From contig CANKAT010000010.1 in assembly GCA_947479815.1 (NCBI GenBank), positions 1 to 60,839 on the forward strand: a DNA stretch of 60,839 bases, written 5' to 3'. Under the pieces are notes generated by a model. It saw only the letters and a list, made by a program, of their open reading frames with translations, did no database searches and had not been told where the DNA came from. This document shows positions 1 to 60,839 of this stretch, piece after piece. The position numbers were made by a program, and so were the translations under genes. The stretch's first letter is position 1. Every line of letters begins with the position of its first letter. Source of the stretch: Sphingobacteriaceae bacterium (GTDB lineage: Bacteria; Bacteroidota; Bacteroidia; Sphingobacteriales; Sphingobacteriaceae).

Positions 1-1047
1 CATTGTGAAAAATACACGTGATTGACCCATAAGCATTACCAGAATAACTGAGGTATATCCAGCAAGGATTGCAATGATTAAAGCATCTTGTAAATAGGTA
101 TAACCTGTCATGGCAAAAGCTGTAGCTGCAGGTTTTGCATCACCAGCAAAGTCTTTATAATTAACAAGACCTGTCATTACGTGAGCAAAAAGTACATAAA
201 GTATAGTACAAACAACCAGTGAACCTAATATCCCTATTGGCATTCCTTTTTGAGGATCTTTAGCTTCCTGAGCTGCAGTTGATACCGCATCAAAACCAAT
301 AAAGGCAAAGAATACTACCGCTGCCCCCGTTGAAATACCCGACCATCCAAAATTTTCAAATTTACCGGTGTTCTCTGGAATATAGGGTACATAATTGTCA
401 GGGTTGATATGACTCCATCCTAAAATGATGAATATTAATACGACAGTAACCTTTAAAATGACCAAGAAGTTATTCATATTCGCAGATCCCTGAGTACCAC
501 GAATCAATACAAGAGAAAGAACACTGACAATAAAAATGGCTGGTAAATTAATTATACCGCCATTAATTACGGTTCCATCTCCCAATTTCATAGTTTCCCA
601 TGGGGATACAATGAATTCATGCGGGAGATTAATATTGTATTTGTGAAGGAGTTCTAACAAGTATCTTGACCAGCTTACAGCTACAGTAGCAGCTCCTAAA
701 GCATATTCAAGAACTAAGTCCCAACCAATAACCCAGGCCATAAATTCACCCATTGTAGCATAAGAATAGGTGTACGCACTTCCAGCAACTGGAATCATGG
801 ATGCAAATTCTGCATAACAAAGTCCGGCAAATGCACAGGCAAAAGCAGCTAGAGCAAATGAGATGGTAACTGCTGGACCTGCATTCTCTGCAGCAGCAAT
901 TCCTGTGAGTGAAAATAATCCGGCACCAATAATTGCACCTATTCCCAAAGCAACCAGATTAATACTGCTTAACGATCGTTTTAATGTGCCTTCACCTGTC
1001 TCATTTGATTCGAACATTAACTGTTCGATAGATTTTTTGTGGAACAT
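1..1047 (-). CDS. APC/CAT-family amino-acid permease, C-terminus beyond window
   Basis: The frame is open from an ATG at 1047 to the left edge, 349 codons with no stop, so the C-terminal part is missing. The N-terminus has a short cytoplasmic stretch followed by the first membrane helix with GIGAIIGAGLFSLTG, the unwound substrate-binding helix typical of APC transporters. The further helices and the sequence PVAGSAYTYSYATMGEF match the cationic amino acid transporter (CAT/YfnA) branch. It should import amino acids across the inner membrane by proton symport or exchange; the substrate cannot be read. A hairpin terminator separates it from hppA upstream, and it has its own -7/-33 promoter, so it is probably monocistronic here. 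Confidence 0.9.
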   Translation of the reverse strand, partial: MFHKKSIEQLMFESNETGEGTLKRSLSSINLVALGIGAIIGAGLFSLTGIAAAENAGPAVTISFALAAFACAFAGLCYAEFASMIPVAGSAYTYSYATMGEFMAWVIGWDLVLEYALGAATVAVSWSRYLLELLHKYNINLPHEFIVSPWETMKLGDGTVINGGIINLPAIFIVSVLSLVLIRGTQGSANMNNFLVILKVTVVLIFIILGWSHINPDNYVPYIPENTGKFENFGWSGISTGAAVVFFAFIGFDAVSTAAQEAKDPQKGMPIGILGSLVVCTILYVLFAHVMTGLVNYKDFAGDAKPAATAFAMTGYTYLQDALIIAILAGYTSVILVMLMGQSRVFFTM

Positions 1048-1100
1048 ACGAATTGGTTTAGTTAATATAGTTTATGTGAAAGTATGATTTAAACAGATTT

Positions 1101-1132
1101 CAAACGTAATTAATTAAAGTGGTATTATGAAA
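1101..1132 (-). promoter_or_regulatory. Bacteroidota-type promoter for the CAT permease
   Basis: On the minus strand a -7 box TACGTTTG (1101-1108) matches the Bacteroidota consensus TAnnTTTG. It lies 20 bp downstream of TTTC (1129-1132), one mismatch from the -33 consensus TTTG. The box is about 54 bp upstream of the start codon. The call is from sequence match only. Confidence 0.55.
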
Positions 1133-1203
1133 CTCGATTGATTTTGCCAATTGGGCAAGGCATACAAATTAATTAGAAAGCGTATTAGCTTAGTATTCAT
1201 TTA

Positions 1204-1240
1204 ACACAAAAGGGAACTCAACTTGAATTCCCTTTTGTGT
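1204..1240 (-). terminator. Terminator hairpin after hppA
   Basis: A perfect 13-bp inverted repeat (ACACAAAAGGGAA at 1204-1216 with its complement at 1228-1240) has an 11-nt loop and sits 5 nt after the hppA stop. The T-run lies within the stem end rather than after it, so termination strength is uncertain. Confidence 0.75.
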
Positions 1241-1245
1241 CTATA

Positions 1246-3516
1246 TTATCTTTTGATTGTATCTGTTGTATTTACAATGGTATCGATGGTTGTATTACCA
1301 GCCTGATCTTCAGATTTGATCACTTTTATTTCCTTTTGAACTTCAACAGTTACCTTATGACTCAAACCAGCAGAAATATGCGGGGCAATGATCAAGGATA
1401 CGATTGACATTAGTTTGATTAGTATGTTCATTGAAGGCCCAGATGTATCTTTGAATGGATCTCCAACAGTATCTCCTGTAACAGAAGCTTTATGTGGTTC
1501 AGATTTTTTGTAGTACATCTCACCATCAATCTCAACACCTTTTTCAAACGATTTTTTTGCATTATCCCATGCACCACCTGCATTTGACTGAAACATACCC
1601 ATCAATACACCTGAAACAGTAACACCTGCTAATAGTCCGCCTAAAACCTCTGGTCCAAAAGAAAATCCGATAATGATTGGTACAATAAGTGCTATTGCAC
1701 CAGGTAACATCATTTCACGAATGGATGCTTTTGTTGAAATAGCAACACATTTTTCATATTCAGGTTTTGCTTTGTATTCCATGATTCCGGGAATTTCACG
1801 AAACTGTCTGCGCACTTCATTCACCATGTCCATAGCTGCTCTGCCCACTGCAGAGATGCAAAGTGCTGAGAAAATAAATGGAATCATTCCTCCAACAAAT
1901 AATCCTGCAAGTACGTCTGCTTTATAAATATCAATATGGTCTATGCCGGCAACACCAACAAATGCAGCAAATAATGCAAGTGATGTTAACGCAGCTGAAG
2001 CAATTGCAAAACCTTTTCCTGTTGCTGCAGTAGTATTACCTACAGCATCCAGGTTATCAGTACGATCTCTAACTTCAGAAGGCAATCCACTCATCTCGGC
2101 TATACCACCTGCGTTATCTGCAATAGGTCCAAAAGCGTCAATAGATAATTGCATGGCAGTAGTAGCCATCATTCCTGCTGCAGCAATTGCTACACCATAA
2201 AATCCTGCGAAATAGAAAGATCCGTAAATACCAGCAGCAAGCACTAAGATAGGAGCAACTGTTGATTCCATTCCTACGGCTAAACCTGAAATGATATTGG
2301 TTGCATGACCTGTAGAAGATTGCTTGATTATACTAAGAACTGGACGTTTACCCATTGCTGTGTAATATTCAGTGATTAAACTCATTAATGTACCTACAAC
2401 CAGTCCTACTATAATGGAATAAAATACATCCATACTTGTAAAGGCAATAGCTCCTTCTTTTAAGGTGCCACCAACCATATCTCTACTCATATACATTTCA
2501 CCAGCAGGCAACATCCATTTTACTGCGAAGAAAGAAACAACAGCAGTTAATATAATAGAAGACCAGTTACCCATGTTCAACGCATTCTGAACGCTGTCAG
2601 TTTCTTTACTGATTCTTACAAATGCCGTAGCAACAATTGATAAAATTAAACCTAGGCCAGCAATTAGCATTGGCAATAAGATTGGAGCTATTCCTCCAAA
2701 ATTATCGACAGAAACAATTTCACGACCAAGAATCATGGTTGCTAATATCGTTGCAACATATGATCCAAATAGATCGGCACCCATACCTGCTACATCACCA
2801 ACATTATCACCTACGTTATCGGCGATGGTTGCAGGATTTCTGACATCATCCTCAGGAATACCTGCTTCAACTTTACCCACAAGATCAGCACCTACATCGG
2901 CAGCTTTAGTGTAAATACCACCACCAACACGTGCAAATAATGCAATAGACTCTGCACCAAGTGAAAAACCAGCTAAAACTTCGAGCGCTTTTTCCATCTC
3001 TTTTCCATTCACACTGCCACCCGTATTTAAAACATACATATTATAGAATACAATGAATAAGCTTCCAAGCCCTAAAACAGCAAGACCTGCCACACCAATT
3101 CCCATTACACTTCCTCCAGTGAAAGAAACCTGTAGTGCTTTTGCTAAGCTTGTACGTGCAGCCTGAGTAGTACGAACATTTGCCTTAGTGGCGATGTTCA
3201 TTCCTATATAACCCGCAAGGGCTGAGGTAAATGCACCAATAACAAATGAAATTGCAATTACCCAGCTTGAAGTTTCAACCAGTGTGCCGGAATAAGCTAA
3301 TAAAATGGCTGCGATTACTGAAAAATATCCAAGTACCTTCCACTCAGCTTTAAGAAAAGCCATAGCTCCATCGGCAATATAACCTGAAAGTCGTTGCATG
3401 TTTTCATCACCAGGATCCTGTTTAGTAACCCAGGCTGATTTTATAGCCATAATTACGATGCCAAAAATCCCCATCGCCGGTATTAAATAAATCAAATTGT
3501 TTTGTAAAAACTCCAT
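1246..3516 (-). CDS. hppA: K+-dependent membrane-bound ion-pumping pyrophosphatase
   Basis: The 756-residue, multi-helix protein has the M-PPase substrate motifs [11 protein letters not shown] (about 207-217) and [18 protein letters not shown] (about 233-250), and a third Asp-rich set near the C-terminus ([14 protein letters not shown]). It hydrolyses pyrophosphate and pumps H+ and/or Na+ out of the cytoplasm. The segment [10 protein letters not shown] (493-502) carries Ala497 and Gly500, where K+-independent enzymes have Lys and Thr, so K+ dependence is expected. Whether it pumps Na+, H+ or both cannot be decided by eye. The last 35-40 residues after the final helix form a polar, Lys/Asp/Thr-rich tail. 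It is transcribed alone, with a promoter at 3562-3592 and a terminator at 1204-1240. Confidence 0.97.
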
Positions 3517-3561
3517 GGATAATGCTTTGTTTATATTCGTTATATTTTCTTATACAATCGG

Positions 3562-3592
3562 CAAAAATAGCAGGCTTATTCTATTAATCAAA
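3562..3592 (-). promoter_or_regulatory. Consensus -33/-7 promoter for hppA
   Basis: On the minus strand TTTG (3589-3592), then 19 bp, then TATTTTTG (3562-3569) matches the Bacteroidota primary sigma pattern TTTG-N19-21-TAnnTTTG exactly. The leader to the hppA ATG is about 40 nt. This is the best full promoter match I found in the window. Confidence 0.75.
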
Positions 3593-3804
3593 CTCTGAAA
3601 TTCAGAATCTTATGAAATTCAATCATATTTCTTCATTGTTTGATTCATATCATCTGATTATGAGTTAGTTATGTAAATTATTTATTTGAATTTTTTGTGC
3701 TTTTTTTTTAACTAAATAAACAATAATCGGATTTTGCATAAATTATTGATTACAGATATTTTTTTTAATGTAAGTTTAATCTTAAATCAAAACTCACTAT
3801 TAAT

Positions 3805-5223
3805 ATGAATGAAGCCTTAGACCAAAATGAAATGAAGCGAGAGCTCGGCCTACTAGATGCAACATTACTGGTTGCAGGTAGTATGATTGGTTCTGGAATT
3901 TTTATCGTTGCAGCTGATATTACTCGTAATGTCGGTTCTGCCGGATGGCTGATTGCTGTTTGGTTAATTACCGGATTAATGACCTTAATTGCAGCAGTTA
4001 GTTATGGAGAACTCAGTGCAATGTTTCCGAAAGCTGGTGGACAGTATGTTTACCTGAAAGAAGCATACAATCCATTAGTAGGGTTTTTATATGGCTGGAG
4101 TTTCTTCGCTGTAATACAAACTGGTACTATTGCAGCGGTTGGAGTGGCTTTTTCAAAGTTTACCGCATATTTATGGCCTCAGGTTAGTGAAGATCTCATA
4201 CTACTTACTGTGGGTTCAGTCAAAATATCAGCAGCTCAGGTTCTGGCAATTGGTATAATTATATTGCTTACCTATATCAATACAAAAGGAGTAAAGGGGG
4301 GTAAAATGATTCAAACTTCATTTACCCTAACCAAATTGTTTAGCCTTTTTGGTCTGATTATCTTTGGATTTATTGTGATGAAGCCTGAAATATGGACATC
4401 TAACTGGGAGAATGCATGGAGCATGCAAAAATTAAGCCCGGATGGTACATTTCAGTCGCTAACCATTGCCGCTGCTCTCGGTGCGGTAGCTGCTGCCATG
4501 GTTGGTTCTATATTCAGTAGTGATGCATGGAATAACGTGACCTTCATTGCCGGAGAGGTTAGAAATCCGAAGAGAAATATCGGGTTGAGCTTATTTCTGG
4601 GTACAATGATCGTAACCATAGTATATGTTCTTGCAAATCTTGTTTATTTGGCAGTTCTGCCTTTAGGAGAAATTGCATACGCAGAAAAAGACAGGGTTGC
4701 TGTTGCTGCCTCAAGTGTGATATTCGGTAATGTTGGAACAGTAATTATTGCACTTATGATTATGGTATCTACTTTTGGTTGTAATAATGGATTGATTTTG
4801 GCCGGAGCCCGCGTTTATCATACCATGGCAAATGATGGTTTATTCTTTAAAAAGACAGCTAGTTTAAATAGACATGCCGTTCCTGAATTCGGATTATGGT
4901 TACAATGTCTGGTGGCATCTGCATTATGTTTGAGTGGAAAATATGGGGATCTGCTCGATATGATCTCTTTTGTTGTAGTTATTTTTTATGTGTTGACTAT
5001 TTTGGGTATTTACATTTTAAGAGTTAAACGACCAGAGGCAGAAAGACCATATAAAGCTTTTGGGTATCCTTTTCTGCCAGCATTATACATTATTATGGGA
5101 ATCAGCTTTTGTATTTTACTTATTATTTACAAGCCCAATTTTACCTGGCCCGGATTGATCATTGTATTAACAGGTGTACCCATTTATTATATGTGGAAAG
5201 CATTGGATAAAAATAAGATTTAG
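3805..5223 (+). CDS. APC-family amino-acid permease (LAT/SteT-like)
   Basis: This is a 472-residue inner-membrane protein with about 12 hydrophobic helices. The first helix carries GSMIGSGIFIVAADI, the APC substrate-binding signature, followed by SYGELSAMFPKAGGQYVYLKEAYNP, typical of the L-type/SteT branch that exchanges or imports neutral amino acids. The start is a clear ATG. It stands alone on the plus strand, diverging from hppA, with a hairpin terminator 34 bp after the stop. It is a different subfamily from the permease at the left edge. The substrate is unknown. Confidence 0.92.
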   Translation: MNEALDQNEMKRELGLLDATLLVAGSMIGSGIFIVAADITRNVGSAGWLIAVWLITGLMTLIAAVSYGELSAMFPKAGGQYVYLKEAYNPLVGFLYGWSFFAVIQTGTIAAVGVAFSKFTAYLWPQVSEDLILLTVGSVKISAAQVLAIGIIILLTYINTKGVKGGKMIQTSFTLTKLFSLFGLIIFGFIVMKPEIWTSNWENAWSMQKLSPDGTFQSLTIAAALGAVAAAMVGSIFSSDAWNNVTFIAGEVRNPKRNIGLSLFLGTMIVTIVYVLANLVYLAVLPLGEIAYAEKDRVAVAASSVIFGNVGTVIIALMIMVSTFGCNNGLILAGARVYHTMANDGLFFKKTASLNRHAVPEFGLWLQCLVASALCLSGKYGDLLDMISFVVVIFYVLTILGIYILRVKRPEAERPYKAFGYPFLPALYIIMGISFCILLIIYKPNFTWPGLIIVLTGVPIYYMWKALDKNKI

Positions 5224-5256
5224 TTAAAAGAGTTAGTTTTATTTAATCCTTATTTT

Positions 5257-5291
5257 AAAGAACCGGTACATTTTTTTGTTGCCGGTTCTTT
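5257..5291 (+). terminator. Terminator hairpin after the LAT-like permease
   Basis: AAAGAACCGG (5257-5266) pairs perfectly with CCGGTTCTTT (5282-5291) around a 15-nt T-rich loop, followed by TGTTTTA. It lies 34 bp after the permease stop. Confidence 0.7.
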
Positions 5292-5342
5292 GTTTTAGGG
5301 TAGGCTGAACTAAATGTTTAGTGGATCATCAAACCTTACTCT

Positions 5343-5489
5343 TTAATTGCTTAAAGCATATACGCCATCCGCTTTTTTTCGATTTTTGAAGGCAATCTCT
5401 AGCCACTGGTGTTTGTACAAATTCTTGGTGAAACAATCAAGGAGCGCAGTTTGTTTGCCTTTTGCATGATATTGTAAAACGGAATCCAT
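5343..5489 (-). CDS. Possible 48-residue protein after folC
   Basis: An ATG at 5489, 22 bp after the folC stop and on the same strand, opens a 48-codon frame ending in TAA at 5343. The product would be basic and soluble (it starts MDSVLQYHAKGKQTALLDC, then a Trp/Lys/Arg-rich second half) with no signal peptide. I do not recognise it. It could be a small gene co-transcribed with folC, the remnant of a longer gene, or chance. Supporting points are the start position, the otherwise gene-free gap and a balanced amino-acid mix. Confidence 0.35.
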   Translation of the reverse strand: MDSVLQYHAKGKQTALLDCFTKNLYKHQWLEIAFKNRKKADGVYALSN

Positions 5490-5511
5490 AAAAAGAGTGC
5501 TAATTTTACTT

Positions 5512-6822
5512 TTAAATAATTTCAGCTACTACAAAGGTGCTGCCACCGATAAAAATAAGGTCATTATTTCCCGCATTTTTTTTTGCTTGATCAAAGGCGG
5601 TTTGTACTGTTGGATAAAAAGAACCAGTCAGCCCAAATTTACCTGCTTCGAATTGTAGGTTGTTTGCTGGCAGAGCTCTGGGAATATTTGGCTGGCAGAA
5701 ATAATAAAATGCATTTTGAGGTAATAGGCTTAAAATTTTGGAAATATCCTTGTCTTTCACCATTCCAATAACCATATGAAGATCTTTGTGAGGGGTTAAA
5801 TTGATATTTTTCATTACCTCCCTGATCCCATCTTCATTGTGTCCGGTATCACAAATAATCAGTGGATTATAATTTAGCGAATGCCAGCGCCCCATTAAAC
5901 CAGTTAGCTTTTTTACTTGCCTTAAAGCAGACAGAATATCCTGATCATCAATTTGATAGCCCTTAACTCTTAAATGCTTTACAGCGCTTAATACGCCCGC
6001 CAGATTCTTTAATTGGTAGCTTCCAGTAAGATCTAATTCAAGACTGTCAAAACTAAAAACAGGCTTATTAATATTCGTTTTTTGTCTGATCTCTAATTTC
6101 AGTAATCCAGATGAGTTATTTTGTGTTTGAGACCTAATTATATCCCATTCATCACTTGCGAAAGTAAGCCCTGAATTCATTTCAAATGCCTTGCTGATGA
6201 ATAGATCTTCAACTTCATTTTGTCGTTGACTAATAACTACTGGCACCTTGTGTTTAATTATACCGGCTTTTTCAGCTGCGATCTCATTTAAGGAATTCCC
6301 TAAAATATTCATGTGGTCATAGCCAATATTACTGATCACGCTTAATTCTGGATGAATTACATTAGTTGAATCAAGACGGCCACCGAGCCCAACTTCGATA
6401 ATTGCGATGTCTACCTGATTTGCAGAAAAGTATTCAAATGCTAAAGCTACAGTAACCTCAAAAAATGAGGGTTCCAATTCCTCTATGTAGTGTTGATGAG
6501 CTTCTACGAATTGAATCACTTCCATTTCAGTGATCATTTCTCCGTTTATCCGGATTCTCTCTCTGAAATCACGGAGATGCGGTGAGGTGTATAAGCCCGT
6601 TTTGTACCCAGCTTCCTGAAGTATAGCTGCCAGCATATGCGACGTTGAACCCTTACCGTTGGTACCACCGACATGAACAGCTTTGAATTTTTCATGAGGG
6701 TTTTCAAGTTTTTGACAGAATTTGATCGTATTCTGTAAGCCTGGTTTGATTGCGCCCTTTCCATGGCTACTGAACACAGGAAGCCTTGAATATAGATAGT
6801 GGAGAGTTTCAGAATAGTTCAT
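5512..6822 (-). CDS. folC: Folylpolyglutamate synthase / dihydrofolate synthase
   Basis: This 436-residue cytoplasmic Mur-ligase-family enzyme adds glutamate to dihydropteroate and/or folates using ATP. The P-loop VGGTNGKGSTSHMLA lies near residues 51-65, followed by the folate-loop region GLYTSPHLRDFRERIRING and the metal-binding SNIGYDHMNILG. The length is normal for FolC. It lies downstream of the ExbBD/TonB-like operon on the same strand, with a 350-bp gap and a weak terminator between, so it is probably transcribed separately. Other folate-branch genes in the window are pabB (29.2 kb) and a class IV aminotransferase that may be pabC (41.4 kb). Confidence 0.96.
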   Translation of the reverse strand: MNYSETLHYLYSRLPVFSSHGKGAIKPGLQNTIKFCQKLENPHEKFKAVHVGGTNGKGSTSHMLAAILQEAGYKTGLYTSPHLRDFRERIRINGEMITEMEVIQFVEAHQHYIEELEPSFFEVTVALAFEYFSANQVDIAIIEVGLGGRLDSTNVIHPELSVISNIGYDHMNILGNSLNEIAAEKAGIIKHKVPVVISQRQNEVEDLFISKAFEMNSGLTFASDEWDIIRSQTQNNSSGLLKLEIRQKTNINKPVFSFDSLELDLTGSYQLKNLAGVLSAVKHLRVKGYQIDDQDILSALRQVKKLTGLMGRWHSLNYNPLIICDTGHNEDGIREVMKNINLTPHKDLHMVIGMVKDKDISKILSLLPQNAFYYFCQPNIPRALPANNLQFEAGKFGLTGSFYPTVQTAFDQAKKNAGNNDLIFIGGSTFVVAEII

Positions 6823-7173
6823 TAATGCCCTAATGATTTTATTCTACTAATATCCTGAAGAGAATCCTATTCTGGAAATGTAAGCCCAATTTAAATGGCC
6901 TGATGTTTAAATAAATTTGAGCCAGGATCTGTGCAATTACTATTTTCCTACTGTGTTAAATAAAAATCTGCTGGGTACAAATTGAATCAACTGTTTATTT
7001 TTTGAACTTAGGAAACAAGAGCAGGGATAAATAAGATGATCAGGAAAATCAGGATTAGTTTACTATATCTCTAGTTTTCAACTCTTTACATATATTTAAA
7101 GAACACTTTATGAATGGATAGTTCTGATAAAATGGCAAATAATACCTGAGAAATAAAAAACTCGGAGACTGAG
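6823..7173. other. 351-bp intergenic region upstream of folC
   Basis: I see no credible gene here. It is AT-rich, with only very short frames and a small AGAAT-CCT-ATTCT hairpin near 6860. No exact TAnnTTTG box for folC was found on the minus strand. Confidence 0.5.
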
Positions 7174-7175
7174 TT
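7150..7175 (-). terminator. Weak terminator after the TonB-like gene
   Basis: On the minus strand AACTC...GAGTT (7175-7171 with 7163-7159) forms a 5-bp stem with a 7-nt loop, followed by a run of T residues. It overlaps the tonB-like stop codon. The stem is short, so this is only plausible. Confidence 0.4.
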
Positions 7176-7995
7176 ATTTAACTTTAAAATTAAACATCAC
7201 TACCCCAATTTGAACATCAGGTGCTGATTCTAATTTGTTTAGAGAAGATCCTATAACGGCAATACGGCATTTTTCCCAGATATCTTTGTCTGATAGGGTA
7301 GTTCCTTTTACGCCAGGAATGGCATTCACCACGATACCATTTTTATCTACATATATTCTTACGGCTACTTTTCCATATTTCTGGCCATTATCCTTCGGCA
7401 CAGACAAGTTAGTGAATTTCCTGCTTTTAAGGTCTAGTGCATAACTTCCATTACCTGAGCCACCTTCTCCATAATCGGGTGAAAGTGGGTCGCCGTTAGC
7501 GCTTCCTTGATTGCCGGCAACGGTACTTGTTCCATCACCTTTTCCAAGACCATCATTCTTTTTGCCTTTATAAAGTGCATTCTGATTAACTGCAGGTTTA
7601 TTGTCTTTAGCTGGCACACTCACAGTAGGTGATTTAGCTGTGCTTTTTTCCTTAGTAACAATTTCTGGTGCATCTTCATTATTCTGAGTTGCAATGGCTT
7701 TATCTGTAACCTCCGAACTCACATCAGCTGACGTGTTATTGTCAACGATCACTTTGTCTGGTGAAGTATTATTGGCATCAGGTGAAGTTGAGGGCTCTTC
7801 AACACTCATGTAATCATCGCCCATACCGAATTCTGAGGTGCCATAATTGACAATGATTCCACCTGTACCTGTATCAGGTTCAACGCGGCTCGCAATAATG
7901 AAAAAGCTAATCACCAGAAACACAATCATAATACCAGTTGAAATGGCATATGCTTTCGGATAATTGTTCTCTTCCTGTCTGCGGTATTCTATCAT
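7174..7995 (-). CDS. TonB-family energy transducer
   Basis: This 273-residue protein has a cytoplasmic N-terminus, a single membrane helix at about 17-36, a long Asn/Ser/Asp/Gly-rich periplasmic linker (40-195) and a TonB-like C-terminal domain (about 200-273, with KYGKVAVRIYVDKNGIVVNAIPG). TonB proteins transmit ExbB/ExbD motor force to outer-membrane proteins. The linker is not the usual Pro/Lys-rich rod, and the helix lacks the SxxxH pattern of E. coli TonB, so it may be a TolA- or TonB-like relative serving one specific partner. Its ATG overlaps the exbD stop (ATGA). It is the last gene of the six-gene operon that starts at 14887. Confidence 0.88.
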   Translation of the reverse strand: MIEYRRQEENNYPKAYAISTGIMIVFLVISFFIIASRVEPDTGTGGIIVNYGTSEFGMGDDYMSVEEPSTSPDANNTSPDKVIVDNNTSADVSSEVTDKAIATQNNEDAPEIVTKEKSTAKSPTVSVPAKDNKPAVNQNALYKGKKNDGLGKGDGTSTVAGNQGSANGDPLSPDYGEGGSGNGSYALDLKSRKFTNLSVPKDNGQKYGKVAVRIYVDKNGIVVNAIPGVKGTTLSDKDIWEKCRIAVIGSSLNKLESAPDVQIGVVMFNFKVK

Positions 7996-8393
7996 TTTTT
8001 TGTTTCTGTAGCTAAAACTAGTTTTATCTTCAGTTTATTTGCAATATCTGTCAGATCTATTACATTCTCAATTGCAATGGTACGGTCGGCATATAGAATG
8101 ATGGTTAGATCAGGAGATGCCTTTTGATAAACCTCTATATTTTGAAATAGATCAGAAGCATTGACTTTTTTCTTTTCTACATAATATTCAAGATCCTTGG
8201 TAATCGAAACATTAATCGTTTTTTGTGGGATTGATTGACCTGAACTTGATCTGGGTAAGAATAGCTTAACCACATTTGGATTTGCCACAGCTGATGCCAG
8301 TAGAAAGAACAGTAGCAAAAAGAACATAATATCGTTCAATGCCGATGTATGAACTTCAACTGTTCCTCTCTTTTGTCGTTTTCTTAAATTCAT
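7992..8393 (-). CDS. exbD: ExbD/TolR-family motor protein
   Basis: The 133-residue protein has a basic N-terminus (MNLRKRQKRG), one membrane helix (about 20-40) with the essential ion-carrying Asp at residue 21 (ALNDIMFFLLLFF), and a periplasmic ExbD/TolR domain. It forms the proton-driven stator with ExbB. It overlaps exbB by 4 nt on one side and the tonB-like gene by 4 nt on the other, so the three are probably translationally coupled and made in fixed ratio. Confidence 0.95.
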   Translation of the reverse strand: MNLRKRQKRGTVEVHTSALNDIMFFLLLFFLLASAVANPNVVKLFLPRSSSGQSIPQKTINVSITKDLEYYVEKKKVNASDLFQNIEVYQKASPDLTIILYADRTIAIENVIDLTDIANKLKIKLVLATETKK

Positions 8394-9088
8394 TTGCCTG
8401 GTTCTTCTAAAAGGTCAATAAACTCAATAGCATCAGTCTCCATTTTAAGGATAATTCTGTCGACCATGATATTCAGTATATGATATAAAACATAGGCAAT
8501 AATACCAATGATCAAGCCAGTTGCCGAAGTGATCATTTTTACATAAAGTCCGCCAGAAATGGTTCCGATTTCGATAATTCCTTTAACTGAAACCTCATGA
8601 AAAATAGTAATAACCCCAATAATAGTACCCACAAAGCCAAGCATGGGCGCTATCCCAGCTATAATCCCAAGAATACTGATATTCTTCTCTAGTTTTGAAA
8701 CTTCAAGTTTTCCAACATTCTCAATTGCACCTTCAATATCTTTGATTGGTCTTCCAATGCGTAAAAGGCCTTTTTCAAGCATTCTTCCAAGCGGTGTATT
8801 GCTATTCCTGCAAATGGCTAGGGCAGAATCAAGTTTTGCAGATTTAACACTCTGCTTAACCTGCAACATCAGGTTCATTTCATCTTTTGAAGCCTTTCTA
8901 ATGGTTAAATACCTCTCTACAAATATAACTAGGCCCATGAATGCAAGTAATGCCAATGGCACCATTACCCAACCACCTTTGAAAAGGAGTTCAATAAACC
9001 TTAATTCTTCACCGGTTTGCATCGTCTGAGTGGTAGCTGCTGCGGTATCAGCAATAGGATTAAGCGTATCAATTTGAAGTAGAAACAT
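8390..9088 (-). CDS. exbB: ExbB/TolQ/MotA-family proton-channel protein
   Basis: The 232-residue inner-membrane protein has a periplasmic N-terminal segment, a first helix near 38-60 (WVMVPLALLAFMGLVIFVERY), a cytoplasmic region and two further helices in the C-terminal half (GIIAGIAPMLGFVGTIIGVI and the following hydrophobic stretch), the MotA/TolQ/ExbB channel layout. It powers the TonB-like transducer with the proton gradient. The ATG overlaps the stop of the HU/SPOR gene (TAATG), which ties expression of the motor to that protein. Confidence 0.95.
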   Translation of the reverse strand: MFLLQIDTLNPIADTAAATTQTMQTGEELRFIELLFKGGWVMVPLALLAFMGLVIFVERYLTIRKASKDEMNLMLQVKQSVKSAKLDSALAICRNSNTPLGRMLEKGLLRIGRPIKDIEGAIENVGKLEVSKLEKNISILGIIAGIAPMLGFVGTIIGVITIFHEVSVKGIIEIGTISGGLYVKMITSATGLIIGIIAYVLYHILNIMVDRIILKMETDAIEFIDLLEEPGK

Positions 9089-10137
9089 TATTTTGGATTT
9101 TTGGATGGTTTTACCCGGGCTATCCAGGCATCTTTATTTATTTTTTTGTGTATTCTGGTTAATTCTTTTTGAGCTGATTCTTCATCTAAGAACGTACCGA
9201 TACTGATTTTTAGCATTTTTCCAGGCATATTTTCAACGATCTTTGCCTGAATTCCTTTTGAGCCGATTTGTTTTATGTATACGTCGGCTTCAGATTTTAT
9301 TGAAAATGCAGCTATAATTAGCTCATAATTAACAACTTCGCTTGTATTACTTAGAACATCAGATTCATTAGCTGTTGTTAGTGCAGTATCTGTTAGTTGT
9401 TGTAGGCTATCGGATACTATTGATGCACTATCTACGGCATTTTTTAGGCTATCTGAGTTTATTTTTGTTGAATCAATTAATTCAGGTGCTGCCTGTTCAA
9501 CGGTATTCTTAGAGTGAAAAATACCGGCACTTTTATTTTTAATGAAACTATTGAAATCAGAATTGAAATAAAACAATACTGAAACTGCAATTAAAACCGC
9601 AAAAAAGCTAATAAATAGGATAATCCACGGTCGTGTTTTCTTGGTTTCTTCATATTCTTCTTCTTCTTCTTCTAGATCTTCATTAACATTATTGACAGGC
9701 ATTTCCTCATTTATTGCAAGAAGTACTTCTGTTTTTAATTCAGAAACAGGTTTTAAACCGAAAAAATGATCAATGGCTCCTAAACTAAGCGATGGTCTTA
9801 ATTTAAGTAGTCCATCTTCTTTGTAAAGTACGCCTATATGCTGTATTTCTGCCGATTCGGAACTATTAAGGTGTTCTAATATGCTTTCTGAGAATTTTTT
9901 AATGAGTTCTTCTACTGAAGAGTAACTTAGATTTTTTTCAACACTAATAAACTGAATTAGACTTAAATCGTTGGTTTCAGTCTCCTTTAAAAATATTTGG
10001 TAGCTAGGGGGATAGAATTCATTACTAGAGCTATTGAATGAACCCGCAAGCCTGATTTTCATAAAAGTGCCTAATCCAGCAACGTTTATTTCATCCTGTT
10101 CAAGTAATAATTCTCTAATGTAAAAACCTATATCCAT
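9088..10137 (-). CDS. HU-fold (CCDC81-like) / SPOR-domain membrane protein
   Basis: The 349-residue protein has an unusual layout. Residues 1-125 look like two tandem HU-CCDC81-type domains (MDIGFYIRELLLEQDEINVAGLG... and a second unit around 68-125). There follow an acidic run (EEEEEEYEE, about 156-164), one membrane helix (171-191), a Ser/Asp-rich periplasmic linker (195-265) and a C-terminal SPOR domain (about 270-345). SPOR domains bind denuded septal peptidoglycan. The HU fold suggests DNA or protein binding on the cytoplasmic side. Comparative work on the HU-CCDC81 clade has proposed chromosome-envelope tethering for such proteins. It sits inside an ExbBD/TonB operon, coupled to exbB by a TAATG overlap. 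Confidence 0.85.
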   Translation of the reverse strand: MDIGFYIRELLLEQDEINVAGLGTFMKIRLAGSFNSSSNEFYPPSYQIFLKETETNDLSLIQFISVEKNLSYSSVEELIKKFSESILEHLNSSESAEIQHIGVLYKEDGLLKLRPSLSLGAIDHFFGLKPVSELKTEVLLAINEEMPVNNVNEDLEEEEEEYEETKKTRPWIILFISFFAVLIAVSVLFYFNSDFNSFIKNKSAGIFHSKNTVEQAAPELIDSTKINSDSLKNAVDSASIVSDSLQQLTDTALTTANESDVLSNTSEVVNYELIIAAFSIKSEADVYIKQIGSKGIQAKIVENMPGKMLKISIGTFLDEESAQKELTRIHKKINKDAWIARVKPSKNPK

Positions 10138-10183
10138 TATGTGGCTAATTTAAATTTAAATTGTCAAGCTGCCAAACTAAGCC

Positions 10184-11854
10184 TTAAAATGAATAGTTCG
10201 CTCCGCCTAATAAGGTAAGTCCCATTTTAGGATAATATAAATATCTCTGATAAGACTGTCCGGTTAAATTATTAGCTCTTAAATAAACTCCAATTTTATT
10301 ATGCACCTTATATTCTGCACCTACACTAAGATCAATAAACCCTTTAAGGGTACTTGAAGAAAATCCACTTCCAGATGTATTAACCCTTGCGTAAGTTTCT
10401 CCCTGGAAAAGAAGTTCGGTATCCAGAAAAAGCTTTTGATTAACCTGAGCTCTGGCATTAGAGATTAGTCTTATCGTTGGTTTGAACCAAGCATAAGTTT
10501 GATTAGCCATATCATATTTAAAGATCTGTGCTTTGCCGCCAATGCTAAATACATCAGAAGCTTTTACATTTAATTCACCTTCAAGACCGAATATTGAACT
10601 TATGCCATTATCATAAATCACATCAAAGCGGTTAACTATAGTTTGATTGTTCACCAATAGCTGCATGTCATCAATGTTCTTATAATAGCCCATGATTTTG
10701 TATCCAAATTCTGCGCCTACATTTCCTTTAACTCCCGCTTGTACATTGATTTTTTCTAATGAGTTTTTAATTGCCAGATTTTTATTCAAAAATGGATTTT
10801 CCAGAGCCAGATCTCTTACAGAGGTTTTTAATACATCTCCATTAAGCCCTGCAAACACAACTGCATATTCAGGAATTACAGGAAGTTCTGCTGATACAGA
10901 TGGGAAAATATTCAGGCGGCTGTTTGTGCCAAATTCTTGTACAATATTTGCACCCAGTATAAATTCATAGCCTTTACCTTTTAAATTTACATAAGGGTTT
11001 GCTCTTAGTATATTGTTTCCCAAATTATAGGTAGCGTCTTTTGTTGATGTGAAATCTGCCGTGGTATTCAGTCCGACATTAAAAAGACTGATTTCCTTAT
11101 TAAAATATCCTCTCAAAAGAACTGAGCTTTCTCTTGCATCTTCAATATTACTGAATTGGTAAGCATTTATACTCGCGGCATAATTAAAAGGGGATGAATC
11201 AGAATAATTATTCATTATTTCTGCCTCGGCAGCAATAGTACTGAATCCTTGTTTACTCTTATCGATAGCTACACTCGATGCAGGAACAAATCCATAGAAA
11301 AAAGATGATCGGCGATCATAGCTTAAATTTCCTGAAATACTATAGGAATCAGCAACTGACTTTCCAAAAATGCCAAGTTCCTGATTTGAAAATTGTTGTT
11401 TTTCTAAATTGCCTTGTTGAGAAAGGTGCTTAAAATAAGCTCCTGTTTGTAGTGCTGCATCACGACCTGAATTAAAATAAGCTTCAGCCTGTGCAGTATT
11501 GAAATTTCCTGCACCCACTTTAATATAGTTGTTGGAAAGTACTGATAAACGTTCATCTGCCATTTTTTGGGCCTGAAGTTCTTTGATATTTGAATTCAGA
11601 TTGAGTTTTTTATCAATTACACTATAGCTTAGAACTGGTTTAAAGGCCTTGGCGCTATTCATGTCAGGGTTTCTGCGGATCTTAACAGCTTCAGCCAAAA
11701 CTGGCTTATATGGCCTTATAACTTCTATTTCTTCAGTAATATTTGCAGATTGTGTACCGGTGGTAGTTTCATTTTTTTTATCCTGTGACTGAGCTGTAAC
11801 AGATAAAAAAAACAAACTAACTATCAGCGTATATTTTAAAGTCGGAATATTCAT
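10184..11854 (-). CDS. Outer-membrane beta-barrel protein, TonB-receptor-like, no plug
   Basis: The 556-residue protein has a signal peptide (cleavage near SVTAQSQ, 18-24), a conserved-looking periplasmic N-terminal segment (EEIEVIRPYKPVLAEAVKI, 41-59) and then alternating strand-rich sequence to a C-terminal aromatic residue (GANYSF), typical of outer-membrane barrels. The C-terminal half resembles TonB-dependent receptors, but the length leaves no room for both a standard plug and a 22-strand barrel. The N-terminal segment could be the contact for the TonB-like protein encoded downstream. It lies 6 bp after the TPR gene and 46 bp before the HU/SPOR gene in the same operon. The substrate is unknown. 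Confidence 0.8.
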   Translation of the reverse strand: MNIPTLKYTLIVSLFFLSVTAQSQDKKNETTTGTQSANITEEIEVIRPYKPVLAEAVKIRRNPDMNSAKAFKPVLSYSVIDKKLNLNSNIKELQAQKMADERLSVLSNNYIKVGAGNFNTAQAEAYFNSGRDAALQTGAYFKHLSQQGNLEKQQFSNQELGIFGKSVADSYSISGNLSYDRRSSFFYGFVPASSVAIDKSKQGFSTIAAEAEIMNNYSDSSPFNYAASINAYQFSNIEDARESSVLLRGYFNKEISLFNVGLNTTADFTSTKDATYNLGNNILRANPYVNLKGKGYEFILGANIVQEFGTNSRLNIFPSVSAELPVIPEYAVVFAGLNGDVLKTSVRDLALENPFLNKNLAIKNSLEKINVQAGVKGNVGAEFGYKIMGYYKNIDDMQLLVNNQTIVNRFDVIYDNGISSIFGLEGELNVKASDVFSIGGKAQIFKYDMANQTYAWFKPTIRLISNARAQVNQKLFLDTELLFQGETYARVNTSGSGFSSSTLKGFIDLSVGAEYKVHNKIGVYLRANNLTGQSYQRYLYYPKMGLTLLGGANYSF

Positions 11855-11860
11855 TATCTA

Positions 11861-14800
11861 TTATTTTTTTTTCAGTTTTTCCAATTTTTCTTTGGCCAGC
11901 GTAAGGATGTCATCATCTTTATTCTCGTAATTTTCAATAATACTCTGTAGCGTGCTTTTTGCCTGGAAAGTATCTTTTAAGCCAATGTAGTTGTCGGCAA
12001 TCAAAATATAAGTTTTTGCTACCCAATAATCATGAGAAGGCATTTTATTAGTTAGGTCAAATGCTGAAGAAAGAGATGTTTTGTATTCACCTCTCAGATA
12101 TAAAATATTAGCCATATTATATTTTGCTTCGGCACCTGTTACGGTTTGTGTTTTTTCTGCAACTTCAGTGAAGTCTTTAACTGCTTGAATAGTATCCCCA
12201 ATAATCAGATTAGCTTTTCCTGAATAAAGTCCTGCTCTGAACAGGTCTTCTTCTGAAGATTTATTAGACTCTTTTATGAATTTCACATACTGAAGTGTTT
12301 CATCCGGTAAATTCATACTGGAATAAGCCTCCATCAAATTATTCACAGCAAAACTATAATTAGCTTTGTATTCAGAGGTTAGTTCAAGTTTTTTAAGATG
12401 GACAATCGCCTCGTTGTATTTTTTTTGAGCAAGGTAGATCTTTGCAATGCTGATCAGGGCACGTTCTGTATAATCACTAGTCCAGTCATTAAGAATAAAC
12501 TCATAATCCGGAATTGCTTCATTTGGCCTTTTAAGTTTAACCAGACTTTCAGCCCTGATAAAGCGGGCATGTTTGTCATGTACAGCTTTTGGAAATTTAT
12601 CAAAGTAAGCATTTACTGACTCAAATGTTCCCTGATAGTCTGCGGTAAGAAAACGATTGTTTGCTGCCTGAAAAGTTATATTATCCTGTTCATAAGTACT
12701 CAGGTTTCCAATGCTTGTGGTATTCGCATAATCCAGAAAACCGGTGGCATCCGATTTTTGCAGGTAGATATTTTTAATGGATTCCAATGCCAGTTTTGCT
12801 TCATCAGTAGTAGTGTATTCACTAACTACACGCTTAAATGTCACTATTGCCGCTTCTTCCTGATCCTGGTTAAGTTCTACCAAGCCAATTGTAATTAATG
12901 CACGCGGTACATAGCTACTTCTTGGATATTTTTGTATGAGTGCACTTAAATCTGTTTTTGCAATTTCAAAATCACCCTTAATAAAATAAGTATAGGGGAT
13001 CTCGAAACTTGCATCATCCGAATAGTTTGATTTTGGAAACTGTCTTAATAAGGATTGATGAGTTGCAATTTTTAAGTCATTCTGCCCCTGCAAGCCTTGA
13101 ATCATTCCTCTTTGAAATAATGCATAATCTTCGCTTGAGGTTTTTGATGCAATTATTCGGTTATAGTAGACTAGTGCTTCCTCATAATTTTTTAAAACGA
13201 AATATGAATCTGCTAATCTAAGTATAGCATCATTGATGGTATTCGAGTCTTTTTCATTTCCACGAAGGAAACGCGTGAAGTAAGTAGCAGCTTTTCTATA
13301 ACTCTCATGTTCAAATGCAGCGTAGGCCAATGCATAATGAGCAAAATTATATACTTCAGTTTTACGTGAAGCCGGCAGATTCATGAATTTTTCAAAATTA
13401 TCTACCGATTCTCCAAATTTTCTAACCTCATACATCGCTTCTGCCAGCCAATAAGTTGATAGTGAATGAATTTCATCGTCTTCAACGTATTTATTGGATC
13501 GCATAAACATAGAAATGCCATTTTGGAAAGCACGCTCATTATAATATTCTAGACCTCTGTAAAAAGTAACTTTCTGATAGACCGCGTTTGCTTCACGATT
13601 TCTATTTGGGATACTTTCAAGGATATCGATGGCATCTTTATAGTTTTTTGTAGTCAGCAAGATCTCTCCCAATAAAGTTTTTGCTGAATCCAATTTTACT
13701 GAGTTTGGATAGGTTTTTATAAATTGTTGAGTAGCATCTAGCGCTACCTGATGGAATTCAAGTTCATAAGATAGTTTAGCGTAATTAAAAAGACCTTCCT
13801 CTTGTAACTGTTTGTCGAATGTTAATTTAGAAGCTTTAAAAAATGCACTTCTGGCTGCTTGTTTAGTATTGGTTTTCAGAAATGATTCACCTAAAGCAAT
13901 CATTCCACTCTGAAAATATTCATCTGCAGTTTCTAGCTTTTCAAGCTCCAAAATTGCTTTTTTATAATCTTTTAGCTTAAATGCAGTATAGCCGATCTGA
14001 TAATTATCCTGATTGTTCTGCGTTTTACCCTGATCTTTTTGCTGAAAATTTTGAAAATAAACTCCTGCATTGGTGTAATCTGATTTTGCAAAGTAGGATG
14101 CCCCAACAATTCGAAACATTTCTGTTTCATAAAGCTGTTTTGTTGACTTGAGTATAGGAATGGCATAACTTAACACATCATCATACCGATTATCTAGGAA
14201 ATATAGCGCAGAAATATAATACGGATAACTATTTTCATACAAGCCTGATCCTTTCAATCTCTCAAATTCTAACAGTGCTTTTTTATAGTCCTTTTGAAGG
14301 TAGCTGATGTAAGCAAAATAATAAATAGATTGTTCATTATAAATGCTTTTTTGATCTTTCAGCTCAGCGAAGAGGGCTTTTGCCTGATCGTATTCTTTGA
14401 TTTCAAAATGGGAGTAGGCTAGTTTATATCGATATTCATACGATTCTTTGCCGGATAAACCAGTTCCTTCTAATTTTTTCAACCATTCAATCACCTTTGG
14501 ATAATTCTTCAAAGTAAAGTAGGAGCGTCCAAGCTGATAAAATGCAAGTTTGGTAAAGTTGTTTGCAGGATTGGCACTAATAAAGCTTTGAAATAAGGAT
14601 TCCGCATCGCTATTCCCAAGTTCTAATGCACACAATGCGATATAATATCTGGTATTTTCTTTCAATAAGCTGATCTCAGGATTGATTTCTGCTTTTACGT
14701 TTGATTTTTGATCATTCTTTAGAACGCGGTTAAATTGATTGGCGGCCGCCGCATATTTTCCTTTTTCTAGTAATTCAATTCCGCTTTTATAGTCCTGGTT

Positions 14801-14887
14801 TAAATTAAACCATGCCGAGTTTTGAGCTAGCGCAGGAATTGTAAGAAATGCAAGAATTAATGTGAAGATTGTGTAATTTCTGAACAT
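11861..14887 (-). CDS. Large periplasmic tetratricopeptide-repeat protein
   Basis: I take the ATG at 14887 as start (1008 residues), rather than an upstream TTG, because it places a signal peptide (MFRNYTIFTLILAFLTIPALAQ) at the N-terminus. The rest is almost entirely TPR-type helical repeats with BamD/YbgF(CpoB)-like spacing, for example the repeated A-x-x-x-F-x-x-x-L-K pattern from residue 30 to the end. No enzyme motif is visible. It should be a soluble periplasmic or outer-membrane-associated scaffold. It is the first gene of the operon that goes on to the barrel, HU/SPOR, ExbB, ExbD and TonB-like genes. A CpoB-like role coupling the motor to wall or outer-membrane work is inference. Confidence 0.85.
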   Translation of the reverse strand: MFRNYTIFTLILAFLTIPALAQNSAWFNLNQDYKSGIELLEKGKYAAAANQFNRVLKNDQKSNVKAEINPEISLLKENTRYYIALCALELGNSDAESLFQSFISANPANNFTKLAFYQLGRSYFTLKNYPKVIEWLKKLEGTGLSGKESYEYRYKLAYSHFEIKEYDQAKALFAELKDQKSIYNEQSIYYFAYISYLQKDYKKALLEFERLKGSGLYENSYPYYISALYFLDNRYDDVLSYAIPILKSTKQLYETEMFRIVGASYFAKSDYTNAGVYFQNFQQKDQGKTQNNQDNYQIGYTAFKLKDYKKAILELEKLETADEYFQSGMIALGESFLKTNTKQAARSAFFKASKLTFDKQLQEEGLFNYAKLSYELEFHQVALDATQQFIKTYPNSVKLDSAKTLLGEILLTTKNYKDAIDILESIPNRNREANAVYQKVTFYRGLEYYNERAFQNGISMFMRSNKYVEDDEIHSLSTYWLAEAMYEVRKFGESVDNFEKFMNLPASRKTEVYNFAHYALAYAAFEHESYRKAATYFTRFLRGNEKDSNTINDAILRLADSYFVLKNYEEALVYYNRIIASKTSSEDYALFQRGMIQGLQGQNDLKIATHQSLLRQFPKSNYSDDASFEIPYTYFIKGDFEIAKTDLSALIQKYPRSSYVPRALITIGLVELNQDQEEAAIVTFKRVVSEYTTTDEAKLALESIKNIYLQKSDATGFLDYANTTSIGNLSTYEQDNITFQAANNRFLTADYQGTFESVNAYFDKFPKAVHDKHARFIRAESLVKLKRPNEAIPDYEFILNDWTSDYTERALISIAKIYLAQKKYNEAIVHLKKLELTSEYKANYSFAVNNLMEAYSSMNLPDETLQYVKFIKESNKSSEEDLFRAGLYSGKANLIIGDTIQAVKDFTEVAEKTQTVTGAEAKYNMANILYLRGEYKTSLSSAFDLTNKMPSHDYWVAKTYILIADNYIGLKDTFQAKSTLQSIIENYENKDDDILTLAKEKLEKLKKK

Positions 14888-15034
14888 ATTAAGCAAAATA
14901 ATAAGTGCTAATTTAATCTAAACCGTCTCAGACTTTTACATTAGTAATTAACATGTGTTGAAAACAGATTATTAACGAATTTTTGTCAATGATGTTATTT
15001 TTTAAATAAAACTATTTACATCAAAGTGATCCTA

Positions 15035-15973
15035 TTACTTGCGTTGATTTGCCAGAAGGTATAGAACTGCCATTCTGATTGCAACACCATTTTCTACTTG
15101 ATCTAAGATGATGGATTGTTTGCTATCAGCCACATCGCTGGTGATCTCTACGCCTCGATTTATTGGGCCTGGGTGCATCACTGTTATTTCCTTATCAAGC
15201 GAGTTAAGTATTTGTTTATTAAGTCCATACATCATTGAGTACTCTCTCAATGATGGAAAATATTTAATATCCTGACGCTCCAATTGAATACGTAGCATAT
15301 TGGCAACATCGCACCAGTTGAGCGCTTTAAGAAGGTTGTGTTCAATTTTTACTCCAAGTGTGCCAATATATTTAGGGATCAGTGTGCTTGGCCCGCAAAC
15401 CATTACTTCTGCGCCTAATTTTTGAAGACAAAGTATATTAGAAAGGGCTACTCTTGAATGAAGTACATCACCAATTATTGCAATTTTTTTCCCGCTAACC
15501 TCACCGTATTTTTCTCTGATTGAAAAAGCATCTAAAAGAGCCTGGGTTGGATGTTCATGTGCTCCATCTCCAGCATTTACTATTTGAGCATTAACATGTT
15601 TGCTTAGAAAGATGCCTGCCCCTGGATAGGGGTGCCTCATAACTACCATATCTACTTTCATAGACAGGATGTTGTTCACCGTATCGATCAATGTTTCGCC
15701 TTTACTTACAGATGATGAAGAGGCTGCAAAATTTACTGTATCTGCAGACAATCTTTTCTGTGCAAGTTCAAAGGACAAACGTGTTCGGGTAGAGTTTTCA
15801 AAGAATATATTAGCGATGGTTACATCTCTTAGAGAAGGGACTTTCTTAATTGGCCTATTAAGTACATCTTTAAAAGTATCAGCGGTCTCAAAAATCAATT
15901 CGATATCTCTGCTCGTGAGATCTTTTATTCCCAGCAGGTGTTTAGTACTTAATGTGAGAATTTGTTCTGCCAT
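15035..15973 (-). CDS. pyrB: Aspartate carbamoyltransferase catalytic chain
   Basis: This 312-residue cytoplasmic enzyme makes N-carbamoyl-aspartate from carbamoyl phosphate and aspartate, the committed step of pyrimidine synthesis. The carbamoyl-phosphate motif FFENSTRTRLSFELA lies near residue 55, with the second-substrate motif HPGPINRGVEI near 265. No pyrI gene is adjacent, as is usual for the PyrR-linked type. The ATG overlaps the pyrR stop (TAATG), so pyrR-pyrB is one transcript with coupled translation. Confidence 0.97.
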   Translation of the reverse strand: MAEQILTLSTKHLLGIKDLTSRDIELIFETADTFKDVLNRPIKKVPSLRDVTIANIFFENSTRTRLSFELAQKRLSADTVNFAASSSSVSKGETLIDTVNNILSMKVDMVVMRHPYPGAGIFLSKHVNAQIVNAGDGAHEHPTQALLDAFSIREKYGEVSGKKIAIIGDVLHSRVALSNILCLQKLGAEVMVCGPSTLIPKYIGTLGVKIEHNLLKALNWCDVANMLRIQLERQDIKYFPSLREYSMMYGLNKQILNSLDKEITVMHPGPINRGVEITSDVADSKQSIILDQVENGVAIRMAVLYLLANQRK

Positions 15974-16515
15974 TATTTTTCTGATAGTAAGATTACTTTG
16001 TCTTCATGATCAGTTTCTTTCCAATTCACGATTACTTTTTGTGAATCTATTGTATCTACCTTGATTCCTATATAATCAGCTTCAATAGGTAGATGTCTTG
16101 AAAATCGCCTATCCACCAGGGTTAGTAATTCAACTTTTTCTGGCCTGCCAAATGACTGAAGTGCGTCCATAGCTGCACGTATGGTTCTACCAGTCCATAA
16201 AACATCATCTACCAGAATTACTTTTTTTCCTTCAATAATGAAATCAATCTCGGTACTGCTTGGAATTAATAATCCATCTTTGCGACGAAAATCATCCCGG
16301 AAGAAAGTAATATCGAGGTTCCCGTTTTCAATTTTAACGTTCTGTAAGATCTTTTTCAACTCTTCGATGATTCGATTTGCGAGAAATACTCCGCGAGGCT
16401 GAATACCGATGATTACTGAATTATGGAAGTTATCGTGATTTTCTATTAACTGATGGCAAAGGCGCTGAATGGTGATCTGGAATTTTTGACCGTCTAGCAG
16501 AGTTAATGTTTGCAT
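15973..16515 (-). CDS. pyrR: PyrR: uracil phosphoribosyltransferase / pyrimidine regulator family
   Basis: The 180-residue type I phosphoribosyltransferase has the PRPP loop VILVDDVLWTGRTIRAA (about 95-111) and the upstream GIQPRGVFLANRI. PyrR proteins convert uracil and PRPP to UMP, and in Firmicutes bind pyr mRNA to control attenuation. I saw no pyr antiterminator-type leader upstream here (16516-16641), so an RNA-binding role is not shown. It is the first gene of the pyrR-pyrB unit. Confidence 0.94.
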   Translation of the reverse strand: MQTLTLLDGQKFQITIQRLCHQLIENHDNFHNSVIIGIQPRGVFLANRIIEELKKILQNVKIENGNLDITFFRDDFRRKDGLLIPSSTEIDFIIEGKKVILVDDVLWTGRTIRAAMDALQSFGRPEKVELLTLVDRRFSRHLPIEADYIGIKVDTIDSQKVIVNWKETDHEDKVILLSEK

Positions 16516-16641
16516 CAGTGGTATAATTTGAGTAAAAGTATAAAAAATTATTATACCCTTGTTCAGAATTCTTTAATTTAATACCAAAGATTAAATTATT
16601 TTAATTAGAAGTTTAAATTCATTTCCAATATGCTAATACAT

Positions 16642-16671
16642 AAAAAAAGCCCTGATGTAAATCAGGGCTTT
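16642..16671 (-). terminator. Strong intrinsic terminator after rpsA
   Basis: A perfect 11-bp stem (AAAGCCCTGAT at 16646-16656 with 16661-16671) and a 4-nt GTAA loop are followed on the minus strand by a T-run. It lies 25 bp after the rpsA stop. Confidence 0.9.
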
Positions 16672-16695
16672 AATAATATGATAAAGATTTAAAGC

Positions 16696-18696
16696 TTATT
16701 CTTCTGTGCTTTCAACGGCATCAGTACTAGCTGCTGCGGCATCATCTTCAGTTTTCTTTGCTTTTTTGGCTTTGCTTTCTGCACCTTCCATCTTTTCTTT
16801 CAATTGTGCCAATACACCAAGATCACCTAGAGTAGACTTCTCAACAGACTCTTTTACCTTTTTAACGGCAGTAGTAGTAGCTTTTGCTTCTTTCTTTTTA
16901 GCGTTGAATTCTTCTTTACGTTCTTCAGCTTTTGCCTCTTCCCAAATACGGGCATGAGAAACTACAATACGCTTAGAATCTTTATTGAATTCAATGATTC
17001 TGAATTCAGCAGTCTCTTCCGATTTTACAGAAGATCCATCTTCTTTTACCATGTGTTTTGTTGGAGCAAATCCTTCAACACCGTATGGCAATGCAACGAT
17101 AGCACCTTTATCTGTAACCTTTAAGACAGTTCCTTCATGTATGGAGTCAATAGTGAATACGGTTTCGAAAGTTTCCCAAGGGTTTTCTTCTAACTGTTTG
17201 TGGCCTAAGCTTAATTTACGGTTAGCCTCGTCAAGTTCTAAGACAACCACATCAAGTTCTTCACTTACTTTAGTGAATTCATTTGGATGGTTTACTTTCT
17301 TAGACCATGAAAGGTCAGAAATATGGATTAATCCGTCAATTCCTTCTTCGATCTCAACAAATACGCCAAAATTGGTCATGTTCTTAACAACAGCTTTATG
17401 CTTGCTACCAATTGGATAGCGCTCGCCGATGTTTTTCCATGGATCTGGAGTAAGTTGTTTAATACCAAGACTCATTTTGCGCTCGTTACGATCTAATGTC
17501 AATACCTGAGCTTCAACTTCATCGCTAACTTTCAGGAATTCCTGAGGATTACGAAGATTTTGAGACCATGACATTTCAGAAACATGGATCAATCCTTCAA
17601 CACCTGGGGTGATTTCAAGGAATGCTCCGTAATCTGCAACCGTAACAATTCTACCTTTAACCTTAGATCCGATTTCTAATGTCGTATCTAATGCTTCCCA
17701 AGGATGAGGGGTTAATTGTTTTAAACCTAATGCGATACGTTTTTTCTCATCATCAAAATCTAAAACAACAACATTGATCTTCTGATCAAGGTTTAATACC
17801 TCACGAGGATGCTCTATGCGGCCCCATGAAATATCAGTTATATGTAACAAGCCGTCTACGCCACCAAGGTCAATAAACACACCAAAATCAGTAATGTTTT
17901 TAACTGTACCCTCAAGTACTTGTCCTTTTTCTAGTTTCGCAACAATCTCAGTTTTTTGATTTTCTAAATCGTCTTCAATAAGAACTTTATGTGATACAAC
18001 AACGTTTTTGAATTCGTGATTAATTTTAACAACCTTGAATTCCATTGTTTTGCCTACATAGATATCATAATCACGAATAGGTTTAATGTCAATCTGCGAT
18101 CCGGGAAGGAAAGCTTCAACACCCATAATGTCTACAATTAATCCACCTTTTGTACGACTCTTAACAAAACCAGTAATGATTTTGTCTTGATCTAAAGCTT
18201 CATTGATAGTTTCCCATGAACGCTGAGTTTTTGCACGCTTACGAGATAATACTAACTGTCCGTTAGCATCTTCCTGTGATTCTACAAATACATCAACTGA
18301 ATCACCAATTTTTAGGTCAGGTGTATCACGGAATTCTGATAATGATACTAAACCGTCAGATTTAAACCCAATGTTTAATACCACATCTTTGTTGTTGATC
18401 GATACAACAATACCCGAGATAATCTCGCCTTTGTTAATCGAATTGAAAGTTCCTGCATACATTTCTTCAAACTTTTCACGGTCTGCAGCACTGTAATTTC
18501 CGAAACCTTTATCATCCGCATCCCAGTCAAAATCGCCGGTAGGGGTGATTAATGTTTTTGATTTGATCTCTTCGATCGACACAGAATCAGCTTCTGATTC
18601 AATGGTTTCCTTTTGTTTAACCGTAGTGGTTTCTTCGCCTTGAAGTTCTGCTTGTTTAGCAGTTAACTCCTTTTCAGCTGTTAGTTTTTTAGCCAT
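16696..18696 (-). CDS. rpsA: 30S ribosomal protein S1
   Basis: The 666-residue protein has six S1 (OB-fold RNA-binding) domains from about residue 90 to 580, visible as repeated G-x-V-x-x-I-T-D-F/Y-G-x-F-V-x-I/L...G-L-I/L-H-I/V-S-D/E-x-S-W units. It is flanked by an acidic Glu/Thr-rich N-terminal extension and an Ala/Lys/Glu-rich low-complexity tail, as in other Bacteroidota S1 proteins. It brings mRNA to the 30S subunit, a key role where Shine-Dalgarno pairing is little used. It has its own -7 promoter, a hairpin leader, an AGGAG element and a strong terminator; cmk lies upstream on the same strand. Confidence 0.97.
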   Translation of the reverse strand: MAKKLTAEKELTAKQAELQGEETTTVKQKETIESEADSVSIEEIKSKTLITPTGDFDWDADDKGFGNYSAADREKFEEMYAGTFNSINKGEIISGIVVSINNKDVVLNIGFKSDGLVSLSEFRDTPDLKIGDSVDVFVESQEDANGQLVLSRKRAKTQRSWETINEALDQDKIITGFVKSRTKGGLIVDIMGVEAFLPGSQIDIKPIRDYDIYVGKTMEFKVVKINHEFKNVVVSHKVLIEDDLENQKTEIVAKLEKGQVLEGTVKNITDFGVFIDLGGVDGLLHITDISWGRIEHPREVLNLDQKINVVVLDFDDEKKRIALGLKQLTPHPWEALDTTLEIGSKVKGRIVTVADYGAFLEITPGVEGLIHVSEMSWSQNLRNPQEFLKVSDEVEAQVLTLDRNERKMSLGIKQLTPDPWKNIGERYPIGSKHKAVVKNMTNFGVFVEIEEGIDGLIHISDLSWSKKVNHPNEFTKVSEELDVVVLELDEANRKLSLGHKQLEENPWETFETVFTIDSIHEGTVLKVTDKGAIVALPYGVEGFAPTKHMVKEDGSSVKSEETAEFRIIEFNKDSKRIVVSHARIWEEAKAEERKEEFNAKKKEAKATTTAVKKVKESVEKSTLGDLGVLAQLKEKMEGAESKAKKAKKTEDDAAAASTDAVESTEE

Positions 18697-18708
18697 TAAT
18701 TAATTTAT

Positions 18709-18744
18709 CTCCTTTTTCCGATATTAAATCGGACTGCAAAGGTA
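18709..18744 (-). promoter_or_regulatory. rpsA promoter and leader: -7 box, 5' hairpin and AGGAG element
   Basis: On the minus strand the -7 box TACCTTTG lies at 18737-18744. Immediately after the expected start of transcription is a 6-bp hairpin (TCCGAT at 18728-18733 as its minus-strand arm, partner 18717-18722, 5-nt loop). Then comes AGGAG (18709-18713), 12 nt before the ATG. The -33 match is poor (TGTT about 22 bp upstream). A Shine-Dalgarno-like element is unusual in this window. Confidence 0.55.
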
Positions 18745-19013
18745 GAAAAATTCATTTTTATTAAAAAACATTTTATGCTTTATTTTCAATTAATTAAATA
18801 CAGAACTTGCTGATACTAATCACTTTATTAAAAAATGTATATTCATCTAGCATATTCGAACATTTTATACTGTGAATATGTATTTTTGACTGCATTTTAT
18901 GAATCCGTATAAGCTTAAAATAATACATCAATCATCCCATTTGAATAAATAAGAAGTGGTTAAATCATAAACAGATGAAGATTATAATTCTGAGAAGTGG
19001 TTCAATGATTTAA
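18745..19013. other. Rest of the gap between rpsA and cmk
   Basis: With the rpsA leader this gap totals 317 bp. The remaining part is AT-rich with no credible frame, RNA gene or strong hairpin. cmk ends at 19014 without a clear terminator, so read-through from cmk into rpsA is possible. Confidence 0.5.
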
Positions 19014-19694
19014 TTATTTTTTCGATAGGAGTGGTTTGATATATCGAATAGCAAATTCCAGTTGCTGTGTTTCATCAATATGGCTATTATCTAATACCAC
19101 GGCGTCTACTGCCTGAATCAAAGGACTTTCCTCTCTGGTGGTGTCTTGGTAGTCACGTTTAGCAAGATTTTCAAAAATATCTTCCATATTAACCTTTTCA
19201 CCCTTACTGATTAGTTCATTATATCTTCTTTCTGCCCTGATCTGAGGGTCAGCGGTCATGAATAATTTTAGATCTGCATTCGGGAATACAACCGTTCCAA
19301 TATCGCGTCCATCCATTACAATATTGCCTGATCTGCCCATTCTTTGCTGTTGTTTCACCATTTCAATGCGAACATCTTTGATCGCACTAACTGTACTTAC
19401 TTTATCAGCAACAGGCATCTGACGTATTTCTTTCGAAACGTCTTCGCTATTTAAAGTAATTAATGTTTGAGTTTCTGATGTCTGAAAATCAATCTGGATT
19501 TTACTCAATGCATCTATTACCGATTCCTGATGCTTTAAATCAATGTTATGTCTAAGAAAAAATAGGGTTACAGCCCTGTACATTGCTCCGCTATCAATAT
19601 AGATGAAGTTTAGTTTTTTTGCCAGGGCTTTAGCCAAGGTACTTTTACCGCATGAAGAATATCCGTCAATGGCTACAACAATATTTTTGCTCAT
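19014..19694 (-). CDS. cmk: Cytidylate kinase
   Basis: The 226-residue enzyme phosphorylates CMP/dCMP with ATP. The P-loop DGYSSCGKSTLAKAL lies at about 9-23, and DGRDIGTVVFPNADLK (about 109-124) is the Cmk signature. It is followed on the same strand by rpsA, a widespread cmk-rpsA order. A -7 box ends 5 nt before the ATG, suggesting a leaderless message. Confidence 0.96.
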   Translation of the reverse strand: MSKNIVVAIDGYSSCGKSTLAKALAKKLNFIYIDSGAMYRAVTLFFLRHNIDLKHQESVIDALSKIQIDFQTSETQTLITLNSEDVSKEIRQMPVADKVSTVSAIKDVRIEMVKQQQRMGRSGNIVMDGRDIGTVVFPNADLKLFMTADPQIRAERRYNELISKGEKVNMEDIFENLAKRDYQDTTREESPLIQAVDAVVLDNSHIDETQQLEFAIRYIKPLLSKK

Positions 19695-19699
19695 CGCTA

Positions 19700-19707
19700 C
19701 AAAAATA
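19700..19707 (-). promoter_or_regulatory. -7 box of cmk, close to the start codon
   Basis: TATTTTTG on the minus strand is an exact TAnnTTTG match whose final G lies 5 nt before the cmk ATG. No -33 TTTG was found at the usual distance. Confidence 0.45.
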
Positions 19708-19767
19708 GGATTTGCATTGGATATCTTATAAAAGACTTTACATGGATTCGCTTAATTTTCTATTGAT

Positions 19768-19775
19768 TATTTTTG
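19768..19775 (+). promoter_or_regulatory. -7 box of arfB, close to the start codon
   Basis: TATTTTTG is an exact TAnnTTTG match ending 3 nt before the ATG at 19779. It makes the TTG at 19773 an unlikely start, since that codon is part of the box. No clear -33 element was seen. Confidence 0.45.
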
Positions 19776-19778
19776 TGC

Positions 19779-20189
19779 ATGACATTTTCTAAACAGGAAC
19801 TTTTGAAGGAAATAACATTCCGGACTTCAAGAAGCGGGGGTAAGGGTGGACAGAATGTGAATAAAGTATCAAGCAAGGTTGAACTTAATATAAATATTAG
19901 GTCGTCATCGCATTTTACTGAAGAAGAGAAGGAATTGTTAGTTCAAAAACTTTCCAACCGTATCAATTCAGAGGGAGTACTGCAGGTTGTTACAGAAGAG
20001 GAGAGAAGTCAGTTGCATAATAAAGAAAAGAGTTTGGATAAGCTTATTGTTCTTCTAAAGAAGGCATTATACAAGCCAAAGCCAAGAAAAATAAGCAAGC
20101 CCAAAAGATCAGCAATTGAAAAACGTTTAAAATCAAAGCAATTAACAGCTTTAAAAAAAATGAGCCGAAGAGGTAATTTTAATGATTAG
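19779..20189 (+). CDS. arfB: Peptidyl-tRNA hydrolase ArfB (ribosome rescue)
   Basis: The 136-residue protein starting at ATG 19779 has the release-factor catalytic loop GGKGGQNVNKVSSKVEL near residues 20-36, with GGQ as the catalytic triplet, and a Lys/Arg-rich C-terminal tail (KPKPRKISKPKRSAIEKRL). This is the ArfB/YaeJ/ICT1 layout, in which the basic tail enters the empty mRNA channel of a stalled ribosome and GGQ hydrolyses the peptidyl-tRNA. It has no codon-recognition domain, unlike RF1/RF2. It diverges from cmk and converges on the lpxR-like gene with only 17 bp between stops. Confidence 0.93.
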   Translation: MTFSKQELLKEITFRTSRSGGKGGQNVNKVSSKVELNINIRSSSHFTEEEKELLVQKLSNRINSEGVLQVVTEEERSQLHNKEKSLDKLIVLLKKALYKPKPRKISKPKRSAIEKRLKSKQLTALKKMSRRGNFND

Positions 20190-20206
20190 ATCAATACGGA
20201 TCAGAT

Positions 20207-21172
20207 CTAGTTTAATCTATAATACAATGCAATCGAACCAAATTGATCTGACTTTGCTATACTTTCCACTTCTCTAGTCTTTAATATTATTGAAAAATCG
20301 GCAGTAAATCGGTTTTGCGAATAAATTGCACCTACCTGCTGACTGAAAACAACTGGCTTTATATCAAAAACAACTGGCCCTTTATCTTTTATGAAGAGGC
20401 CACCCTGAATCGTGGCGTCGTATGCGATATAATTCAACATGGGCTTTGCATAAATAAAGAATTCTTTATTTTGTTGATTCTTTTGAGCATTATTAGTTGA
20501 AAGCCTGCTTTGCAAACTTGCTGAATTATACAATGGATTTATAGCTCCGGTTCGGAACATGATACCAATGCCGGCTCCTGAAAAAGTGTTTCCAATATTA
20601 ACATAAGAGTTAGCTGATAAATCAAGCTTGCCCGAGTTTGAACGATTGATTAAATAGTTATATTCTGCAGTTGCGTTTATGGCTAGTTCGTTTTTTACCT
20701 GCCACTGCCATCCACTAATCTTGTAAAACCCAAAACTATTGTGCATTAATTCTTGTGCTTCTTTTGCCAGAGCGGATGGTCCAATGGTTCCAGACTGCAA
20801 ACTCAGCCTTAGATTATTCTCTGAATTGTACAATAGATTAAGAGCGACTCCGGCATGTAAATACCCGGCAAAGGGGCGATCAACATAGACAACATCCAAG
20901 ATGCTTCCCGATTGAGGATTGAATATTTTTTGACCTGCTTCAAATTCTAGGATCATTTTATTGAGTTTTTTGTTTCTCAATTTGCTTTGATCCAGTGCAG
21001 TTCGGAAGCTTAGTAATATGCCGTTGGTATAATATCGGTCTTTTCCTCTTGCAAGGTAGGAGTCGTTTTCACTTCTGAATCCAAATTCGCTTTTGTAAGT
21101 ATTGGTTTGAGCCTCTGAAAAAAAACCCGATAGACAAATGAAAAGAGTAAATAATACGATATTTTTTTTCAC
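20207..21172 (-). CDS. LpxR-family (DUF2219) outer-membrane lipid A deacylase-like protein
   Basis: The 321-residue protein starts with GTG and has a signal peptide (MKKNIVLFTLFICLSGFFSEAQ). Mature residues begin with the family hallmark FGFRSENDSYL...DRYYTNGILLSFR, where the Asn-Asp pair matches active-site residues of Salmonella LpxR. The remainder alternates like a beta-barrel. LpxR removes the 3'-acyloxyacyl chain of lipid A from the outer leaflet. Activity in this protein is unproven; many Bacteroidota DUF2219 proteins are uncharacterised. It is alone on its strand, 233 bp downstream of lon. Confidence 0.85.
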   Translation of the reverse strand: MKKNIVLFTLFICLSGFFSEAQTNTYKSEFGFRSENDSYLARGKDRYYTNGILLSFRTALDQSKLRNKKLNKMILEFEAGQKIFNPQSGSILDVVYVDRPFAGYLHAGVALNLLYNSENNLRLSLQSGTIGPSALAKEAQELMHNSFGFYKISGWQWQVKNELAINATAEYNYLINRSNSGKLDLSANSYVNIGNTFSGAGIGIMFRTGAINPLYNSASLQSRLSTNNAQKNQQNKEFFIYAKPMLNYIAYDATIQGGLFIKDKGPVVFDIKPVVFSQQVGAIYSQNRFTADFSIILKTREVESIAKSDQFGSIALYYRLN

Positions 21173-21405
21173 TTATTCTACAATTTTGGAAGGTTTATTT
21201 GAAAATTCAATCTGTTAAACTTCGTATTTTTTTCAGTTCTGAAGAAGTTGTACCGAATTCCAAACCTTTCAAATGTAAGCTTAAAAAGAATAAAACAAGG
21301 GTTAATACTACAGTGTATTTTATTCTCATCGTACTTTAATTTTGGATTTTTTAGTATTTTAATTAGAATAACATAAATATACAACCAAAATTGCATCTAT
21401 TGATT

Positions 21406-23883
21406 TTAAGGAACTTCAGCAATTACTGGACTCCTTACTACTAAATCAATAGCATCTTTTACTTTGTCTTTGCTTAGTGCAATATCTATAACTTCTTTCA
21501 TTTCACTAACATAATGGAAGCTTAGGTCTTTAATATAATCCTCTTTAATCTCTAGAATGTCTTTCATATTAGATTTTGAAAGAATTATATCCTTAATATT
21601 CGCTCTTTTTGCAGCTAAAATTTTTTCCTTAATTCCGCCCACAGGTAATACCTTTCCACGAAGTGTGATTTCTCCGGTCATAGCGAGGTGGGATTTAACT
21701 TTACGCTGGGTAAATGCAGATGTCAAAGCTGTTAACATGGTAATTCCTGCTGAAGGTCCGTCTTTTGGTGTTGCACCTGCCGGAACGTGTACATGTACAT
21801 CCCATTGATCAAACAAGCGGAAATCAATATTGAATTTGGATGCATTGGCACGTAAATAAGCCATTGCTATTGTTGCAGACTCTTTCATTACCTCTCCTAG
21901 ATTACCGGTAAGTGATAATTTCCCTTTTCCTGGGCTTAAACTTGCTTCGATAAATAGGATATCTCCTCCTACCTGCGTCCAAGCTAGTCCGGTAACTACA
22001 CCTGCAACCTCATTCCCTTCATACAAGTCTTTATCATATATTGGCGGGCCAAGAATAGTTTCTACATCTGTCTTGCTAACAGTAGGATTGTATTCTACAT
22101 CCATTGCAATTTTGGTTGCAATACCACGAACCAGCGATCCGATTTTTTTCTCAAGTCCTCTAACTCCAGATTCGCGGGTATAATCTTCGATGACTTTCTC
22201 AATAGCATTTGTTTTTAAAGAGATGTCTTTAGATTTAATTCCATGCTGTTCACGTTGTTTGGGTAGTAAATGTCGTTTCGCAATTTCAATTTTCTCTTCA
22301 ATAGTATAGCCACTTACTTCAATAATCTCCATTCGGTCTAATAATGCTGGTTGAATAGAGCTCAATGAATTTGCTGTTGCAATAAACATCACACTCGACA
22401 GATCATAATCTACCTCCACGTAATGGTCATAAAATGCATTGTTTTGTTCAGGATCAAGCACTTCAAGCAGGGCAGAGGATGGATCTCCCCTGAAATCATT
22501 CCCAACCTTATCTATTTCATCAAGAACAAATACAGGGTTTGAGGTGCCTGCCTTTTTTATTGACTGGATAATCCTTCCGGGCATAGCGCCAATATAGGTT
22601 TTGCGATGCCCCCTGATTTCTGCTTCATCTCTTATTCCACCTAAAGCCATTCTGACATATTTTCTGCCCAATGCTTTGGCAACAGATTTTCCTAAGGATG
22701 TTTTTCCAACCCCTGGAGGACCCACTAAACAAAGTATTGGGGCCTTCATGTTATGTTTTAGTTTTAAAACAGCCAGATACTCAATGATCCGCTGTTTTAC
22801 TTTCTCAAGTCCATAATGATCTTTTTCAAGTACTTTTTCGGCTCTTTTTAAATCAAAATTATCTTTGGTGAAATCATTCCATGGTAGATCCAGAAGTAAT
22901 TCCAGATAGTTGATTTGAATAGAATAATCAGCTGCTGCAGGGTTCATTCTAGATAATTTTTCAATTTCCTTGTTAAAATGAGTGGCTGCGTCTTTACTCC
23001 ATTTTTTTCTAGTAGCTCTTAACCTTAAATTTTCTATTTCCAGATCGGGCGAATTTCCACCAAGCTCCTCTTGAATAGTTTTTAATTGCTGATTTAAAAA
23101 ATAATCTCTTTGCTGTTTATCTAGATCAACTCTAACTTTTGATTGAATCTGATTTTTGAGCTCCTGCATTTGAAGTTCTTGTGTTAAATGGCCTAAAACC
23201 ATTTTTGCACGCTCATGCAGGTTGACAACCTCCAGCATTTGCTGTTTCGAGGCCACATCTGCATTCATGTTGGAAGAGATAAAATTGATCAGGAACGATG
23301 AACTTTCAATGTTTTTTATTGCTATACCAGCCTCGCTCGGAATATTAGGAGAAAGTTGTATAATTTCCATCGCCAACTCCTTGATTGAAGCCATAAGTGC
23401 TTTAAACTCTTTGTCAGTTTTTGGGCGAACTTCTTCAAATTTCTGTATGCTTGACTTGATGTATGGATCACTTTGGACCTCTTCATTGAGTCTGAAACGC
23501 TGTTTGCCCTGAATGATTACAGTTGTATTTCCATCAGGCATTTGTAACATCTTAATAATGAGCGCTACGGTTCCAACCTGATTCAATTGTTCAAAAGTTG
23601 GATCTTCAATACCCACATCACGCTGAGAAACAACCCCAATGATTCTGTCGCCACGGTAGGCATCTTTTATTAATTTGATGGATTTGTCTCTTCCAACTGT
23701 TATTGGAATAACAACACCAGGAAATAAAACGGTATTTCTTAAAGGCAGAATCGACAAAATGTCGGGTGTCTGTTCATTGTTCATTTCCTCCTCATCCTCC
23801 TGAGACATCAGTGGAAAGAACTCAGTATCTTCATTTATTAAGGGCAAAGTACGGTTAAAGTCAAAGTTGTCGTAGTTACTCAT
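21406..23883 (-). CDS. lon: ATP-dependent Lon protease
   Basis: The 825-residue protein has an N-terminal LON substrate domain (about 40-240), a coiled-coil region, an AAA+ module with Walker [14 protein letters not shown] and Walker [12 protein letters not shown], and a C-terminal protease domain with DGPSAGITM (catalytic Ser) and the partner Lys in [17 protein letters not shown]. It degrades misfolded and regulatory proteins in the cytoplasm. The length is normal. I found no exact -7 box upstream; the 317-bp leader side instead holds a direct repeat (24011-24032) and a small TTCAGG/CCTGAA hairpin. Confidence 0.98.
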
Positions 23884-24010
23884 CTATATCTTTATAACGT
23901 CATAATGACAGTTGTTTTTTTTTCAGGCTTTAAAATAACCTGAATATTAAAAGTGCAAGGTATGTGCCAATTCTCTTTCTTGATTGAAATAGTCAGTTTC
24001 AATTATTTTT

Positions 24011-24032
24011 ACCGACAATTCTACCGACAATT
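24011..24032. repeat. Direct repeat ACCGACAATT x2
   Basis: Two exact 10-bp copies (24011-24020 and 24023-24032) are spaced 12 bp start to start, about one helix turn. They lie about 130 bp upstream of lon and 170 bp upstream of the TPR gene. This could be an operator for a tandem-binding regulator. Confidence 0.5.
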
Positions 24033-24168
24033 TTCCTCTTGTAATTGACAGTAAAAAATTAAAGATTTCCTTTTTCGGTTTATTAATGACATGATGAAAT
24101 CATCGATCATTTTAAAATTGAAGTCTTCAGTTTTGTTCAAATAACAATTTCTTTTTTCTTCTGTTTTA

Positions 24169-24176
24169 TAAATTTG
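24169..24176 (+). promoter_or_regulatory. -7 box of the 24.2-kb TPR gene
   Basis: TAAATTTG is an exact match to TAnnTTTG, 24 nt before the ATG at 24201. The -33 region has only a partial TTT match. Confidence 0.5.
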
Positions 24177-24200
24177 TACATTTAAAATAATATACACGCT

Positions 24201-24854
24201 ATGTCGTTCTTAAATCAAAATAATTTTCCCCCAATTCAAATGAGATTATTCTTAGGTTTATTTTTATTGCTTTTAACTGCGGATATTGTATTCGCTCAAA
24301 CATCTTACCATAAAATGGGGCAAAAAGCCCTGATTGACGGAAATTTTAAAGCAGCTGTTTCAAATCTTGAAAAGGCTCTTGCTACAGATTCTTCAGATGT
24401 AAATACACTGTATATGCTGGGATATTCATATTATCATTCTGCCAGTTATAAATTAGCTGTAAATACCTTTAATAGACTTATTTCACTAAAACCTAATGAG
24501 AATAGTGCTTATTACTACAGGGGTAAAGCTAGAAATATCATGGCAAATGACACAAAAGGTATTTCAAATGCTGATCGTGAAAAATTGCTTCTTTCATGTA
24601 TAAAAGATTTCTCTCGTGCCATTGAATTGAATGCTGAAGATGTTAAACTTTATCAAAACAGAGCAGTTGCCTATAGAGATTACGGGGTATTAAAAGGCCA
24701 AAAAATTCCAAATTTTTACGATAAAAATAAAGCCACTAACTCATTCAGGGCTTGTATTTCTGATTTTGAAAAAGTATTGTCAATTACTCCTGATCGAAGA
24801 GATATTGTAACCCAATTAGCAGATGCAAAATCGTATATGCAAAATTTGAAATAA
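24201..24854 (+). CDS. Secreted tetratricopeptide-repeat protein
   Basis: The 217-residue protein has a hydrophobic signal segment ending LTADIVFAQ (around residue 33). An alternative ATG at 24240 would give a more usual signal peptide starting MRLFLGLF. The mature part is three to four TPR units (for example ALIDGNFKAAVSNLEKALATD, TLYMLGYSYYHSASYKLAVNTF and the DFSRAIELN repeat). It should act as a periplasmic protein-protein scaffold; no specific partner is apparent. It is monocistronic, with a -7 box upstream and a strong terminator 22 bp after the stop. Confidence 0.85.
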   Translation: MSFLNQNNFPPIQMRLFLGLFLLLLTADIVFAQTSYHKMGQKALIDGNFKAAVSNLEKALATDSSDVNTLYMLGYSYYHSASYKLAVNTFNRLISLKPNENSAYYYRGKARNIMANDTKGISNADREKLLLSCIKDFSRAIELNAEDVKLYQNRAVAYRDYGVLKGQKIPNFYDKNKATNSFRACISDFEKVLSITPDRRDIVTQLADAKSYMQNLK

Positions 24855-24875
24855 TTTCTCTGAAATTTTTATTTG

Positions 24876-24905
24876 AAGCCCGGCTATGTCCGGGTTTTCT
24901 TTTTT
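24876..24905 (+). terminator. Intrinsic terminator after the TPR gene
   Basis: AAGCCCGG-CTATGT-CCGGGTTT (24876-24897, one G-T wobble) is followed by CTTTTTT. A GC-rich 5-bp core and a T-run make this convincing. Confidence 0.85.
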
Positions 24906-24943
24906 AAGAATATTTGAAGATATTAGACTTTACAAATAATTCA

Positions 24944-25294
24944 ATGATTAGCTCAATTAGAAAATTTGAAAATCTACACATTGCCTGCTGGCTTATTAAA
25001 GATACCTGCTGGGTGATGGATATTCGTGTTTTGGGAATTATAATGATATTTCCTACGCTTTTCTTGGCTTTTTACATTACCTACAAGTTTAGAAATCTAT
25101 TGGCTGAATTCTACCATAATTTGGCGGTTTGCTTTTGGATAATGGCCAATACCATTTGGATGATCGGAGAATTTTACTTTGATGATGCTTTTCGGCCTTA
25201 TTCAATTGTGTTTTTTATTGCCGGACTGTTGCTTATTCTTTATTTCTATCTTTTTGTTCATAAAAAAACTAAAATTGATCCCGAAATAGTTTAG
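24944..25294 (+). CDS. Small membrane protein of unknown function
   Basis: I chose the ATG at 24944 (116 residues). There is a TTG 30 nt upstream, but it lies close to the preceding terminator. The protein is strongly hydrophobic with three to four predicted helices (around 25-46, 56-77 and 82-103) and a short Lys-rich cytoplasmic C-terminus. Trp and Phe are frequent. I do not recognise the family. Its last 4 bp overlap the end of the convergent lipoprotein gene, leaving no space for a terminator between them. Confidence 0.6.
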   Translation: MISSIRKFENLHIACWLIKDTCWVMDIRVLGIIMIFPTLFLAFYITYKFRNLLAEFYHNLAVCFWIMANTIWMIGEFYFDDAFRPYSIVFFIAGLLLILYFYLFVHKKTKIDPEIV

Positions 25295-25848
25295 TCTGAT
25301 TTCAATAAAACTCTTTTAGATTTTTTTTTTAGTAAAGCTTTAATTAGGTAGTTGTTTTTACCTATAAGTATTACTTTTTGGTATTTGTCAATGCTATAAG
25401 CTGAGTCTGGAATATAAATCAGTGTTTCTGTTGACTCATAAAGATAGTTTTTGCTCCTGTTTTTGATCAGAATATGCTTGAGTTTACTAGTTGAATCTAG
25501 TTTAATTCGGATCTCTCTGGTTCGCAAATTAGTATCAATAGCAAGGTATGCTATGGAGCTGCTATCTTTTATGATCCTATAACTATCCTTCCATGCGGCC
25601 TTATTGATATCAGATGCTGTAAAAAGGCTGAGCTCATTTTTCCAGTCAATTTGAATTCCTGCTTTTGTTTCTGAAAGCCCATTTTGAGTGATGGTTTTAT
25701 CAACAACAAAATGATTCTTGTTTAAGCGTATTGCTTCAGACTCGAAAAAACCTTTAATATCCTCAAAAGGAGCTTTAAAAGACTGCTCTGCTGCCGGTTT
25801 ACAAGAGGCTGTAATAAAAAACATCAAGAAAATTGAACGGTTTCTCAT
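25291..25848 (-). CDS. Predicted lipoprotein of unknown function
   Basis: The 185-residue protein has a short signal sequence ending in a lipobox-like FITASC (Cys at residue 16), so it is probably lipid-anchored in the periplasm or outer membrane. The rest is beta-rich and polar, with a very basic C-terminus (ALLKKKSKRVLLKSD). No family is recognised. Its ATG overlaps the gpmI stop (TAATG), so it is co-transcribed and translationally coupled with gpmI. That may be operon convenience rather than a shared function. Confidence 0.7.
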   Translation of the reverse strand: MRNRSIFLMFFITASCKPAAEQSFKAPFEDIKGFFESEAIRLNKNHFVVDKTITQNGLSETKAGIQIDWKNELSLFTASDINKAAWKDSYRIIKDSSSIAYLAIDTNLRTREIRIKLDSTSKLKHILIKNRSKNYLYESTETLIYIPDSAYSIDKYQKVILIGKNNYLIKALLKKKSKRVLLKSD

Positions 25849-27371
25849 TAGTATACCAGGATATCGCCAGTCATGATTTCAGGAGATGAAATATTCATGA
25901 GTTTAAGTATTGTTGGAGCAACATCGCCCAGCTTTCCATCATGAATATGCTTGTAATCCTTATCTATGAGTATGCAAGGAACTAAGTTTGTTGTATGTGC
26001 GGTATTTGGAGAGCCATCTGAATTAATCATGTAATCTGCATTGCCATGATCAGCCAGAATGATGAATGAATATCCATTTTTTACTCCGCACTCAACCACT
26101 TTCTGCAGACATTGGTCTACCGTTTCAACAGCGGTAACTACTGCATTAAAAACTCCCGTATGCCCAACCATATCAGGATTTGCGAAGTTCAAACAAACAA
26201 AATCAGGCCATCCATTTTCTAGTTCTGAACATATTGCATCAGCGATTTGTTTGGCACTCATTTCAGGTTGAAGATCATAAGTGGCAACTTTTGGTGAAGG
26301 AATAAGTATCCTTTTTTCATTGTTAAACTCTTTTTCTCTTCCTCCAGAAAAGAAAAAAGTAACATGAGGGTACTTCTCAGTCTCTGCAATACGAATCTGA
26401 TTTTTGTTATTTTTTTCAAGTACAGCACCTAAAGTATTATTCAAGTCATCTTTAGTAAAGATGACATGAACATTCTTAAAGGTTTCATCATAACTAGTCA
26501 TGGTGACATAGTACAGATTCAATGGATTCATATCAAACTCGGGAAATGCCTGTTGAGTTAAAACTGTGGTGATTTCCCTTCCTCTATCTGTGCGAAAATT
26601 GAAACAAATTACAACATCTCCTTCTTCAATTTTTCCAATAGGGAGACCATTATTACCAATTTTTACAATGGGTTGGATAAATTCATCACTTACGCCTTGC
26701 TCATATGAATGCTTTATACTGTCAGAAATATTATTGCTTGGATTCCCCGTACCATGAATCATCAGGTCATAAGCTAATTTAACACGTTCCCAGCGATTAT
26801 CTCGGTCCATGGCAAAATAACGACCTATTACAGATGCAATTTTACCTGATGAACCCTGTAAATGATCTTCCAGTTCCATGACGAATCGAAGACCTGAATT
26901 TGGGTCAGTATCACGACCATCCATAAAGGCGTGAATGAATATATTTTTAACTTGATTCGCTTTGGCGGCATCACATAAGCCTTTCAAATGATCGATATGA
27001 GAGTGCACACCTCCATTTGACAATAACCCAATAAAGTGTACATTTTTATTATTGCTGTTCGCATAATCAAATGCAGATTTTAAAACCGGATGATTTTCAA
27101 GTTCATTATCTTTTACAGCTTTATTGATCCTTCCCAATTCCTGGTAAACCACTCTGCCTGCACCCAAATTCATGTGCCCAACTTCGGAGTTGCCCATTTG
27201 CCCATCAGGCAGGCCAACCGCTAGGCCAGAGGCCTCGAGTTTAGAATTCGGATAGTTTTTGAGCAAATAGTCAAAAAAAGGAGTATTGGCAGCATTTACT
27301 GCATCAGATTTATCATGTTTCCCGTAGCCCCATCCATCAAGAATAAGTAGAATTGCTTTTTTATTTCCCAC
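25848..27371 (-). CDS. gpmI: 2,3-bisphosphoglycerate-independent phosphoglycerate mutase
   Basis: The roughly 507-residue Mn-dependent alkaline-phosphatase-superfamily enzyme interconverts 3- and 2-phosphoglycerate in glycolysis. ILLILDGWGYG near the N-terminus carries the first metal Asp, GQMGNSEVGHMNLGAGR the phosphoserine Ser, and LADHGNADYM the C-terminal metal ligands. I take the GTG at 27371 (then GNKKAILL) as the start. A GTG five codons upstream is also in frame, but that stretch contains a -7 box. Downstream is a coupled lipoprotein gene. Confidence 0.96.
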   Translation of the reverse strand: MGNKKAILLILDGWGYGKHDKSDAVNAANTPFFDYLLKNYPNSKLEASGLAVGLPDGQMGNSEVGHMNLGAGRVVYQELGRINKAVKDNELENHPVLKSAFDYANSNNKNVHFIGLLSNGGVHSHIDHLKGLCDAAKANQVKNIFIHAFMDGRDTDPNSGLRFVMELEDHLQGSSGKIASVIGRYFAMDRDNRWERVKLAYDLMIHGTGNPSNNISDSIKHSYEQGVSDEFIQPIVKIGNNGLPIGKIEEGDVVICFNFRTDRGREITTVLTQQAFPEFDMNPLNLYYVTMTSYDETFKNVHVIFTKDDLNNTLGAVLEKNNKNQIRIAETEKYPHVTFFFSGGREKEFNNEKRILIPSPKVATYDLQPEMSAKQIADAICSELENGWPDFVCLNFANPDMVGHTGVFNAVVTAVETVDQCLQKVVECGVKNGYSFIILADHGNADYMINSDGSPNTAHTTNLVPCILIDKDYKHIHDGKLGDVAPTILKLMNISSPEIMTGDILVY

Positions 27372-27375
27372 AATA

Positions 27376-27383
27376 CAAATATA
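27376..27383 (-). promoter_or_regulatory. -7 box of gpmI, next to the chosen start
   Basis: TATATTTG on the minus strand matches TAnnTTTG exactly and ends 4 nt before the GTG at 27371, implying a leaderless or nearly leaderless message. No good -33 match was seen. Confidence 0.45.
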
Positions 27384-27524
27384 CACTCACTGTTTAAAAT
27401 AAAATGTATTTTTTATAGTATAGAGTAATTGTTTCTAGATCTATAGCAAAGAAATTAGAGCTTTTCTTTTTTAAAGTGATCAGGATTGAACACAACAAAG
27501 AATAGATTTATTAATAAGTATTTC

Positions 27525-27532
27525 TATTTTTG
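27525..27532 (+). promoter_or_regulatory. -7 box of nadC
   Basis: TATTTTTG is an exact TAnnTTTG match, 16 nt before the nadC ATG. No clear -33 TTTG was found at 19-21 bp. Confidence 0.5.
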
Positions 27533-27548
27533 GGCTCAGCTGATTTAA

Positions 27549-28403
27549 ATGAATTTAGACAGAGAAATATTAGAACCATTTATTCTTAATGCAATTGCTG
27601 AGGATATTGGTGATGGGGATCACACCTCACTTTCAACTATTCCTGAAGGTAAGTCAGGAAAAGCTAAATTACTTATTAAAGATTCAGGTATTATTGCTGG
27701 TATCGCGGTAGCACTAGAAATTTTCAAAACTATTGATTCAAAACTTAGTACTGAAGTATTAATTAACGATGGGCAGACCGTAAATTATGGTGATATAGCC
27801 TTTTATGTTTCAGGAAGTGTACATTCAATCTTAAAAGCAGAACGCCTCGTTTTAAATACCATGCAAAGAATGAGTGGCATTGCCAGTAAAACTAACCGGA
27901 TTGTAAAGATTCTGGAAGGTACAGGCACACAGGTTCTGGATACCCGAAAAACAACTCCAGGGTTACGTTATCTCGAAAAAATGTCTGTAAAGATTGGGGG
28001 AGGAGTTAACCACAGATTTGGTTTATATGATATGATTCTGATTAAGGATAATCATGTTGACTATGCCGGCGGAATTACCAATGCCATCAGATCTGCACAA
28101 AATTACTTAACACTTAACCAAATCACTATTCCAGTTGAAATAGAAGTTAGAAGCCTTCTTGAGTTAAGCCAAGTGATTGAAATAGGTGGTGTCGACAGAA
28201 TATTACTTGATAATTTTGATTTTGTGTCACTCAGAGAAGCTGTTCAACAGATCAATGGAGTTTATATTACCGAGGCATCGGGAGGAATAACCGAAGAGAA
28301 TGTGTTGGATTATGCACATTGTGGCGTTGATTATGTATCCATTGGTGCTTTGACACATTCGGTAAGAAGCCTCGACATGAGTTTAAAGGCAGTAAATCTC
28401 TAA
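27549..28403 (+). CDS. nadC: Nicotinate-nucleotide pyrophosphorylase (carboxylating)
   Basis: The 284-residue cytoplasmic enzyme converts quinolinate and PRPP to nicotinate mononucleotide in de novo NAD synthesis. Hallmarks are the segment LDTRKTTPGLRYLEKM (about 136-151), KIGGGVNHRFGLYDMILIKDNH (split by the active-site strands) and the C-terminal EASGGI...YAHCGVDYVSIGALTHS. The length is normal. nadA and nadB are not in this window. It is followed by plsY 54 bp downstream on the same strand. Confidence 0.97.
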   Translation: MNLDREILEPFILNAIAEDIGDGDHTSLSTIPEGKSGKAKLLIKDSGIIAGIAVALEIFKTIDSKLSTEVLINDGQTVNYGDIAFYVSGSVHSILKAERLVLNTMQRMSGIASKTNRIVKILEGTGTQVLDTRKTTPGLRYLEKMSVKIGGGVNHRFGLYDMILIKDNHVDYAGGITNAIRSAQNYLTLNQITIPVEIEVRSLLELSQVIEIGGVDRILLDNFDFVSLREAVQQINGVYITEASGGITEENVLDYAHCGVDYVSIGALTHSVRSLDMSLKAVNL

Positions 28404-28457
28404 AAAAAATAAAAATTTAATCATTACACCTGATTGAATTAGTAATATTGCACCTGA

Positions 28458-29102
28458 ATGATTTCAATTTACTCTATTTCGGCTTTAATTATAGCATACC
28501 TTTTTGGCTCTATACCTACGGCAGTGTGGATAGGACAGGCATTCTATGGCATAGATGTTAGAGAATATGGTAGCGGGAATGCAGGTGCTACCAATACCTT
28601 CAGGGTTTTAGGAAAAAAGGCAGGTATTGCAGTAATGATTCTGGACATATTAAAGGGCTATACAGCAACCAATTTGGCCTATTTGATTGGACTATCGGTA
28701 ACGGGCCCGCAAGATTCAGTTCAGTTCGTTAATTATCAGCTTGCACTGGGTGTTACAGCAGTGATGGGTCATTTATTTCCTGTTTTTGCAGGATTTCGTG
28801 GTGGAAAAGGAATAGCAACTTTATTTGGGATGATCTTAGCAGTACACACTGGGGCAGCTTTGATTTGTGTTCTTACCTTTGTTCTAGTATTATTAATTTC
28901 AAAATATGTTTCATTGAGTTCAATACTTTCAGGATTTTCTTTCCCTTTAAGTGTTATTTTCATATTTCAATCTCCTATACGTTCAGTTGTGCTCTATGGA
29001 ATGTGTATCTGTGTATTAATCTTAGTAACACATCAAAAAAATATTGAACGACTATTAAAAGGAAAAGAATCTAAAGTTGATCTGTTTAAAAGAAAGGAAT
29101 AA
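28458..29102 (+). CDS. plsY: Acyl-phosphate:glycerol-3-phosphate acyltransferase
   Basis: The 214-residue inner-membrane protein has about five helices. It transfers an acyl group from acyl phosphate to glycerol 3-phosphate, the first step of phospholipid synthesis. The three cytoplasmic motifs are visible: YLFGSIPTAVWIG near the start, REYGSGNAGATNTFR (about 35-49) and HLFPVFAGFRGGKGIAT (about 105-121). A near-match -7 box (TAATATTG, one mismatch) precedes the ATG by 9 nt, so it may have its own promoter in addition to read-through from nadC. Confidence 0.96.
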   Translation: MISIYSISALIIAYLFGSIPTAVWIGQAFYGIDVREYGSGNAGATNTFRVLGKKAGIAVMILDILKGYTATNLAYLIGLSVTGPQDSVQFVNYQLALGVTAVMGHLFPVFAGFRGGKGIATLFGMILAVHTGAALICVLTFVLVLLISKYVSLSSILSGFSFPLSVIFIFQSPIRSVVLYGMCICVLILVTHQKNIERLLKGKESKVDLFKRKE

Positions 29103-29187
29103 TAGCTCCTTGTATTTTTTTAATAAATCCGCACTATGATTATCATAAATCAGCGCGGCTTTTAGAATTGCTCTGTTTTTTCTATTC

Positions 29188-30492
29188 TCAGGCACCACTT
29201 GCTTTACCTAATTGAGGGGTATTCAGGGATAAGACTTCAAGGATAGCCATCCCTTTTAATAAACATTCATCGTATTCCTTTTCAGGTTCTGAATCTAATG
29301 TGATTGCACTTCCGGCATGAAAAGACAGGTAGTTTGAATCCGCATTGTAAAGAATAGTACGGATCACTACATTGAAGTCGAAATCACCATTGGGAGCAAA
29401 ATACCCAAGAGCCCCTGAATATACTCCGCGTTTGCTGCGTTCATATTTTTCTGCAAGTTGCATCGCACTTATCTTAGGAGCACCGGTCATTGATCCCATT
29501 GGAAAAGTGTTTGAAATTATTGTGGTATTTGGAAGGCCTTCTTTTACTTCGCAAACTACTGTGGATATCATTTGATGAACTTGTTTAAAGCTATATAAGC
29601 CAAAAAGTTCTTCTACTTTTACTGTCCCAGGCTTTGCGCTTTTTGTCAGATCGTTTCGCACCAGATCAACGATCATTACATTTTCAGACCTTTCTTTTTC
29701 GTTCTTCAGGAGCAAATTCTTTTGCTCTTCATCCTGAATGATATTTGATTTTCGGGAAGAAGTGCCTTTTATTGGCTGACTAATTAGTTTATTTCCTCTC
29801 CGACTAAGGAATCGCTCCGGAGTTGCTGAAATAATGAAATGATTATTTATTTTGAAATAGTTTGCGAATGGGGTAGGTGATGTATTGTTTAGTTGAATGA
29901 AGACTTCAATTGGGTTAATACAATAGTTTTCAGCATAAAATTCCTGGCAAAAGTTAAGTTCATAAATATCACCCCTTTGGATATGTTTCTGAATTTGTTT
30001 GACTGAACTAATATATTCTTCCCTGCTAAAGCGGCCTTGAATTTTGGGTTTTGTAGTAGGAATTCCTGATGTTGGTATTTCATACTCATTTAAAACTTTC
30101 CAAAGGTCATCAGGTAAATCAGTAGTGATCTGAACCTCATTTCCCTTAATTTGAATGGAATGTTGAGGCAGGAAAAAGAAAATATCCTGAAATCCAAGAT
30201 GATCTGGATTAAGTGAATTTAAATCTTCTGACTGATTTTTAAGGTCATAGGCAAAATAACCTGGAATAAAGTCATGATTTTCAGTTAAAAAGTCGTTTAA
30301 TTGATCAAATGATTCTTTATCTGAATGATTCAGTTCTTTTTTTACTCCCGCTGCTATAAAAACATCAAATGCTGAATAGGGATCAGAATACTGATTTGAA
30401 TCAAAATAACATGCTGTAGAAAATGAATTTGCCCAATGTAAGCCCTTTAGTTTAAACGTGTCTGGATTATCAGTATTAAAAACCTTTAACAT
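29188..30492 (-). CDS. pabB: Aminodeoxychorismate synthase component I
   Basis: The 434-residue chorismate-binding enzyme makes 4-amino-4-deoxychorismate from chorismate and ammonia for folate. The C-terminal catalytic domain shows SATPERFLSR, QPIKGTSSR, the metal region IVDLVRNDL, FPMGSMTGAPK and YSGALGYF. The N-terminal domain is short and divergent, which fits PabB better than TrpE, although the two are hard to separate by eye. It sits 52 bp downstream of purA on the same strand. Confidence 0.88.
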   Translation of the reverse strand: MLKVFNTDNPDTFKLKGLHWANSFSTACYFDSNQYSDPYSAFDVFIAAGVKKELNHSDKESFDQLNDFLTENHDFIPGYFAYDLKNQSEDLNSLNPDHLGFQDIFFFLPQHSIQIKGNEVQITTDLPDDLWKVLNEYEIPTSGIPTTKPKIQGRFSREEYISSVKQIQKHIQRGDIYELNFCQEFYAENYCINPIEVFIQLNNTSPTPFANYFKINNHFIISATPERFLSRRGNKLISQPIKGTSSRKSNIIQDEEQKNLLLKNEKERSENVMIVDLVRNDLTKSAKPGTVKVEELFGLYSFKQVHQMISTVVCEVKEGLPNTTIISNTFPMGSMTGAPKISAMQLAEKYERSKRGVYSGALGYFAPNGDFDFNVVIRTILYNADSNYLSFHAGSAITLDSEPEKEYDECLLKGMAILEVLSLNTPQLGKASGA

Positions 30493-30543
30493 AGATACAT
30501 TAATTCAGAATGGCCGCCATATACATATTTTGAGCAGTCTTTA

Positions 30544-31818
30544 TTAGCAGAGTGTTAAAGTTTGTACACGATCAGGGCCTACAGAAAGATATTTTACCGG
30601 GACACCCAGATGTTTTTCAAGATAGTCGATGTAGTTTTTTAATTTTTCTGGAATGGCATCAATTTCGCGAATTCCTGTGATATCTTCTGCCCATCCTGGT
30701 ATAGCCTCAAATATAGGTTCTGCTTTTACAGCATTGATATCATAGGGCATGTAATCAATTAATTCACCATCGTATTTATAATGTGTACAAGCATAAATTG
30801 TTTCAAATCCGCTCAGTACATCAGCTTTGGTCATGACCATTTCTGTTACTCCGTTAAGCATGATGGCATATTTTAATGCAGGAAGGTCAATCCAGCCACA
30901 TCGGCGCGGTCTGCCTGTAGTTGCTCCAAATTCATGACCAATTCTTCTGAGTTCTTCACCCGTTTCATTTTCAAGCTCAGTTGGGAATGGACCGCTGCCT
31001 ACTCGTGTACAATATGCTTTAAATATTCCAATCACACTTCCAATGTTCTTTGGGGCAACACCTAGGCCAGTACAAGCACCTGCAGTAGTGGTGTTGGATG
31101 AGGTTACAAAAGGGTATGATCCAAAGTCGATATCAAGCATAGTGCCTTGAGCGCCTTCGGCTAGTACTTTTTTCCCGTCTCTTAAATATTGATTTACAAA
31201 ATGCTCGCTATCAACTTGGGGTATAGATTTTAATAATTCTACTGCCTCAAAGAATGCGTTTTCTTTTTCAGTATAATCAGGTATTTCACCATAATGTGAT
31301 AAAATTGACCGGTGTTTATTTACCAGTCGATCATAACGTTCACGGAAATCTTTAAGCATGGTATCACCAACGCGTAAGCCATTTCTGCCTGTCTTATCCA
31401 TGTAAGTTGGACCAATACCTTTCAAGGTTGAACCAATCTTTGATGCGCCCATATTGCTTTCAGATGCTGCATCTAGCAATTGGTGAGTAGGCAAAATAAG
31501 GTGTGCTTTGCGGGCAATTACCATCTTTTTTCTTGCAACCGGATCAAATCCATTTTTTTTCAGATTATCAAGTTCTCTTTTTAAGATGATTGGATCGATC
31601 ACCACCCCATTTCCAATCAGGTTCATAGCCTTATCATTGAATATTCCAGAAGGAATAGTGTTCAGAACATATTTCTGATTATCAAACTCCAATGTATGAC
31701 CTGCATTGGGTCCACCCTGAAAACGGGCAATTAAGTCGTATTCCGGACTTAATACATCAACAATTTTTCCTTTTCCTTCATCGCCCCATTGGAGGCCTAA
31801 CAATACGTCAACAGTCAT
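30544..31818 (-). CDS. purA: Adenylosuccinate synthetase
   Basis: The 424-residue enzyme joins IMP and aspartate using GTP in AMP synthesis. The N-terminal GLQWGDEGKGKIVD (8-21) is the GTP/catalytic loop, FQGGPNAGHT follows at about 34-43, and TTTGRPRRCGW is present near residue 305. The length is typical. It lies 32 bp after the Fur-family gene and before pabB, so fur-purA-pabB may form one transcript. Confidence 0.98.
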   Translation of the reverse strand: MTVDVLLGLQWGDEGKGKIVDVLSPEYDLIARFQGGPNAGHTLEFDNQKYVLNTIPSGIFNDKAMNLIGNGVVIDPIILKRELDNLKKNGFDPVARKKMVIARKAHLILPTHQLLDAASESNMGASKIGSTLKGIGPTYMDKTGRNGLRVGDTMLKDFRERYDRLVNKHRSILSHYGEIPDYTEKENAFFEAVELLKSIPQVDSEHFVNQYLRDGKKVLAEGAQGTMLDIDFGSYPFVTSSNTTTAGACTGLGVAPKNIGSVIGIFKAYCTRVGSGPFPTELENETGEELRRIGHEFGATTGRPRRCGWIDLPALKYAIMLNGVTEMVMTKADVLSGFETIYACTHYKYDGELIDYMPYDINAVKAEPIFEAIPGWAEDITGIREIDAIPEKLKNYIDYLEKHLGVPVKYLSVGPDRVQTLTLC

Positions 31819-31850
31819 GATATAAAATACGGGGTATGGGTAAATTAAAA

Positions 31851-32327
31851 TTAATTTTTAGTGATAAATGAATCGCAATGGCCTTCCTTAAGTCGGGAAC
31901 AATTACCATATAAATTCAGAGAATGATGTTTTATTTCGAATTTCAGAATATCACCCATCATACTTTGAATCTGTTGAATTCTGGGGTCACAAAACTCTAC
32001 TACTTTACCGCAATCAAGACAGATAATATGATCATGCTGCTTGTATCCATAAGATTTTTCGAATTGCGCCATATTTTTACCAAACTGATGCTTGGTAACC
32101 AGATCGCATGAAACCAAAAGCTCAAGCGTATTGTAAACAGTAGCACGACTTACCCGATATTTCTTGTTTTTCATGTGGATATACAGTGATTCCACATCAA
32201 AATGGTCGCTTCGAGAATAAATTTCTTCCAGGATTGCGTAGCGTTCCGGGGTTTTTCGCAAGCTTTTATTTTCAAGATAGGCCTCGAAAATTTTAATTAC
32301 CAGTGCAATAGTGTCTTTTCCGGACAT
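31851..32327 (-). CDS. Fur-family metal-responsive repressor
   Basis: The 158-residue protein is called from the second Met (32327), because the upstream ATG at 32348 overlaps a -7 box. It has a winged-helix DNA-binding N-terminus ([31 protein letters not shown] and [13 protein letters not shown] in consecutive helices) and a dimerisation/metal domain with [16 protein letters not shown]. The first structural-zinc pair CLDC is normal. The second cysteine pair is spaced by seven residues ([10 protein letters not shown]), wider than in typical Fur or PerR, so metal specificity (Fe, Mn, Zn or peroxide sensing) cannot be assigned. Confidence 0.9.
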
Positions 32328-32345
32328 AGTATGTTTTAGTAAATT

Positions 32346-32353
32346 CAAATTTA
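32346..32353 (-). promoter_or_regulatory. -7 box of the Fur-family gene
   Basis: TAAATTTG on the minus strand is an exact TAnnTTTG match. It overlaps the upstream in-frame ATG at 32348 and lies 18 nt before the preferred start at 32327, which supports the shorter protein. Confidence 0.5.
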
Positions 32354-32382
32354 TCCAAAAAATAAGAATATTCAGTATTTAA

Positions 32383-34614
32383 TTAGGAAGCCTTTACCAA
32401 ATCTTCTGAATTTGAATCGAAACGAGTTACTGAAGTAACCCCAACCACTTCCTTAAGCTTATTAATGAGGTTGTCCAGATGTTTTGTATTGTTTACATAA
32501 ACCATGATTGAACCTTCAAAAATACCATCATCTGTATCAACAGTTATTGATCGCATATTTACTTTGAAATCACTAGAAATTACTGTTGTGATTTTATTGA
32601 TCAAGCCAACATCATCGATACCTGTGATATGCAATCCGGTTAAAAATGCTAACTCTTTTTGTGAATTCCATTTAGCTTTTACAATCCTGTACCCGTAATT
32701 TGACATGAGTTTGGCTGCATTTGGGCAATTAGTTCGATGGATCTTAATGCCATCACCAACGGTTACAAACCCAAATACATCATCTCCTGGAATTGGATTG
32801 CAGCAGCTTGAAAGTTTATAATCTAGTTTCTGAAGATCTTCACCAATTAATAAGGTGTCATTATCGTCTCCTTTAACTTTCTTGATTAGCTGTTCATTAT
32901 AGCCGTTGTCTACCTTTTCTGGCTTATTCTCAATAACTTTTTCAGAAGCTACAAACTCTTTAAGGTGTTTTATATCGATTTTACCCTGTGCAACAGTGTA
33001 AAAAAGATCAAGAGTGGATGGAAGCTTGAAATAATAAGAAAGTTTATAAAGATTATCGGTATTGTAAGTTACTTTTAACGATTTTAGTTTGCGCTCTAAT
33101 ATTTCTTTACCTTGCTCAGCGATCTTCCTTTTTTCCTCTTTTAATGAAGATTTGATCTTAGACTTTGCCTTGGCAGTAACCACAAAACTAAGCCAGTCTT
33201 CTTTTGGACTTTGCTTTCCAGAAGTAATGATCTCTACCTGATCACCATTTTGAAGTTTATAAGATAATGGAACTAGTTTATGATTAACCTTGGCTCCGAT
33301 ACAACTTGCCCCGATATCGGTATGAATCTCGAATGCAAAGTCGAGTGCGGTAGCTTCAATAGGTAGCTGAATCAATGCACCCTTTGGTGTGAAAATAAAG
33401 ATCTCATCCGAAAACAAGTTCATCTTAAAGTCATCCAAAAAATCAAGAGCATTGGCTTCCGTGTTACTTAAAAGCTCGCGTACTTTTAGTATCCATTGAT
33501 CAAGTCCACTGTCTGTATTGGGTTCTTCTTTATATTTCCAATGTGCAGCAAATCCTTTTTCAGCAATTTCATTCATACGGTTAGTGCGTATCTGAACTTC
33601 TACCCACTGTCCTCTTGGGCCCATTACTGTAGTATGTAGTGATTCATATCCGTTTGCTCTTGGCGACGATATCCAGTCGCGAAGACGATCCGGATTTGGG
33701 TGGTATAGATCTGTAACTATAGAGTATGCTTTCCAGCAATCTGATTTTTCACTTTCGGGTTTACTATTTAGGATGATGCGGATGGCAAAAAGATCATATA
33801 CCTCATCGAAAGGTATATTTTTCTTCCGCATCTTTGTCCAGATAGAATGGATGGACTTGGGTCTTCCGTACAGGTCTGCATCAAGACCCTGCTCATTTAA
33901 AATTTCATTGATAGGAGTGATAAAATCTCTGATAAAATTTTCTCTCTCCGCTTTTTTCTCATTTAACTGCTGCGCAATGAACTTATAAGTAACCGGTTCC
34001 ATGTATTTCATGGCCAGGTCTTCAAGTTCCGATTTTAAGGTATAAAGTCCAAGCCGGTGTGCTAAAGGAGCATATAGGTACACAGTTTCTGATGAAATTT
34101 TGAGTTGCTTATCTCTAGGCATAAAGTCCATCGTACGCATATTATGCAAGCGATCGGCCAGTTTGATTAAAATCACCCGCACATCATCAGCAAGAGTGAG
34201 AAGCATTTTTCTAAAATTTTCGGCCTGCAATGAGCTGTTGTAATCAAACACCCCTGATATTTTGGTTAATCCGTCAATAATTTTTGCAACTTTTTTCCCA
34301 AACTCACGCTCAATATCATCAAGTGCTATATCAGTATCTTCAACAACATCATGCAACAGCGCACAAACAATCGAAGTAGTGCCCAAACCAATTTCTTCTG
34401 CAGCAATTTGTGCTACAGCAATTGGATGGTAGATATAAGGCTCACCAGATTTTCTGCGCATATTCTGATGGCTTTCTAATGCCATATCGAATGCAATACG
34501 AATCATTCGCTTGTCGCCTTTTTGCATCGTCGGCTTACAAGCCCTTAACAAGGCACGATATCTCTTGAGTATCTCTTTCTTTTCAGCTTCAATATCAATC
34601 ACAAGTTCTTTCAT
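32383..34614 (-). CDS. rel: Bifunctional (p)ppGpp synthetase/hydrolase (Rel/SpoT)
   Basis: The 743-residue protein starts at the ATG at 34614 (MKELVIDIEA), rather than four codons upstream. It has the full long-RSH layout: HD hydrolase domain (HPIAVAQIAAEE...CALLHDVVEDT, about 65-95), synthetase domain (YDLFAIRIIL through ANGYESLHTTVMGP, about 270-350), TGS domain (FTPKGALIQLPIEATALDFAFEIH), a conserved Cys region (SSCCNPIPGDD) and a C-terminal ACT domain. The intact HD motif suggests both synthesis and hydrolysis, as expected where it is the only long RSH. It controls the stringent response. Confidence 0.96.
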   Translation of the reverse strand: MKELVIDIEAEKKEILKRYRALLRACKPTMQKGDKRMIRIAFDMALESHQNMRRKSGEPYIYHPIAVAQIAAEEIGLGTTSIVCALLHDVVEDTDIALDDIEREFGKKVAKIIDGLTKISGVFDYNSSLQAENFRKMLLTLADDVRVILIKLADRLHNMRTMDFMPRDKQLKISSETVYLYAPLAHRLGLYTLKSELEDLAMKYMEPVTYKFIAQQLNEKKAERENFIRDFITPINEILNEQGLDADLYGRPKSIHSIWTKMRKKNIPFDEVYDLFAIRIILNSKPESEKSDCWKAYSIVTDLYHPNPDRLRDWISSPRANGYESLHTTVMGPRGQWVEVQIRTNRMNEIAEKGFAAHWKYKEEPNTDSGLDQWILKVRELLSNTEANALDFLDDFKMNLFSDEIFIFTPKGALIQLPIEATALDFAFEIHTDIGASCIGAKVNHKLVPLSYKLQNGDQVEIITSGKQSPKEDWLSFVVTAKAKSKIKSSLKEEKRKIAEQGKEILERKLKSLKVTYNTDNLYKLSYYFKLPSTLDLFYTVAQGKIDIKHLKEFVASEKVIENKPEKVDNGYNEQLIKKVKGDDNDTLLIGEDLQKLDYKLSSCCNPIPGDDVFGFVTVGDGIKIHRTNCPNAAKLMSNYGYRIVKAKWNSQKELAFLTGLHITGIDDVGLINKITTVISSDFKVNMRSITVDTDDGIFEGSIMVYVNNTKHLDNLINKLKEVVGVTSVTRFDSNSEDLVKAS

Positions 34615-34707
34615 CCTATAACACAATAGCTATTTCTAAAAAACGTTAACATTTTTACAAGGTTACAATTTCTAAATTTCGGTATTAATAAATATAAATA
34701 TTAGCTG

Positions 34708-34715
34708 TATTTTTG
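34708..34715 (+). promoter_or_regulatory. -7 box of the DUF4294-gpx-bshB1 operon
   Basis: TATTTTTG is an exact TAnnTTTG match, 14 nt before the ATG at 34730. The -33 element is not clear. Confidence 0.5.
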
Positions 34716-34729
34716 TAGAGTATAAATTT

Positions 34730-35350
34730 ATGAAATTTTTGAAGCTATCTATAATACTTTTAATGGTTTTGATGTCAAAAATGGCATTATCTCAGTATAA
34801 GAACGACCCAACCGTTAAGGGGATGTCTGATACTATACGAGTTTCTACCACCAACATAGATAATGAATTGATTCCATGGGTTGTTATTCCTGAAATTACG
34901 ATCACTGATACCCGTTTATTCAAATCGCCTGAAGAGAAAACTAAATTCAATCGCTTAAGATATAACGTTTTAAAAGTTTTGCCTTATGCCATGTATGCTA
35001 GGAGGAAATATTCAGAACTACAAGTACAGTTGAATTATGCAAAAACCAGAAAAGAGAAAAGAGTATTAATAAAGAACTTCGAAGGTGAAATAAAAAATAT
35101 GTTTAATAAAGAGATTAAGAATCTAACGATTACACAAGGCGGGATTTTGATTAAATTGATTGATAGAGAAACAGGAGCAAGTAGTTATGATCTACTGAAA
35201 GATATGAAAGGTGGGATAACTGCATTCTTTTACCAGTCAATTGCAAGATTTTTTGGCAACAACCTCAAAAACACCTATGATCCTCAAGAAGATAGAGATA
35301 TAGAAGCCATCATACAAGCCTCTGGCTATTACTCTTACAGCTATTTATGA
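34730..35350 (+). CDS. DUF4294-family secreted protein
   Basis: The 206-residue protein has a signal peptide (MKFLKLSIILLMVLMSKMALSQ) and a polar mature part with the DUF4294 pattern (VLPYAMYARRKYSELQ, then KNLTITQGGILIKLIDRETG). The family is largely restricted to Bacteroidota and has no assigned function. It is rich in basic residues and appears periplasmic or outer-membrane associated. Its stop overlaps the gpx ATG (ATGA), so translation is coupled to the peroxidase gene. Confidence 0.85.
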   Translation: MKFLKLSIILLMVLMSKMALSQYKNDPTVKGMSDTIRVSTTNIDNELIPWVVIPEITITDTRLFKSPEEKTKFNRLRYNVLKVLPYAMYARRKYSELQVQLNYAKTRKEKRVLIKNFEGEIKNMFNKEIKNLTITQGGILIKLIDRETGASSYDLLKDMKGGITAFFYQSIARFFGNNLKNTYDPQEDRDIEAIIQASGYYSYSYL

Positions 35351-35853
35351 ATAAAAAATCAGTTTACCAGTTCACTGTTCAGAGATTGGACGGTACAGAA
35401 ACGAATTTGCTGGATTATAAGGGTAAAGTATTGTTAATTGTAAATACTGCTTCAGAATGCGGGTTTACTCCTCAACTAAAAGATCTCGAAAAACTTTACA
35501 AGGATCATGAAGGTGATGATTTTGAGATCCTTGCTTTTCCTTCAAATGATTTTGGTGGACAGGAACCATTAGAGGGAGCCTCAATAAGTACTTTTTGCGA
35601 GGTTAATTTCGGAGTAAGCTTTCCTATTTTTGATAAGATACGTGTCAGAGGAGAGTATGCTCACCCATTGTACAAATTTCTTTCTGATAAAAAACTTAAT
35701 GGAAGTGTAGGCGCTAGTCCTAGATGGAATTTTCATAAATATCTAATCAATAAGGAAGGTGAGATTGTTGATTTCTTTTACCCATTTACTAAGCCCAGCT
35801 CTTCTAGAATTAAAAAGAAGATCAATAAATTACTGAATTCAACCTCTTTATGA
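35347..35853 (+). CDS. Glutathione-peroxidase-family thiol peroxidase
   Basis: The 168-residue thioredoxin-fold enzyme has peroxidatic Cys38 (NTASECGFT) encoded by an ordinary Cys codon rather than UGA. The family tetrad partners are Gln72 (FGGQEP) and Trp127-Asn128 (RWNFHKYL). Cys84 (STFCEVNFG) is placed like the resolving Cys of two-cysteine, thioredoxin-dependent members. It has no signal peptide, so it is cytoplasmic. It overlaps DUF4294 upstream and bshB1 downstream by 4 nt each. The gene context raises bacillithiol as an alternative reductant, but this is not shown. Confidence 0.93.
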   Translation: MNKKSVYQFTVQRLDGTETNLLDYKGKVLLIVNTASECGFTPQLKDLEKLYKDHEGDDFEILAFPSNDFGGQEPLEGASISTFCEVNFGVSFPIFDKIRVRGEYAHPLYKFLSDKKLNGSVGASPRWNFHKYLINKEGEIVDFFYPFTKPSSSRIKKKINKLLNSTSL

Positions 35854-36566
35854 AGTTAGACATACTCGTATTTGCGGTGCATCCTGATGATGCAGAATTA
35901 GGATGCTCTGGAACAATTTTGAAACATATTGCTGGAGGTAGAAAGGTTGGTATAATCGATCTCACAAGAGGTGAATTAGGCACCCGTGGCACAGCTGAAA
36001 CACGTGACCAGGAAACAATTGAGTCAACTAAGATTTTAGGCCTGCATGTGCGCCAAAATCTTGAAATGAGGGATGGTTTTTTTCGTAATGATGAGGAGCA
36101 TCAACTTAAGATTATTCAGATGATCCGTAAATATACTCCTGAAATTGTTTTATGTAATGCTTTAGATGACCGTCATCCTGACCATCGCAGAGCGAGTGAT
36201 TTGGTAAATGATGCAGTTTTTCTTTCAGGACTTCCTAAAATTAAGACAGAGCTGCATCAGGAATCTCAAATGGCTTATAGACCCCGTTTAATGCTTCAAT
36301 ACATTCAGGATAGATATATTGAACCTGATATTATAGTAGATGTAAGTGATTTTTGGGATAAAAAAATGGAATGTATTCATGCTTTCAAAACACAGTTTTT
36401 TAACGCATCAAGTGATGATCAGGAAACCTATATTTCTTCTCCCCACTTTTTAAAATCAATAGAGGCACGTTCACGCGAATTAGGAAAGTCAATCAATGCT
36501 ATTCATGCCGAGGGCTTTACCTGTAGAAAATTGCTTGGTATTGATGATTTAATGGATTTGAAATAA
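35850..36566 (+). CDS. bshB1: Bacillithiol biosynthesis deacetylase BshB1
   Basis: The 238-residue LmbE/PIG-L-fold zinc enzyme removes acetyl from GlcNAc-malate to give GlcN-malate in bacillithiol synthesis. Zinc ligands are visible as His11 and Asp14 (AVHPDDAELG) and His112 in DRHPDHRRASD; Asp13 would be the catalytic base. RGELGTRGT is the BshB1-type signature that sets it apart from mycothiol enzymes. Other bsh genes are not in the window. It is the last gene of the DUF4294-gpx-bshB1 operon, with a hairpin/T-run following. Confidence 0.93.
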   Translation: MKLDILVFAVHPDDAELGCSGTILKHIAGGRKVGIIDLTRGELGTRGTAETRDQETIESTKILGLHVRQNLEMRDGFFRNDEEHQLKIIQMIRKYTPEIVLCNALDDRHPDHRRASDLVNDAVFLSGLPKIKTELHQESQMAYRPRLMLQYIQDRYIEPDIIVDVSDFWDKKMECIHAFKTQFFNASSDDQETYISSPHFLKSIEARSRELGKSINAIHAEGFTCRKLLGIDDLMDLK

Positions 36567-36576
36567 GTTTTTTAAA

Positions 36577-36615
36577 GCCAGCCCGGATTAAACAAAGACT
36601 GGCAGAGTTTTTTTT
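36577..36615 (+). terminator. Terminator between bshB1 and lat
   Basis: GCCAG (36577-36581) pairs with CTGGC (36599-36603) across a 17-nt loop, followed by AGAG and eight T residues. It serves the plus-strand operon; the T-run touches the stop of the convergent lat gene. Confidence 0.55.
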
Positions 36616-37945
36616 ACAGGCTTGGAATAATCTTCTCTATAACTTCAATTCCAGTATCAATATGATTTTTTTCAATGATCAAGGCAGGCCTAAAACGAAT
36701 GGTCTTTTCACCACAGCCCAAGAACATAACGTTTTCCTCCATTCCTTTACTAATAAATTGATCGCGCATATCTTTACTTGGGAAGTCAAAGGCTGTTATT
36801 AATCCTAAACCTCGTACATTTCTAATCTTTGCATTCTTGTTGGAAATTTCAACCAATCTTTCCTGCAGATAGTTTCCGCAAGTACCGGCATTAGATAGTA
36901 AGTTATCTTCTTCAATAATTTCAAGAATGCGAGTAGATCGAACCATGTCTACAAGACTTCCTCCCCAAGTGGAGTTGATCCGTGATGATACTTTGAAAAC
37001 ATTGCTTTCTATTTCATCTACTTTATTTCCCACAAGTATTCCACATACCTGCATTTTTTTTCCAAAAGCAAGTATATCCGGACGTGCAAGTTCACCAAAA
37101 TGCTCATGAGCCCAAAATTTACCTGATAGGCCTACACCAGTTTGAACTTCATCGTATATTAAAAAGCAATCATTTTCATCTGCTAACCGTCGTAATTGCT
37201 CAAGAAATTCTTGGCGTACATGGTTGTCACCACCTTCTGATTGTATGGGTTCAATAATTATGGCGCAAATGTCATCTTCATTATCCAGAAATGCTTGCTG
37301 GATCTGTGCTAATGAAAGTGATTCTCTCTTTTTAAGATCTTCATATTCATTATCAGTGAATGGAAATTTAATAGCAGGTATACTTACCCTTGGCCAGTCA
37401 AATTTTGCAAACCATTTTGTTTTTTCGGCCGCTGTATTGGTTAAACTTAACGTGTAACCGGTACGACCATGAAAGGCTTTTTCAAAATGTAGAACTTTTA
37501 ATCCGCGTTCTTTTGTATATCCTTTTTCAAAATTCTTCTGAACTTTCCAATCCATGGCAACCTTTAAGGCATTTTCAATTGCAAGACCGCCACCAGCAAT
37601 AAAAAAGGCATGAGGAAGGTATTCCGGAATTCCAACACGCGAAAAAGTTTCAACAAACTGCGCGTATTGAGTAGTATATATATCTGAGTTAGATGGGTTG
37701 GTTAGGGCAGCAAGCATCAGATTTTTTTTAAACTCTTCATCATGAATCATTTTGGGATGATTATAGCCCAAAGGAACAGAGGCAAAGCAGGTAAAAAAAT
37801 CTAAAAGTGTACGTTTATATCTGGAATCATAGATATGAACCCCATTGCTTTTTTCCATGTCAAAAGTTAAATCATAACCATCAGCCAGTATATGTTTACT
37901 GAGAGATTTGTGAACTTTTTCTGGGGAAACTGATAGCTTATACAT
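36614..37945 (-). CDS. lat: L-lysine 6-transaminase
   Basis: The roughly 443-residue PLP-dependent class III aminotransferase starts at ATG 37945 (MYKLSVSPEKVHKSL); a TTG two codons upstream is less likely. Features include NPSNSDIYTTQYAQFVETF, the cofactor-binding GGGLAIENALKVAMDWK, DEVQTGVGLSGKFWAHEHF, and the PLP Lys in LAFGKKMQVCG. It transfers the epsilon-amino group of lysine to 2-oxoglutarate, giving 2-aminoadipate semialdehyde, a lysine-catabolism step. The dehydrogenase partner is not in the window. Confidence 0.92.
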   Translation of the reverse strand: MYKLSVSPEKVHKSLSKHILADGYDLTFDMEKSNGVHIYDSRYKRTLLDFFTCFASVPLGYNHPKMIHDEEFKKNLMLAALTNPSNSDIYTTQYAQFVETFSRVGIPEYLPHAFFIAGGGLAIENALKVAMDWKVQKNFEKGYTKERGLKVLHFEKAFHGRTGYTLSLTNTAAEKTKWFAKFDWPRVSIPAIKFPFTDNEYEDLKKRESLSLAQIQQAFLDNEDDICAIIIEPIQSEGGDNHVRQEFLEQLRRLADENDCFLIYDEVQTGVGLSGKFWAHEHFGELARPDILAFGKKMQVCGILVGNKVDEIESNVFKVSSRINSTWGGSLVDMVRSTRILEIIEEDNLLSNAGTCGNYLQERLVEISNKNAKIRNVRGLGLITAFDFPSKDMRDQFISKGMEENVMFLGCGEKTIRFRPALIIEKNHIDTGIEVIEKIIPSL

Positions 37946-38020
37946 GGTCAATGGAATAGACCCAAAAATAAAAAAAAGCGCTCATATGACCAAATTTAGG
38001 CTTTTTCTTTCGATTTTAGT

Positions 38021-38055
38021 AAATAATAGGTTTAAACTGTTTAAACCTATTATTT
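38021..38055. repeat. 35-bp near-perfect palindrome
   Basis: AAATAATAGGTTTAAA (38021-38036) and its exact complement (38040-38055) flank a CTG centre, giving a 16-bp stem with a 3-nt loop. It lies 81 bp after the deaminase stop and 76 bp before the lat start. No T-run follows on either strand, so it may be an operator, an RNA-end stabiliser or a T-less terminator. Confidence 0.7.
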
Positions 38056-38135
38056 GAATCTCAATAATTTCAGATCATGTTTTAGAGCCGTGTGATTCTG
38101 TATGAACTAGATAATTTCTGCCTGAAATTGCTTCC

Positions 38136-39023
38136 TTAGAAATTAAATCTGTTGATCATCCCAGAAATTCCGGATAGACCACCCGTGTGGATTGCTAAAA
38201 TTTTACTACCCCGATTAAAATGATCTTTTGAGATTAGATCAAACAGTGAAAAAAACATTTTTCCGGTATAAACTGGTTCAATTAATATACCGTATGTATT
38301 GCAAAATTTTTTGACAAAAGTCAAAAGCTCTACATCAGTTTTGGCATACCCCCCAAAATGATATCCAGCATGAAACTCAAATGAATTATCACCCGTATTT
38401 TCTTCTATTTCAGTTTTAAGGAATTCTGCCCCCTTTAATACCGGAATTACGTGTGTTAATGTTGGAATGGAACTTTCACTTATCCCTTTTATAATACCTG
38501 ATGCGGTAGTTCCTGTTCCGGCTGCACAAAATATATGATCATATACTTCGGGTAATTCATTTATTAATTCTGCAACGCCTTTTATTGCAAGCGATCCAGC
38601 ACCTCCCTCATCAATAAAATAAGCTTGGTTATGATCTTGAATATGCTGATCAAACAAGTTTTTTTTATGTCTATAGTTCTCCCTTTCAATGAAAATAAGC
38701 TGCATTCCAAATAGCTTGCATAAGGTTAGAGTTTCGTTTTTTACCTCTTCGCCCCGAACAAAGCCGGTAGTTTGAAACCCGAATTTTGCTCCTGCGCAAG
38801 CAGTTGCCAGTAAATGATTGGAATAAGCACCTCCGAATGTAACCAGATGTTTTTTGTTTAGTTTATAGGCATCCCTTAACAAATACTTTAACTTACGCCA
38901 TTTATTCCCAGAGATATAGGGATGGATCATATCATCTCGTTTTACAAAAACCTGTATCCCTTTTTTTATAAATAAAGGGTTTCTGATTTCTTCAACCGGA
39001 CTGTGAATATCAAGTTCAATCAT
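38136..39023 (-). CDS. ACC deaminase / D-cysteine desulfhydrase family PLP enzyme
   Basis: The 295-residue fold type II PLP enzyme carries the PLP Lys in SGNKWRKLKYLL (near residue 42), followed by LVTFGGAYSNHLLATACAGAKFG, the substrate/PLP loop of this family, and the phosphate-binding AAGTGTTASGI. Members deaminate 1-aminocyclopropane-1-carboxylate or desulfhydrate D-cysteine; these cannot be told apart reliably by eye. The short length (usually about 330) fits the divergent Bacteroidota group. It is upstream of lat on the same strand, with a large palindrome between them. Confidence 0.85.
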   Translation of the reverse strand: MIELDIHSPVEEIRNPLFIKKGIQVFVKRDDMIHPYISGNKWRKLKYLLRDAYKLNKKHLVTFGGAYSNHLLATACAGAKFGFQTTGFVRGEEVKNETLTLCKLFGMQLIFIERENYRHKKNLFDQHIQDHNQAYFIDEGGAGSLAIKGVAELINELPEVYDHIFCAAGTGTTASGIIKGISESSIPTLTHVIPVLKGAEFLKTEIEENTGDNSFEFHAGYHFGGYAKTDVELLTFVKKFCNTYGILIEPVYTGKMFFSLFDLISKDHFNRGSKILAIHTGGLSGISGMINRFNF

Positions 39024-39066
39024 TGTACTTCCGGATTCTTGGGCTGATTCGATAGTTCAAATAATA

Positions 39067-40146
39067 TTATTTCCCCAAGCCCAACCCGATACCGCCATTA
39101 AATGAATTGTATTCAGCCATGCTATAAGATCCATATATTCTGAAAAAAGCAAGGTTTAGCTGGAAGCCGACAGTTGTTCTGAATCCGTTGATATCAGTTT
39201 GATTAATAGTTACTGGATTCGTATAGCTTGTATATATTTTTTGTCCTAGGGGAGTTACACCGGTAACGATGGGGTAATTCCCCTTTAACCCGGCATCGGT
39301 TTTAGCGGTATTGTAACCCAAACTTAAGAATGGAGTGAACACCAAAAATCTTTTGGAGATGATTGCCTCTGTATTGATGCCTGAAAATTTTGCTTCAATC
39401 CGCTGGTTTGAAAAATCTTGTACCTGACCAGGAGCTGCAGATAGTGAGCCAGATGGGACAGGAACATTCAATGGAACTTCAAAGCTGAATTGGGTATAGC
39501 CGGCAGCCACAGCAATATCAATCGGAAATATTTTGTCGGTCATGCCGGATATAAGTGGCAGTAATTCAACCTTTAATCCAGCGCCATACATTCCTATCGA
39601 TCCGATATTAGTTCCGATGTTGACTTTTGGCATGGCCCTTACAGAAAGCTCTATACCTCGCGGAAGTCCAATTGAACCTTGTAATTGTGGGGCTGGTATC
39701 ATATTTAGGCCAGTTCCTTTTGGCATGGTGAATGATTCAATGGGTTGATTAGCTGAATCATATACAGTTAACTGCGTATTTAAAGAATTCCCTCCAGCAA
39801 AGGTAGGTGCAAGGGTTTGAGCTGAATTTATTGGCCTTATATTAGTAGACAATCCGATCTTTGTTAGGTCAAAAGTTTCATCCATTGGCTGAACAACCGC
39901 TCCAGTCAATCCTAGGCGGAGATCAAAACGCATTGCATTTTTAGCGTGTGCAGAATTGTTCCATCCCGAGTTTAATCCTATTCCAAATCCTTTAAAAAGT
40001 GGTTTTAAATAAGCTTGAACAAGTTTTGTTGCATCTGCTGGACCTGATTTTATCAAGCCTGACACATCGCTTTGTGAAAATGCTGAATCTGAATTAAAAA
40101 TGATCAGAATGGCAATAAAAATTCGGAAAAACAGTTTTTTTCTCAT
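39067..40146 (-). CDS. DUF6588-family outer-membrane-like protein
   Basis: The 359-residue protein has a signal peptide (MRKKLFFRIFIAILIIFNSDSAFSQ), a short Ala/Lys segment and a beta-rich, Gly-rich remainder ending in a glycine-dense tail (YNSFNGGIGLGLGK). It resembles the DUF6588 family of Bacteroidota barrel proteins, probably located in the outer membrane. The substrate and role are unknown. It lies 43 bp upstream of the deaminase gene on the same strand and diverges from rluD. Confidence 0.75.
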   Translation of the reverse strand: MRKKLFFRIFIAILIIFNSDSAFSQSDVSGLIKSGPADATKLVQAYLKPLFKGFGIGLNSGWNNSAHAKNAMRFDLRLGLTGAVVQPMDETFDLTKIGLSTNIRPINSAQTLAPTFAGGNSLNTQLTVYDSANQPIESFTMPKGTGLNMIPAPQLQGSIGLPRGIELSVRAMPKVNIGTNIGSIGMYGAGLKVELLPLISGMTDKIFPIDIAVAAGYTQFSFEVPLNVPVPSGSLSAAPGQVQDFSNQRIEAKFSGINTEAIISKRFLVFTPFLSLGYNTAKTDAGLKGNYPIVTGVTPLGQKIYTSYTNPVTINQTDINGFRTTVGFQLNLAFFRIYGSYSMAEYNSFNGGIGLGLGK

Positions 40147-40353
40147 TCGATTTTTATTTAGAGGTCATTTTTAGGCAGACCTAGTTTAATAACTATTTTT
40201 ATTAATCCTGCAGGTTCAAAGTATATCCATTGAATATCAACAATAAAGGTAAATTCTTTTAATCAATCACCATGATAAATACATGATTTTTGCAGATCAT
40301 TTAATTCTATTCGGTTCAATGATTCTTTATTCTTGATAATCCTTACAAAGGTT

Positions 40354-40361
40354 TAATTTTG
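40354..40361 (+). promoter_or_regulatory. -7 box of rluD, close to the start codon
   Basis: TAATTTTG matches TAnnTTTG exactly and ends 4 nt before the ATG at 40366. A CTTG at 40332-40335 sits 18 bp upstream as a weak -33 candidate. Confidence 0.5.
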
Positions 40362-40365
40362 TAGT

Positions 40366-41385
40366 ATGACAGATGAGAATCAGGATTTAGAGGAACAGGA
40401 TCTTTATGAACACCTGCGCATTGTAGTGGATAAGGGCCAGTCATTATTAAGGCTCGACAAATTTTTGATTATCCGAACAGAGAATACCTCTCGGAATCGT
40501 ATCCAGAATGCAATAGATGCTGGTAACGTATTAGTAAACGAAAAGGAAGTAAAGGCTAGTTATAAAGTTAAGCCTCTGGATATAATTTCAATGGTTTTGC
40601 CTCATCCTCCCCGCGATACAGAGGTGTATCCGGAAGATATTGCCATTGATATTATCTATGAAGATGATGATGTGATCATGGTCAATAAGGCACCTGGAAT
40701 GGTCGTGCATCCCGGTTTTAATAATTATACAGGAACCCTGGTAAATGCATTGGTTTTTCATTCACAGCAATTGCCTCAAATGCCCGGAAATGATGGTCGT
40801 CCCGGTTTGGTTCATCGAATTGATAAGGATACCTCTGGATTATTACTGGTTAGTAAAAATGAATGGGCGATTACATTTCTGGCTAAGCAATTCTTTGATC
40901 ATTCGATCACTAGAAAGTATATAGCGCTTGTTTGGGGTGATCTTACTGAAGATGGCACTGTTACTGGGTATATCGGCAGGAGTATTAAAGATCGTAAGGT
41001 TATGGCTGTTTATGATGATGAAACTAAAGGTAAGTGGTCAGTCACTCATTATAAGGTTTTGGAACGATTCAATTATGTTACTTTAATCGAATGTCAGCTT
41101 GAGACAGGACGTACTCATCAAATCAGAGCACACATGAAGCATATCGGACATCCATTATTCAATGATAGCACTTATGGTGGCGACAAGATTTTAAAGGGTA
41201 CCGTATTCAATAAGTATCGGCAGTTTGTTGAGAACTGTTTTGAAATTCTGCCTAGGCAGGCCTTACATGCTAAATCTTTAGGGTTTATACACCCTACAAC
41301 AAGAAAGTTTATCCATTTTGAAACTGAACTACCGGAAGATATATCCTCAGTACTAGAGAAATGGCGTAATTATATAAAAGAATAA
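40366..41385 (+). CDS. rluD: 23S rRNA pseudouridine synthase, RluD type
   Basis: The 339-residue protein has an N-terminal S4 RNA-binding domain (about 25-90, RLDKFLIIRTENTSRNRIQ) and a catalytic RluA/RluD domain with HRIDKDTSGLLLV, in which Asp153 is the catalytic residue, and LETGRTHQIRAHMKHIGHP near residue 245. RluD makes the helix-69 pseudouridines of 23S rRNA. The exact target position within the RluA/C/D family is inferred from the S4 domain and length. The next gene starts 2 nt after its stop. Confidence 0.93.
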   Translation: MTDENQDLEEQDLYEHLRIVVDKGQSLLRLDKFLIIRTENTSRNRIQNAIDAGNVLVNEKEVKASYKVKPLDIISMVLPHPPRDTEVYPEDIAIDIIYEDDDVIMVNKAPGMVVHPGFNNYTGTLVNALVFHSQQLPQMPGNDGRPGLVHRIDKDTSGLLLVSKNEWAITFLAKQFFDHSITRKYIALVWGDLTEDGTVTGYIGRSIKDRKVMAVYDDETKGKWSVTHYKVLERFNYVTLIECQLETGRTHQIRAHMKHIGHPLFNDSTYGGDKILKGTVFNKYRQFVENCFEILPRQALHAKSLGFIHPTTRKFIHFETELPEDISSVLEKWRNYIKE

Positions 41386-41387
41386 GA

Positions 41388-42227
41388 ATGGTTAAGCAGT
41401 TCATTAATTTTAATGGAAGTATTATTTCATCTGATCATCAGATATTTCCTGTCAGTAACCGTGGTTTTAGGTATGGCGATGGGCTTTTTGAATCAATGAG
41501 GTATATGAACGGTCAATTGAAATTTTCGGATCTTCATATTGACAGGGTACTAAAGGGAATGAAAATTCTTAAATTAGAGAACAGCTTTCATCTAGATTCA
41601 TGGTTTCTACGAGAGAAAGTTGATGAGCTTGCACGAAGAAACAAAACCGGACCTGATGCAAGATTCAGACTAACTGTTTTTCGTGACTCAGGTGGTTTAT
41701 ATAGTCCGGATTCAAATAAAATGGCTTACGTACTGGAGAGCCAAAGCATGAATGAAAGTCAGTATACATTCAATAATAAAGGACTTATTATCGACGTATA
41801 TGATGAATTGACGAAACCGGTTAATATACTTTCCAATCTTAAAACTTGTAATTCTCTGATCTATGTTCTTGCTGGCATTTTTAAAAATCAGAATAAATTG
41901 GATGAAGTAATGATCTTAAATCAACATGGATTTTTATGTGAGTCAATCAGCAGTAATGTATTTGTGGTATATGACAAAAAGTTATATACTCCATCTTTAA
42001 ATGAAGGTTGTATAGGCGGTGTGATGAGACAGGTAGTGATGCGTTTAGCAATAGAAAATGGGATAGAGCTTATTGAAGCACAAGTAAATCCAGATATTTT
42101 AAATGAAGCGGATGAGGTTTTTATTACCAATGCAGCCAAAGGTATTCAATGGGTTATGGGATATAACAGCAAACGATATTTTAATGAAATGTCAAAATTT
42201 CTGAGTGAAAAATTGAATCTGCTATAA
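41388..42227 (+). CDS. Class IV aminotransferase, possibly aminodeoxychorismate lyase
   Basis: The 279-residue fold type IV PLP enzyme shows the family start (FNGSIISSDHQIFPVSNRGFRYGDGLFESMRYMNG in one stretch), the PLP Lys region SNLKTCNSLIYVLAGIF and CIGGVMRQVVMRLA. The family includes branched-chain aminotransferase, D-amino-acid aminotransferase and PabC. The small size and the presence of pabB and folC in the window favour PabC (4-amino-4-deoxychorismate to p-aminobenzoate), but the assignment is tentative. It begins 2 nt after rluD, so the two are co-transcribed. Confidence 0.8.
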   Translation: MVKQFINFNGSIISSDHQIFPVSNRGFRYGDGLFESMRYMNGQLKFSDLHIDRVLKGMKILKLENSFHLDSWFLREKVDELARRNKTGPDARFRLTVFRDSGGLYSPDSNKMAYVLESQSMNESQYTFNNKGLIIDVYDELTKPVNILSNLKTCNSLIYVLAGIFKNQNKLDEVMILNQHGFLCESISSNVFVVYDKKLYTPSLNEGCIGGVMRQVVMRLAIENGIELIEAQVNPDILNEADEVFITNAAKGIQWVMGYNSKRYFNEMSKFLSEKLNLL

Positions 42228-42235
42228 AAATTCTA

Positions 42236-43150
42236 CTACAGGCGTATACCTCTTAAAAATTCATCGGTTTTCATTTTCTTTTTACCTTCCAATTGCAATT
42301 CTTGAATAGAAATAAAGCCATCAGCACAGGCAAATTGGAGAGTTTCTTTATGATCGGTTTGAAAATTTCCCGGTTCTTGTGCATGTTTTGAATGGTTTAC
42401 CTCGGCTTGGAAGATCTTCAATGTTTTTCCTTGGAAAAGGCAAAAAGCGGCAGGATAGGGACTGAGACCTCTAATATGATTGTATATCGTCATAGCTGGT
42501 TGATTCCAGTTGATCTGACAATCTTCCCTGAAAATTTTAGGAGCTGATTTTAAAGTCTCTCCTTTTTTAATATTCTGTGGAATTTCTTCATAATCGCTTG
42601 ATTCAATTGCTTTTACTGTTTTTACAAGGAGTTTTGCGCCAACAGTCATTAATTTATCATGCAGATCACCAGCAGTATCTTTTTCCTCGATATTTACCTT
42701 CTCCGAAAATAAGATATCGCCTGTGTCAATCTCTTGCTTCAGGAAGAATGTACTTACTCCGCTTTCTTTTTCACCATTAATAATTGCCCAGTTTATGGGT
42801 GCAGCACCCCTGTATTGTGGAAGTAGAGATCCATGAAGATTTATAGTGCCTTTTTCAGGCATATTCCATACTATTTCAGGTAACATTCTGAAGGCTACTA
42901 CTACCTGAAGATCTGCATGTAATGATCGTAATTCCTGAATGAATTCAGGATCCTTTAATTTTACAGGCTGGAGTATTTTTAGTCGCTTTTCTACTGCAAA
43001 TTGCTTTACTGCAGACTCATTAATTTTTTGACCCCTTCCTGCTGGTTTATCTGGAGCTGTTATGACTCCAACTAGCTCAAATCCTGCTTCCAATAATGCA
43101 TTCAGAGATGCTACAGCAAAATCGGGGGTACCCATGAATACTATTTTCAT
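42236..43150 (-). CDS. fmt: Methionyl-tRNA formyltransferase
   Basis: The 304-residue cytoplasmic enzyme transfers a formyl group from 10-formyl-THF to initiator Met-tRNA. The catalytic region NLHGSLLPQYRGAAPINWAI (about 103-122) carries the Asn and His, and the signature ending EIDTGDILF the catalytic Asp. A C-terminal OB-like domain (about 205-304) completes the normal layout. It converges on the class IV aminotransferase gene with only 8 bp between stops. Confidence 0.97.
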   Translation of the reverse strand: MKIVFMGTPDFAVASLNALLEAGFELVGVITAPDKPAGRGQKINESAVKQFAVEKRLKILQPVKLKDPEFIQELRSLHADLQVVVAFRMLPEIVWNMPEKGTINLHGSLLPQYRGAAPINWAIINGEKESGVSTFFLKQEIDTGDILFSEKVNIEEKDTAGDLHDKLMTVGAKLLVKTVKAIESSDYEEIPQNIKKGETLKSAPKIFREDCQINWNQPAMTIYNHIRGLSPYPAAFCLFQGKTLKIFQAEVNHSKHAQEPGNFQTDHKETLQFACADGFISIQELQLEGKKKMKTDEFLRGIRL

Positions 43151-43317
43151 ATTGAGATGTTAGATATTAGATATGAGGACTGAGGTAAGAATTAGAATAA
43201 AATATCTAAACTTCAACTTTATACTATTTAATTGACAATTGACAGTTTTGGGTTAATATTTCGGAGTTAAGGGGGGATATTAAGTAAAACAATTCTATCA
43301 ACCATTTAACTAAACTT

Positions 43318-43385
43318 AATAAAACTTATAACCTATAACCTATAACCTATTAATAAAACTTATAACCTATAACCTTTAACTTATT
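43318..43385. repeat. Two 34-bp tandem repeats with internal TATAACC heptads
   Basis: Unit 1 (43318-43351) and unit 2 (43352-43385) are identical except for two bases. Each begins AATAAAACTTATAACC and contains two or three 7-bp TATAACC steps. A degenerate partial third copy follows to about 43405. It lies between the divergently placed fmt start and namZ stop (both genes on the minus strand), in a 257-bp gap with no gene. Confidence 0.8.
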
Positions 43386-43407
43386 ACTTAAAACCTATAA
43401 CTTAATC

Positions 43408-44673
43408 CTACGGATAAAGTAAATACTTTTTCCTCATTAACTTGTATTTTGATAAGCCGGGTTCCCAGCTTTGGCGGATCTCTTCTTCAGATTTTCCGGC
43501 AATGATCTGCTGTTTTAGGTCATATGTACCTGAAAGTTTGTCGAAATTGCCCATTTGATTACTTTGCTTAAAGTCAAAGAATTTATCTTTGAATGGGTAT
43601 GCAGTATACAATTCGATTAACCAGCTCAAATTAATTTCACCTGCTTTACGGATCTTATTGGTGTTGTACTGTCGTAGATCTATCCCATAACATTCTTTAT
43701 TCATATGCAAGGGGGTTTCGCTCATGCCTTTTATTCCTGTAGGAACAAATGAAAATTTGTAGTTCCCTTTTAGGTCAGGATTTCCCAGAATTGTGAATGG
43801 AAAATAGGTGCCGCGACCCTGGCTGATGATAGTTCCTTCAAATAAACAAAGGGATGGATACAGTAAAATAGACTGTGCAGTATTCAAGTTAGGTGAAGGC
43901 TTTACTGGCAATGTATAAGGCATTGAATGATTATAATTGGCATTCTTGATCACCTTAATTTTGCACTTTACCTTATTTAGAAGCCACTGCTCACCATTTA
44001 GCATCTGAGCATACTCAGCAATGGTAAGCCCGTGAGTAATAGGAATTGGGTTTATTCCGATACCTGACTTTAATTTTGGATCTAGAATGGGTCCGTCAAC
44101 ATAAAAACCATTGGGGTTTGGACGATCTAGGATGAGTAATTCTTTATCATTGTCTGCACAAGCCTCCATTACATGTTGAAGTGTGTTTATATAGGTATAA
44201 AATCTTACCCCAACATCCTGAATGTCATAAATCATCAGATCTATATCTGCAAGATCTTCTTTGGTTGGTTTATTATGTTTACCATATAAAGATATCGCCG
44301 GTATGCCAGTTTTTGCATCAAAGCTATCATCCACATGAATTCCTGCACTTGCATCACCGCGAAACCCGTGTTCAGGGCCAAATATTTTAACTATTTTAAC
44401 ACCTAGTGCTAATAAACTATCTACAACTGTAGTGCTTCCTATAACAGAAGTTGGATTAACTACCATTCCTATCCGTTTTCCTTTTAGATATGGAAGGTAA
44501 AGTTCTGTTTGTTCTGCTCCGGTACGTAGCTTACCACGAACTTTGTCAATGCTTTCAATTTTAATATTTCTGGGATCAGGAACCGGATTTCTACCTGTTT
44601 GTATCTGCTGCGCTGATGATCTGTAGGCAATTAAAGTAAATACGGCTATAAATAAATATCTAAAACGGAACAT
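43408..44673 (-). CDS. DUF1343 / NamZ-type exo-beta-N-acetylmuramidase-like lipoprotein or secreted enzyme
   Basis: The 421-residue protein has a signal peptide (MFRFRYLFIAVFTLIAYRSSAQ). It has the DUF1343 signatures VVNPTSVIGSTTVVDSL, IFGPEHGFRGDASAG, DIQDVGVRFYTYINTL and LDRPNPNG. A characterised member, NamZ of Bacillus subtilis, releases terminal MurNAc from peptidoglycan fragments. The same role in cell-wall recycling or digestion is likely, in the periplasm or at the surface. No other wall-recycling gene is adjacent. Confidence 0.88.
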   Translation of the reverse strand: MFRFRYLFIAVFTLIAYRSSAQQIQTGRNPVPDPRNIKIESIDKVRGKLRTGAEQTELYLPYLKGKRIGMVVNPTSVIGSTTVVDSLLALGVKIVKIFGPEHGFRGDASAGIHVDDSFDAKTGIPAISLYGKHNKPTKEDLADIDLMIYDIQDVGVRFYTYINTLQHVMEACADNDKELLILDRPNPNGFYVDGPILDPKLKSGIGINPIPITHGLTIAEYAQMLNGEQWLLNKVKCKIKVIKNANYNHSMPYTLPVKPSPNLNTAQSILLYPSLCLFEGTIISQGRGTYFPFTILGNPDLKGNYKFSFVPTGIKGMSETPLHMNKECYGIDLRQYNTNKIRKAGEINLSWLIELYTAYPFKDKFFDFKQSNQMGNFDKLSGTYDLKQQIIAGKSEEEIRQSWEPGLSKYKLMRKKYLLYP

Positions 44674-44752
44674 GATAGGGTAGTATTAAATCAAGTAAAA
44701 ATGAACCTTTATGGCTAATTGTTTCTGAAACGAAATTAAAAAAAATGCATCT

Positions 44753-46003
44753 TTGCTAAGGTACAAAAAAACTATTTCAGGATTGAATTTACCTTTTTTC
44801 ATCGCAAAACGCATTACGTTTAACTCTAAACGTACTTTTTCAAAGCTAATTGTGCGTATCGCAATTCTTGGAATTATGCTTGGCCTTGCCGTAATGATTT
44901 TGGCTGTAGCTATCGTTAAAGGTTTTAAATCTGAGATCAGAGAAAAGGTTAGGGGTTTTTCTGGAGATATTCAGATTGTTAAACTTGACCTGAATACATC
45001 TTACGAAAACACTCCCTTTAGTATTTCAAAGTCTGAGCTCAAAAAAATTAGTACAACCTCAGGAATTTCATTTATACAGCCATTTGCTACAAAACCAGGC
45101 ATTATCAATGCAGGTGATGAAGCCGAGGGTGTGGTATTAAAAGGGGTTGATCAATCGTATAACTGGGAATATTTTAAAAAAATACTTGTTGCGGGTAATG
45201 TGATAGATTTTTCAGATTCTGTTAAATCACGATCCCAGATATTAATTTCGAAATATACTGCCGATAGGCTAAATTTGAAGGTAGGGGATGACTTCCTGAT
45301 GTATTTTATTGAAAATTCACTCAGAAAAAGAAAATTTGAAATTACAGGCATCTATGATCTGGGTGTTGAAGAGGTTGATAAAATATTTGTGATTGGCGAT
45401 CTGGAATTGGTCAGAAGTCTTAACAATTGGAAACCTTTACAGGTTGGTGGTTATGAGTTAAGAGTTAACGATTTTAAAGACCTGGATATCGTTGAGAAAA
45501 AGGTTTATGAAGACCTTGGAGTTGAGCTCAAATCCTATACGGTAAAGGAATATTATCCTACAATTTTTGATTGGTTGTCTTTATTAGATGTGAATACTCA
45601 GGTAATTCTGATCCTAATGATGGCCGTTGCGGTGATCAATATGATATCTGCCTTATTGATCATGATCCTGGAACGTACCAATATGATTGGAATATTGAAA
45701 GCTTTGGGAAGTTCTAATTGGAATATTCGTAAAATATTTTTGTATAATGCCACTTATCTGATCGGAATTGGCTTGTTGAGTGGAAATTTACTTGGAATCG
45801 GATTAGGTCTATTTCAGTATCATACTCACTTTTTCACGTTGGATCAGTCTTCCTATTATATGAGTTTTGTTCCGGTTCAATTAGATATTCAGGATATTCT
45901 TTTACTTAATGCAGGCACCTTACTCATTAGTTTAATGGTACTTCTTATTCCTTCATTGCTGGTTGCCAGAATTTCGCCACTTAAGGCAATTCGATTTAAG
46001 TAA
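44753..46003 (+). CDS. FtsX-like ABC permease (LolC/LolE type)
   Basis: The 416-residue protein has the MacB/LolC layout: helix 1 at about 35-55 (RIAILGIMLGLAVMILAVAIVKGFKSEI), a large periplasmic domain (60-265) and three C-terminal helices (about 280-305, 330-352, 380-405). It is probably the membrane part of a lipoprotein-releasing transporter that moves lipoproteins toward the outer membrane. The cognate ATPase is not adjacent. No ATG fits: a TTG at 44753 is the best start, and a later TTG (GLNLPFFIAKR) is an alternative. CATCTTTG just upstream is one base off a -7 box. Confidence 0.87.
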   Translation: MLRYKKTISGLNLPFFIAKRITFNSKRTFSKLIVRIAILGIMLGLAVMILAVAIVKGFKSEIREKVRGFSGDIQIVKLDLNTSYENTPFSISKSELKKISTTSGISFIQPFATKPGIINAGDEAEGVVLKGVDQSYNWEYFKKILVAGNVIDFSDSVKSRSQILISKYTADRLNLKVGDDFLMYFIENSLRKRKFEITGIYDLGVEEVDKIFVIGDLELVRSLNNWKPLQVGGYELRVNDFKDLDIVEKKVYEDLGVELKSYTVKEYYPTIFDWLSLLDVNTQVILILMMAVAVINMISALLIMILERTNMIGILKALGSSNWNIRKIFLYNATYLIGIGLLSGNLLGIGLGLFQYHTHFFTLDQSSYYMSFVPVQLDIQDILLLNAGTLLISLMVLLIPSLLVARISPLKAIRFK

Positions 46004-46066
46004 TTTTAGATCTTATTAACCTAAAACATCAATGTTTACGTTGAATCATTTAATTATAGGAAATTT

Positions 46067-46876
46067 TTAACTGTTTTTTGCTTCATTCCAAAAAACATCC
46101 ATTTCTGTCAAAGTCATATCCTTCAGGTTTTTACCTAGCTCTTTAGCTTTGCTCTCAAGGTATTGAAAACGTTTGATGAATTTTTTATTGGTCTTCTCAA
46201 GTGCATCTTCAGGGTTTATATCAATGAACCGAGCATAGTTTATCAAAGAAAAGAGCAGATCTCCAAATTCAGCTTCGGCCTTCTCCTTATCGATTGCCGT
46301 GTTTTCAACTGTGTTAAACTCATCTCTGAATTCTCTTAATTCTTCCTCAACCTTTTCCCATACTTGTGATTTTTCTTCCCAATCGAAACCTACTCCGCGG
46401 GCTTTTTCCTGAATTCTTGATGCCTTGATCAATGCAGGTAATGAAAGGGGGACACCTTCCAGAACTGATTTGTTACCTTCTTTTAATTTTAGCTGTTCCC
46501 AGTTTCGTTTTACATCTACCTCATTTTCCACTATCACATCGCTATAAATATGCGGGTGACGATGAATAAGCTTCTCACAAATACCATTAAGTACATCCAC
46601 AATAGTAAAGTCTTCGGTTTCTGATGCAATACGGCTATAAAAAACAAGATGGAGCATAATATCTCCTAGTTCTTTTTTTATCTCGTCTATATTCCCTTCA
46701 AGTATTGAATCAGAAAGTTCATAGGTTTCTTCGATAGTGAGATGCCTGAGTGTTTCCATGGTCTGTTTTTTATCCCATGGGCATTGCTCCCTTAGCGTAT
46801 TCATAATAATTAAAAGGCGTTCGAATGCTGATGCAGGATTGCTTCCTACAGGCGGAATAGTATTTGGAGCAGACAT
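46067..46876 (-). CDS. mazG: Nucleoside triphosphate pyrophosphohydrolase MazG
   Basis: The 269-residue protein starts at ATG 46876 (MSAPNTIPPVG); the frame is open for 33 more codons into mnmD but that part is not MazG-like. Two MazG domains are visible: CPWDKKQTMETLRHLTIEETYEL with EIKKELGDIMLHLVFY in the N-terminal half, and a second EAEFGDLLFSLINYARF in the C-terminal half, each with the metal-binding ExxE...ExxD pattern. It hydrolyses non-canonical or excess NTPs to NMPs. It is 40 bp downstream of mnmD on the same strand. Confidence 0.95.
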   Translation of the reverse strand: MSAPNTIPPVGSNPASAFERLLIIMNTLREQCPWDKKQTMETLRHLTIEETYELSDSILEGNIDEIKKELGDIMLHLVFYSRIASETEDFTIVDVLNGICEKLIHRHPHIYSDVIVENEVDVKRNWEQLKLKEGNKSVLEGVPLSLPALIKASRIQEKARGVGFDWEEKSQVWEKVEEELREFRDEFNTVENTAIDKEKAEAEFGDLLFSLINYARFIDINPEDALEKTNKKFIKRFQYLESKAKELGKNLKDMTLTEMDVFWNEAKNS

Positions 46877-46916
46877 GATATGGAAATATTTCAGGTAAAA
46901 ATAGGGTTTTTGTTTT

Positions 46917-47591
46917 TTACAATTTGACTGATCTAAGCATTTCCCTCTTTCCTGCAGCTCCGGGTGCTTTTTCAATTGAAAAACCGAGACTCTTCATGGC
47001 CCTTTTAAGTTCCCCAGTGATTGCATAGGTTACAAATACACCACCCGGCTTTACAAATTTGCAGATCTGATTGAGTGATTCTAAATTCCACATTTCAGGT
47101 TGGTGAACAGCAGCAAAGGCATCGAAGTAGATTACATCAAATAGGTTTTCTGATTGGAAATCAAGTAATTTTTTAGCTGCAATTTGGAGCGAACAAGCAT
47201 CGTTTATTTGGGTCATACTATTCAGTGCAACTGAATAATTAATTAGGAATGAGTCCCATAATTTTTCTGATATATATTCATTATAACCTGTTTCAGTGAT
47301 CATACTCTGAGTGAGGGGAAAGGCTTCTATTCCAGTATAACTCAATTGGATCTGGTTTTTTATACAATGTTCAGCTGTAACTAAAAAGTTTAAGCCCGTT
47401 CCGAAACCAACTTCCAGGATGGATGCTTTTTTTTCTGCCTTTCCTTCCAGGTAATAATTGAGCCCGGAATGTAAAAATACATGTTTACTTTCCTGTAATG
47501 CTCCGTGTCGGGAATGATAATTCTCACCCACCTGTTCATTGAAAATGGTTTTTGAACCATCTGAGGTCATTACAAAGCTTAAGTGATCCAT
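46917..47591 (-). CDS. mnmD: tRNA mnm5s2U34 methyltransferase domain protein MnmD
   Basis: The 224-residue Rossmann methyltransferase has the SAM motif ILEVGFGTGLNFLVTAE and the family signature FDVIYFDAFAAVHQPEMWNLESL. MnmD methylates the nm5 group of U34 in certain tRNAs. In E. coli it is fused to the FAD-dependent MnmC(o) part, but here it is stand-alone, as in many other bacteria. It is followed by mazG and preceded by the rhodanese gene on the same strand. Confidence 0.92.
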   Translation of the reverse strand: MDHLSFVMTSDGSKTIFNEQVGENYHSRHGALQESKHVFLHSGLNYYLEGKAEKKASILEVGFGTGLNFLVTAEHCIKNQIQLSYTGIEAFPLTQSMITETGYNEYISEKLWDSFLINYSVALNSMTQINDACSLQIAAKKLLDFQSENLFDVIYFDAFAAVHQPEMWNLESLNQICKFVKPGGVFVTYAITGELKRAMKSLGFSIEKAPGAAGKREMLRSVKL

Positions 47592-47618
47592 AGTAAAGTG
47601 AAATAATTTGAATTGGAG

Positions 47619-48131
47619 TTAATTAACTTTTGTGCCACGGCTTACCCATCGGCTCCAGGATTCAGTATAGGTATGAATTTCAGAGGTTTGAACAGCATTG
47701 TTTTTGTATACAGGCTTACCCTGGTTTACCCATTCAAAAAGGCTGCCGTATAGATTATAGACGTTTTTATATCCGGCATCTAATAGCTTTTTGCCAATTT
47801 TTTCGCTCCTCATTCCAACAGAACAATACACAACAATAGTGGCGTTAATTGGGATATCATATAGTTTACGCATATCAAACCAGAAGTATCCTACATTGCG
47901 CGCGTTTTTTATATGGCTAACATTGAATTCTTCTTCTTCGCGAGTGTCCAAAATGTATACTTCTTTTTTGTTTAGCTTAATTAGATCTTCTACAGATATA
48001 AGTGGAACATGGTGTTCATACAAATTGTCTAGCATTAGTTTAAATTCCTGATTTTTTATCTGTGCTTGAAGTTCGAAACCCAAAAAGCATAAAATGATCA
48101 GGAAGTACTTAGTACATTTTCTTTTTTGCAT
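47619..48131 (-). CDS. Secreted rhodanese-like protein
   Basis: I start it at ATG 48131 (170 residues), which gives a normal signal peptide (MQKRKCTKYFLIILCFLGFELQAQ); the upstream start would add ten residues before it. A single rhodanese domain follows (about 40-150) with VYILDTREEEEFNVSHIKNARNVGY and the active-site loop VYCSVGMRSEKIGKKL, catalytic Cys included. Periplasmic rhodaneses handle sulfane sulfur or act in thiol stress; the substrate is unknown. It lies 27 bp upstream of mnmD on the same strand. Confidence 0.88.
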   Translation of the reverse strand: MQKRKCTKYFLIILCFLGFELQAQIKNQEFKLMLDNLYEHHVPLISVEDLIKLNKKEVYILDTREEEEFNVSHIKNARNVGYFWFDMRKLYDIPINATIVVYCSVGMRSEKIGKKLLDAGYKNVYNLYGSLFEWVNQGKPVYKNNAVQTSEIHTYTESWSRWVSRGTKVN

Positions 48132-48222
48132 GATCAATTCAAGGTTAATCAGATACCACAAATTAAACTTAAATTTTACCGGTTTCTTAGTAAGAATTTA
48201 TGCTTATTGATACAAATTAATT

Positions 48223-48259
48223 AAAAAGCCCTTTGCTTAACCTAAACAAAGGGCTTTTT
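48223..48259 (-). terminator. Intrinsic terminator after the M13 peptidase gene
   Basis: AAAAAGCCCTTTG (48223-48235) pairs perfectly with 48247-48259 across an 11-nt loop that itself contains TTA/TAA. T-runs are present on both sides, so it could work in either direction. It lies 18 bp after the peptidase stop. Confidence 0.9.
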
Positions 48260-48276
48260 GAACTATTTCAATGATT

Positions 48277-50322
48277 TTACCAGATTTTAATTCGCTCCTC
48301 TGGTTTTTTATAAAGTTTATTTCCTGGTTTAATATCGAATGCATTATACCATGCATCCATATTAACAGGTGCACCAATTGTGCGATATGGCCCTGGCGAA
48401 TGGGTATCAGTTACGATTAATTGTGCCGCAGATTCATTCAGGATATTACCTTTCCAAACCTGTGCCCATGAAAGGAAAAATCGCTGATCCGGAGTAAATC
48501 CATCAATTTTAACATTACTTTGACCTTGTTTAGTCATTTTAAAGGCTTCATATGCTGCATTTAATCCGCCAAGATCACCAATATTTTCACCTAGTGTAAG
48601 CTTTCCGTTTACATGAATAGTATCCAAGACTGTATATGCATCAAATTGTTCCTGTAATGCAGTAGCTTTTACTTTAAAACGTGCACGGTCTACATCAGTC
48701 CACCAGTTACGTAATGTTCCGTCTTTATCATATTGACTACCTGAATCATCAAATCCATGGGATATTTCATGGCCAATCACAGCTCCAATTCCACCATAGT
48801 TCACTGCATCATCTGCATTCGGGTCAAAAAATGGGAATTGAAGAATTCCAGCTGGGAATACAATTTCATTGTTAACGGCATTGTAATAGGCATTTACTGT
48901 TGGAGGAGTCATACCCCAGCGGCTTTTATCTACCGGTTTTCCAAGTTGATTGACCATTTCGGTATATCCCCATTCACCTGCATTTCTTAGATTTTGAAAG
49001 AATGATCCTCTCTTGATCTCAAGGCCCTGGTATTCTTTCCATTTATCAGGATAAGCAATCTTTGGAGTAAATGCATGTAATTTATCCAATGCTTTTTGTT
49101 TGGTTGCATCGGTCATCCAATCTAGATTTTTGATCCGTATTTCATAAGCCTTTACTAGGTTGCCCACCAATTCCTGCATTCTAGCTTTTGCCTCAGGTTT
49201 AAAATGTTTTTTAACATAGATCTGACCAAGAAGATCACCAACAGTACCGTCAGTTAATGAAGACATACGCTGCCAGCGCGGTGTTTGAACCTTTTGGCCA
49301 GTAAGAATCTGATTAAAGGCAAAACTTGCATTCACAAATTCAGAACTAAGATAAGGTGCTGAAGATTTGAGAACATTCCATTTTAAATAGGTTTTAAGAT
49401 CATTGACAGGAGTTGAGCTAAGTAATCCATTTAATGCACTAAAGAATTTAGGAGAATTTACTAAAACCGTATCCTGTCCACTTACTTTCATTAATGGCAT
49501 TAAGCTCTGCCAGTTCAGATTTGAAGTGGTTTTACTGAAATCTGTTACTGAAAACTTATTATAGGTTTTATAAGGATCACGCATTTCAACCCGGCTCATT
49601 TGTGCTGATGCGAGAGTCTTTTCTAAGTTGAAAATTGTTTCAGCTGCTTTTTCGGCTTCTGCTGGAGATGATCCTGAAAGGCTGAACAAACTCGTAATGT
49701 AATTTTTATAAGATTTTTGAATAATCAGGCTCCTTGCGTCACTCTTTAGATAATAATCACGGTCTGGAAGAGTTGTGCCACCCTGGCTTAACTGAGGAAC
49801 AATATTTTTAACGTATTTTCTATCTTGTCCGACACTGAAACCGAAAAACGGAGAACCGCCACCATAGGTACGCATGCTCGCAGCATGATTAATTATTCCA
49901 TTCAGATCAGAGATCTGATTTAGTTTCTCAAGATCCGGTTTGATTGGAGAATAGCCTAGTTTTTCAATAGTTAAACTATCCATGCCAGCCATGTAGAAGT
50001 CGCCTACTCGTTTTTCAACTGATCCAGCTACTGCTTTTTTATTGTTTGCCGATTCTGCCAGAATTGTTTTTACAGCATTAATATTAAAGTCACGCAACAG
50101 ATTAAAACTACCCCATCTGGTTTCCTTTGCAGGAACAGGATTGTTCTTGATCCAAGTGCCGCTTGCATAATTATAGAAATCATCTCCTGGATTTTTAGTC
50201 AGATCCATGCTGGATTTATCAATGAATACAGGCTTTTTGACAGGTTTTGAGTCATGCTGTGCATTAGCTTGCAAATTGAATAGGCATAGTCCTGCTAAAA
50301 AAAATAGTTTAATGTAATTCAT
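48277..50322 (-). CDS. M13-family (PepO/neprilysin-like) zinc metallopeptidase
   Basis: The 681-residue secreted protein has a signal peptide (MNYIKLFFLAGLCLFNLQANAQ), an M13 N-terminal domain (about 45-430) and an M13 catalytic domain with the zinc motif GHEISHGFDDSG (about 516-527), the third ligand in GENIGDLGGLNAAYEAF, and the conserved NAYYNAVNNEIVFPAGILQ upstream. The length matches the family. It should cleave peptides in the periplasm or outside the cell. It is monocistronic with a strong terminator. Confidence 0.95.
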   Translation of the reverse strand: MNYIKLFFLAGLCLFNLQANAQHDSKPVKKPVFIDKSSMDLTKNPGDDFYNYASGTWIKNNPVPAKETRWGSFNLLRDFNINAVKTILAESANNKKAVAGSVEKRVGDFYMAGMDSLTIEKLGYSPIKPDLEKLNQISDLNGIINHAASMRTYGGGSPFFGFSVGQDRKYVKNIVPQLSQGGTTLPDRDYYLKSDARSLIIQKSYKNYITSLFSLSGSSPAEAEKAAETIFNLEKTLASAQMSRVEMRDPYKTYNKFSVTDFSKTTSNLNWQSLMPLMKVSGQDTVLVNSPKFFSALNGLLSSTPVNDLKTYLKWNVLKSSAPYLSSEFVNASFAFNQILTGQKVQTPRWQRMSSLTDGTVGDLLGQIYVKKHFKPEAKARMQELVGNLVKAYEIRIKNLDWMTDATKQKALDKLHAFTPKIAYPDKWKEYQGLEIKRGSFFQNLRNAGEWGYTEMVNQLGKPVDKSRWGMTPPTVNAYYNAVNNEIVFPAGILQFPFFDPNADDAVNYGGIGAVIGHEISHGFDDSGSQYDKDGTLRNWWTDVDRARFKVKATALQEQFDAYTVLDTIHVNGKLTLGENIGDLGGLNAAYEAFKMTKQGQSNVKIDGFTPDQRFFLSWAQVWKGNILNESAAQLIVTDTHSPGPYRTIGAPVNMDAWYNAFDIKPGNKLYKKPEERIKIW

Positions 50323-50666
50323 GGTTTAATAATTATTGGTTAGTAATAAAAATAAAAATAAGGGTTAAAAACGAAAAGCAAGGAATAGAATTTTACGAAA
50401 CTATTTATTGAACCCTAAAATTAGGCACCTTAACCTTAAATTAGTTAGAAAAAAACCTAGAATTTTAGAAAAATAAGAGGTTTTTATTTTTATTTTATGA
50501 TTTATCAATCATAGCCGTTCAACAGTAAAATTATTGTTAGATAAGAAATATAATATTCTGGAAAGCAAAAACACAACAAAACCAAAAATTTGAAAATACA
50601 GATAGACTCTATTCAAAAAATACCTCTCAAAAATGTACTTTTACAATTTAAATTCCCTTGTGGCAA
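50323..50666. other. Divergent intergenic region between the M13 peptidase and valS
   Basis: This 344-bp region holds no credible gene or RNA. It is AT-rich with long A and T runs. The nearest -7-like sequence for valS is TACTTTTA about 27 bp upstream, one base off consensus. Confidence 0.5.
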
Positions 50667-53306
50667 ATGAGCATTCCTAAAACATATAATCCGAGAGAAA
50701 CAGAGGATAAGTGGTATTCATACTGGTTGGATAAAAAATTCTTCCGTTCAGTTCCTGATGAGCGTGAACCTTATACTATAGTAATACCTCCACCGAATGT
50801 TACTGGAGTCTTGCATATGGGTCATATGTTGAATAATACGATACAGGATGTATTGATTCGCAGGGCGCGCATGCAAGGAAAAAATGCCTGCTGGATTCCG
50901 GGTACAGACCATGCTTCGATTGCAACAGAGGCTAAAGTGGTAGCGATGCTAAAGGAAAAGGGAATTGAGAAAAAGGATGTAAGCAGGGAGGAATTTTTGG
51001 CTTACGCCTATGAATGGAAAGATAAATATGGTGGTATTATTCTGAAGCAATTAGAGAAGCTTGGTGCTTCATGTGATTGGGACAGAACACGTTTCACCAT
51101 GGAGGAAGATCTATCAGAAGCTGTACTAGATACTTTTATTCATTTATATAAAAAGGGATGGATCTATCGTGGTATTCGGATGGTGAACTGGGATCCTAAA
51201 GGAAAAACGGCAGTTTCTGATGAAGAGGTTATCCGCAAAGAAGTTAATCAGAAATTATATTATATCCGATACGAAGTAAAAAACCAAGTTACAGATTCTA
51301 AAACATATCTGACCATTGCGACCACCCGGCCTGAAACGATTATGGCTGATACCGCAATTTGTATCAATCCTAACGATTCCAGATTTAATCATCTGAAAGG
51401 AAAATCTGTATTTATACCCTTAATAAACAGAGAAATACCTGTAATTGAGGATGAATATGTAGATATGGAATTTGGTACCGGTTGTCTTAAAGTTACACCA
51501 GCCCATGATCTGAATGATTATGAACTTGGGGTAAAACATAAGCTACAAGTCATTGACATTTTAAATGATGATGGCACCTTAAATGAAAATGCTCAGATCT
51601 TGGTAGGTGAAGACCGTTTTATTGCTCGTAAGATGATCAGTAAAATGCTTGAAGAGGCTGGTAGTCTAGAAAAAGTAGAAGAATATAAATCGCAGATTGG
51701 TTTTTCTGAGCGAACAGATGCCGCTATTGAGCCAAAGCTTTCTATGCAGTGGTTCTGTAAAATGTCGGAAATGTCTGAGCCAGCCTTGAACTATGTATTG
51801 AATGGAGAGGTAAAGCTGATTCCTGAAAAGTTCATCAATACCTACAAGCATTGGATGGAGAATGTCAAAGACTGGTGTATTAGTAGGCAGTTATGGTGGG
51901 GCCAACGAATACCGGCATGGTACAATTTAAAAGGAGAGTGGGTAGTAGCCAGAACAAGAGAGGAAGCAGTTCAAGAGTTTAAAAATCAGTTTCCTGATTC
52001 TGATTCAAATGATATCAGACAAGACGATGATGTTGTAGACACCTGGTTCTCATCCTGGCTTTGGCCAATTTCTGTTTTTGATGGCTTTAAAGACCCTGAT
52101 AATGCAGATATTAATTATTATTATCCTACCAATGACCTAGTTACTGCTCCTGAGATACTTTTCTTTTGGGTGGCAAGAATGATCATGGCTGGGCATGAAT
52201 TTAGAGGCAAGGCGCCTTTTAAAAACGTTTATCTCACCGGTATTGTGCGCGATAAGCAAGGTAGAAAAATGTCGAAGTCATTGGGTAATTCACCTGATCC
52301 AATAGATCTGATTGAAAGATATGGTGCTGATGGAGTGCGTGTAGGGATGCTTTTATGCTCTCCTGCAGGAAATGATTTAATGTTTGATGAAAGCTATTGT
52401 GAGCAAGGTCGTAATTTTGCCAATAAGGTATGGAATGCCTTTAGGCTTGTGAAAGGCTGGGAAGTTGATGAAAGCCTGCCAAACACTAATCAGCAGGCAA
52501 TTAACTGGTTCGACTCTGCATTTAATCAGGCTTTTATTGAAATTGAAGAAAATTACAAACAATACCGGCTTTCAGATTCATTAATGGGAATCTATAAATT
52601 GGTTTGGGATGATTTCTGTGCCTGGTATCTTGAAATGATCAAGCCTGTTTATCAGCAGCCGATCGATCCGGAAACTTATCGTGTAACCATAGCATATTTT
52701 GAGCGGATATTGAAATTACTTCATCCTTTTATGCCTTTTTTAACAGAAGAATTGTGGCATGATGACCTTTTTGTTGAACGTCAGGAATTAGATTGCTGTA
52801 TTGTTGCTCCTTATCCTGTTGTAGCTAAGGTAAATGCCACGCTTTTAAATGACATAGATCTTGTTAAACTAGTGGTTTCTGAAATCAGAAATGTTAGAAA
52901 TGCAAAGCAAATATCTCCTAAAGAATCCTTGCCATTAAGCATAAGAGTTAATTCTTCTGTAAAATATAATGATTATTTGTCTATAATTTTCAAACTTGCT
53001 AATATCAGTTCAGCTCAATTTGTAAAGGAACCCGTTTCTGGAGCAAACACTTTCATGGCTGGTAAAGATGAATTCTTTATTTCTCTAGAAAATACTATTG
53101 ACGTGGATTTAGAAAGAGATCGGCTTGAAAAGGAAATTGATTATCAGAATGGCTTTCTTAGATCAGTTGAGGCTAAATTATCAAATGAACGATTTATTCA
53201 AAATGCTAAAGAAGACGTTGTTGAAAATGAGCGACGCAAAAAAGAAGATGCGCTTTCAAAATTGAAAATCCTAGAGGCAGCACTTAAATCACTTTCTGCT
53301 CTTTAA
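50667..53306 (+). CDS. valS: Valyl-tRNA synthetase
   Basis: The 879-residue class I synthetase starts at ATG 50667 (MSIPKTYNPRETEDKWY); a TTG three codons earlier is less likely. It has the HIGH-type motif PPPNVTGVLHMGHMLN, a CP1 editing domain (TTRPETIMADTAI and the following CLKVTPAHD), the KMSKS loop DKQGRKMSKSLGNSPDP, an anticodon-binding domain and a C-terminal coiled coil (the valyl tRNA-binding arm, about 810-879, Glu/Lys-rich). All expected parts are present at normal length. It is alone on its strand, convergent with arsM. Confidence 0.98.
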   Translation: MSIPKTYNPRETEDKWYSYWLDKKFFRSVPDEREPYTIVIPPPNVTGVLHMGHMLNNTIQDVLIRRARMQGKNACWIPGTDHASIATEAKVVAMLKEKGIEKKDVSREEFLAYAYEWKDKYGGIILKQLEKLGASCDWDRTRFTMEEDLSEAVLDTFIHLYKKGWIYRGIRMVNWDPKGKTAVSDEEVIRKEVNQKLYYIRYEVKNQVTDSKTYLTIATTRPETIMADTAICINPNDSRFNHLKGKSVFIPLINREIPVIEDEYVDMEFGTGCLKVTPAHDLNDYELGVKHKLQVIDILNDDGTLNENAQILVGEDRFIARKMISKMLEEAGSLEKVEEYKSQIGFSERTDAAIEPKLSMQWFCKMSEMSEPALNYVLNGEVKLIPEKFINTYKHWMENVKDWCISRQLWWGQRIPAWYNLKGEWVVARTREEAVQEFKNQFPDSDSNDIRQDDDVVDTWFSSWLWPISVFDGFKDPDNADINYYYPTNDLVTAPEILFFWVARMIMAGHEFRGKAPFKNVYLTGIVRDKQGRKMSKSLGNSPDPIDLIERYGADGVRVGMLLCSPAGNDLMFDESYCEQGRNFANKVWNAFRLVKGWEVDESLPNTNQQAINWFDSAFNQAFIEIEENYKQYRLSDSLMGIYKLVWDDFCAWYLEMIKPVYQQPIDPETYRVTIAYFERILKLLHPFMPFLTEELWHDDLFVERQELDCCIVAPYPVVAKVNATLLNDIDLVKLVVSEIRNVRNAKQISPKESLPLSIRVNSSVKYNDYLSIIFKLANISSAQFVKEPVSGANTFMAGKDEFFISLENTIDVDLERDRLEKEIDYQNGFLRSVEAKLSNERFIQNAKEDVVENERRKKEDALSKLKILEAALKSLSAL

Positions 53307-53380
53307 TTTAAGCAAACATAAGTTTTCAAAATCTGCGTTTGTTTATCTAAAAATACTTTTAATAGTAGTTAGCAACATCC

Positions 53381-54211
53381 TCAACCCGGTGTACAGGCAA
53401 CATCAGCTGGCTTTTGAGCAAAAACACTGATGCTGAAAATACCTGCTTTGCCAGATTTGAATTCCAAGATTTCATCAGGATTCAGATAATTTAACAGAAT
53501 GTCATCTGGAATACTGATTACTTTTTCTTTTTGAATCTGTAGATTTTTGAAGCCATTAATTTGGATCAATTCAAGGTAGGTTTCTTTTTGAATAGCTCCT
53601 GAAACACATCCTGCGTACATTTCTGCGGCATTTTTAATTTTTTGTGGCAGGTCTCCTGTTAATACTACATCCGAAATACTGAAGTGCCCTCCAGGTTTTA
53701 AAATTCTGAAAATTTCGCTGAATACATTGTGTTTGTTTGGTACAAGGTTTAATACACAATTACTAACCACCACATCAGCACTCTCAGTTGTTACAGGAAT
53801 ATGCTCAATATCTCCATGACGGAATTCTACATTATTGAATCCAAGATTCTCTGCATTTGTTCTGGCCTTAGCAATCATTGCTTCAGTAAAATCAATTCCG
53901 ATCACTTTTCCGCTTTCGCCTGTTTCTGCGCGGGCTACAAAGCAGTCGTTTCCAGCTCCTGAACCAAGGTCTATTACTACATCGCCTTTCTTAATCATCG
54001 CAAACTGGGTAGGTAAACCACAGCCCAATCCAAGGTCGGCATCAGCAGTGTAACCTTCTAAATTGCTATAATCATCTGTCATGATGTTATATACTTCTGT
54101 GCTGCATTCACCTGCACCACAGCAAGAGCTTTCATTCGTTTTCTTATCCTGCAAAGCAATTTCACTATACTTTTGTCTTACCAGTTCTTTGATTTCAGCT
54201 TCAGTTTTCAT
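53381..54211 (-). CDS. arsM: Arsenite S-adenosylmethionine methyltransferase
   Basis: The 276-residue protein methylates As(III). It has an N-terminal cysteine cluster (Cys30, Cys31, Cys36 in SSCCGAGEC), GLGCGLPTQ with Cys64, the SAM motif VIDLGSGAGNDCFVA (about 79-93), SNCVLNLVPNK and AGCVSGA, the cysteines expected to bind arsenic. The frame ends CTPG then UGA, and continues past it in frame with Gly-Cys-Cys before UAA at 53369. Many ArsM tails are Cys-rich, so the UGA may have cut the last residues or be recoded. It follows arsR on the same strand, with an operator-like site between. Confidence 0.95.
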   Translation of the reverse strand: MKTEAEIKELVRQKYSEIALQDKKTNESSCCGAGECSTEVYNIMTDDYSNLEGYTADADLGLGCGLPTQFAMIKKGDVVIDLGSGAGNDCFVARAETGESGKVIGIDFTEAMIAKARTNAENLGFNNVEFRHGDIEHIPVTTESADVVVSNCVLNLVPNKHNVFSEIFRILKPGGHFSISDVVLTGDLPQKIKNAAEMYAGCVSGAIQKETYLELIQINGFKNLQIQKEKVISIPDDILLNYLNPDEILEFKSGKAGIFSISVFAQKPADVACTPG

Positions 54212-54226
54212 AGGGAATTGTTCTTA

Positions 54227-54246
54227 TTAATTGTAATATTGCGATG
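54227..54246. promoter_or_regulatory. ArsR operator-like site between arsR and arsM
   Basis: TTAATTGTAATATTGCGATG (plus strand) matches the site upstream of arsR at 18 of 20 positions in the opposite orientation. It is centred on AATATT with partly symmetric flanks, as in known ArsR/SmtB operators. It lies 16-35 bp upstream of the arsM start. Confidence 0.5.
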
Positions 54247-54263
54247 TTACTATTCAAAAAATT

Positions 54264-54593
54264 TTAACAGCAGTTTATTGCAGGTTTAAATGATGAAAAG
54301 AAACCGCTGATTTCTTTTTCGAGCATTTTCCAGGTTGCAGGGTTGATGCAATAACAAACACTTACTCCCTCTATTGTACCCTGAATTAAACCTGCATTTT
54401 TTAATTCTTTAAGATGCTGTGATATGGTTGCCTGAGCTAAACCAAGTTCTTCAACTAAATCGCCGCATATACAGGTGTTACTCTTCATTAATTCTTGTAA
54501 GATGGCAATCCGTGCCGGATGAGCTAGGGCTTTTAGTAATTGAGCCAATTGATTTTGCTCAGCCGAGAATATTTCAGATTTAGTTAGTCCCAT
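54264..54593 (-). CDS. arsR: ArsR-family repressor
   Basis: The 109-residue winged-helix regulator has the recognition helix region AQATISQHLKELKNAGLI and Cys41-Ile-Cys43 (NTCICGDL) at the alpha3 metal site typical of arsenic sensors. Further cysteines are at 80, 82, 108 and 109 (the C-terminus ends INCC). It should repress its own operon, and arsM, until As(III) binds. It is upstream of arsM with a 52-bp gap. Operator-like repeats are found before both genes. Confidence 0.93.
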   Translation of the reverse strand: MGLTKSEIFSAEQNQLAQLLKALAHPARIAILQELMKSNTCICGDLVEELGLAQATISQHLKELKNAGLIQGTIEGVSVCYCINPATWKMLEKEISGFFSSFKPAINCC

Positions 54594-54597
54594 GTTT

Positions 54598-54617
54598 CAT
54601 TGCAATATTACGATTAA
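54598..54617. promoter_or_regulatory. ArsR operator-like site at the arsR promoter
   Basis: On the minus strand TTAATCGTAATATTGCAATG begins 24 nt before the arsR start and ends 4 nt before it. It is an imperfect palindrome centred on AATATT, with about 8 of 11 outward pairs matching. It contains TAATATTG, one base off a -7 box, so a bound repressor would cover the promoter. Confidence 0.6.
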
Positions 54618-54684
54618 TTCTTTAAATTAACAAAAATTAAGTCTAAATATTCATTGGCCTACGCTTTGATTTTTTAGAAACATA

Positions 54685-55101
54685 TTACATTTGAATTGCT
54701 TTGATTGTGTAACTCAAAATTGTTTTACAAAGTTCTTCAGGTAAAAAAGGCTTAATTATAATCTCATTAATGCCACTTTTTTTAACATTCTTTTCTACTT
54801 CATTTTGTATACAAGCTGAAATTGCAATAATCGGTATGGTAATGTTTAGTTCTCTCATCTTTCTGCTTGCCTCATAACCATCCATCACTGGCATATTAAG
54901 ATCCATAAGAATAATACTATGACGCATTGGATCAACCATTTCTAATGCTTCTAAACCATTGGTTGCAATATCTACAACAGCTCCTAAATTTTCTAGCGTT
55001 TTTTTTGCTACCAAAATATTCATCGCATTATCTTCAACAACCAAGATTTTGTGACCAGCTAATTGTCTGATGTTTTCGAGGGTTATAGTTGAATTTGACA
55101 T
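54685..55101 (-). CDS. Stand-alone receiver-domain response regulator
   Basis: The 138-residue CheY-like protein has acidic pair Glu23-Asp24 (VVEDNAMN), phosphoacceptor Asp67 (ILMDLNMPVMDG), Ser95 and Lys117 (IIIKPFLPEE), all in the right order. There is no output domain. The sequence is most like receivers of hybrid histidine kinases, so it may be a phosphorelay intermediate or a kinase fragment acting in trans. No histidine kinase lies nearby. It is upstream of arsR on the same strand. Confidence 0.88.
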   Translation of the reverse strand: MSNSTITLENIRQLAGHKILVVEDNAMNILVAKKTLENLGAVVDIATNGLEALEMVDPMRHSIILMDLNMPVMDGYEASRKMRELNITIPIIAISACIQNEVEKNVKKSGINEIIIKPFLPEELCKTILSYTIKAIQM

Positions 55102-55213
55102 CGTTGAAATACAATCCTTTGAACTCTTCTCAAAAGTTTGAGTAAAATGAATACCGGAATTTAGTGTTTATTGCTTATTTTAAATTATGGTCTAATCCCC
55201 CAAGCAAGTTTAA

Positions 55214-55951
55214 CTAAACTGATTTTTTAAGTTTGATGATTCCTACTAAATGCATTAATTTCATTACAGGATAAACCGGATCAACTTCAAACCATTTCTT
55301 TCCAAAATTGGCACTATTGGGAAATCTGTGGTGGTTGTTTTGGAATAATTCTCCAAGCATTAGTAAATCAAATGGAGTTGTGTTTTTTGATTTATCATTA
55401 TTGTCAAAATTCGAATATCCGTATTTATGACCACACCAATTTACAATTGCACCATGAAGTGGCCCCATTAGATAATGAATAGGGAGTAAGAGATAAAGCC
55501 ATTCTGAACCAACAGGTACAAAAGCGATATAAAACCAGGTATAAGCCGCTCCAAAAAGCAGTCTGGATGCTATAGATGATCCAATTCTGTCGATTAAAGG
55601 CCACTCTGGATAATTACCCACAAAGCGAGCTTCCGGATCTTTTGTGCGATTTAGATGGTCTCTGAAAGTAATTATGGTAGATTTCATTAACTGAAATATA
55701 TCTGTAAAGAAATGAGGCGAATGCGGGTCCTTCTCGGTGTCGCTATAGGCATGATGCTCACGATGCATCAATGCATATGCACGTGGGTTTAAGAAAGACG
55801 CACCTTCAAAGATATAAGCCATCAGGTAAATGATCCGTTCCCAGGTTTTACTCATGGTAAACATTCTGTGGGATGCATAACGGTGCTGGAAAAAGGTTTG
55901 AAAAAACAGAGATAGGAACCAATGCGCAACAAAAAAGATTAAAATAGCCAT
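55214..55951 (-). CDS. Acyl-CoA / acyl-lipid fatty acid desaturase
   Basis: The 245-residue membrane di-iron enzyme has the three His boxes: HRYASH (23-28), HREHH (63-67) and NNHHRFP (205-211). Four hydrophobic helices flank them. It has the stearoyl-CoA Delta9-desaturase pattern and would put a double bond into membrane fatty acids, using O2 and an electron donor not encoded nearby. It is shorter than typical eukaryotic members and lacks a cytochrome b5 domain. The gene stands on the minus strand upstream of the receiver gene. Confidence 0.92.
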   Translation of the reverse strand: MAILIFFVAHWFLSLFFQTFFQHRYASHRMFTMSKTWERIIYLMAYIFEGASFLNPRAYALMHREHHAYSDTEKDPHSPHFFTDIFQLMKSTIITFRDHLNRTKDPEARFVGNYPEWPLIDRIGSSIASRLLFGAAYTWFYIAFVPVGSEWLYLLLPIHYLMGPLHGAIVNWCGHKYGYSNFDNNDKSKNTTPFDLLMLGELFQNNHHRFPNSANFGKKWFEVDPVYPVMKLMHLVGIIKLKKSV

Positions 55952-56128
55952 ATAATTTTCAAATGGTTAAACACAAGTAATGGCCATCTTTTACAATGAA
56001 TTTAGAACGAGTGAGATTTTTTTATAATCCTGTTAAAATCAATTTAAAGAGAATTATTATAAAGGTAGTTTATTCAATCGAATTTTAAGAATTCAAATTA
56101 ATCAAGAGCTGAAATACAATTCAATTTG

Positions 56129-56581
56129 TCAGGTATACTCCGGCAACTCTTCAACAAAGCGGTAGCTTTCTTTTTCGAAGTCAATTTCACAGCAAAAATG
56201 CTGTAAGCCATTACTAACAAGCAGCCATTGAACACGGTGTATGAAATTATATCTTGCTATCTGATCGAAAGTATCCTGGCTGATCTTTACAGAGGGTGCT
56301 TTGCATTCAACAAGTACTATTTTATTGCCGGAATTATTGTAAATCAAAATGTCTGATCGTTTCTGTAAACTATTTAATTTCAAGCCTCCCTCTAGCTGTA
56401 TGAGTGAACGTGGATAGTACTTTTCCCGAATCAGAAATTGTACCAGATGCTGCCTGACCCATTCTTCAGGGGTAAGTACCAGAAATTTTTTCCTAATCTC
56501 ATCAAAAATAAAAGTCATATCTCCTTCTTCTTTAATCCGGATAGGATAGGGCGGCAGATTTAAAGGTATGGGCTCAAACAT
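56129..56581 (-). CDS. HsdR_N-like PD-(D/E)XK domain protein
   Basis: The 150-residue protein starts at ATG 56581; a GTG at 56596 would add five residues. It consists only of the type I restriction enzyme R-protein N-terminal (HSDR_N) fold: a core RSDILIYNNSG...IVLVECKAPSV with the nuclease Asp, Glu and Lys (Asp77, Glu92 and Lys94 in the short form), followed by the Gln/Tyr motif FDQIARYNF. There is no helicase, methylase or specificity gene nearby, so it is not a type I system. The divergent neighbour is holA. Function is unknown; a DNA-repair or replication-linked nuclease is a guess. Confidence 0.85.
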   Translation of the reverse strand: MFEPIPLNLPPYPIRIKEEGDMTFIFDEIRKKFLVLTPEEWVRQHLVQFLIREKYYPRSLIQLEGGLKLNSLQKRSDILIYNNSGNKIVLVECKAPSVKISQDTFDQIARYNFIHRVQWLLVSNGLQHFCCEIDFEKESYRFVEELPEYT

Positions 56582-56676
56582 TTCTGTAAATTTCACAAAA
56601 TCATTTCAATATGCCTAATACCCTTAATTATATTTTAATACCTTCATTCTACCCTTTAAAGATTTACAATATTTTG

Positions 56677-56684
56677 TAATTTTG
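56677..56684 (+). promoter_or_regulatory. -7 box of holA
   Basis: TAATTTTG matches TAnnTTTG exactly, 9 nt before the ATG at 56694. It includes the TTG at 56682, making that an unlikely start codon. TTTA 18 bp upstream is a weak -33. Confidence 0.5.
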
Positions 56685-56693
56685 AAGACCAGA

Positions 56694-57725
56694 ATGGATA
56701 TCAACGACCTTATTAAAGATCTCAAAAGCCGGAAGTTTAAACCGGTGTACCTGCTACATGGCGAGGAGTCTTATTACATAGATAAGATCAGTGATTTTAT
56801 TGAAGAAAATGTACTTAATGATGCTGAAAAAGGCTTTAATCAAAGTATTTTTTATGGTAAGGATTCAGATATCATGAGCATTTTAAACGCTGCCAAGCGT
56901 TATCCGATGATGAGTGAATATCAGGTTATACTCGTTAAGGAAGCTCAGGAATTGAAGTGGGGAAAAGATGGAGATGATGATAAAAAATTAGCGGATCCTT
57001 TAGTAAGCTATTTTGAGAATCCTCTTCAAAGTACAATTCTGGTATTTTGTTTTCGAAACGGCAAGTTTGATAAGCGTAAAAAGACGTATAAAGCCATCGA
57101 GAAAACGGGAATTGTATTTGAATCAGCTAGTCTTAATGATCATAAAGTTTCAGCATGGATTGAAAATTTTGTTCATCAGAAAGGATATAAAATTCAAGCC
57201 CAGGCCTCGGCACTCATGGCAGAATATTTAGGTAATGATCTCTCCAAAGTTTCTAATGAGCTCGAAAAGCTGATGCTTAATGTAAAGGCCGGTCAGGAGA
57301 TTAATACAGATGATATACAAAACAATATTGGAATCAGTAAGGAATATAATGTGTTTGAACTTCAAAACGCCATAGCCCGCAAGGATGCATTTAAAGTGAA
57401 TCAGATTATTAATTATTTCGCTGAAAACCCTAAGAATAATCCTATTTTCTTATTGCTGGGAAACCTTAATTCCTATTTTGGTAAGATTCTCAAAGTTCAT
57501 TATGCTACTGACCGCTCCCCGCAGGGGCTTGCACGGGAGCTTGGGGTTTCACCCTATTTTGTAAAAGATTTTGAAAATGCTGCAAGGAACCATAGCAAGG
57601 AAAAAGTATTTCGTATAATCAGCTATCTCCGAGAATGTGATCTGAAAAGCAAGGGTGTAGATGCAAGCGCAAATACAGAACATGGCGAATTGATGAAAGA
57701 GCTTTTGTATAAGATCATTCACTAA
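56694..57725 (+). CDS. holA: DNA polymerase III delta subunit
   Basis: The 343-residue protein starts at ATG 56694 (MDINDLIKDLKSRKF). It has the HolA N-terminal signature PVYLLHGEESYYIDKISDFIEEN, an AAA+-like fold without a functional P-loop, and the delta C-terminal collar domain with NNPIFLLLGNLNSYFGKIL and the ending ELMKELLYKII. Delta opens the sliding clamp in the clamp-loader complex. It diverges from the HsdR_N-like gene with about 112 bp between starts. Confidence 0.93.
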   Translation: MDINDLIKDLKSRKFKPVYLLHGEESYYIDKISDFIEENVLNDAEKGFNQSIFYGKDSDIMSILNAAKRYPMMSEYQVILVKEAQELKWGKDGDDDKKLADPLVSYFENPLQSTILVFCFRNGKFDKRKKTYKAIEKTGIVFESASLNDHKVSAWIENFVHQKGYKIQAQASALMAEYLGNDLSKVSNELEKLMLNVKAGQEINTDDIQNNIGISKEYNVFELQNAIARKDAFKVNQIINYFAENPKNNPIFLLLGNLNSYFGKILKVHYATDRSPQGLARELGVSPYFVKDFENAARNHSKEKVFRIISYLRECDLKSKGVDASANTEHGELMKELLYKIIH

Positions 57726-57754
57726 TTTGCTGGTAAATTTGCTATAAACTAAAT

Positions 57755-57788
57755 AATTCAATATTGAATTTATTTCTTTTTTCGTCTG
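57755..57788 (+). terminator. Palindrome and T-rich tract after holA
   Basis: The exact 16-bp palindrome AATTCAATATTGAATT (57755-57770) is followed by a T-rich stretch to about 57782. It could be a weak terminator for holA, 30 bp after the stop, or a binding site; the stem has little GC. Confidence 0.4.
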
Positions 57789-57874
57789 GCATTCTACCGT
57801 TTATGCGATTTTTTTTTTTGAGTAATCTGGGATATTGATTAAAATTTTAACCTTCAGGAAGGCTCTTGATATTT

Positions 57875-58792
57875 TTATTTCTTCCCTATCACATGTAAAT
57901 TAATAAGGCTGGAATGTAGGAAGCCTAATGTATTTCCAGGTTTAATATCCAGGGTATTACGCAGGTAAATGTCAATTATACCTTTGGCCACCTTAGTTTT
58001 AGTTTCTAGAAATTCAGGTTCAACGGCAACGAGGAAATCTTTAAAATGCATTTTCCCATTATGATCAACTACCACCGAGAATGAATACTGAAAATTCTGA
58101 TAAGCTTTGTCAATATTGATTCGATATTCAGGATATAAATATTCCTCTGATCGATTTACATGCCCTAAATAGGGGTCAAGAGTGGGTTTGATTTTTTCTA
58201 CCCTCGTAATTCTACTCCTGCTATTCAGTACAACCGGATTTCTTGCAGCAAATGCACTATCTAAATTGCTGTTAGCCTGTATAGCCCGGTATTTTATAAA
58301 AAGCGAGTCTTCGCTACTGGGAGCTTTTAACTTGGCGGCATCTATTTTTAATACATTTTTAATGTATTCATCTGAGTAAAGCTTCATGTAGATAGTTGAT
58401 TGATCTTCATTCACCACTCGTGATTCTAAAGCCATTACCTGCAAAAGGATACTGTCTTTGCTAACATGTTTCACTCTGAACCATTCGCGGGCAAATTGAA
58501 AGAGTGCCTTATGGCTGTGGAAGATACGGTAGGTCATGTAGTGCTTCTTCTCCGGACTAAAAATCTTGACCGAATCATCGGCATTAAAGTAAATATTCCA
58601 TTCCGGTTCCAGTTGAAAGCCCTGCTCATTGAATGATAAACCGTTTTGAAATGAACGTCTTACTTCTGTATACCTTATTCCCTTAATTTCGGTAAATGTG
58701 GGTACTGGCTCCTCGTTAATATTGGTTATATAATAACAAGAATAACAAAGTGAAATCACGAAAAATAATAGGAGCAGAGCTAGAGATTTCAT
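57875..58792 (-). CDS. Predicted lipoprotein/secreted protein of unknown function
   Basis: The 305-residue protein has a hydrophobic signal (MKSLALLLLFFVISLCYSCYY) with two cysteines, at 16 and 19, that could serve as a lipobox; neither fits the consensus perfectly. The remainder is polar, beta/alpha mixed, with repeated Tyr- and Phe-rich segments and no known motif. It is transcribed alone on the minus strand. No homologous family is recognised. Confidence 0.7.
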   Translation of the reverse strand: MKSLALLLLFFVISLCYSCYYITNINEEPVPTFTEIKGIRYTEVRRSFQNGLSFNEQGFQLEPEWNIYFNADDSVKIFSPEKKHYMTYRIFHSHKALFQFAREWFRVKHVSKDSILLQVMALESRVVNEDQSTIYMKLYSDEYIKNVLKIDAAKLKAPSSEDSLFIKYRAIQANSNLDSAFAARNPVVLNSRSRITRVEKIKPTLDPYLGHVNRSEEYLYPEYRINIDKAYQNFQYSFSVVVDHNGKMHFKDFLVAVEPEFLETKTKVAKGIIDIYLRNTLDIKPGNTLGFLHSSLINLHVIGKK

Positions 58793-58990
58793 TAGGGCTA
58801 AAATTATGAAAAATACGGGTGATGCTTGAGGATCCTTTTAATTACTTTTTTATTTAAAGATAGGGCCCTTTGTTTAAATGAAATTCTCTAATAAATAGCG
58901 ACTTTAGTTATTACCACTTGTACTTTGTCTTTCTTATTCACTCAGATATGGATCGTAAAATTGAAAATTTAATTTATATAAATAATTGAT

Positions 58991-59908
58991 TTACAATAGA
59001 TTAATTGAATTTAACCAGTTCTTCAGATTGAGCATATACTTATCTTTTGTGGTTTTATTGTTCATGCCAAAGCCATGACCGCCCTGCGGGTAAATGATCA
59101 TATTACTATAGATTTTTTGTTTTAATAGCGCCTCATAATAGGATAGGCTATTTGCAACGGGTACGGCTGGGTCATCACCAGCATGGACCAAAAATGCAGG
59201 AGGTGTTTGTTCAGTTACACGCAGTTCATTTGAAAATTTTTGTAAGGTTTCAAGTGGCTGAATTTTGCCTAGTAAATTCATTCGGCTTCCTTTATGTGTG
59301 ATTCCATCCATAAAACTGATAACCGGATAGATAAGCACAGAAAAATCTGGACGCAGAGAAGTTTGTTTCGGATTTTCGATCAATTGTTCAGTAAATCGGG
59401 TCGAGGCGCTTGCTGCCAAATGACCGCCAGCAGAGAAGCCCATGATTCCAATTTTTGTTCCATCAAGATTAAATTGCTGCGCATTTTCCCTTACCAGTTG
59501 AATAGCTCTTTGTGCATCTTGCAAGGGGCCAATCGATTTATCTACCATGATCGAATCGTCAGGCAAACGGTATTTTAATACAAATGCGGTAATGCCCATC
59601 TCGTTAAATGCTCTTGCAACGTCTGCACCCTCATGTGAAGCTGCCAATATGCCGTACCCGCCTCCAGGGCAAATAATTACTGCAGTATGCTTTTCTGATT
59701 GTTTTTCAGGTGTATACATCGTAAGTGTAGGAACAGATACTTTGCTAATACGAAGTATCCCAGCCGCATCTGTAACTGATTTTTCTTTATTGGCTGATGG
59801 TTTACTATTTGGAATTACTCCTTCATACAATGGTAAAACCGTTTGTGCATTCATTGAATTGGTATAAAGCATGCTTATGGAACAAAATAGTAGTGTTAAA
59901 ACTTTCAT
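58991..59908 (-). CDS. Secreted alpha/beta-hydrolase esterase
   Basis: The 305-residue protein has a signal peptide (MKVLTLLFCSISMLYTNSMNAQ), the oxyanion-hole motif ICPGGGYGILAASHEGADVA, the nucleophile elbow GFSAGGHLA (Ser near residue 159), Asp in HAGDDPAVPVANS and His in PQGGHGFGMNN. This is the complete triad of the BD-FAE/acetyl-xylan-esterase-like group common in Bacteroidota. It probably cleaves acyl esters from polysaccharides in the periplasm or at the surface. No glycoside hydrolase or SusCD pair is nearby, so the substrate is unknown. Confidence 0.9.
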   Translation of the reverse strand: MKVLTLLFCSISMLYTNSMNAQTVLPLYEGVIPNSKPSANKEKSVTDAAGILRISKVSVPTLTMYTPEKQSEKHTAVIICPGGGYGILAASHEGADVARAFNEMGITAFVLKYRLPDDSIMVDKSIGPLQDAQRAIQLVRENAQQFNLDGTKIGIMGFSAGGHLAASASTRFTEQLIENPKQTSLRPDFSVLIYPVISFMDGITHKGSRMNLLGKIQPLETLQKFSNELRVTEQTPPAFLVHAGDDPAVPVANSLSYYEALLKQKIYSNMIIYPQGGHGFGMNNKTTKDKYMLNLKNWLNSINLL

Positions 59909-60239
59909 ATTGATTTATTAAAATCTGTTAAATGCGTTTTGGATATTTTTTCAGATTCAAGGTATTAAAAACCATCATTCTAAACTATAAATTCCTGAGA
60001 TCTTTTATAATTAAATCCAATTAACAAATGCAAATATTGATTTTTGCATCTAAAAATAGGTTAAAATTAGATACTGGCGTGTGTTCATTTTAAAACTTCA
60101 TGGTCTTATATCATGAGTTGCCAATTTGCTGAAGGGGGGGGATTAGTATTTTAAAAAAAAATCGAGAAATTAGATTTATTCTCCTTTATGCTGACGATTT
60201 ACAACATATCCAAAAAAGTCAGAAAAAATTAAATAGTGC
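59909..60239. other. Intergenic region between the esterase and the FN3-like gene
   Basis: This 331-bp region has no credible gene. It holds a 7-bp hairpin (ATGCAAA at 60028-60034 with TTTGCAT at 60043-60049), a run of eight G residues at 60134-60141 and a run of A residues near 60155-60163. Confidence 0.6.
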
Positions 60240-60839
60240 TCAATTAACCATAAATTGAAAAGTTCCTGAATCAGAAGTATTGCCTTTTGTATCTCTTGTT
60301 ATGACCTTCCAGTAATAGGTTGTGGCAGAGTTTACGCTTACATTGGCTAAGCTAGATTCGGTTAATTTACTTTGAAGAATTGCAGGAGTATTCGTTGTTC
60401 CAAAATATACATCATAGTTTGCAATATCGTTATCGGTATCTAAACCCCGCCATTGAAGTGTAATTTTGCCATTCGTTGCTGATACTTTTTGTCCTAATGT
60501 TGGGCTAATTATTTCGGCCGGATAGGGTGGGTAACTTATCACGCCTAAACCTGAATTATAAAATTTCCAGACAGGGCTACTAGCCGTTGTTAGACTTTTA
60601 CTTGACTTAGAAGTTATAAACCATGAATAGGGTGTATTTCGCTTTAATGTGACTTCCAAGCTTGTAGTACTTGTTAGTTGATTAGAAACCGAATTTGTCA
60701 ATAAATTTTTAATAGTTAACTCATAACTTTCTGCATTAGCCGCAGCAGACCATTTAAATTCAATAGTGCTTTCAGTATCAGATATTATTTTGCCCGCAGT
60801 GCAAACCTCATCTTTTAAAGGTGCTACTAAAACACTTGC
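60240..60839 (-). CDS. Fibronectin-III-like surface protein, N-terminus beyond window
   Basis: The frame is open from the right edge for 199 codons and a stop, so the N-terminal part and the signal sequence are missing. Two FN3-type beta-sandwich units are visible. The first ends near SPVWKFYNSGLGV and the second runs from ISPTLGQKVSATNGKITLQWRGLDTDNDIANYDVYFGTT to TTYYWKVITRDTKGNTSDSGTFQF, with the typical W, Y-x-V-Y and Y-Y-W-K-V positions. It is Ser/Thr-rich, as in secreted proteins. No gliding-type sorting domain is visible: it ends right after the FN3 domain. Function is unknown. Confidence 0.85.
   Translation of the reverse strand, partial: ASVLVAPLKDEVCTAGKIISDTESTIEFKWSAAANAESYELTIKNLLTNSVSNQLTSTTSLEVTLKRNTPYSWFITSKSSKSLTTASSPVWKFYNSGLGVISYPPYPAEIISPTLGQKVSATNGKITLQWRGLDTDNDIANYDVYFGTTNTPAILQSKLTESSLANVSVNSATTYYWKVITRDTKGNTSDSGTFQFMVN

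Follow-up and report, generated by a model that had tools for sequence, protein, structure and literature searches.

Six adjoining genes in a Sphingobacteriaceae bacterium raise the question of whether they form a single energised envelope machine that works in the manner of Tol-Pal, using different parts. The window, meaning the whole stretch of DNA that was analysed, is 60,839 nucleotides long. A 2025 paper addresses the gap left by the missing Tol-Pal in Bacteroidetes (PMC12204202), and the present operon, which occurs in many Bacteroidota families, is a concrete and testable candidate: it has a motor of its own, an outer-membrane target dedicated to it and an arm for binding the wall. In the open-licence papers searched, we recognised no description of the six-gene operon. 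We stand evenly balanced on the reading that its six genes make up a single proton-driven machine that spans the envelope, dates from an ancestor of much of Bacteroidota and resembles Tol-Pal in its working without belonging to that system.

The six genes and their products

All six genes lie on the minus strand, as do all features located below, and from the TPR gene towards the TonB-like gene they are spaced by +6 (TPR/barrel), +46 (barrel/HU-SPOR), -1, -4 and -4 nt; the initial annotation had given six minus-strand genes with these spacings, and both were borne out exactly. PyrR-PyrB lie upstream of the operon, and FolC (5512..6822), a frequent neighbour outside the claimed machine, lies downstream; pyrimidine, folate and ribosomal genes are the neighbours in the window. 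A promoter scan of the sequence gave 43 sites (31.9 in shuffles, sd 6.1) and a terminator scan gave 6 (5.8 in shuffles), and both were left out of the argument.

The TPR gene (11861..14887) encodes a periplasmic solenoid protein of 1008 aa counted from ATG (the mechanical open reading frame begins 9 nt before it, at TTG), with a signal peptide recognised by eye (...ALAQ). It matches TPR_6 at 3.1e-31 and TIGR02795 tol_pal_ybgF with 188 bits (cut-off 90.1), and scores over the threshold of the BamD/YfiO model too, while below 1e-5 its only PDB matches are YbgF (2xev) and CpoB (6g5s), and E. coli CpoB aligns with it in pairwise blastp at 9.5e-9. A CpoB-like TPR protein is present, its likeness being confined to the TPR repeats.

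The second gene (10184..11854) encodes an outer-membrane beta-barrel protein of 556 aa with a C-terminal F, which gave no match to Pfam and a single weak one to NCBIfam (TonB_dep_CU, 31 bits, cut-off 700). It is labelled a barrel because profiles of its relatives match the barrel at the C-terminus of ferric enterobactin receptors (at 3.5e-5), the window protein itself being without a Pfam match. The Plug family was not matched in scans of 18 and 22 barrel members (three in both). Near the N-terminus, at aa 41-51 (11702..11734), lies the segment EEIEVIRPYKP, called TonB-box-like here by the TonB-box consensus; several other families have an LPEFVITG-type segment at the barrel N-terminus, a box-like segment occurs in many families, and by eye about 45-60 residues separate box and barrel. 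Run on alignments of two and three sequences, AlphaFold2 predictions for the barrel and the TonB-like protein reached mean pLDDT values of only 26.7 and 30.6.

The third product (9088..10137; 349 aa) combines two HU-like domains, one transmembrane stretch seen by eye and a SPOR domain. The first HU-like domain (aa 5-48, 9994..10125) matches HU-CCDC81_bac_1 (PF18174) with 27 bits over a cut-off of 26, and the second (aa 60-107, 9817..9960) matches HU-CCDC81_bac_2 (PF18175) with 28.5 bits, under the cut-off of 35, so that the pair is present in the window protein with one domain over and one under threshold; the family profile of the second matches IHF alpha/HU at 6e-5 and weaker. HU-CCDC81 domains were reportedly the subject of work in 2017. 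The SPOR domain (aa 270-339, 9121..9330) matches PF05036 with 27.7 bits (cut-off 21), and its family profile matches the SPOR domain of 1x60, an amidase of sporulation, at 1.8e-8 and that of FtsN (1uta) at 3.7e-5. Among 21 HU/SPOR members, each HU family was matched in 16 and SPOR in 11. FtsN and DamX are septal proteins with SPOR domains.

The motor subunits are an ExbB/TolQ-type protein (8390..9088; 232 aa; MotA_ExbB PF01618, 2.6e-21) and an ExbD/TolR-type protein (7992..8393; 133 aa; ExbD PF02472, 1.3e-22), both over their cut-offs. The best NCBIfam model, under its cut-off, is tolQ both for the operon ExbB and for the ExbB of the genome's Ton set; as tolQ was best in all ten ExbB proteins tried, it does not discriminate TolQ from ExbB, and a tree with E. 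coli TolQ and ExbB was unresolved. For the ExbD protein the best NCBIfam models are mixed. The general Ton set of the genome, which holds two ExbD genes, is separate from the operon's own ExbB/ExbD/TonB-like set.

The last gene (7174..7995) encodes a putative TonB-like force transducer of 273 aa, whose own domain scan gave no meaningful match and which is not among the three TonB_C matches of the genome; it is so labelled because 10 of 18 relatives match TonB_C weakly, at E up to 0.1. Its transmembrane helix (about aa 16-35, 7891..7950) has lost, in the window's family, a histidine common to many families, and next to it lies the juxtamembrane motif GGIIVNYGT (aa 45-53, 7837..7863), to which a related motif occurs in 19 of the 27 rows printed for proteins outside the family (three genomes appearing twice). 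Against the profile of the divergent TonB_C-type C-terminal domain (aa 186-273, 7177..7440), the E. coli TonB C-terminus scores 10.2 bits, reached by none of 1000 shuffles, and E. coli TolA 3.1 bits, with 9 of 1000 shuffles as high. No significant match to TonB or TolA was given by hhalign with this domain, its PDB matches mix TonB with unrelated proteins, and the best PDB match of the whole-protein profile is TolA (6.5e-4), over a low-complexity span.

Conservation of the arrangement in Bacteroidota

The six-gene order is kept in all 20 same-family regions fetched, and the HU/SPOR protein is present in 61 of 61 genomes of the same order, so the gene arrangement is not due to chance. A scan of genome contigs with a single protein gave two near relatives. 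Across the class the operon is mostly split into a TPR-barrel pair and an ExbB-ExbD-TonB block, which are re-joined in several combinations. The barrel was matched in 108 of the 119 sampled own-class genomes, and the operon offers a role for this protein, which Pfam families recognise poorly; TPR adjoins it in 36 of 40 own-class regions. By eye, the barrel lies away from HU/SPOR in 86 of the 108 genomes, adjoins both HU/SPOR and ExbB in 12, and adjoins HU/SPOR without ExbB in 10 further ones, while among the 119 genomes HU/SPOR adjoins ExbB without the barrel in four and the TonB-like gene without ExbB in another four. The TonB-like match is missing in 5 of 11 barrel-less and 5 of 108 barrel-bearing own-class genomes (Fisher 5e-4, relatedness ignored), a count that includes misses, the gene being present in G223 and perhaps in G281. 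An FtsE-like gene occurs in 12 of 40 own-class regions and is immediately divergent from TPR in eight, with matches scoring under the curated cut-off.

In other classes, a near-full-length barrel was counted by eye in 71 of 111 genomes, the remaining 40 being without one, and in all 71 (70 scored by script, G153 by inspection) two or more of the five partner genes lie beside it; among the 70 scored by script, five or six operon genes stand together in 53 and all six in 10. The explanation of these matches as cross-hits to TonB-dependent receptors was considered and rejected, 36 of the 59 genomes fetched having the barrel in a cluster, and a broader barrel profile added further other-class barrels beyond the first 36. 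Barrel matches in family f15 and matches of about 640 aa in f14 are read as such cross-hits. In two families outside the class (f19 and f21), FtsK is present in 17 of 22 regions. On the upstream side of the barrel, no gene of these two families was recognised as TPR.

Conservation of gene order across the phylum, proposed from the window, is thus seen both in the family and in the other classes. The possibility that the genes are scattered in relatives holds in part, for the 86 own-class genomes noted above; yet TPR and barrel stay paired there, the ExbB-ExbD-TonB block holds together, and other classes keep the cluster. Across the phylum the gene order is either retained or formed anew, and the six genes behave as one system.

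Proposed mechanism and rival explanations

To hypothesize, ExbB and ExbD, a motor by homology, would power the TonB-like protein, and the divergent TonB_C-type domain of that protein would span the periplasm and pull the N-terminal TonB-box-like segment of the barrel. This contact is suggested by the box-like segment in many families and by the shuffle-tested score of the E. coli TonB C-terminus. The HU/SPOR protein would be anchored in the inner membrane, with its HU-like domains on the cytoplasmic side and SPOR outside, and judging from SPOR domains elsewhere it may place the complex at septal peptidoglycan free of stem peptides, perhaps near the nucleoid. As a larger counterpart of CpoB, the TPR solenoid may bind either the barrel or enzymes of the wall. 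Through this cycle the outer membrane would stay fixed to the dividing wall and fold in along with it. We infer a role in division because of the SPOR domain, FtsK near the operon in f19 and f21, and the FtsE-like gene in own-class regions.

A bolder version sees in the operon, next to Ton and Tol-Pal, a third major system that spans the envelope on proton power and goes back to the ancestor of Bacteroidota. It would tie together the nucleoid through HU, the septal wall through SPOR and a barrel that is energised and plugless, and coordinate outer-membrane constriction with chromosome segregation. It is tentative and we lean against it; if true, it would explain how Bacteroidota members without TolB divide.

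The rival that survives best is an energised machine for outer-membrane biogenesis or export, in which the TonB-like motor would open or reset the plugless barrel so that some component of the envelope is moved or inserted, with TPR as a periplasmic chaperone and a part in division only where need is greatest. Barrel and TPR are indeed the tightest pair, the TPR protein passes the BamD/YfiO as well as the tol_pal_ybgF threshold, and in one region (L130) the barrel has an LPG_synthase_TM-type gene on its upstream side, but this explanation has no obvious place for the SPOR and HU domains, no gene for a substrate was noticed next to the operon, and we regard it as rather unlikely.

The initial annotation had also asked about a separate Tol-Pal set. 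TolB_N is matched in none of 21 genomes (this one and 20 relatives), a control Bacteroides genome does match it, and the operon has no OmpA domain match, hence no Pal in the cluster. Elsewhere in the genome the OmpA domain has five matches, one being a 196-aa Pal-like lipoprotein, and there is a PorE-like protein; SPOR therefore need not replace Pal, as had been proposed. In PMC12204202, PorE is proposed as a CpoB-TolB-Pal-like fusion that does the Tol-Pal job in Bacteroidetes, its force is suggested to come from a TolA/TonB-like protein, and the motor is unnamed. The operon motor could accordingly drive PorE, with barrel and TPR as accessories, and the PorE-like protein of this genome is in favour of that; however, its gene lies on another contig (C25), and outside the class the barrel is a recurrent neighbour of the motor, which makes this explanation improbable.

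Mere co-transcription of separate functions would agree with modules lying apart in most own-class genomes, but the same modules adjoin in many families in different combinations, and 22 barrel-HU/SPOR adjacencies were observed in 108 genomes against about 0.02 expected (3000 genes per genome assumed, relatedness ignored); we consider it very improbable. Scarcely credible, too, is a plain nutrient receptor of the TonB-dependent kind, served by a Ton set of its own: the siderophore-receptor-like C-terminus and the TonB-box-like segment speak for it, but the barrel has no plug family match in the members scanned, the short distance from box to barrel, its wide presence in the class and the pyrimidine, folate and ribosomal neighbours do not suit it, and the barrel travels with TPR, so that this suggested objection to the proposed machine falls away. 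A part in type IX secretion or gliding, which are both common across the class (115 of 119 genomes have SprA), hardly merits belief when the barrel was matched in all four SprA-negative genomes (G001, G227, G248, in which the absence is possibly an assembly gap, and G257) and G001, assembled as one contig, carries the operon in full.

The Tol-Pal-like reading proposed at the outset is thus strengthened by the behaviour of the genes as one system, by their own motor set and by the lack of TolB_N matches in 21 genomes, while scattering within the class, the 40 other-class genomes without a near-full-length barrel, the HU and SPOR matches in part of the members only, the Pal-like and PorE-like proteins of the genome and the TolB_N match in the Bacteroides control count against it.

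Relation to known systems

Like Tol-Pal-CpoB, the operon has an ExbB/ExbD-type motor additional to that of Ton, a TonB/TolA-like transducer and a wall-contact domain, a likely link to division, and a periplasmic TPR protein that most resembles CpoB. It differs in that no TolB was found and no Pal lies in the cluster, an integral barrel standing there instead, in its HU-like domains and a TPR protein of about 1000 aa, and in a C-terminal domain that is nearer TonB than TolA by shuffles. With the Ton system it shares the motor families, a putative TonB_C-type domain and a barrel that bears a TonB-box-like segment and is a distant relative of receptor barrels, whereas this barrel is without a plug family match and is clustered with TPR and HU/SPOR. 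The HU/SPOR protein resembles FtsN and DamX as a membrane protein with C-terminal SPOR, but has N-terminal HU-CCDC81-type domains and is co-operonic with a proton motor. PorE has been put forward (PMC12204202) to fill the very gap that the missing Tol-Pal leaves in Bacteroidetes, but it is a single lipoprotein without motor or barrel. Finally, the GldL-GldM motor of type IX secretion is likewise proton-driven, trans-envelope and of the same phylum (PMC8986121), but consists of different proteins, and the operon's barrel persists in genomes without SprA.

The operon and its proteins

On re-derivation, the positions and spacings of the six minus-strand genes at 7174–14887 (TPR protein, outer-membrane barrel, HU/SPOR protein, ExbB, ExbD and TonB-like protein) exactly matched the layout given in the initial annotation. 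The ExbB, ExbD, TPR, SPOR and HU-like domains are backed by domain scans of the window proteins; the identity of the barrel and the TonB-like protein rests chiefly on relatives. The six genes have identical order and strand in 20/20 own-family regions (fetched out of 61 order genomes), and the HU/SPOR protein was found in 61/61 order genomes. A Pedobacter schmidteae MAG is close to the window's genome, with 86% identity for the HU/SPOR protein (best segment) and 94% for the barrel. FolC lies inside all 20 regions, less than 500 bases from the TonB-like gene in 19. Several class families also have FolC (window 5512–6822) 3' of their ExbB-ExbD-TonB-like block, for no evident functional reason. 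Class and phylum we take to be Bacteroidia and Bacteroidota.

In the barrel protein, a conserved N-terminal segment behind the signal peptide is followed by about 45–60 residues (by eye) and then the barrel; the segment reads EEIEVVRPYKP in part of the own family and EEIVVT, LPEFVITG or PQDIEIR elsewhere, and no plug family matched in the barrel proteins scanned. The TonB-like protein has a TM helix, a juxtamembrane motif and a TonB_C-type domain, with a more usual TonB_C pattern in several outside-class C-terminal domains (by eye). Among the 27 printed class rows from outside the own family (three repeat a genome), 19 carry the GI-x-NFGT-type juxtamembrane motif and 17 a TM-helix histidine, which is also present in 27/57 genomes outside the class, thus occurring in many families, and absent from all own-family TonB-like proteins read (window 7891–7950). 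Asparagine apparently replaces it in two proteins of family f8 (L047, L055; by eye). By sequence comparison, the HU/SPOR family matches the SPOR domain of FtsN and HU/IHF; since the HU match spans about the first 55–60 residues of HU, DNA binding by the HU-like domains is no more than putative.

Distribution in the class and the phylum

Profile matches in 119 class genomes were 108 for the barrel, 114 for HU/SPOR, 119 for ExbB and 109 for the TonB-like protein, whose profile misses divergent members (G223 was unmatched, yet the gene was present when its ExbB locus was read). Two f63 genomes, G232 and G262, keep an HU/SPOR match and have no barrel or TonB-like match; their weak ExbB matches (only about 1e-31) we read as the Ton paralogue, and they are a possible case of natural loss. 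TPR adjoins the barrel in 36/40 class regions outside the own family (a script scored 34; L058 and L068 were added, since there the barrel call extends at its start into TPR). In the 30 ExbB loci read (4 of the own family), ExbD was beside ExbB in all 30, a recognised TonB-like gene in 26 and FolC within the 1.5-kb flank in 10. Barrel, HU/SPOR and ExbB are together in 12 of the 108 class genomes with a barrel (own family, f8, f9, f52, f62 and f74), barrel and HU/SPOR without ExbB in 10 further genomes, HU/SPOR and ExbB without barrel in four (G229, G259, G261, G284), and HU/SPOR and TonB-like without ExbB in four (G246, G277, G296, G300). From these adjacency counts, made by eye and ignoring kinship, the operon is therefore mostly dispersed in its own class, yet its pieces adjoin in several ways.

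Outside the class, the family-based barrel profile gave weak, partial matches; all 59 matched genomes were fetched (62 regions), and the barrel was with at least two partners in 36. A broader profile matches 143/148 genomes at 1e-3, cross-hits included, and near-full-length matches (5.2e-37 or better) were counted by eye in 108/148, comprising 37/37 class genomes and 71/111 outside the class; the searches covered phylum and control genomes, with profiles that miss divergent members and counts that ignore kinship. In each of the 71, two or more partners stand next to the barrel (scored by script for 70 and by inspection for G153, which a size filter had removed). The 70 script-scored genomes spread over 19 families, to which G153 adds f29; at least five of the six genes are present in 53, among them 10 with the complete set. 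The remaining 40 genomes outside the class, where no near-full-length barrel was counted, fall into f15 (30), f26 (4), f10 (3), f13 (2) and f17 (1), by eye.

Neighbouring genes

In families f19 and f21, the stretch upstream of the barrel contained no recognised TPR gene. FtsK occurs in 17/22 of their barrel regions; in the 16 displayed it lies upstream of the barrel and runs in the same direction, and its domains were shown by scan for two loci. The loci with ftsK upstream and TPR unrecognised are L130, L134 and 15 others; L130 has an LPG_synthase_TM-type gene between ftsK and the barrel. An FtsE-like ABC ATPase gene was present in 12/40 class regions, directly divergent from TPR in eight from several families (L048, L052, L060, L064, L067, L071, L074, L079); FtsE was the best model for 7/7 proteins scanned, all scoring below its cut-off. 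In f8 and f9, holA-like genes (DNA polymerase III delta) lie upstream of TPR (L046, L047, L054, L055, L058).

Relation to Ton and Tol-Pal

One further ExbB set is present in the window's genome; it includes two ExbD genes as well as a TonB with canonical C-terminus. TolB_N was absent in 21/21 genomes searched, and a control Bacteroides genome gave a match. Five OmpA-domain proteins were found in the window's genome, including a PorE-like protein and a Pal-like lipoprotein. The latter is standalone, with 196 aa and an OmpA domain (G000:C89, L119 1477–2067), next to what looks like a sigma factor gene (by eye). SprA, the type IX secretion marker, was present in 115/119 class genomes, and the barrel match is kept in all four SprA-negative ones.

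In the part of PMC12204202 available, tol-pal loci are described as lacking in Bacteroidetes and PorE is proposed as a CpoB-TolB-Pal fusion lipoprotein; that part does not mention the operon. Gene order links a motor and a TonB-like transducer with a SPOR protein, a TPR protein resembling CpoB, and a barrel that has the box-like segment but no recognised plug. We infer a force path for this machine, a septal placement and a putative function. Unlike in Tol-Pal, no TolB was found and the gene cluster includes no Pal, and unlike in the Ton system its barrel has no recognised plug; it is therefore classed as a variant of the proton-driven Ton/Tol kind.
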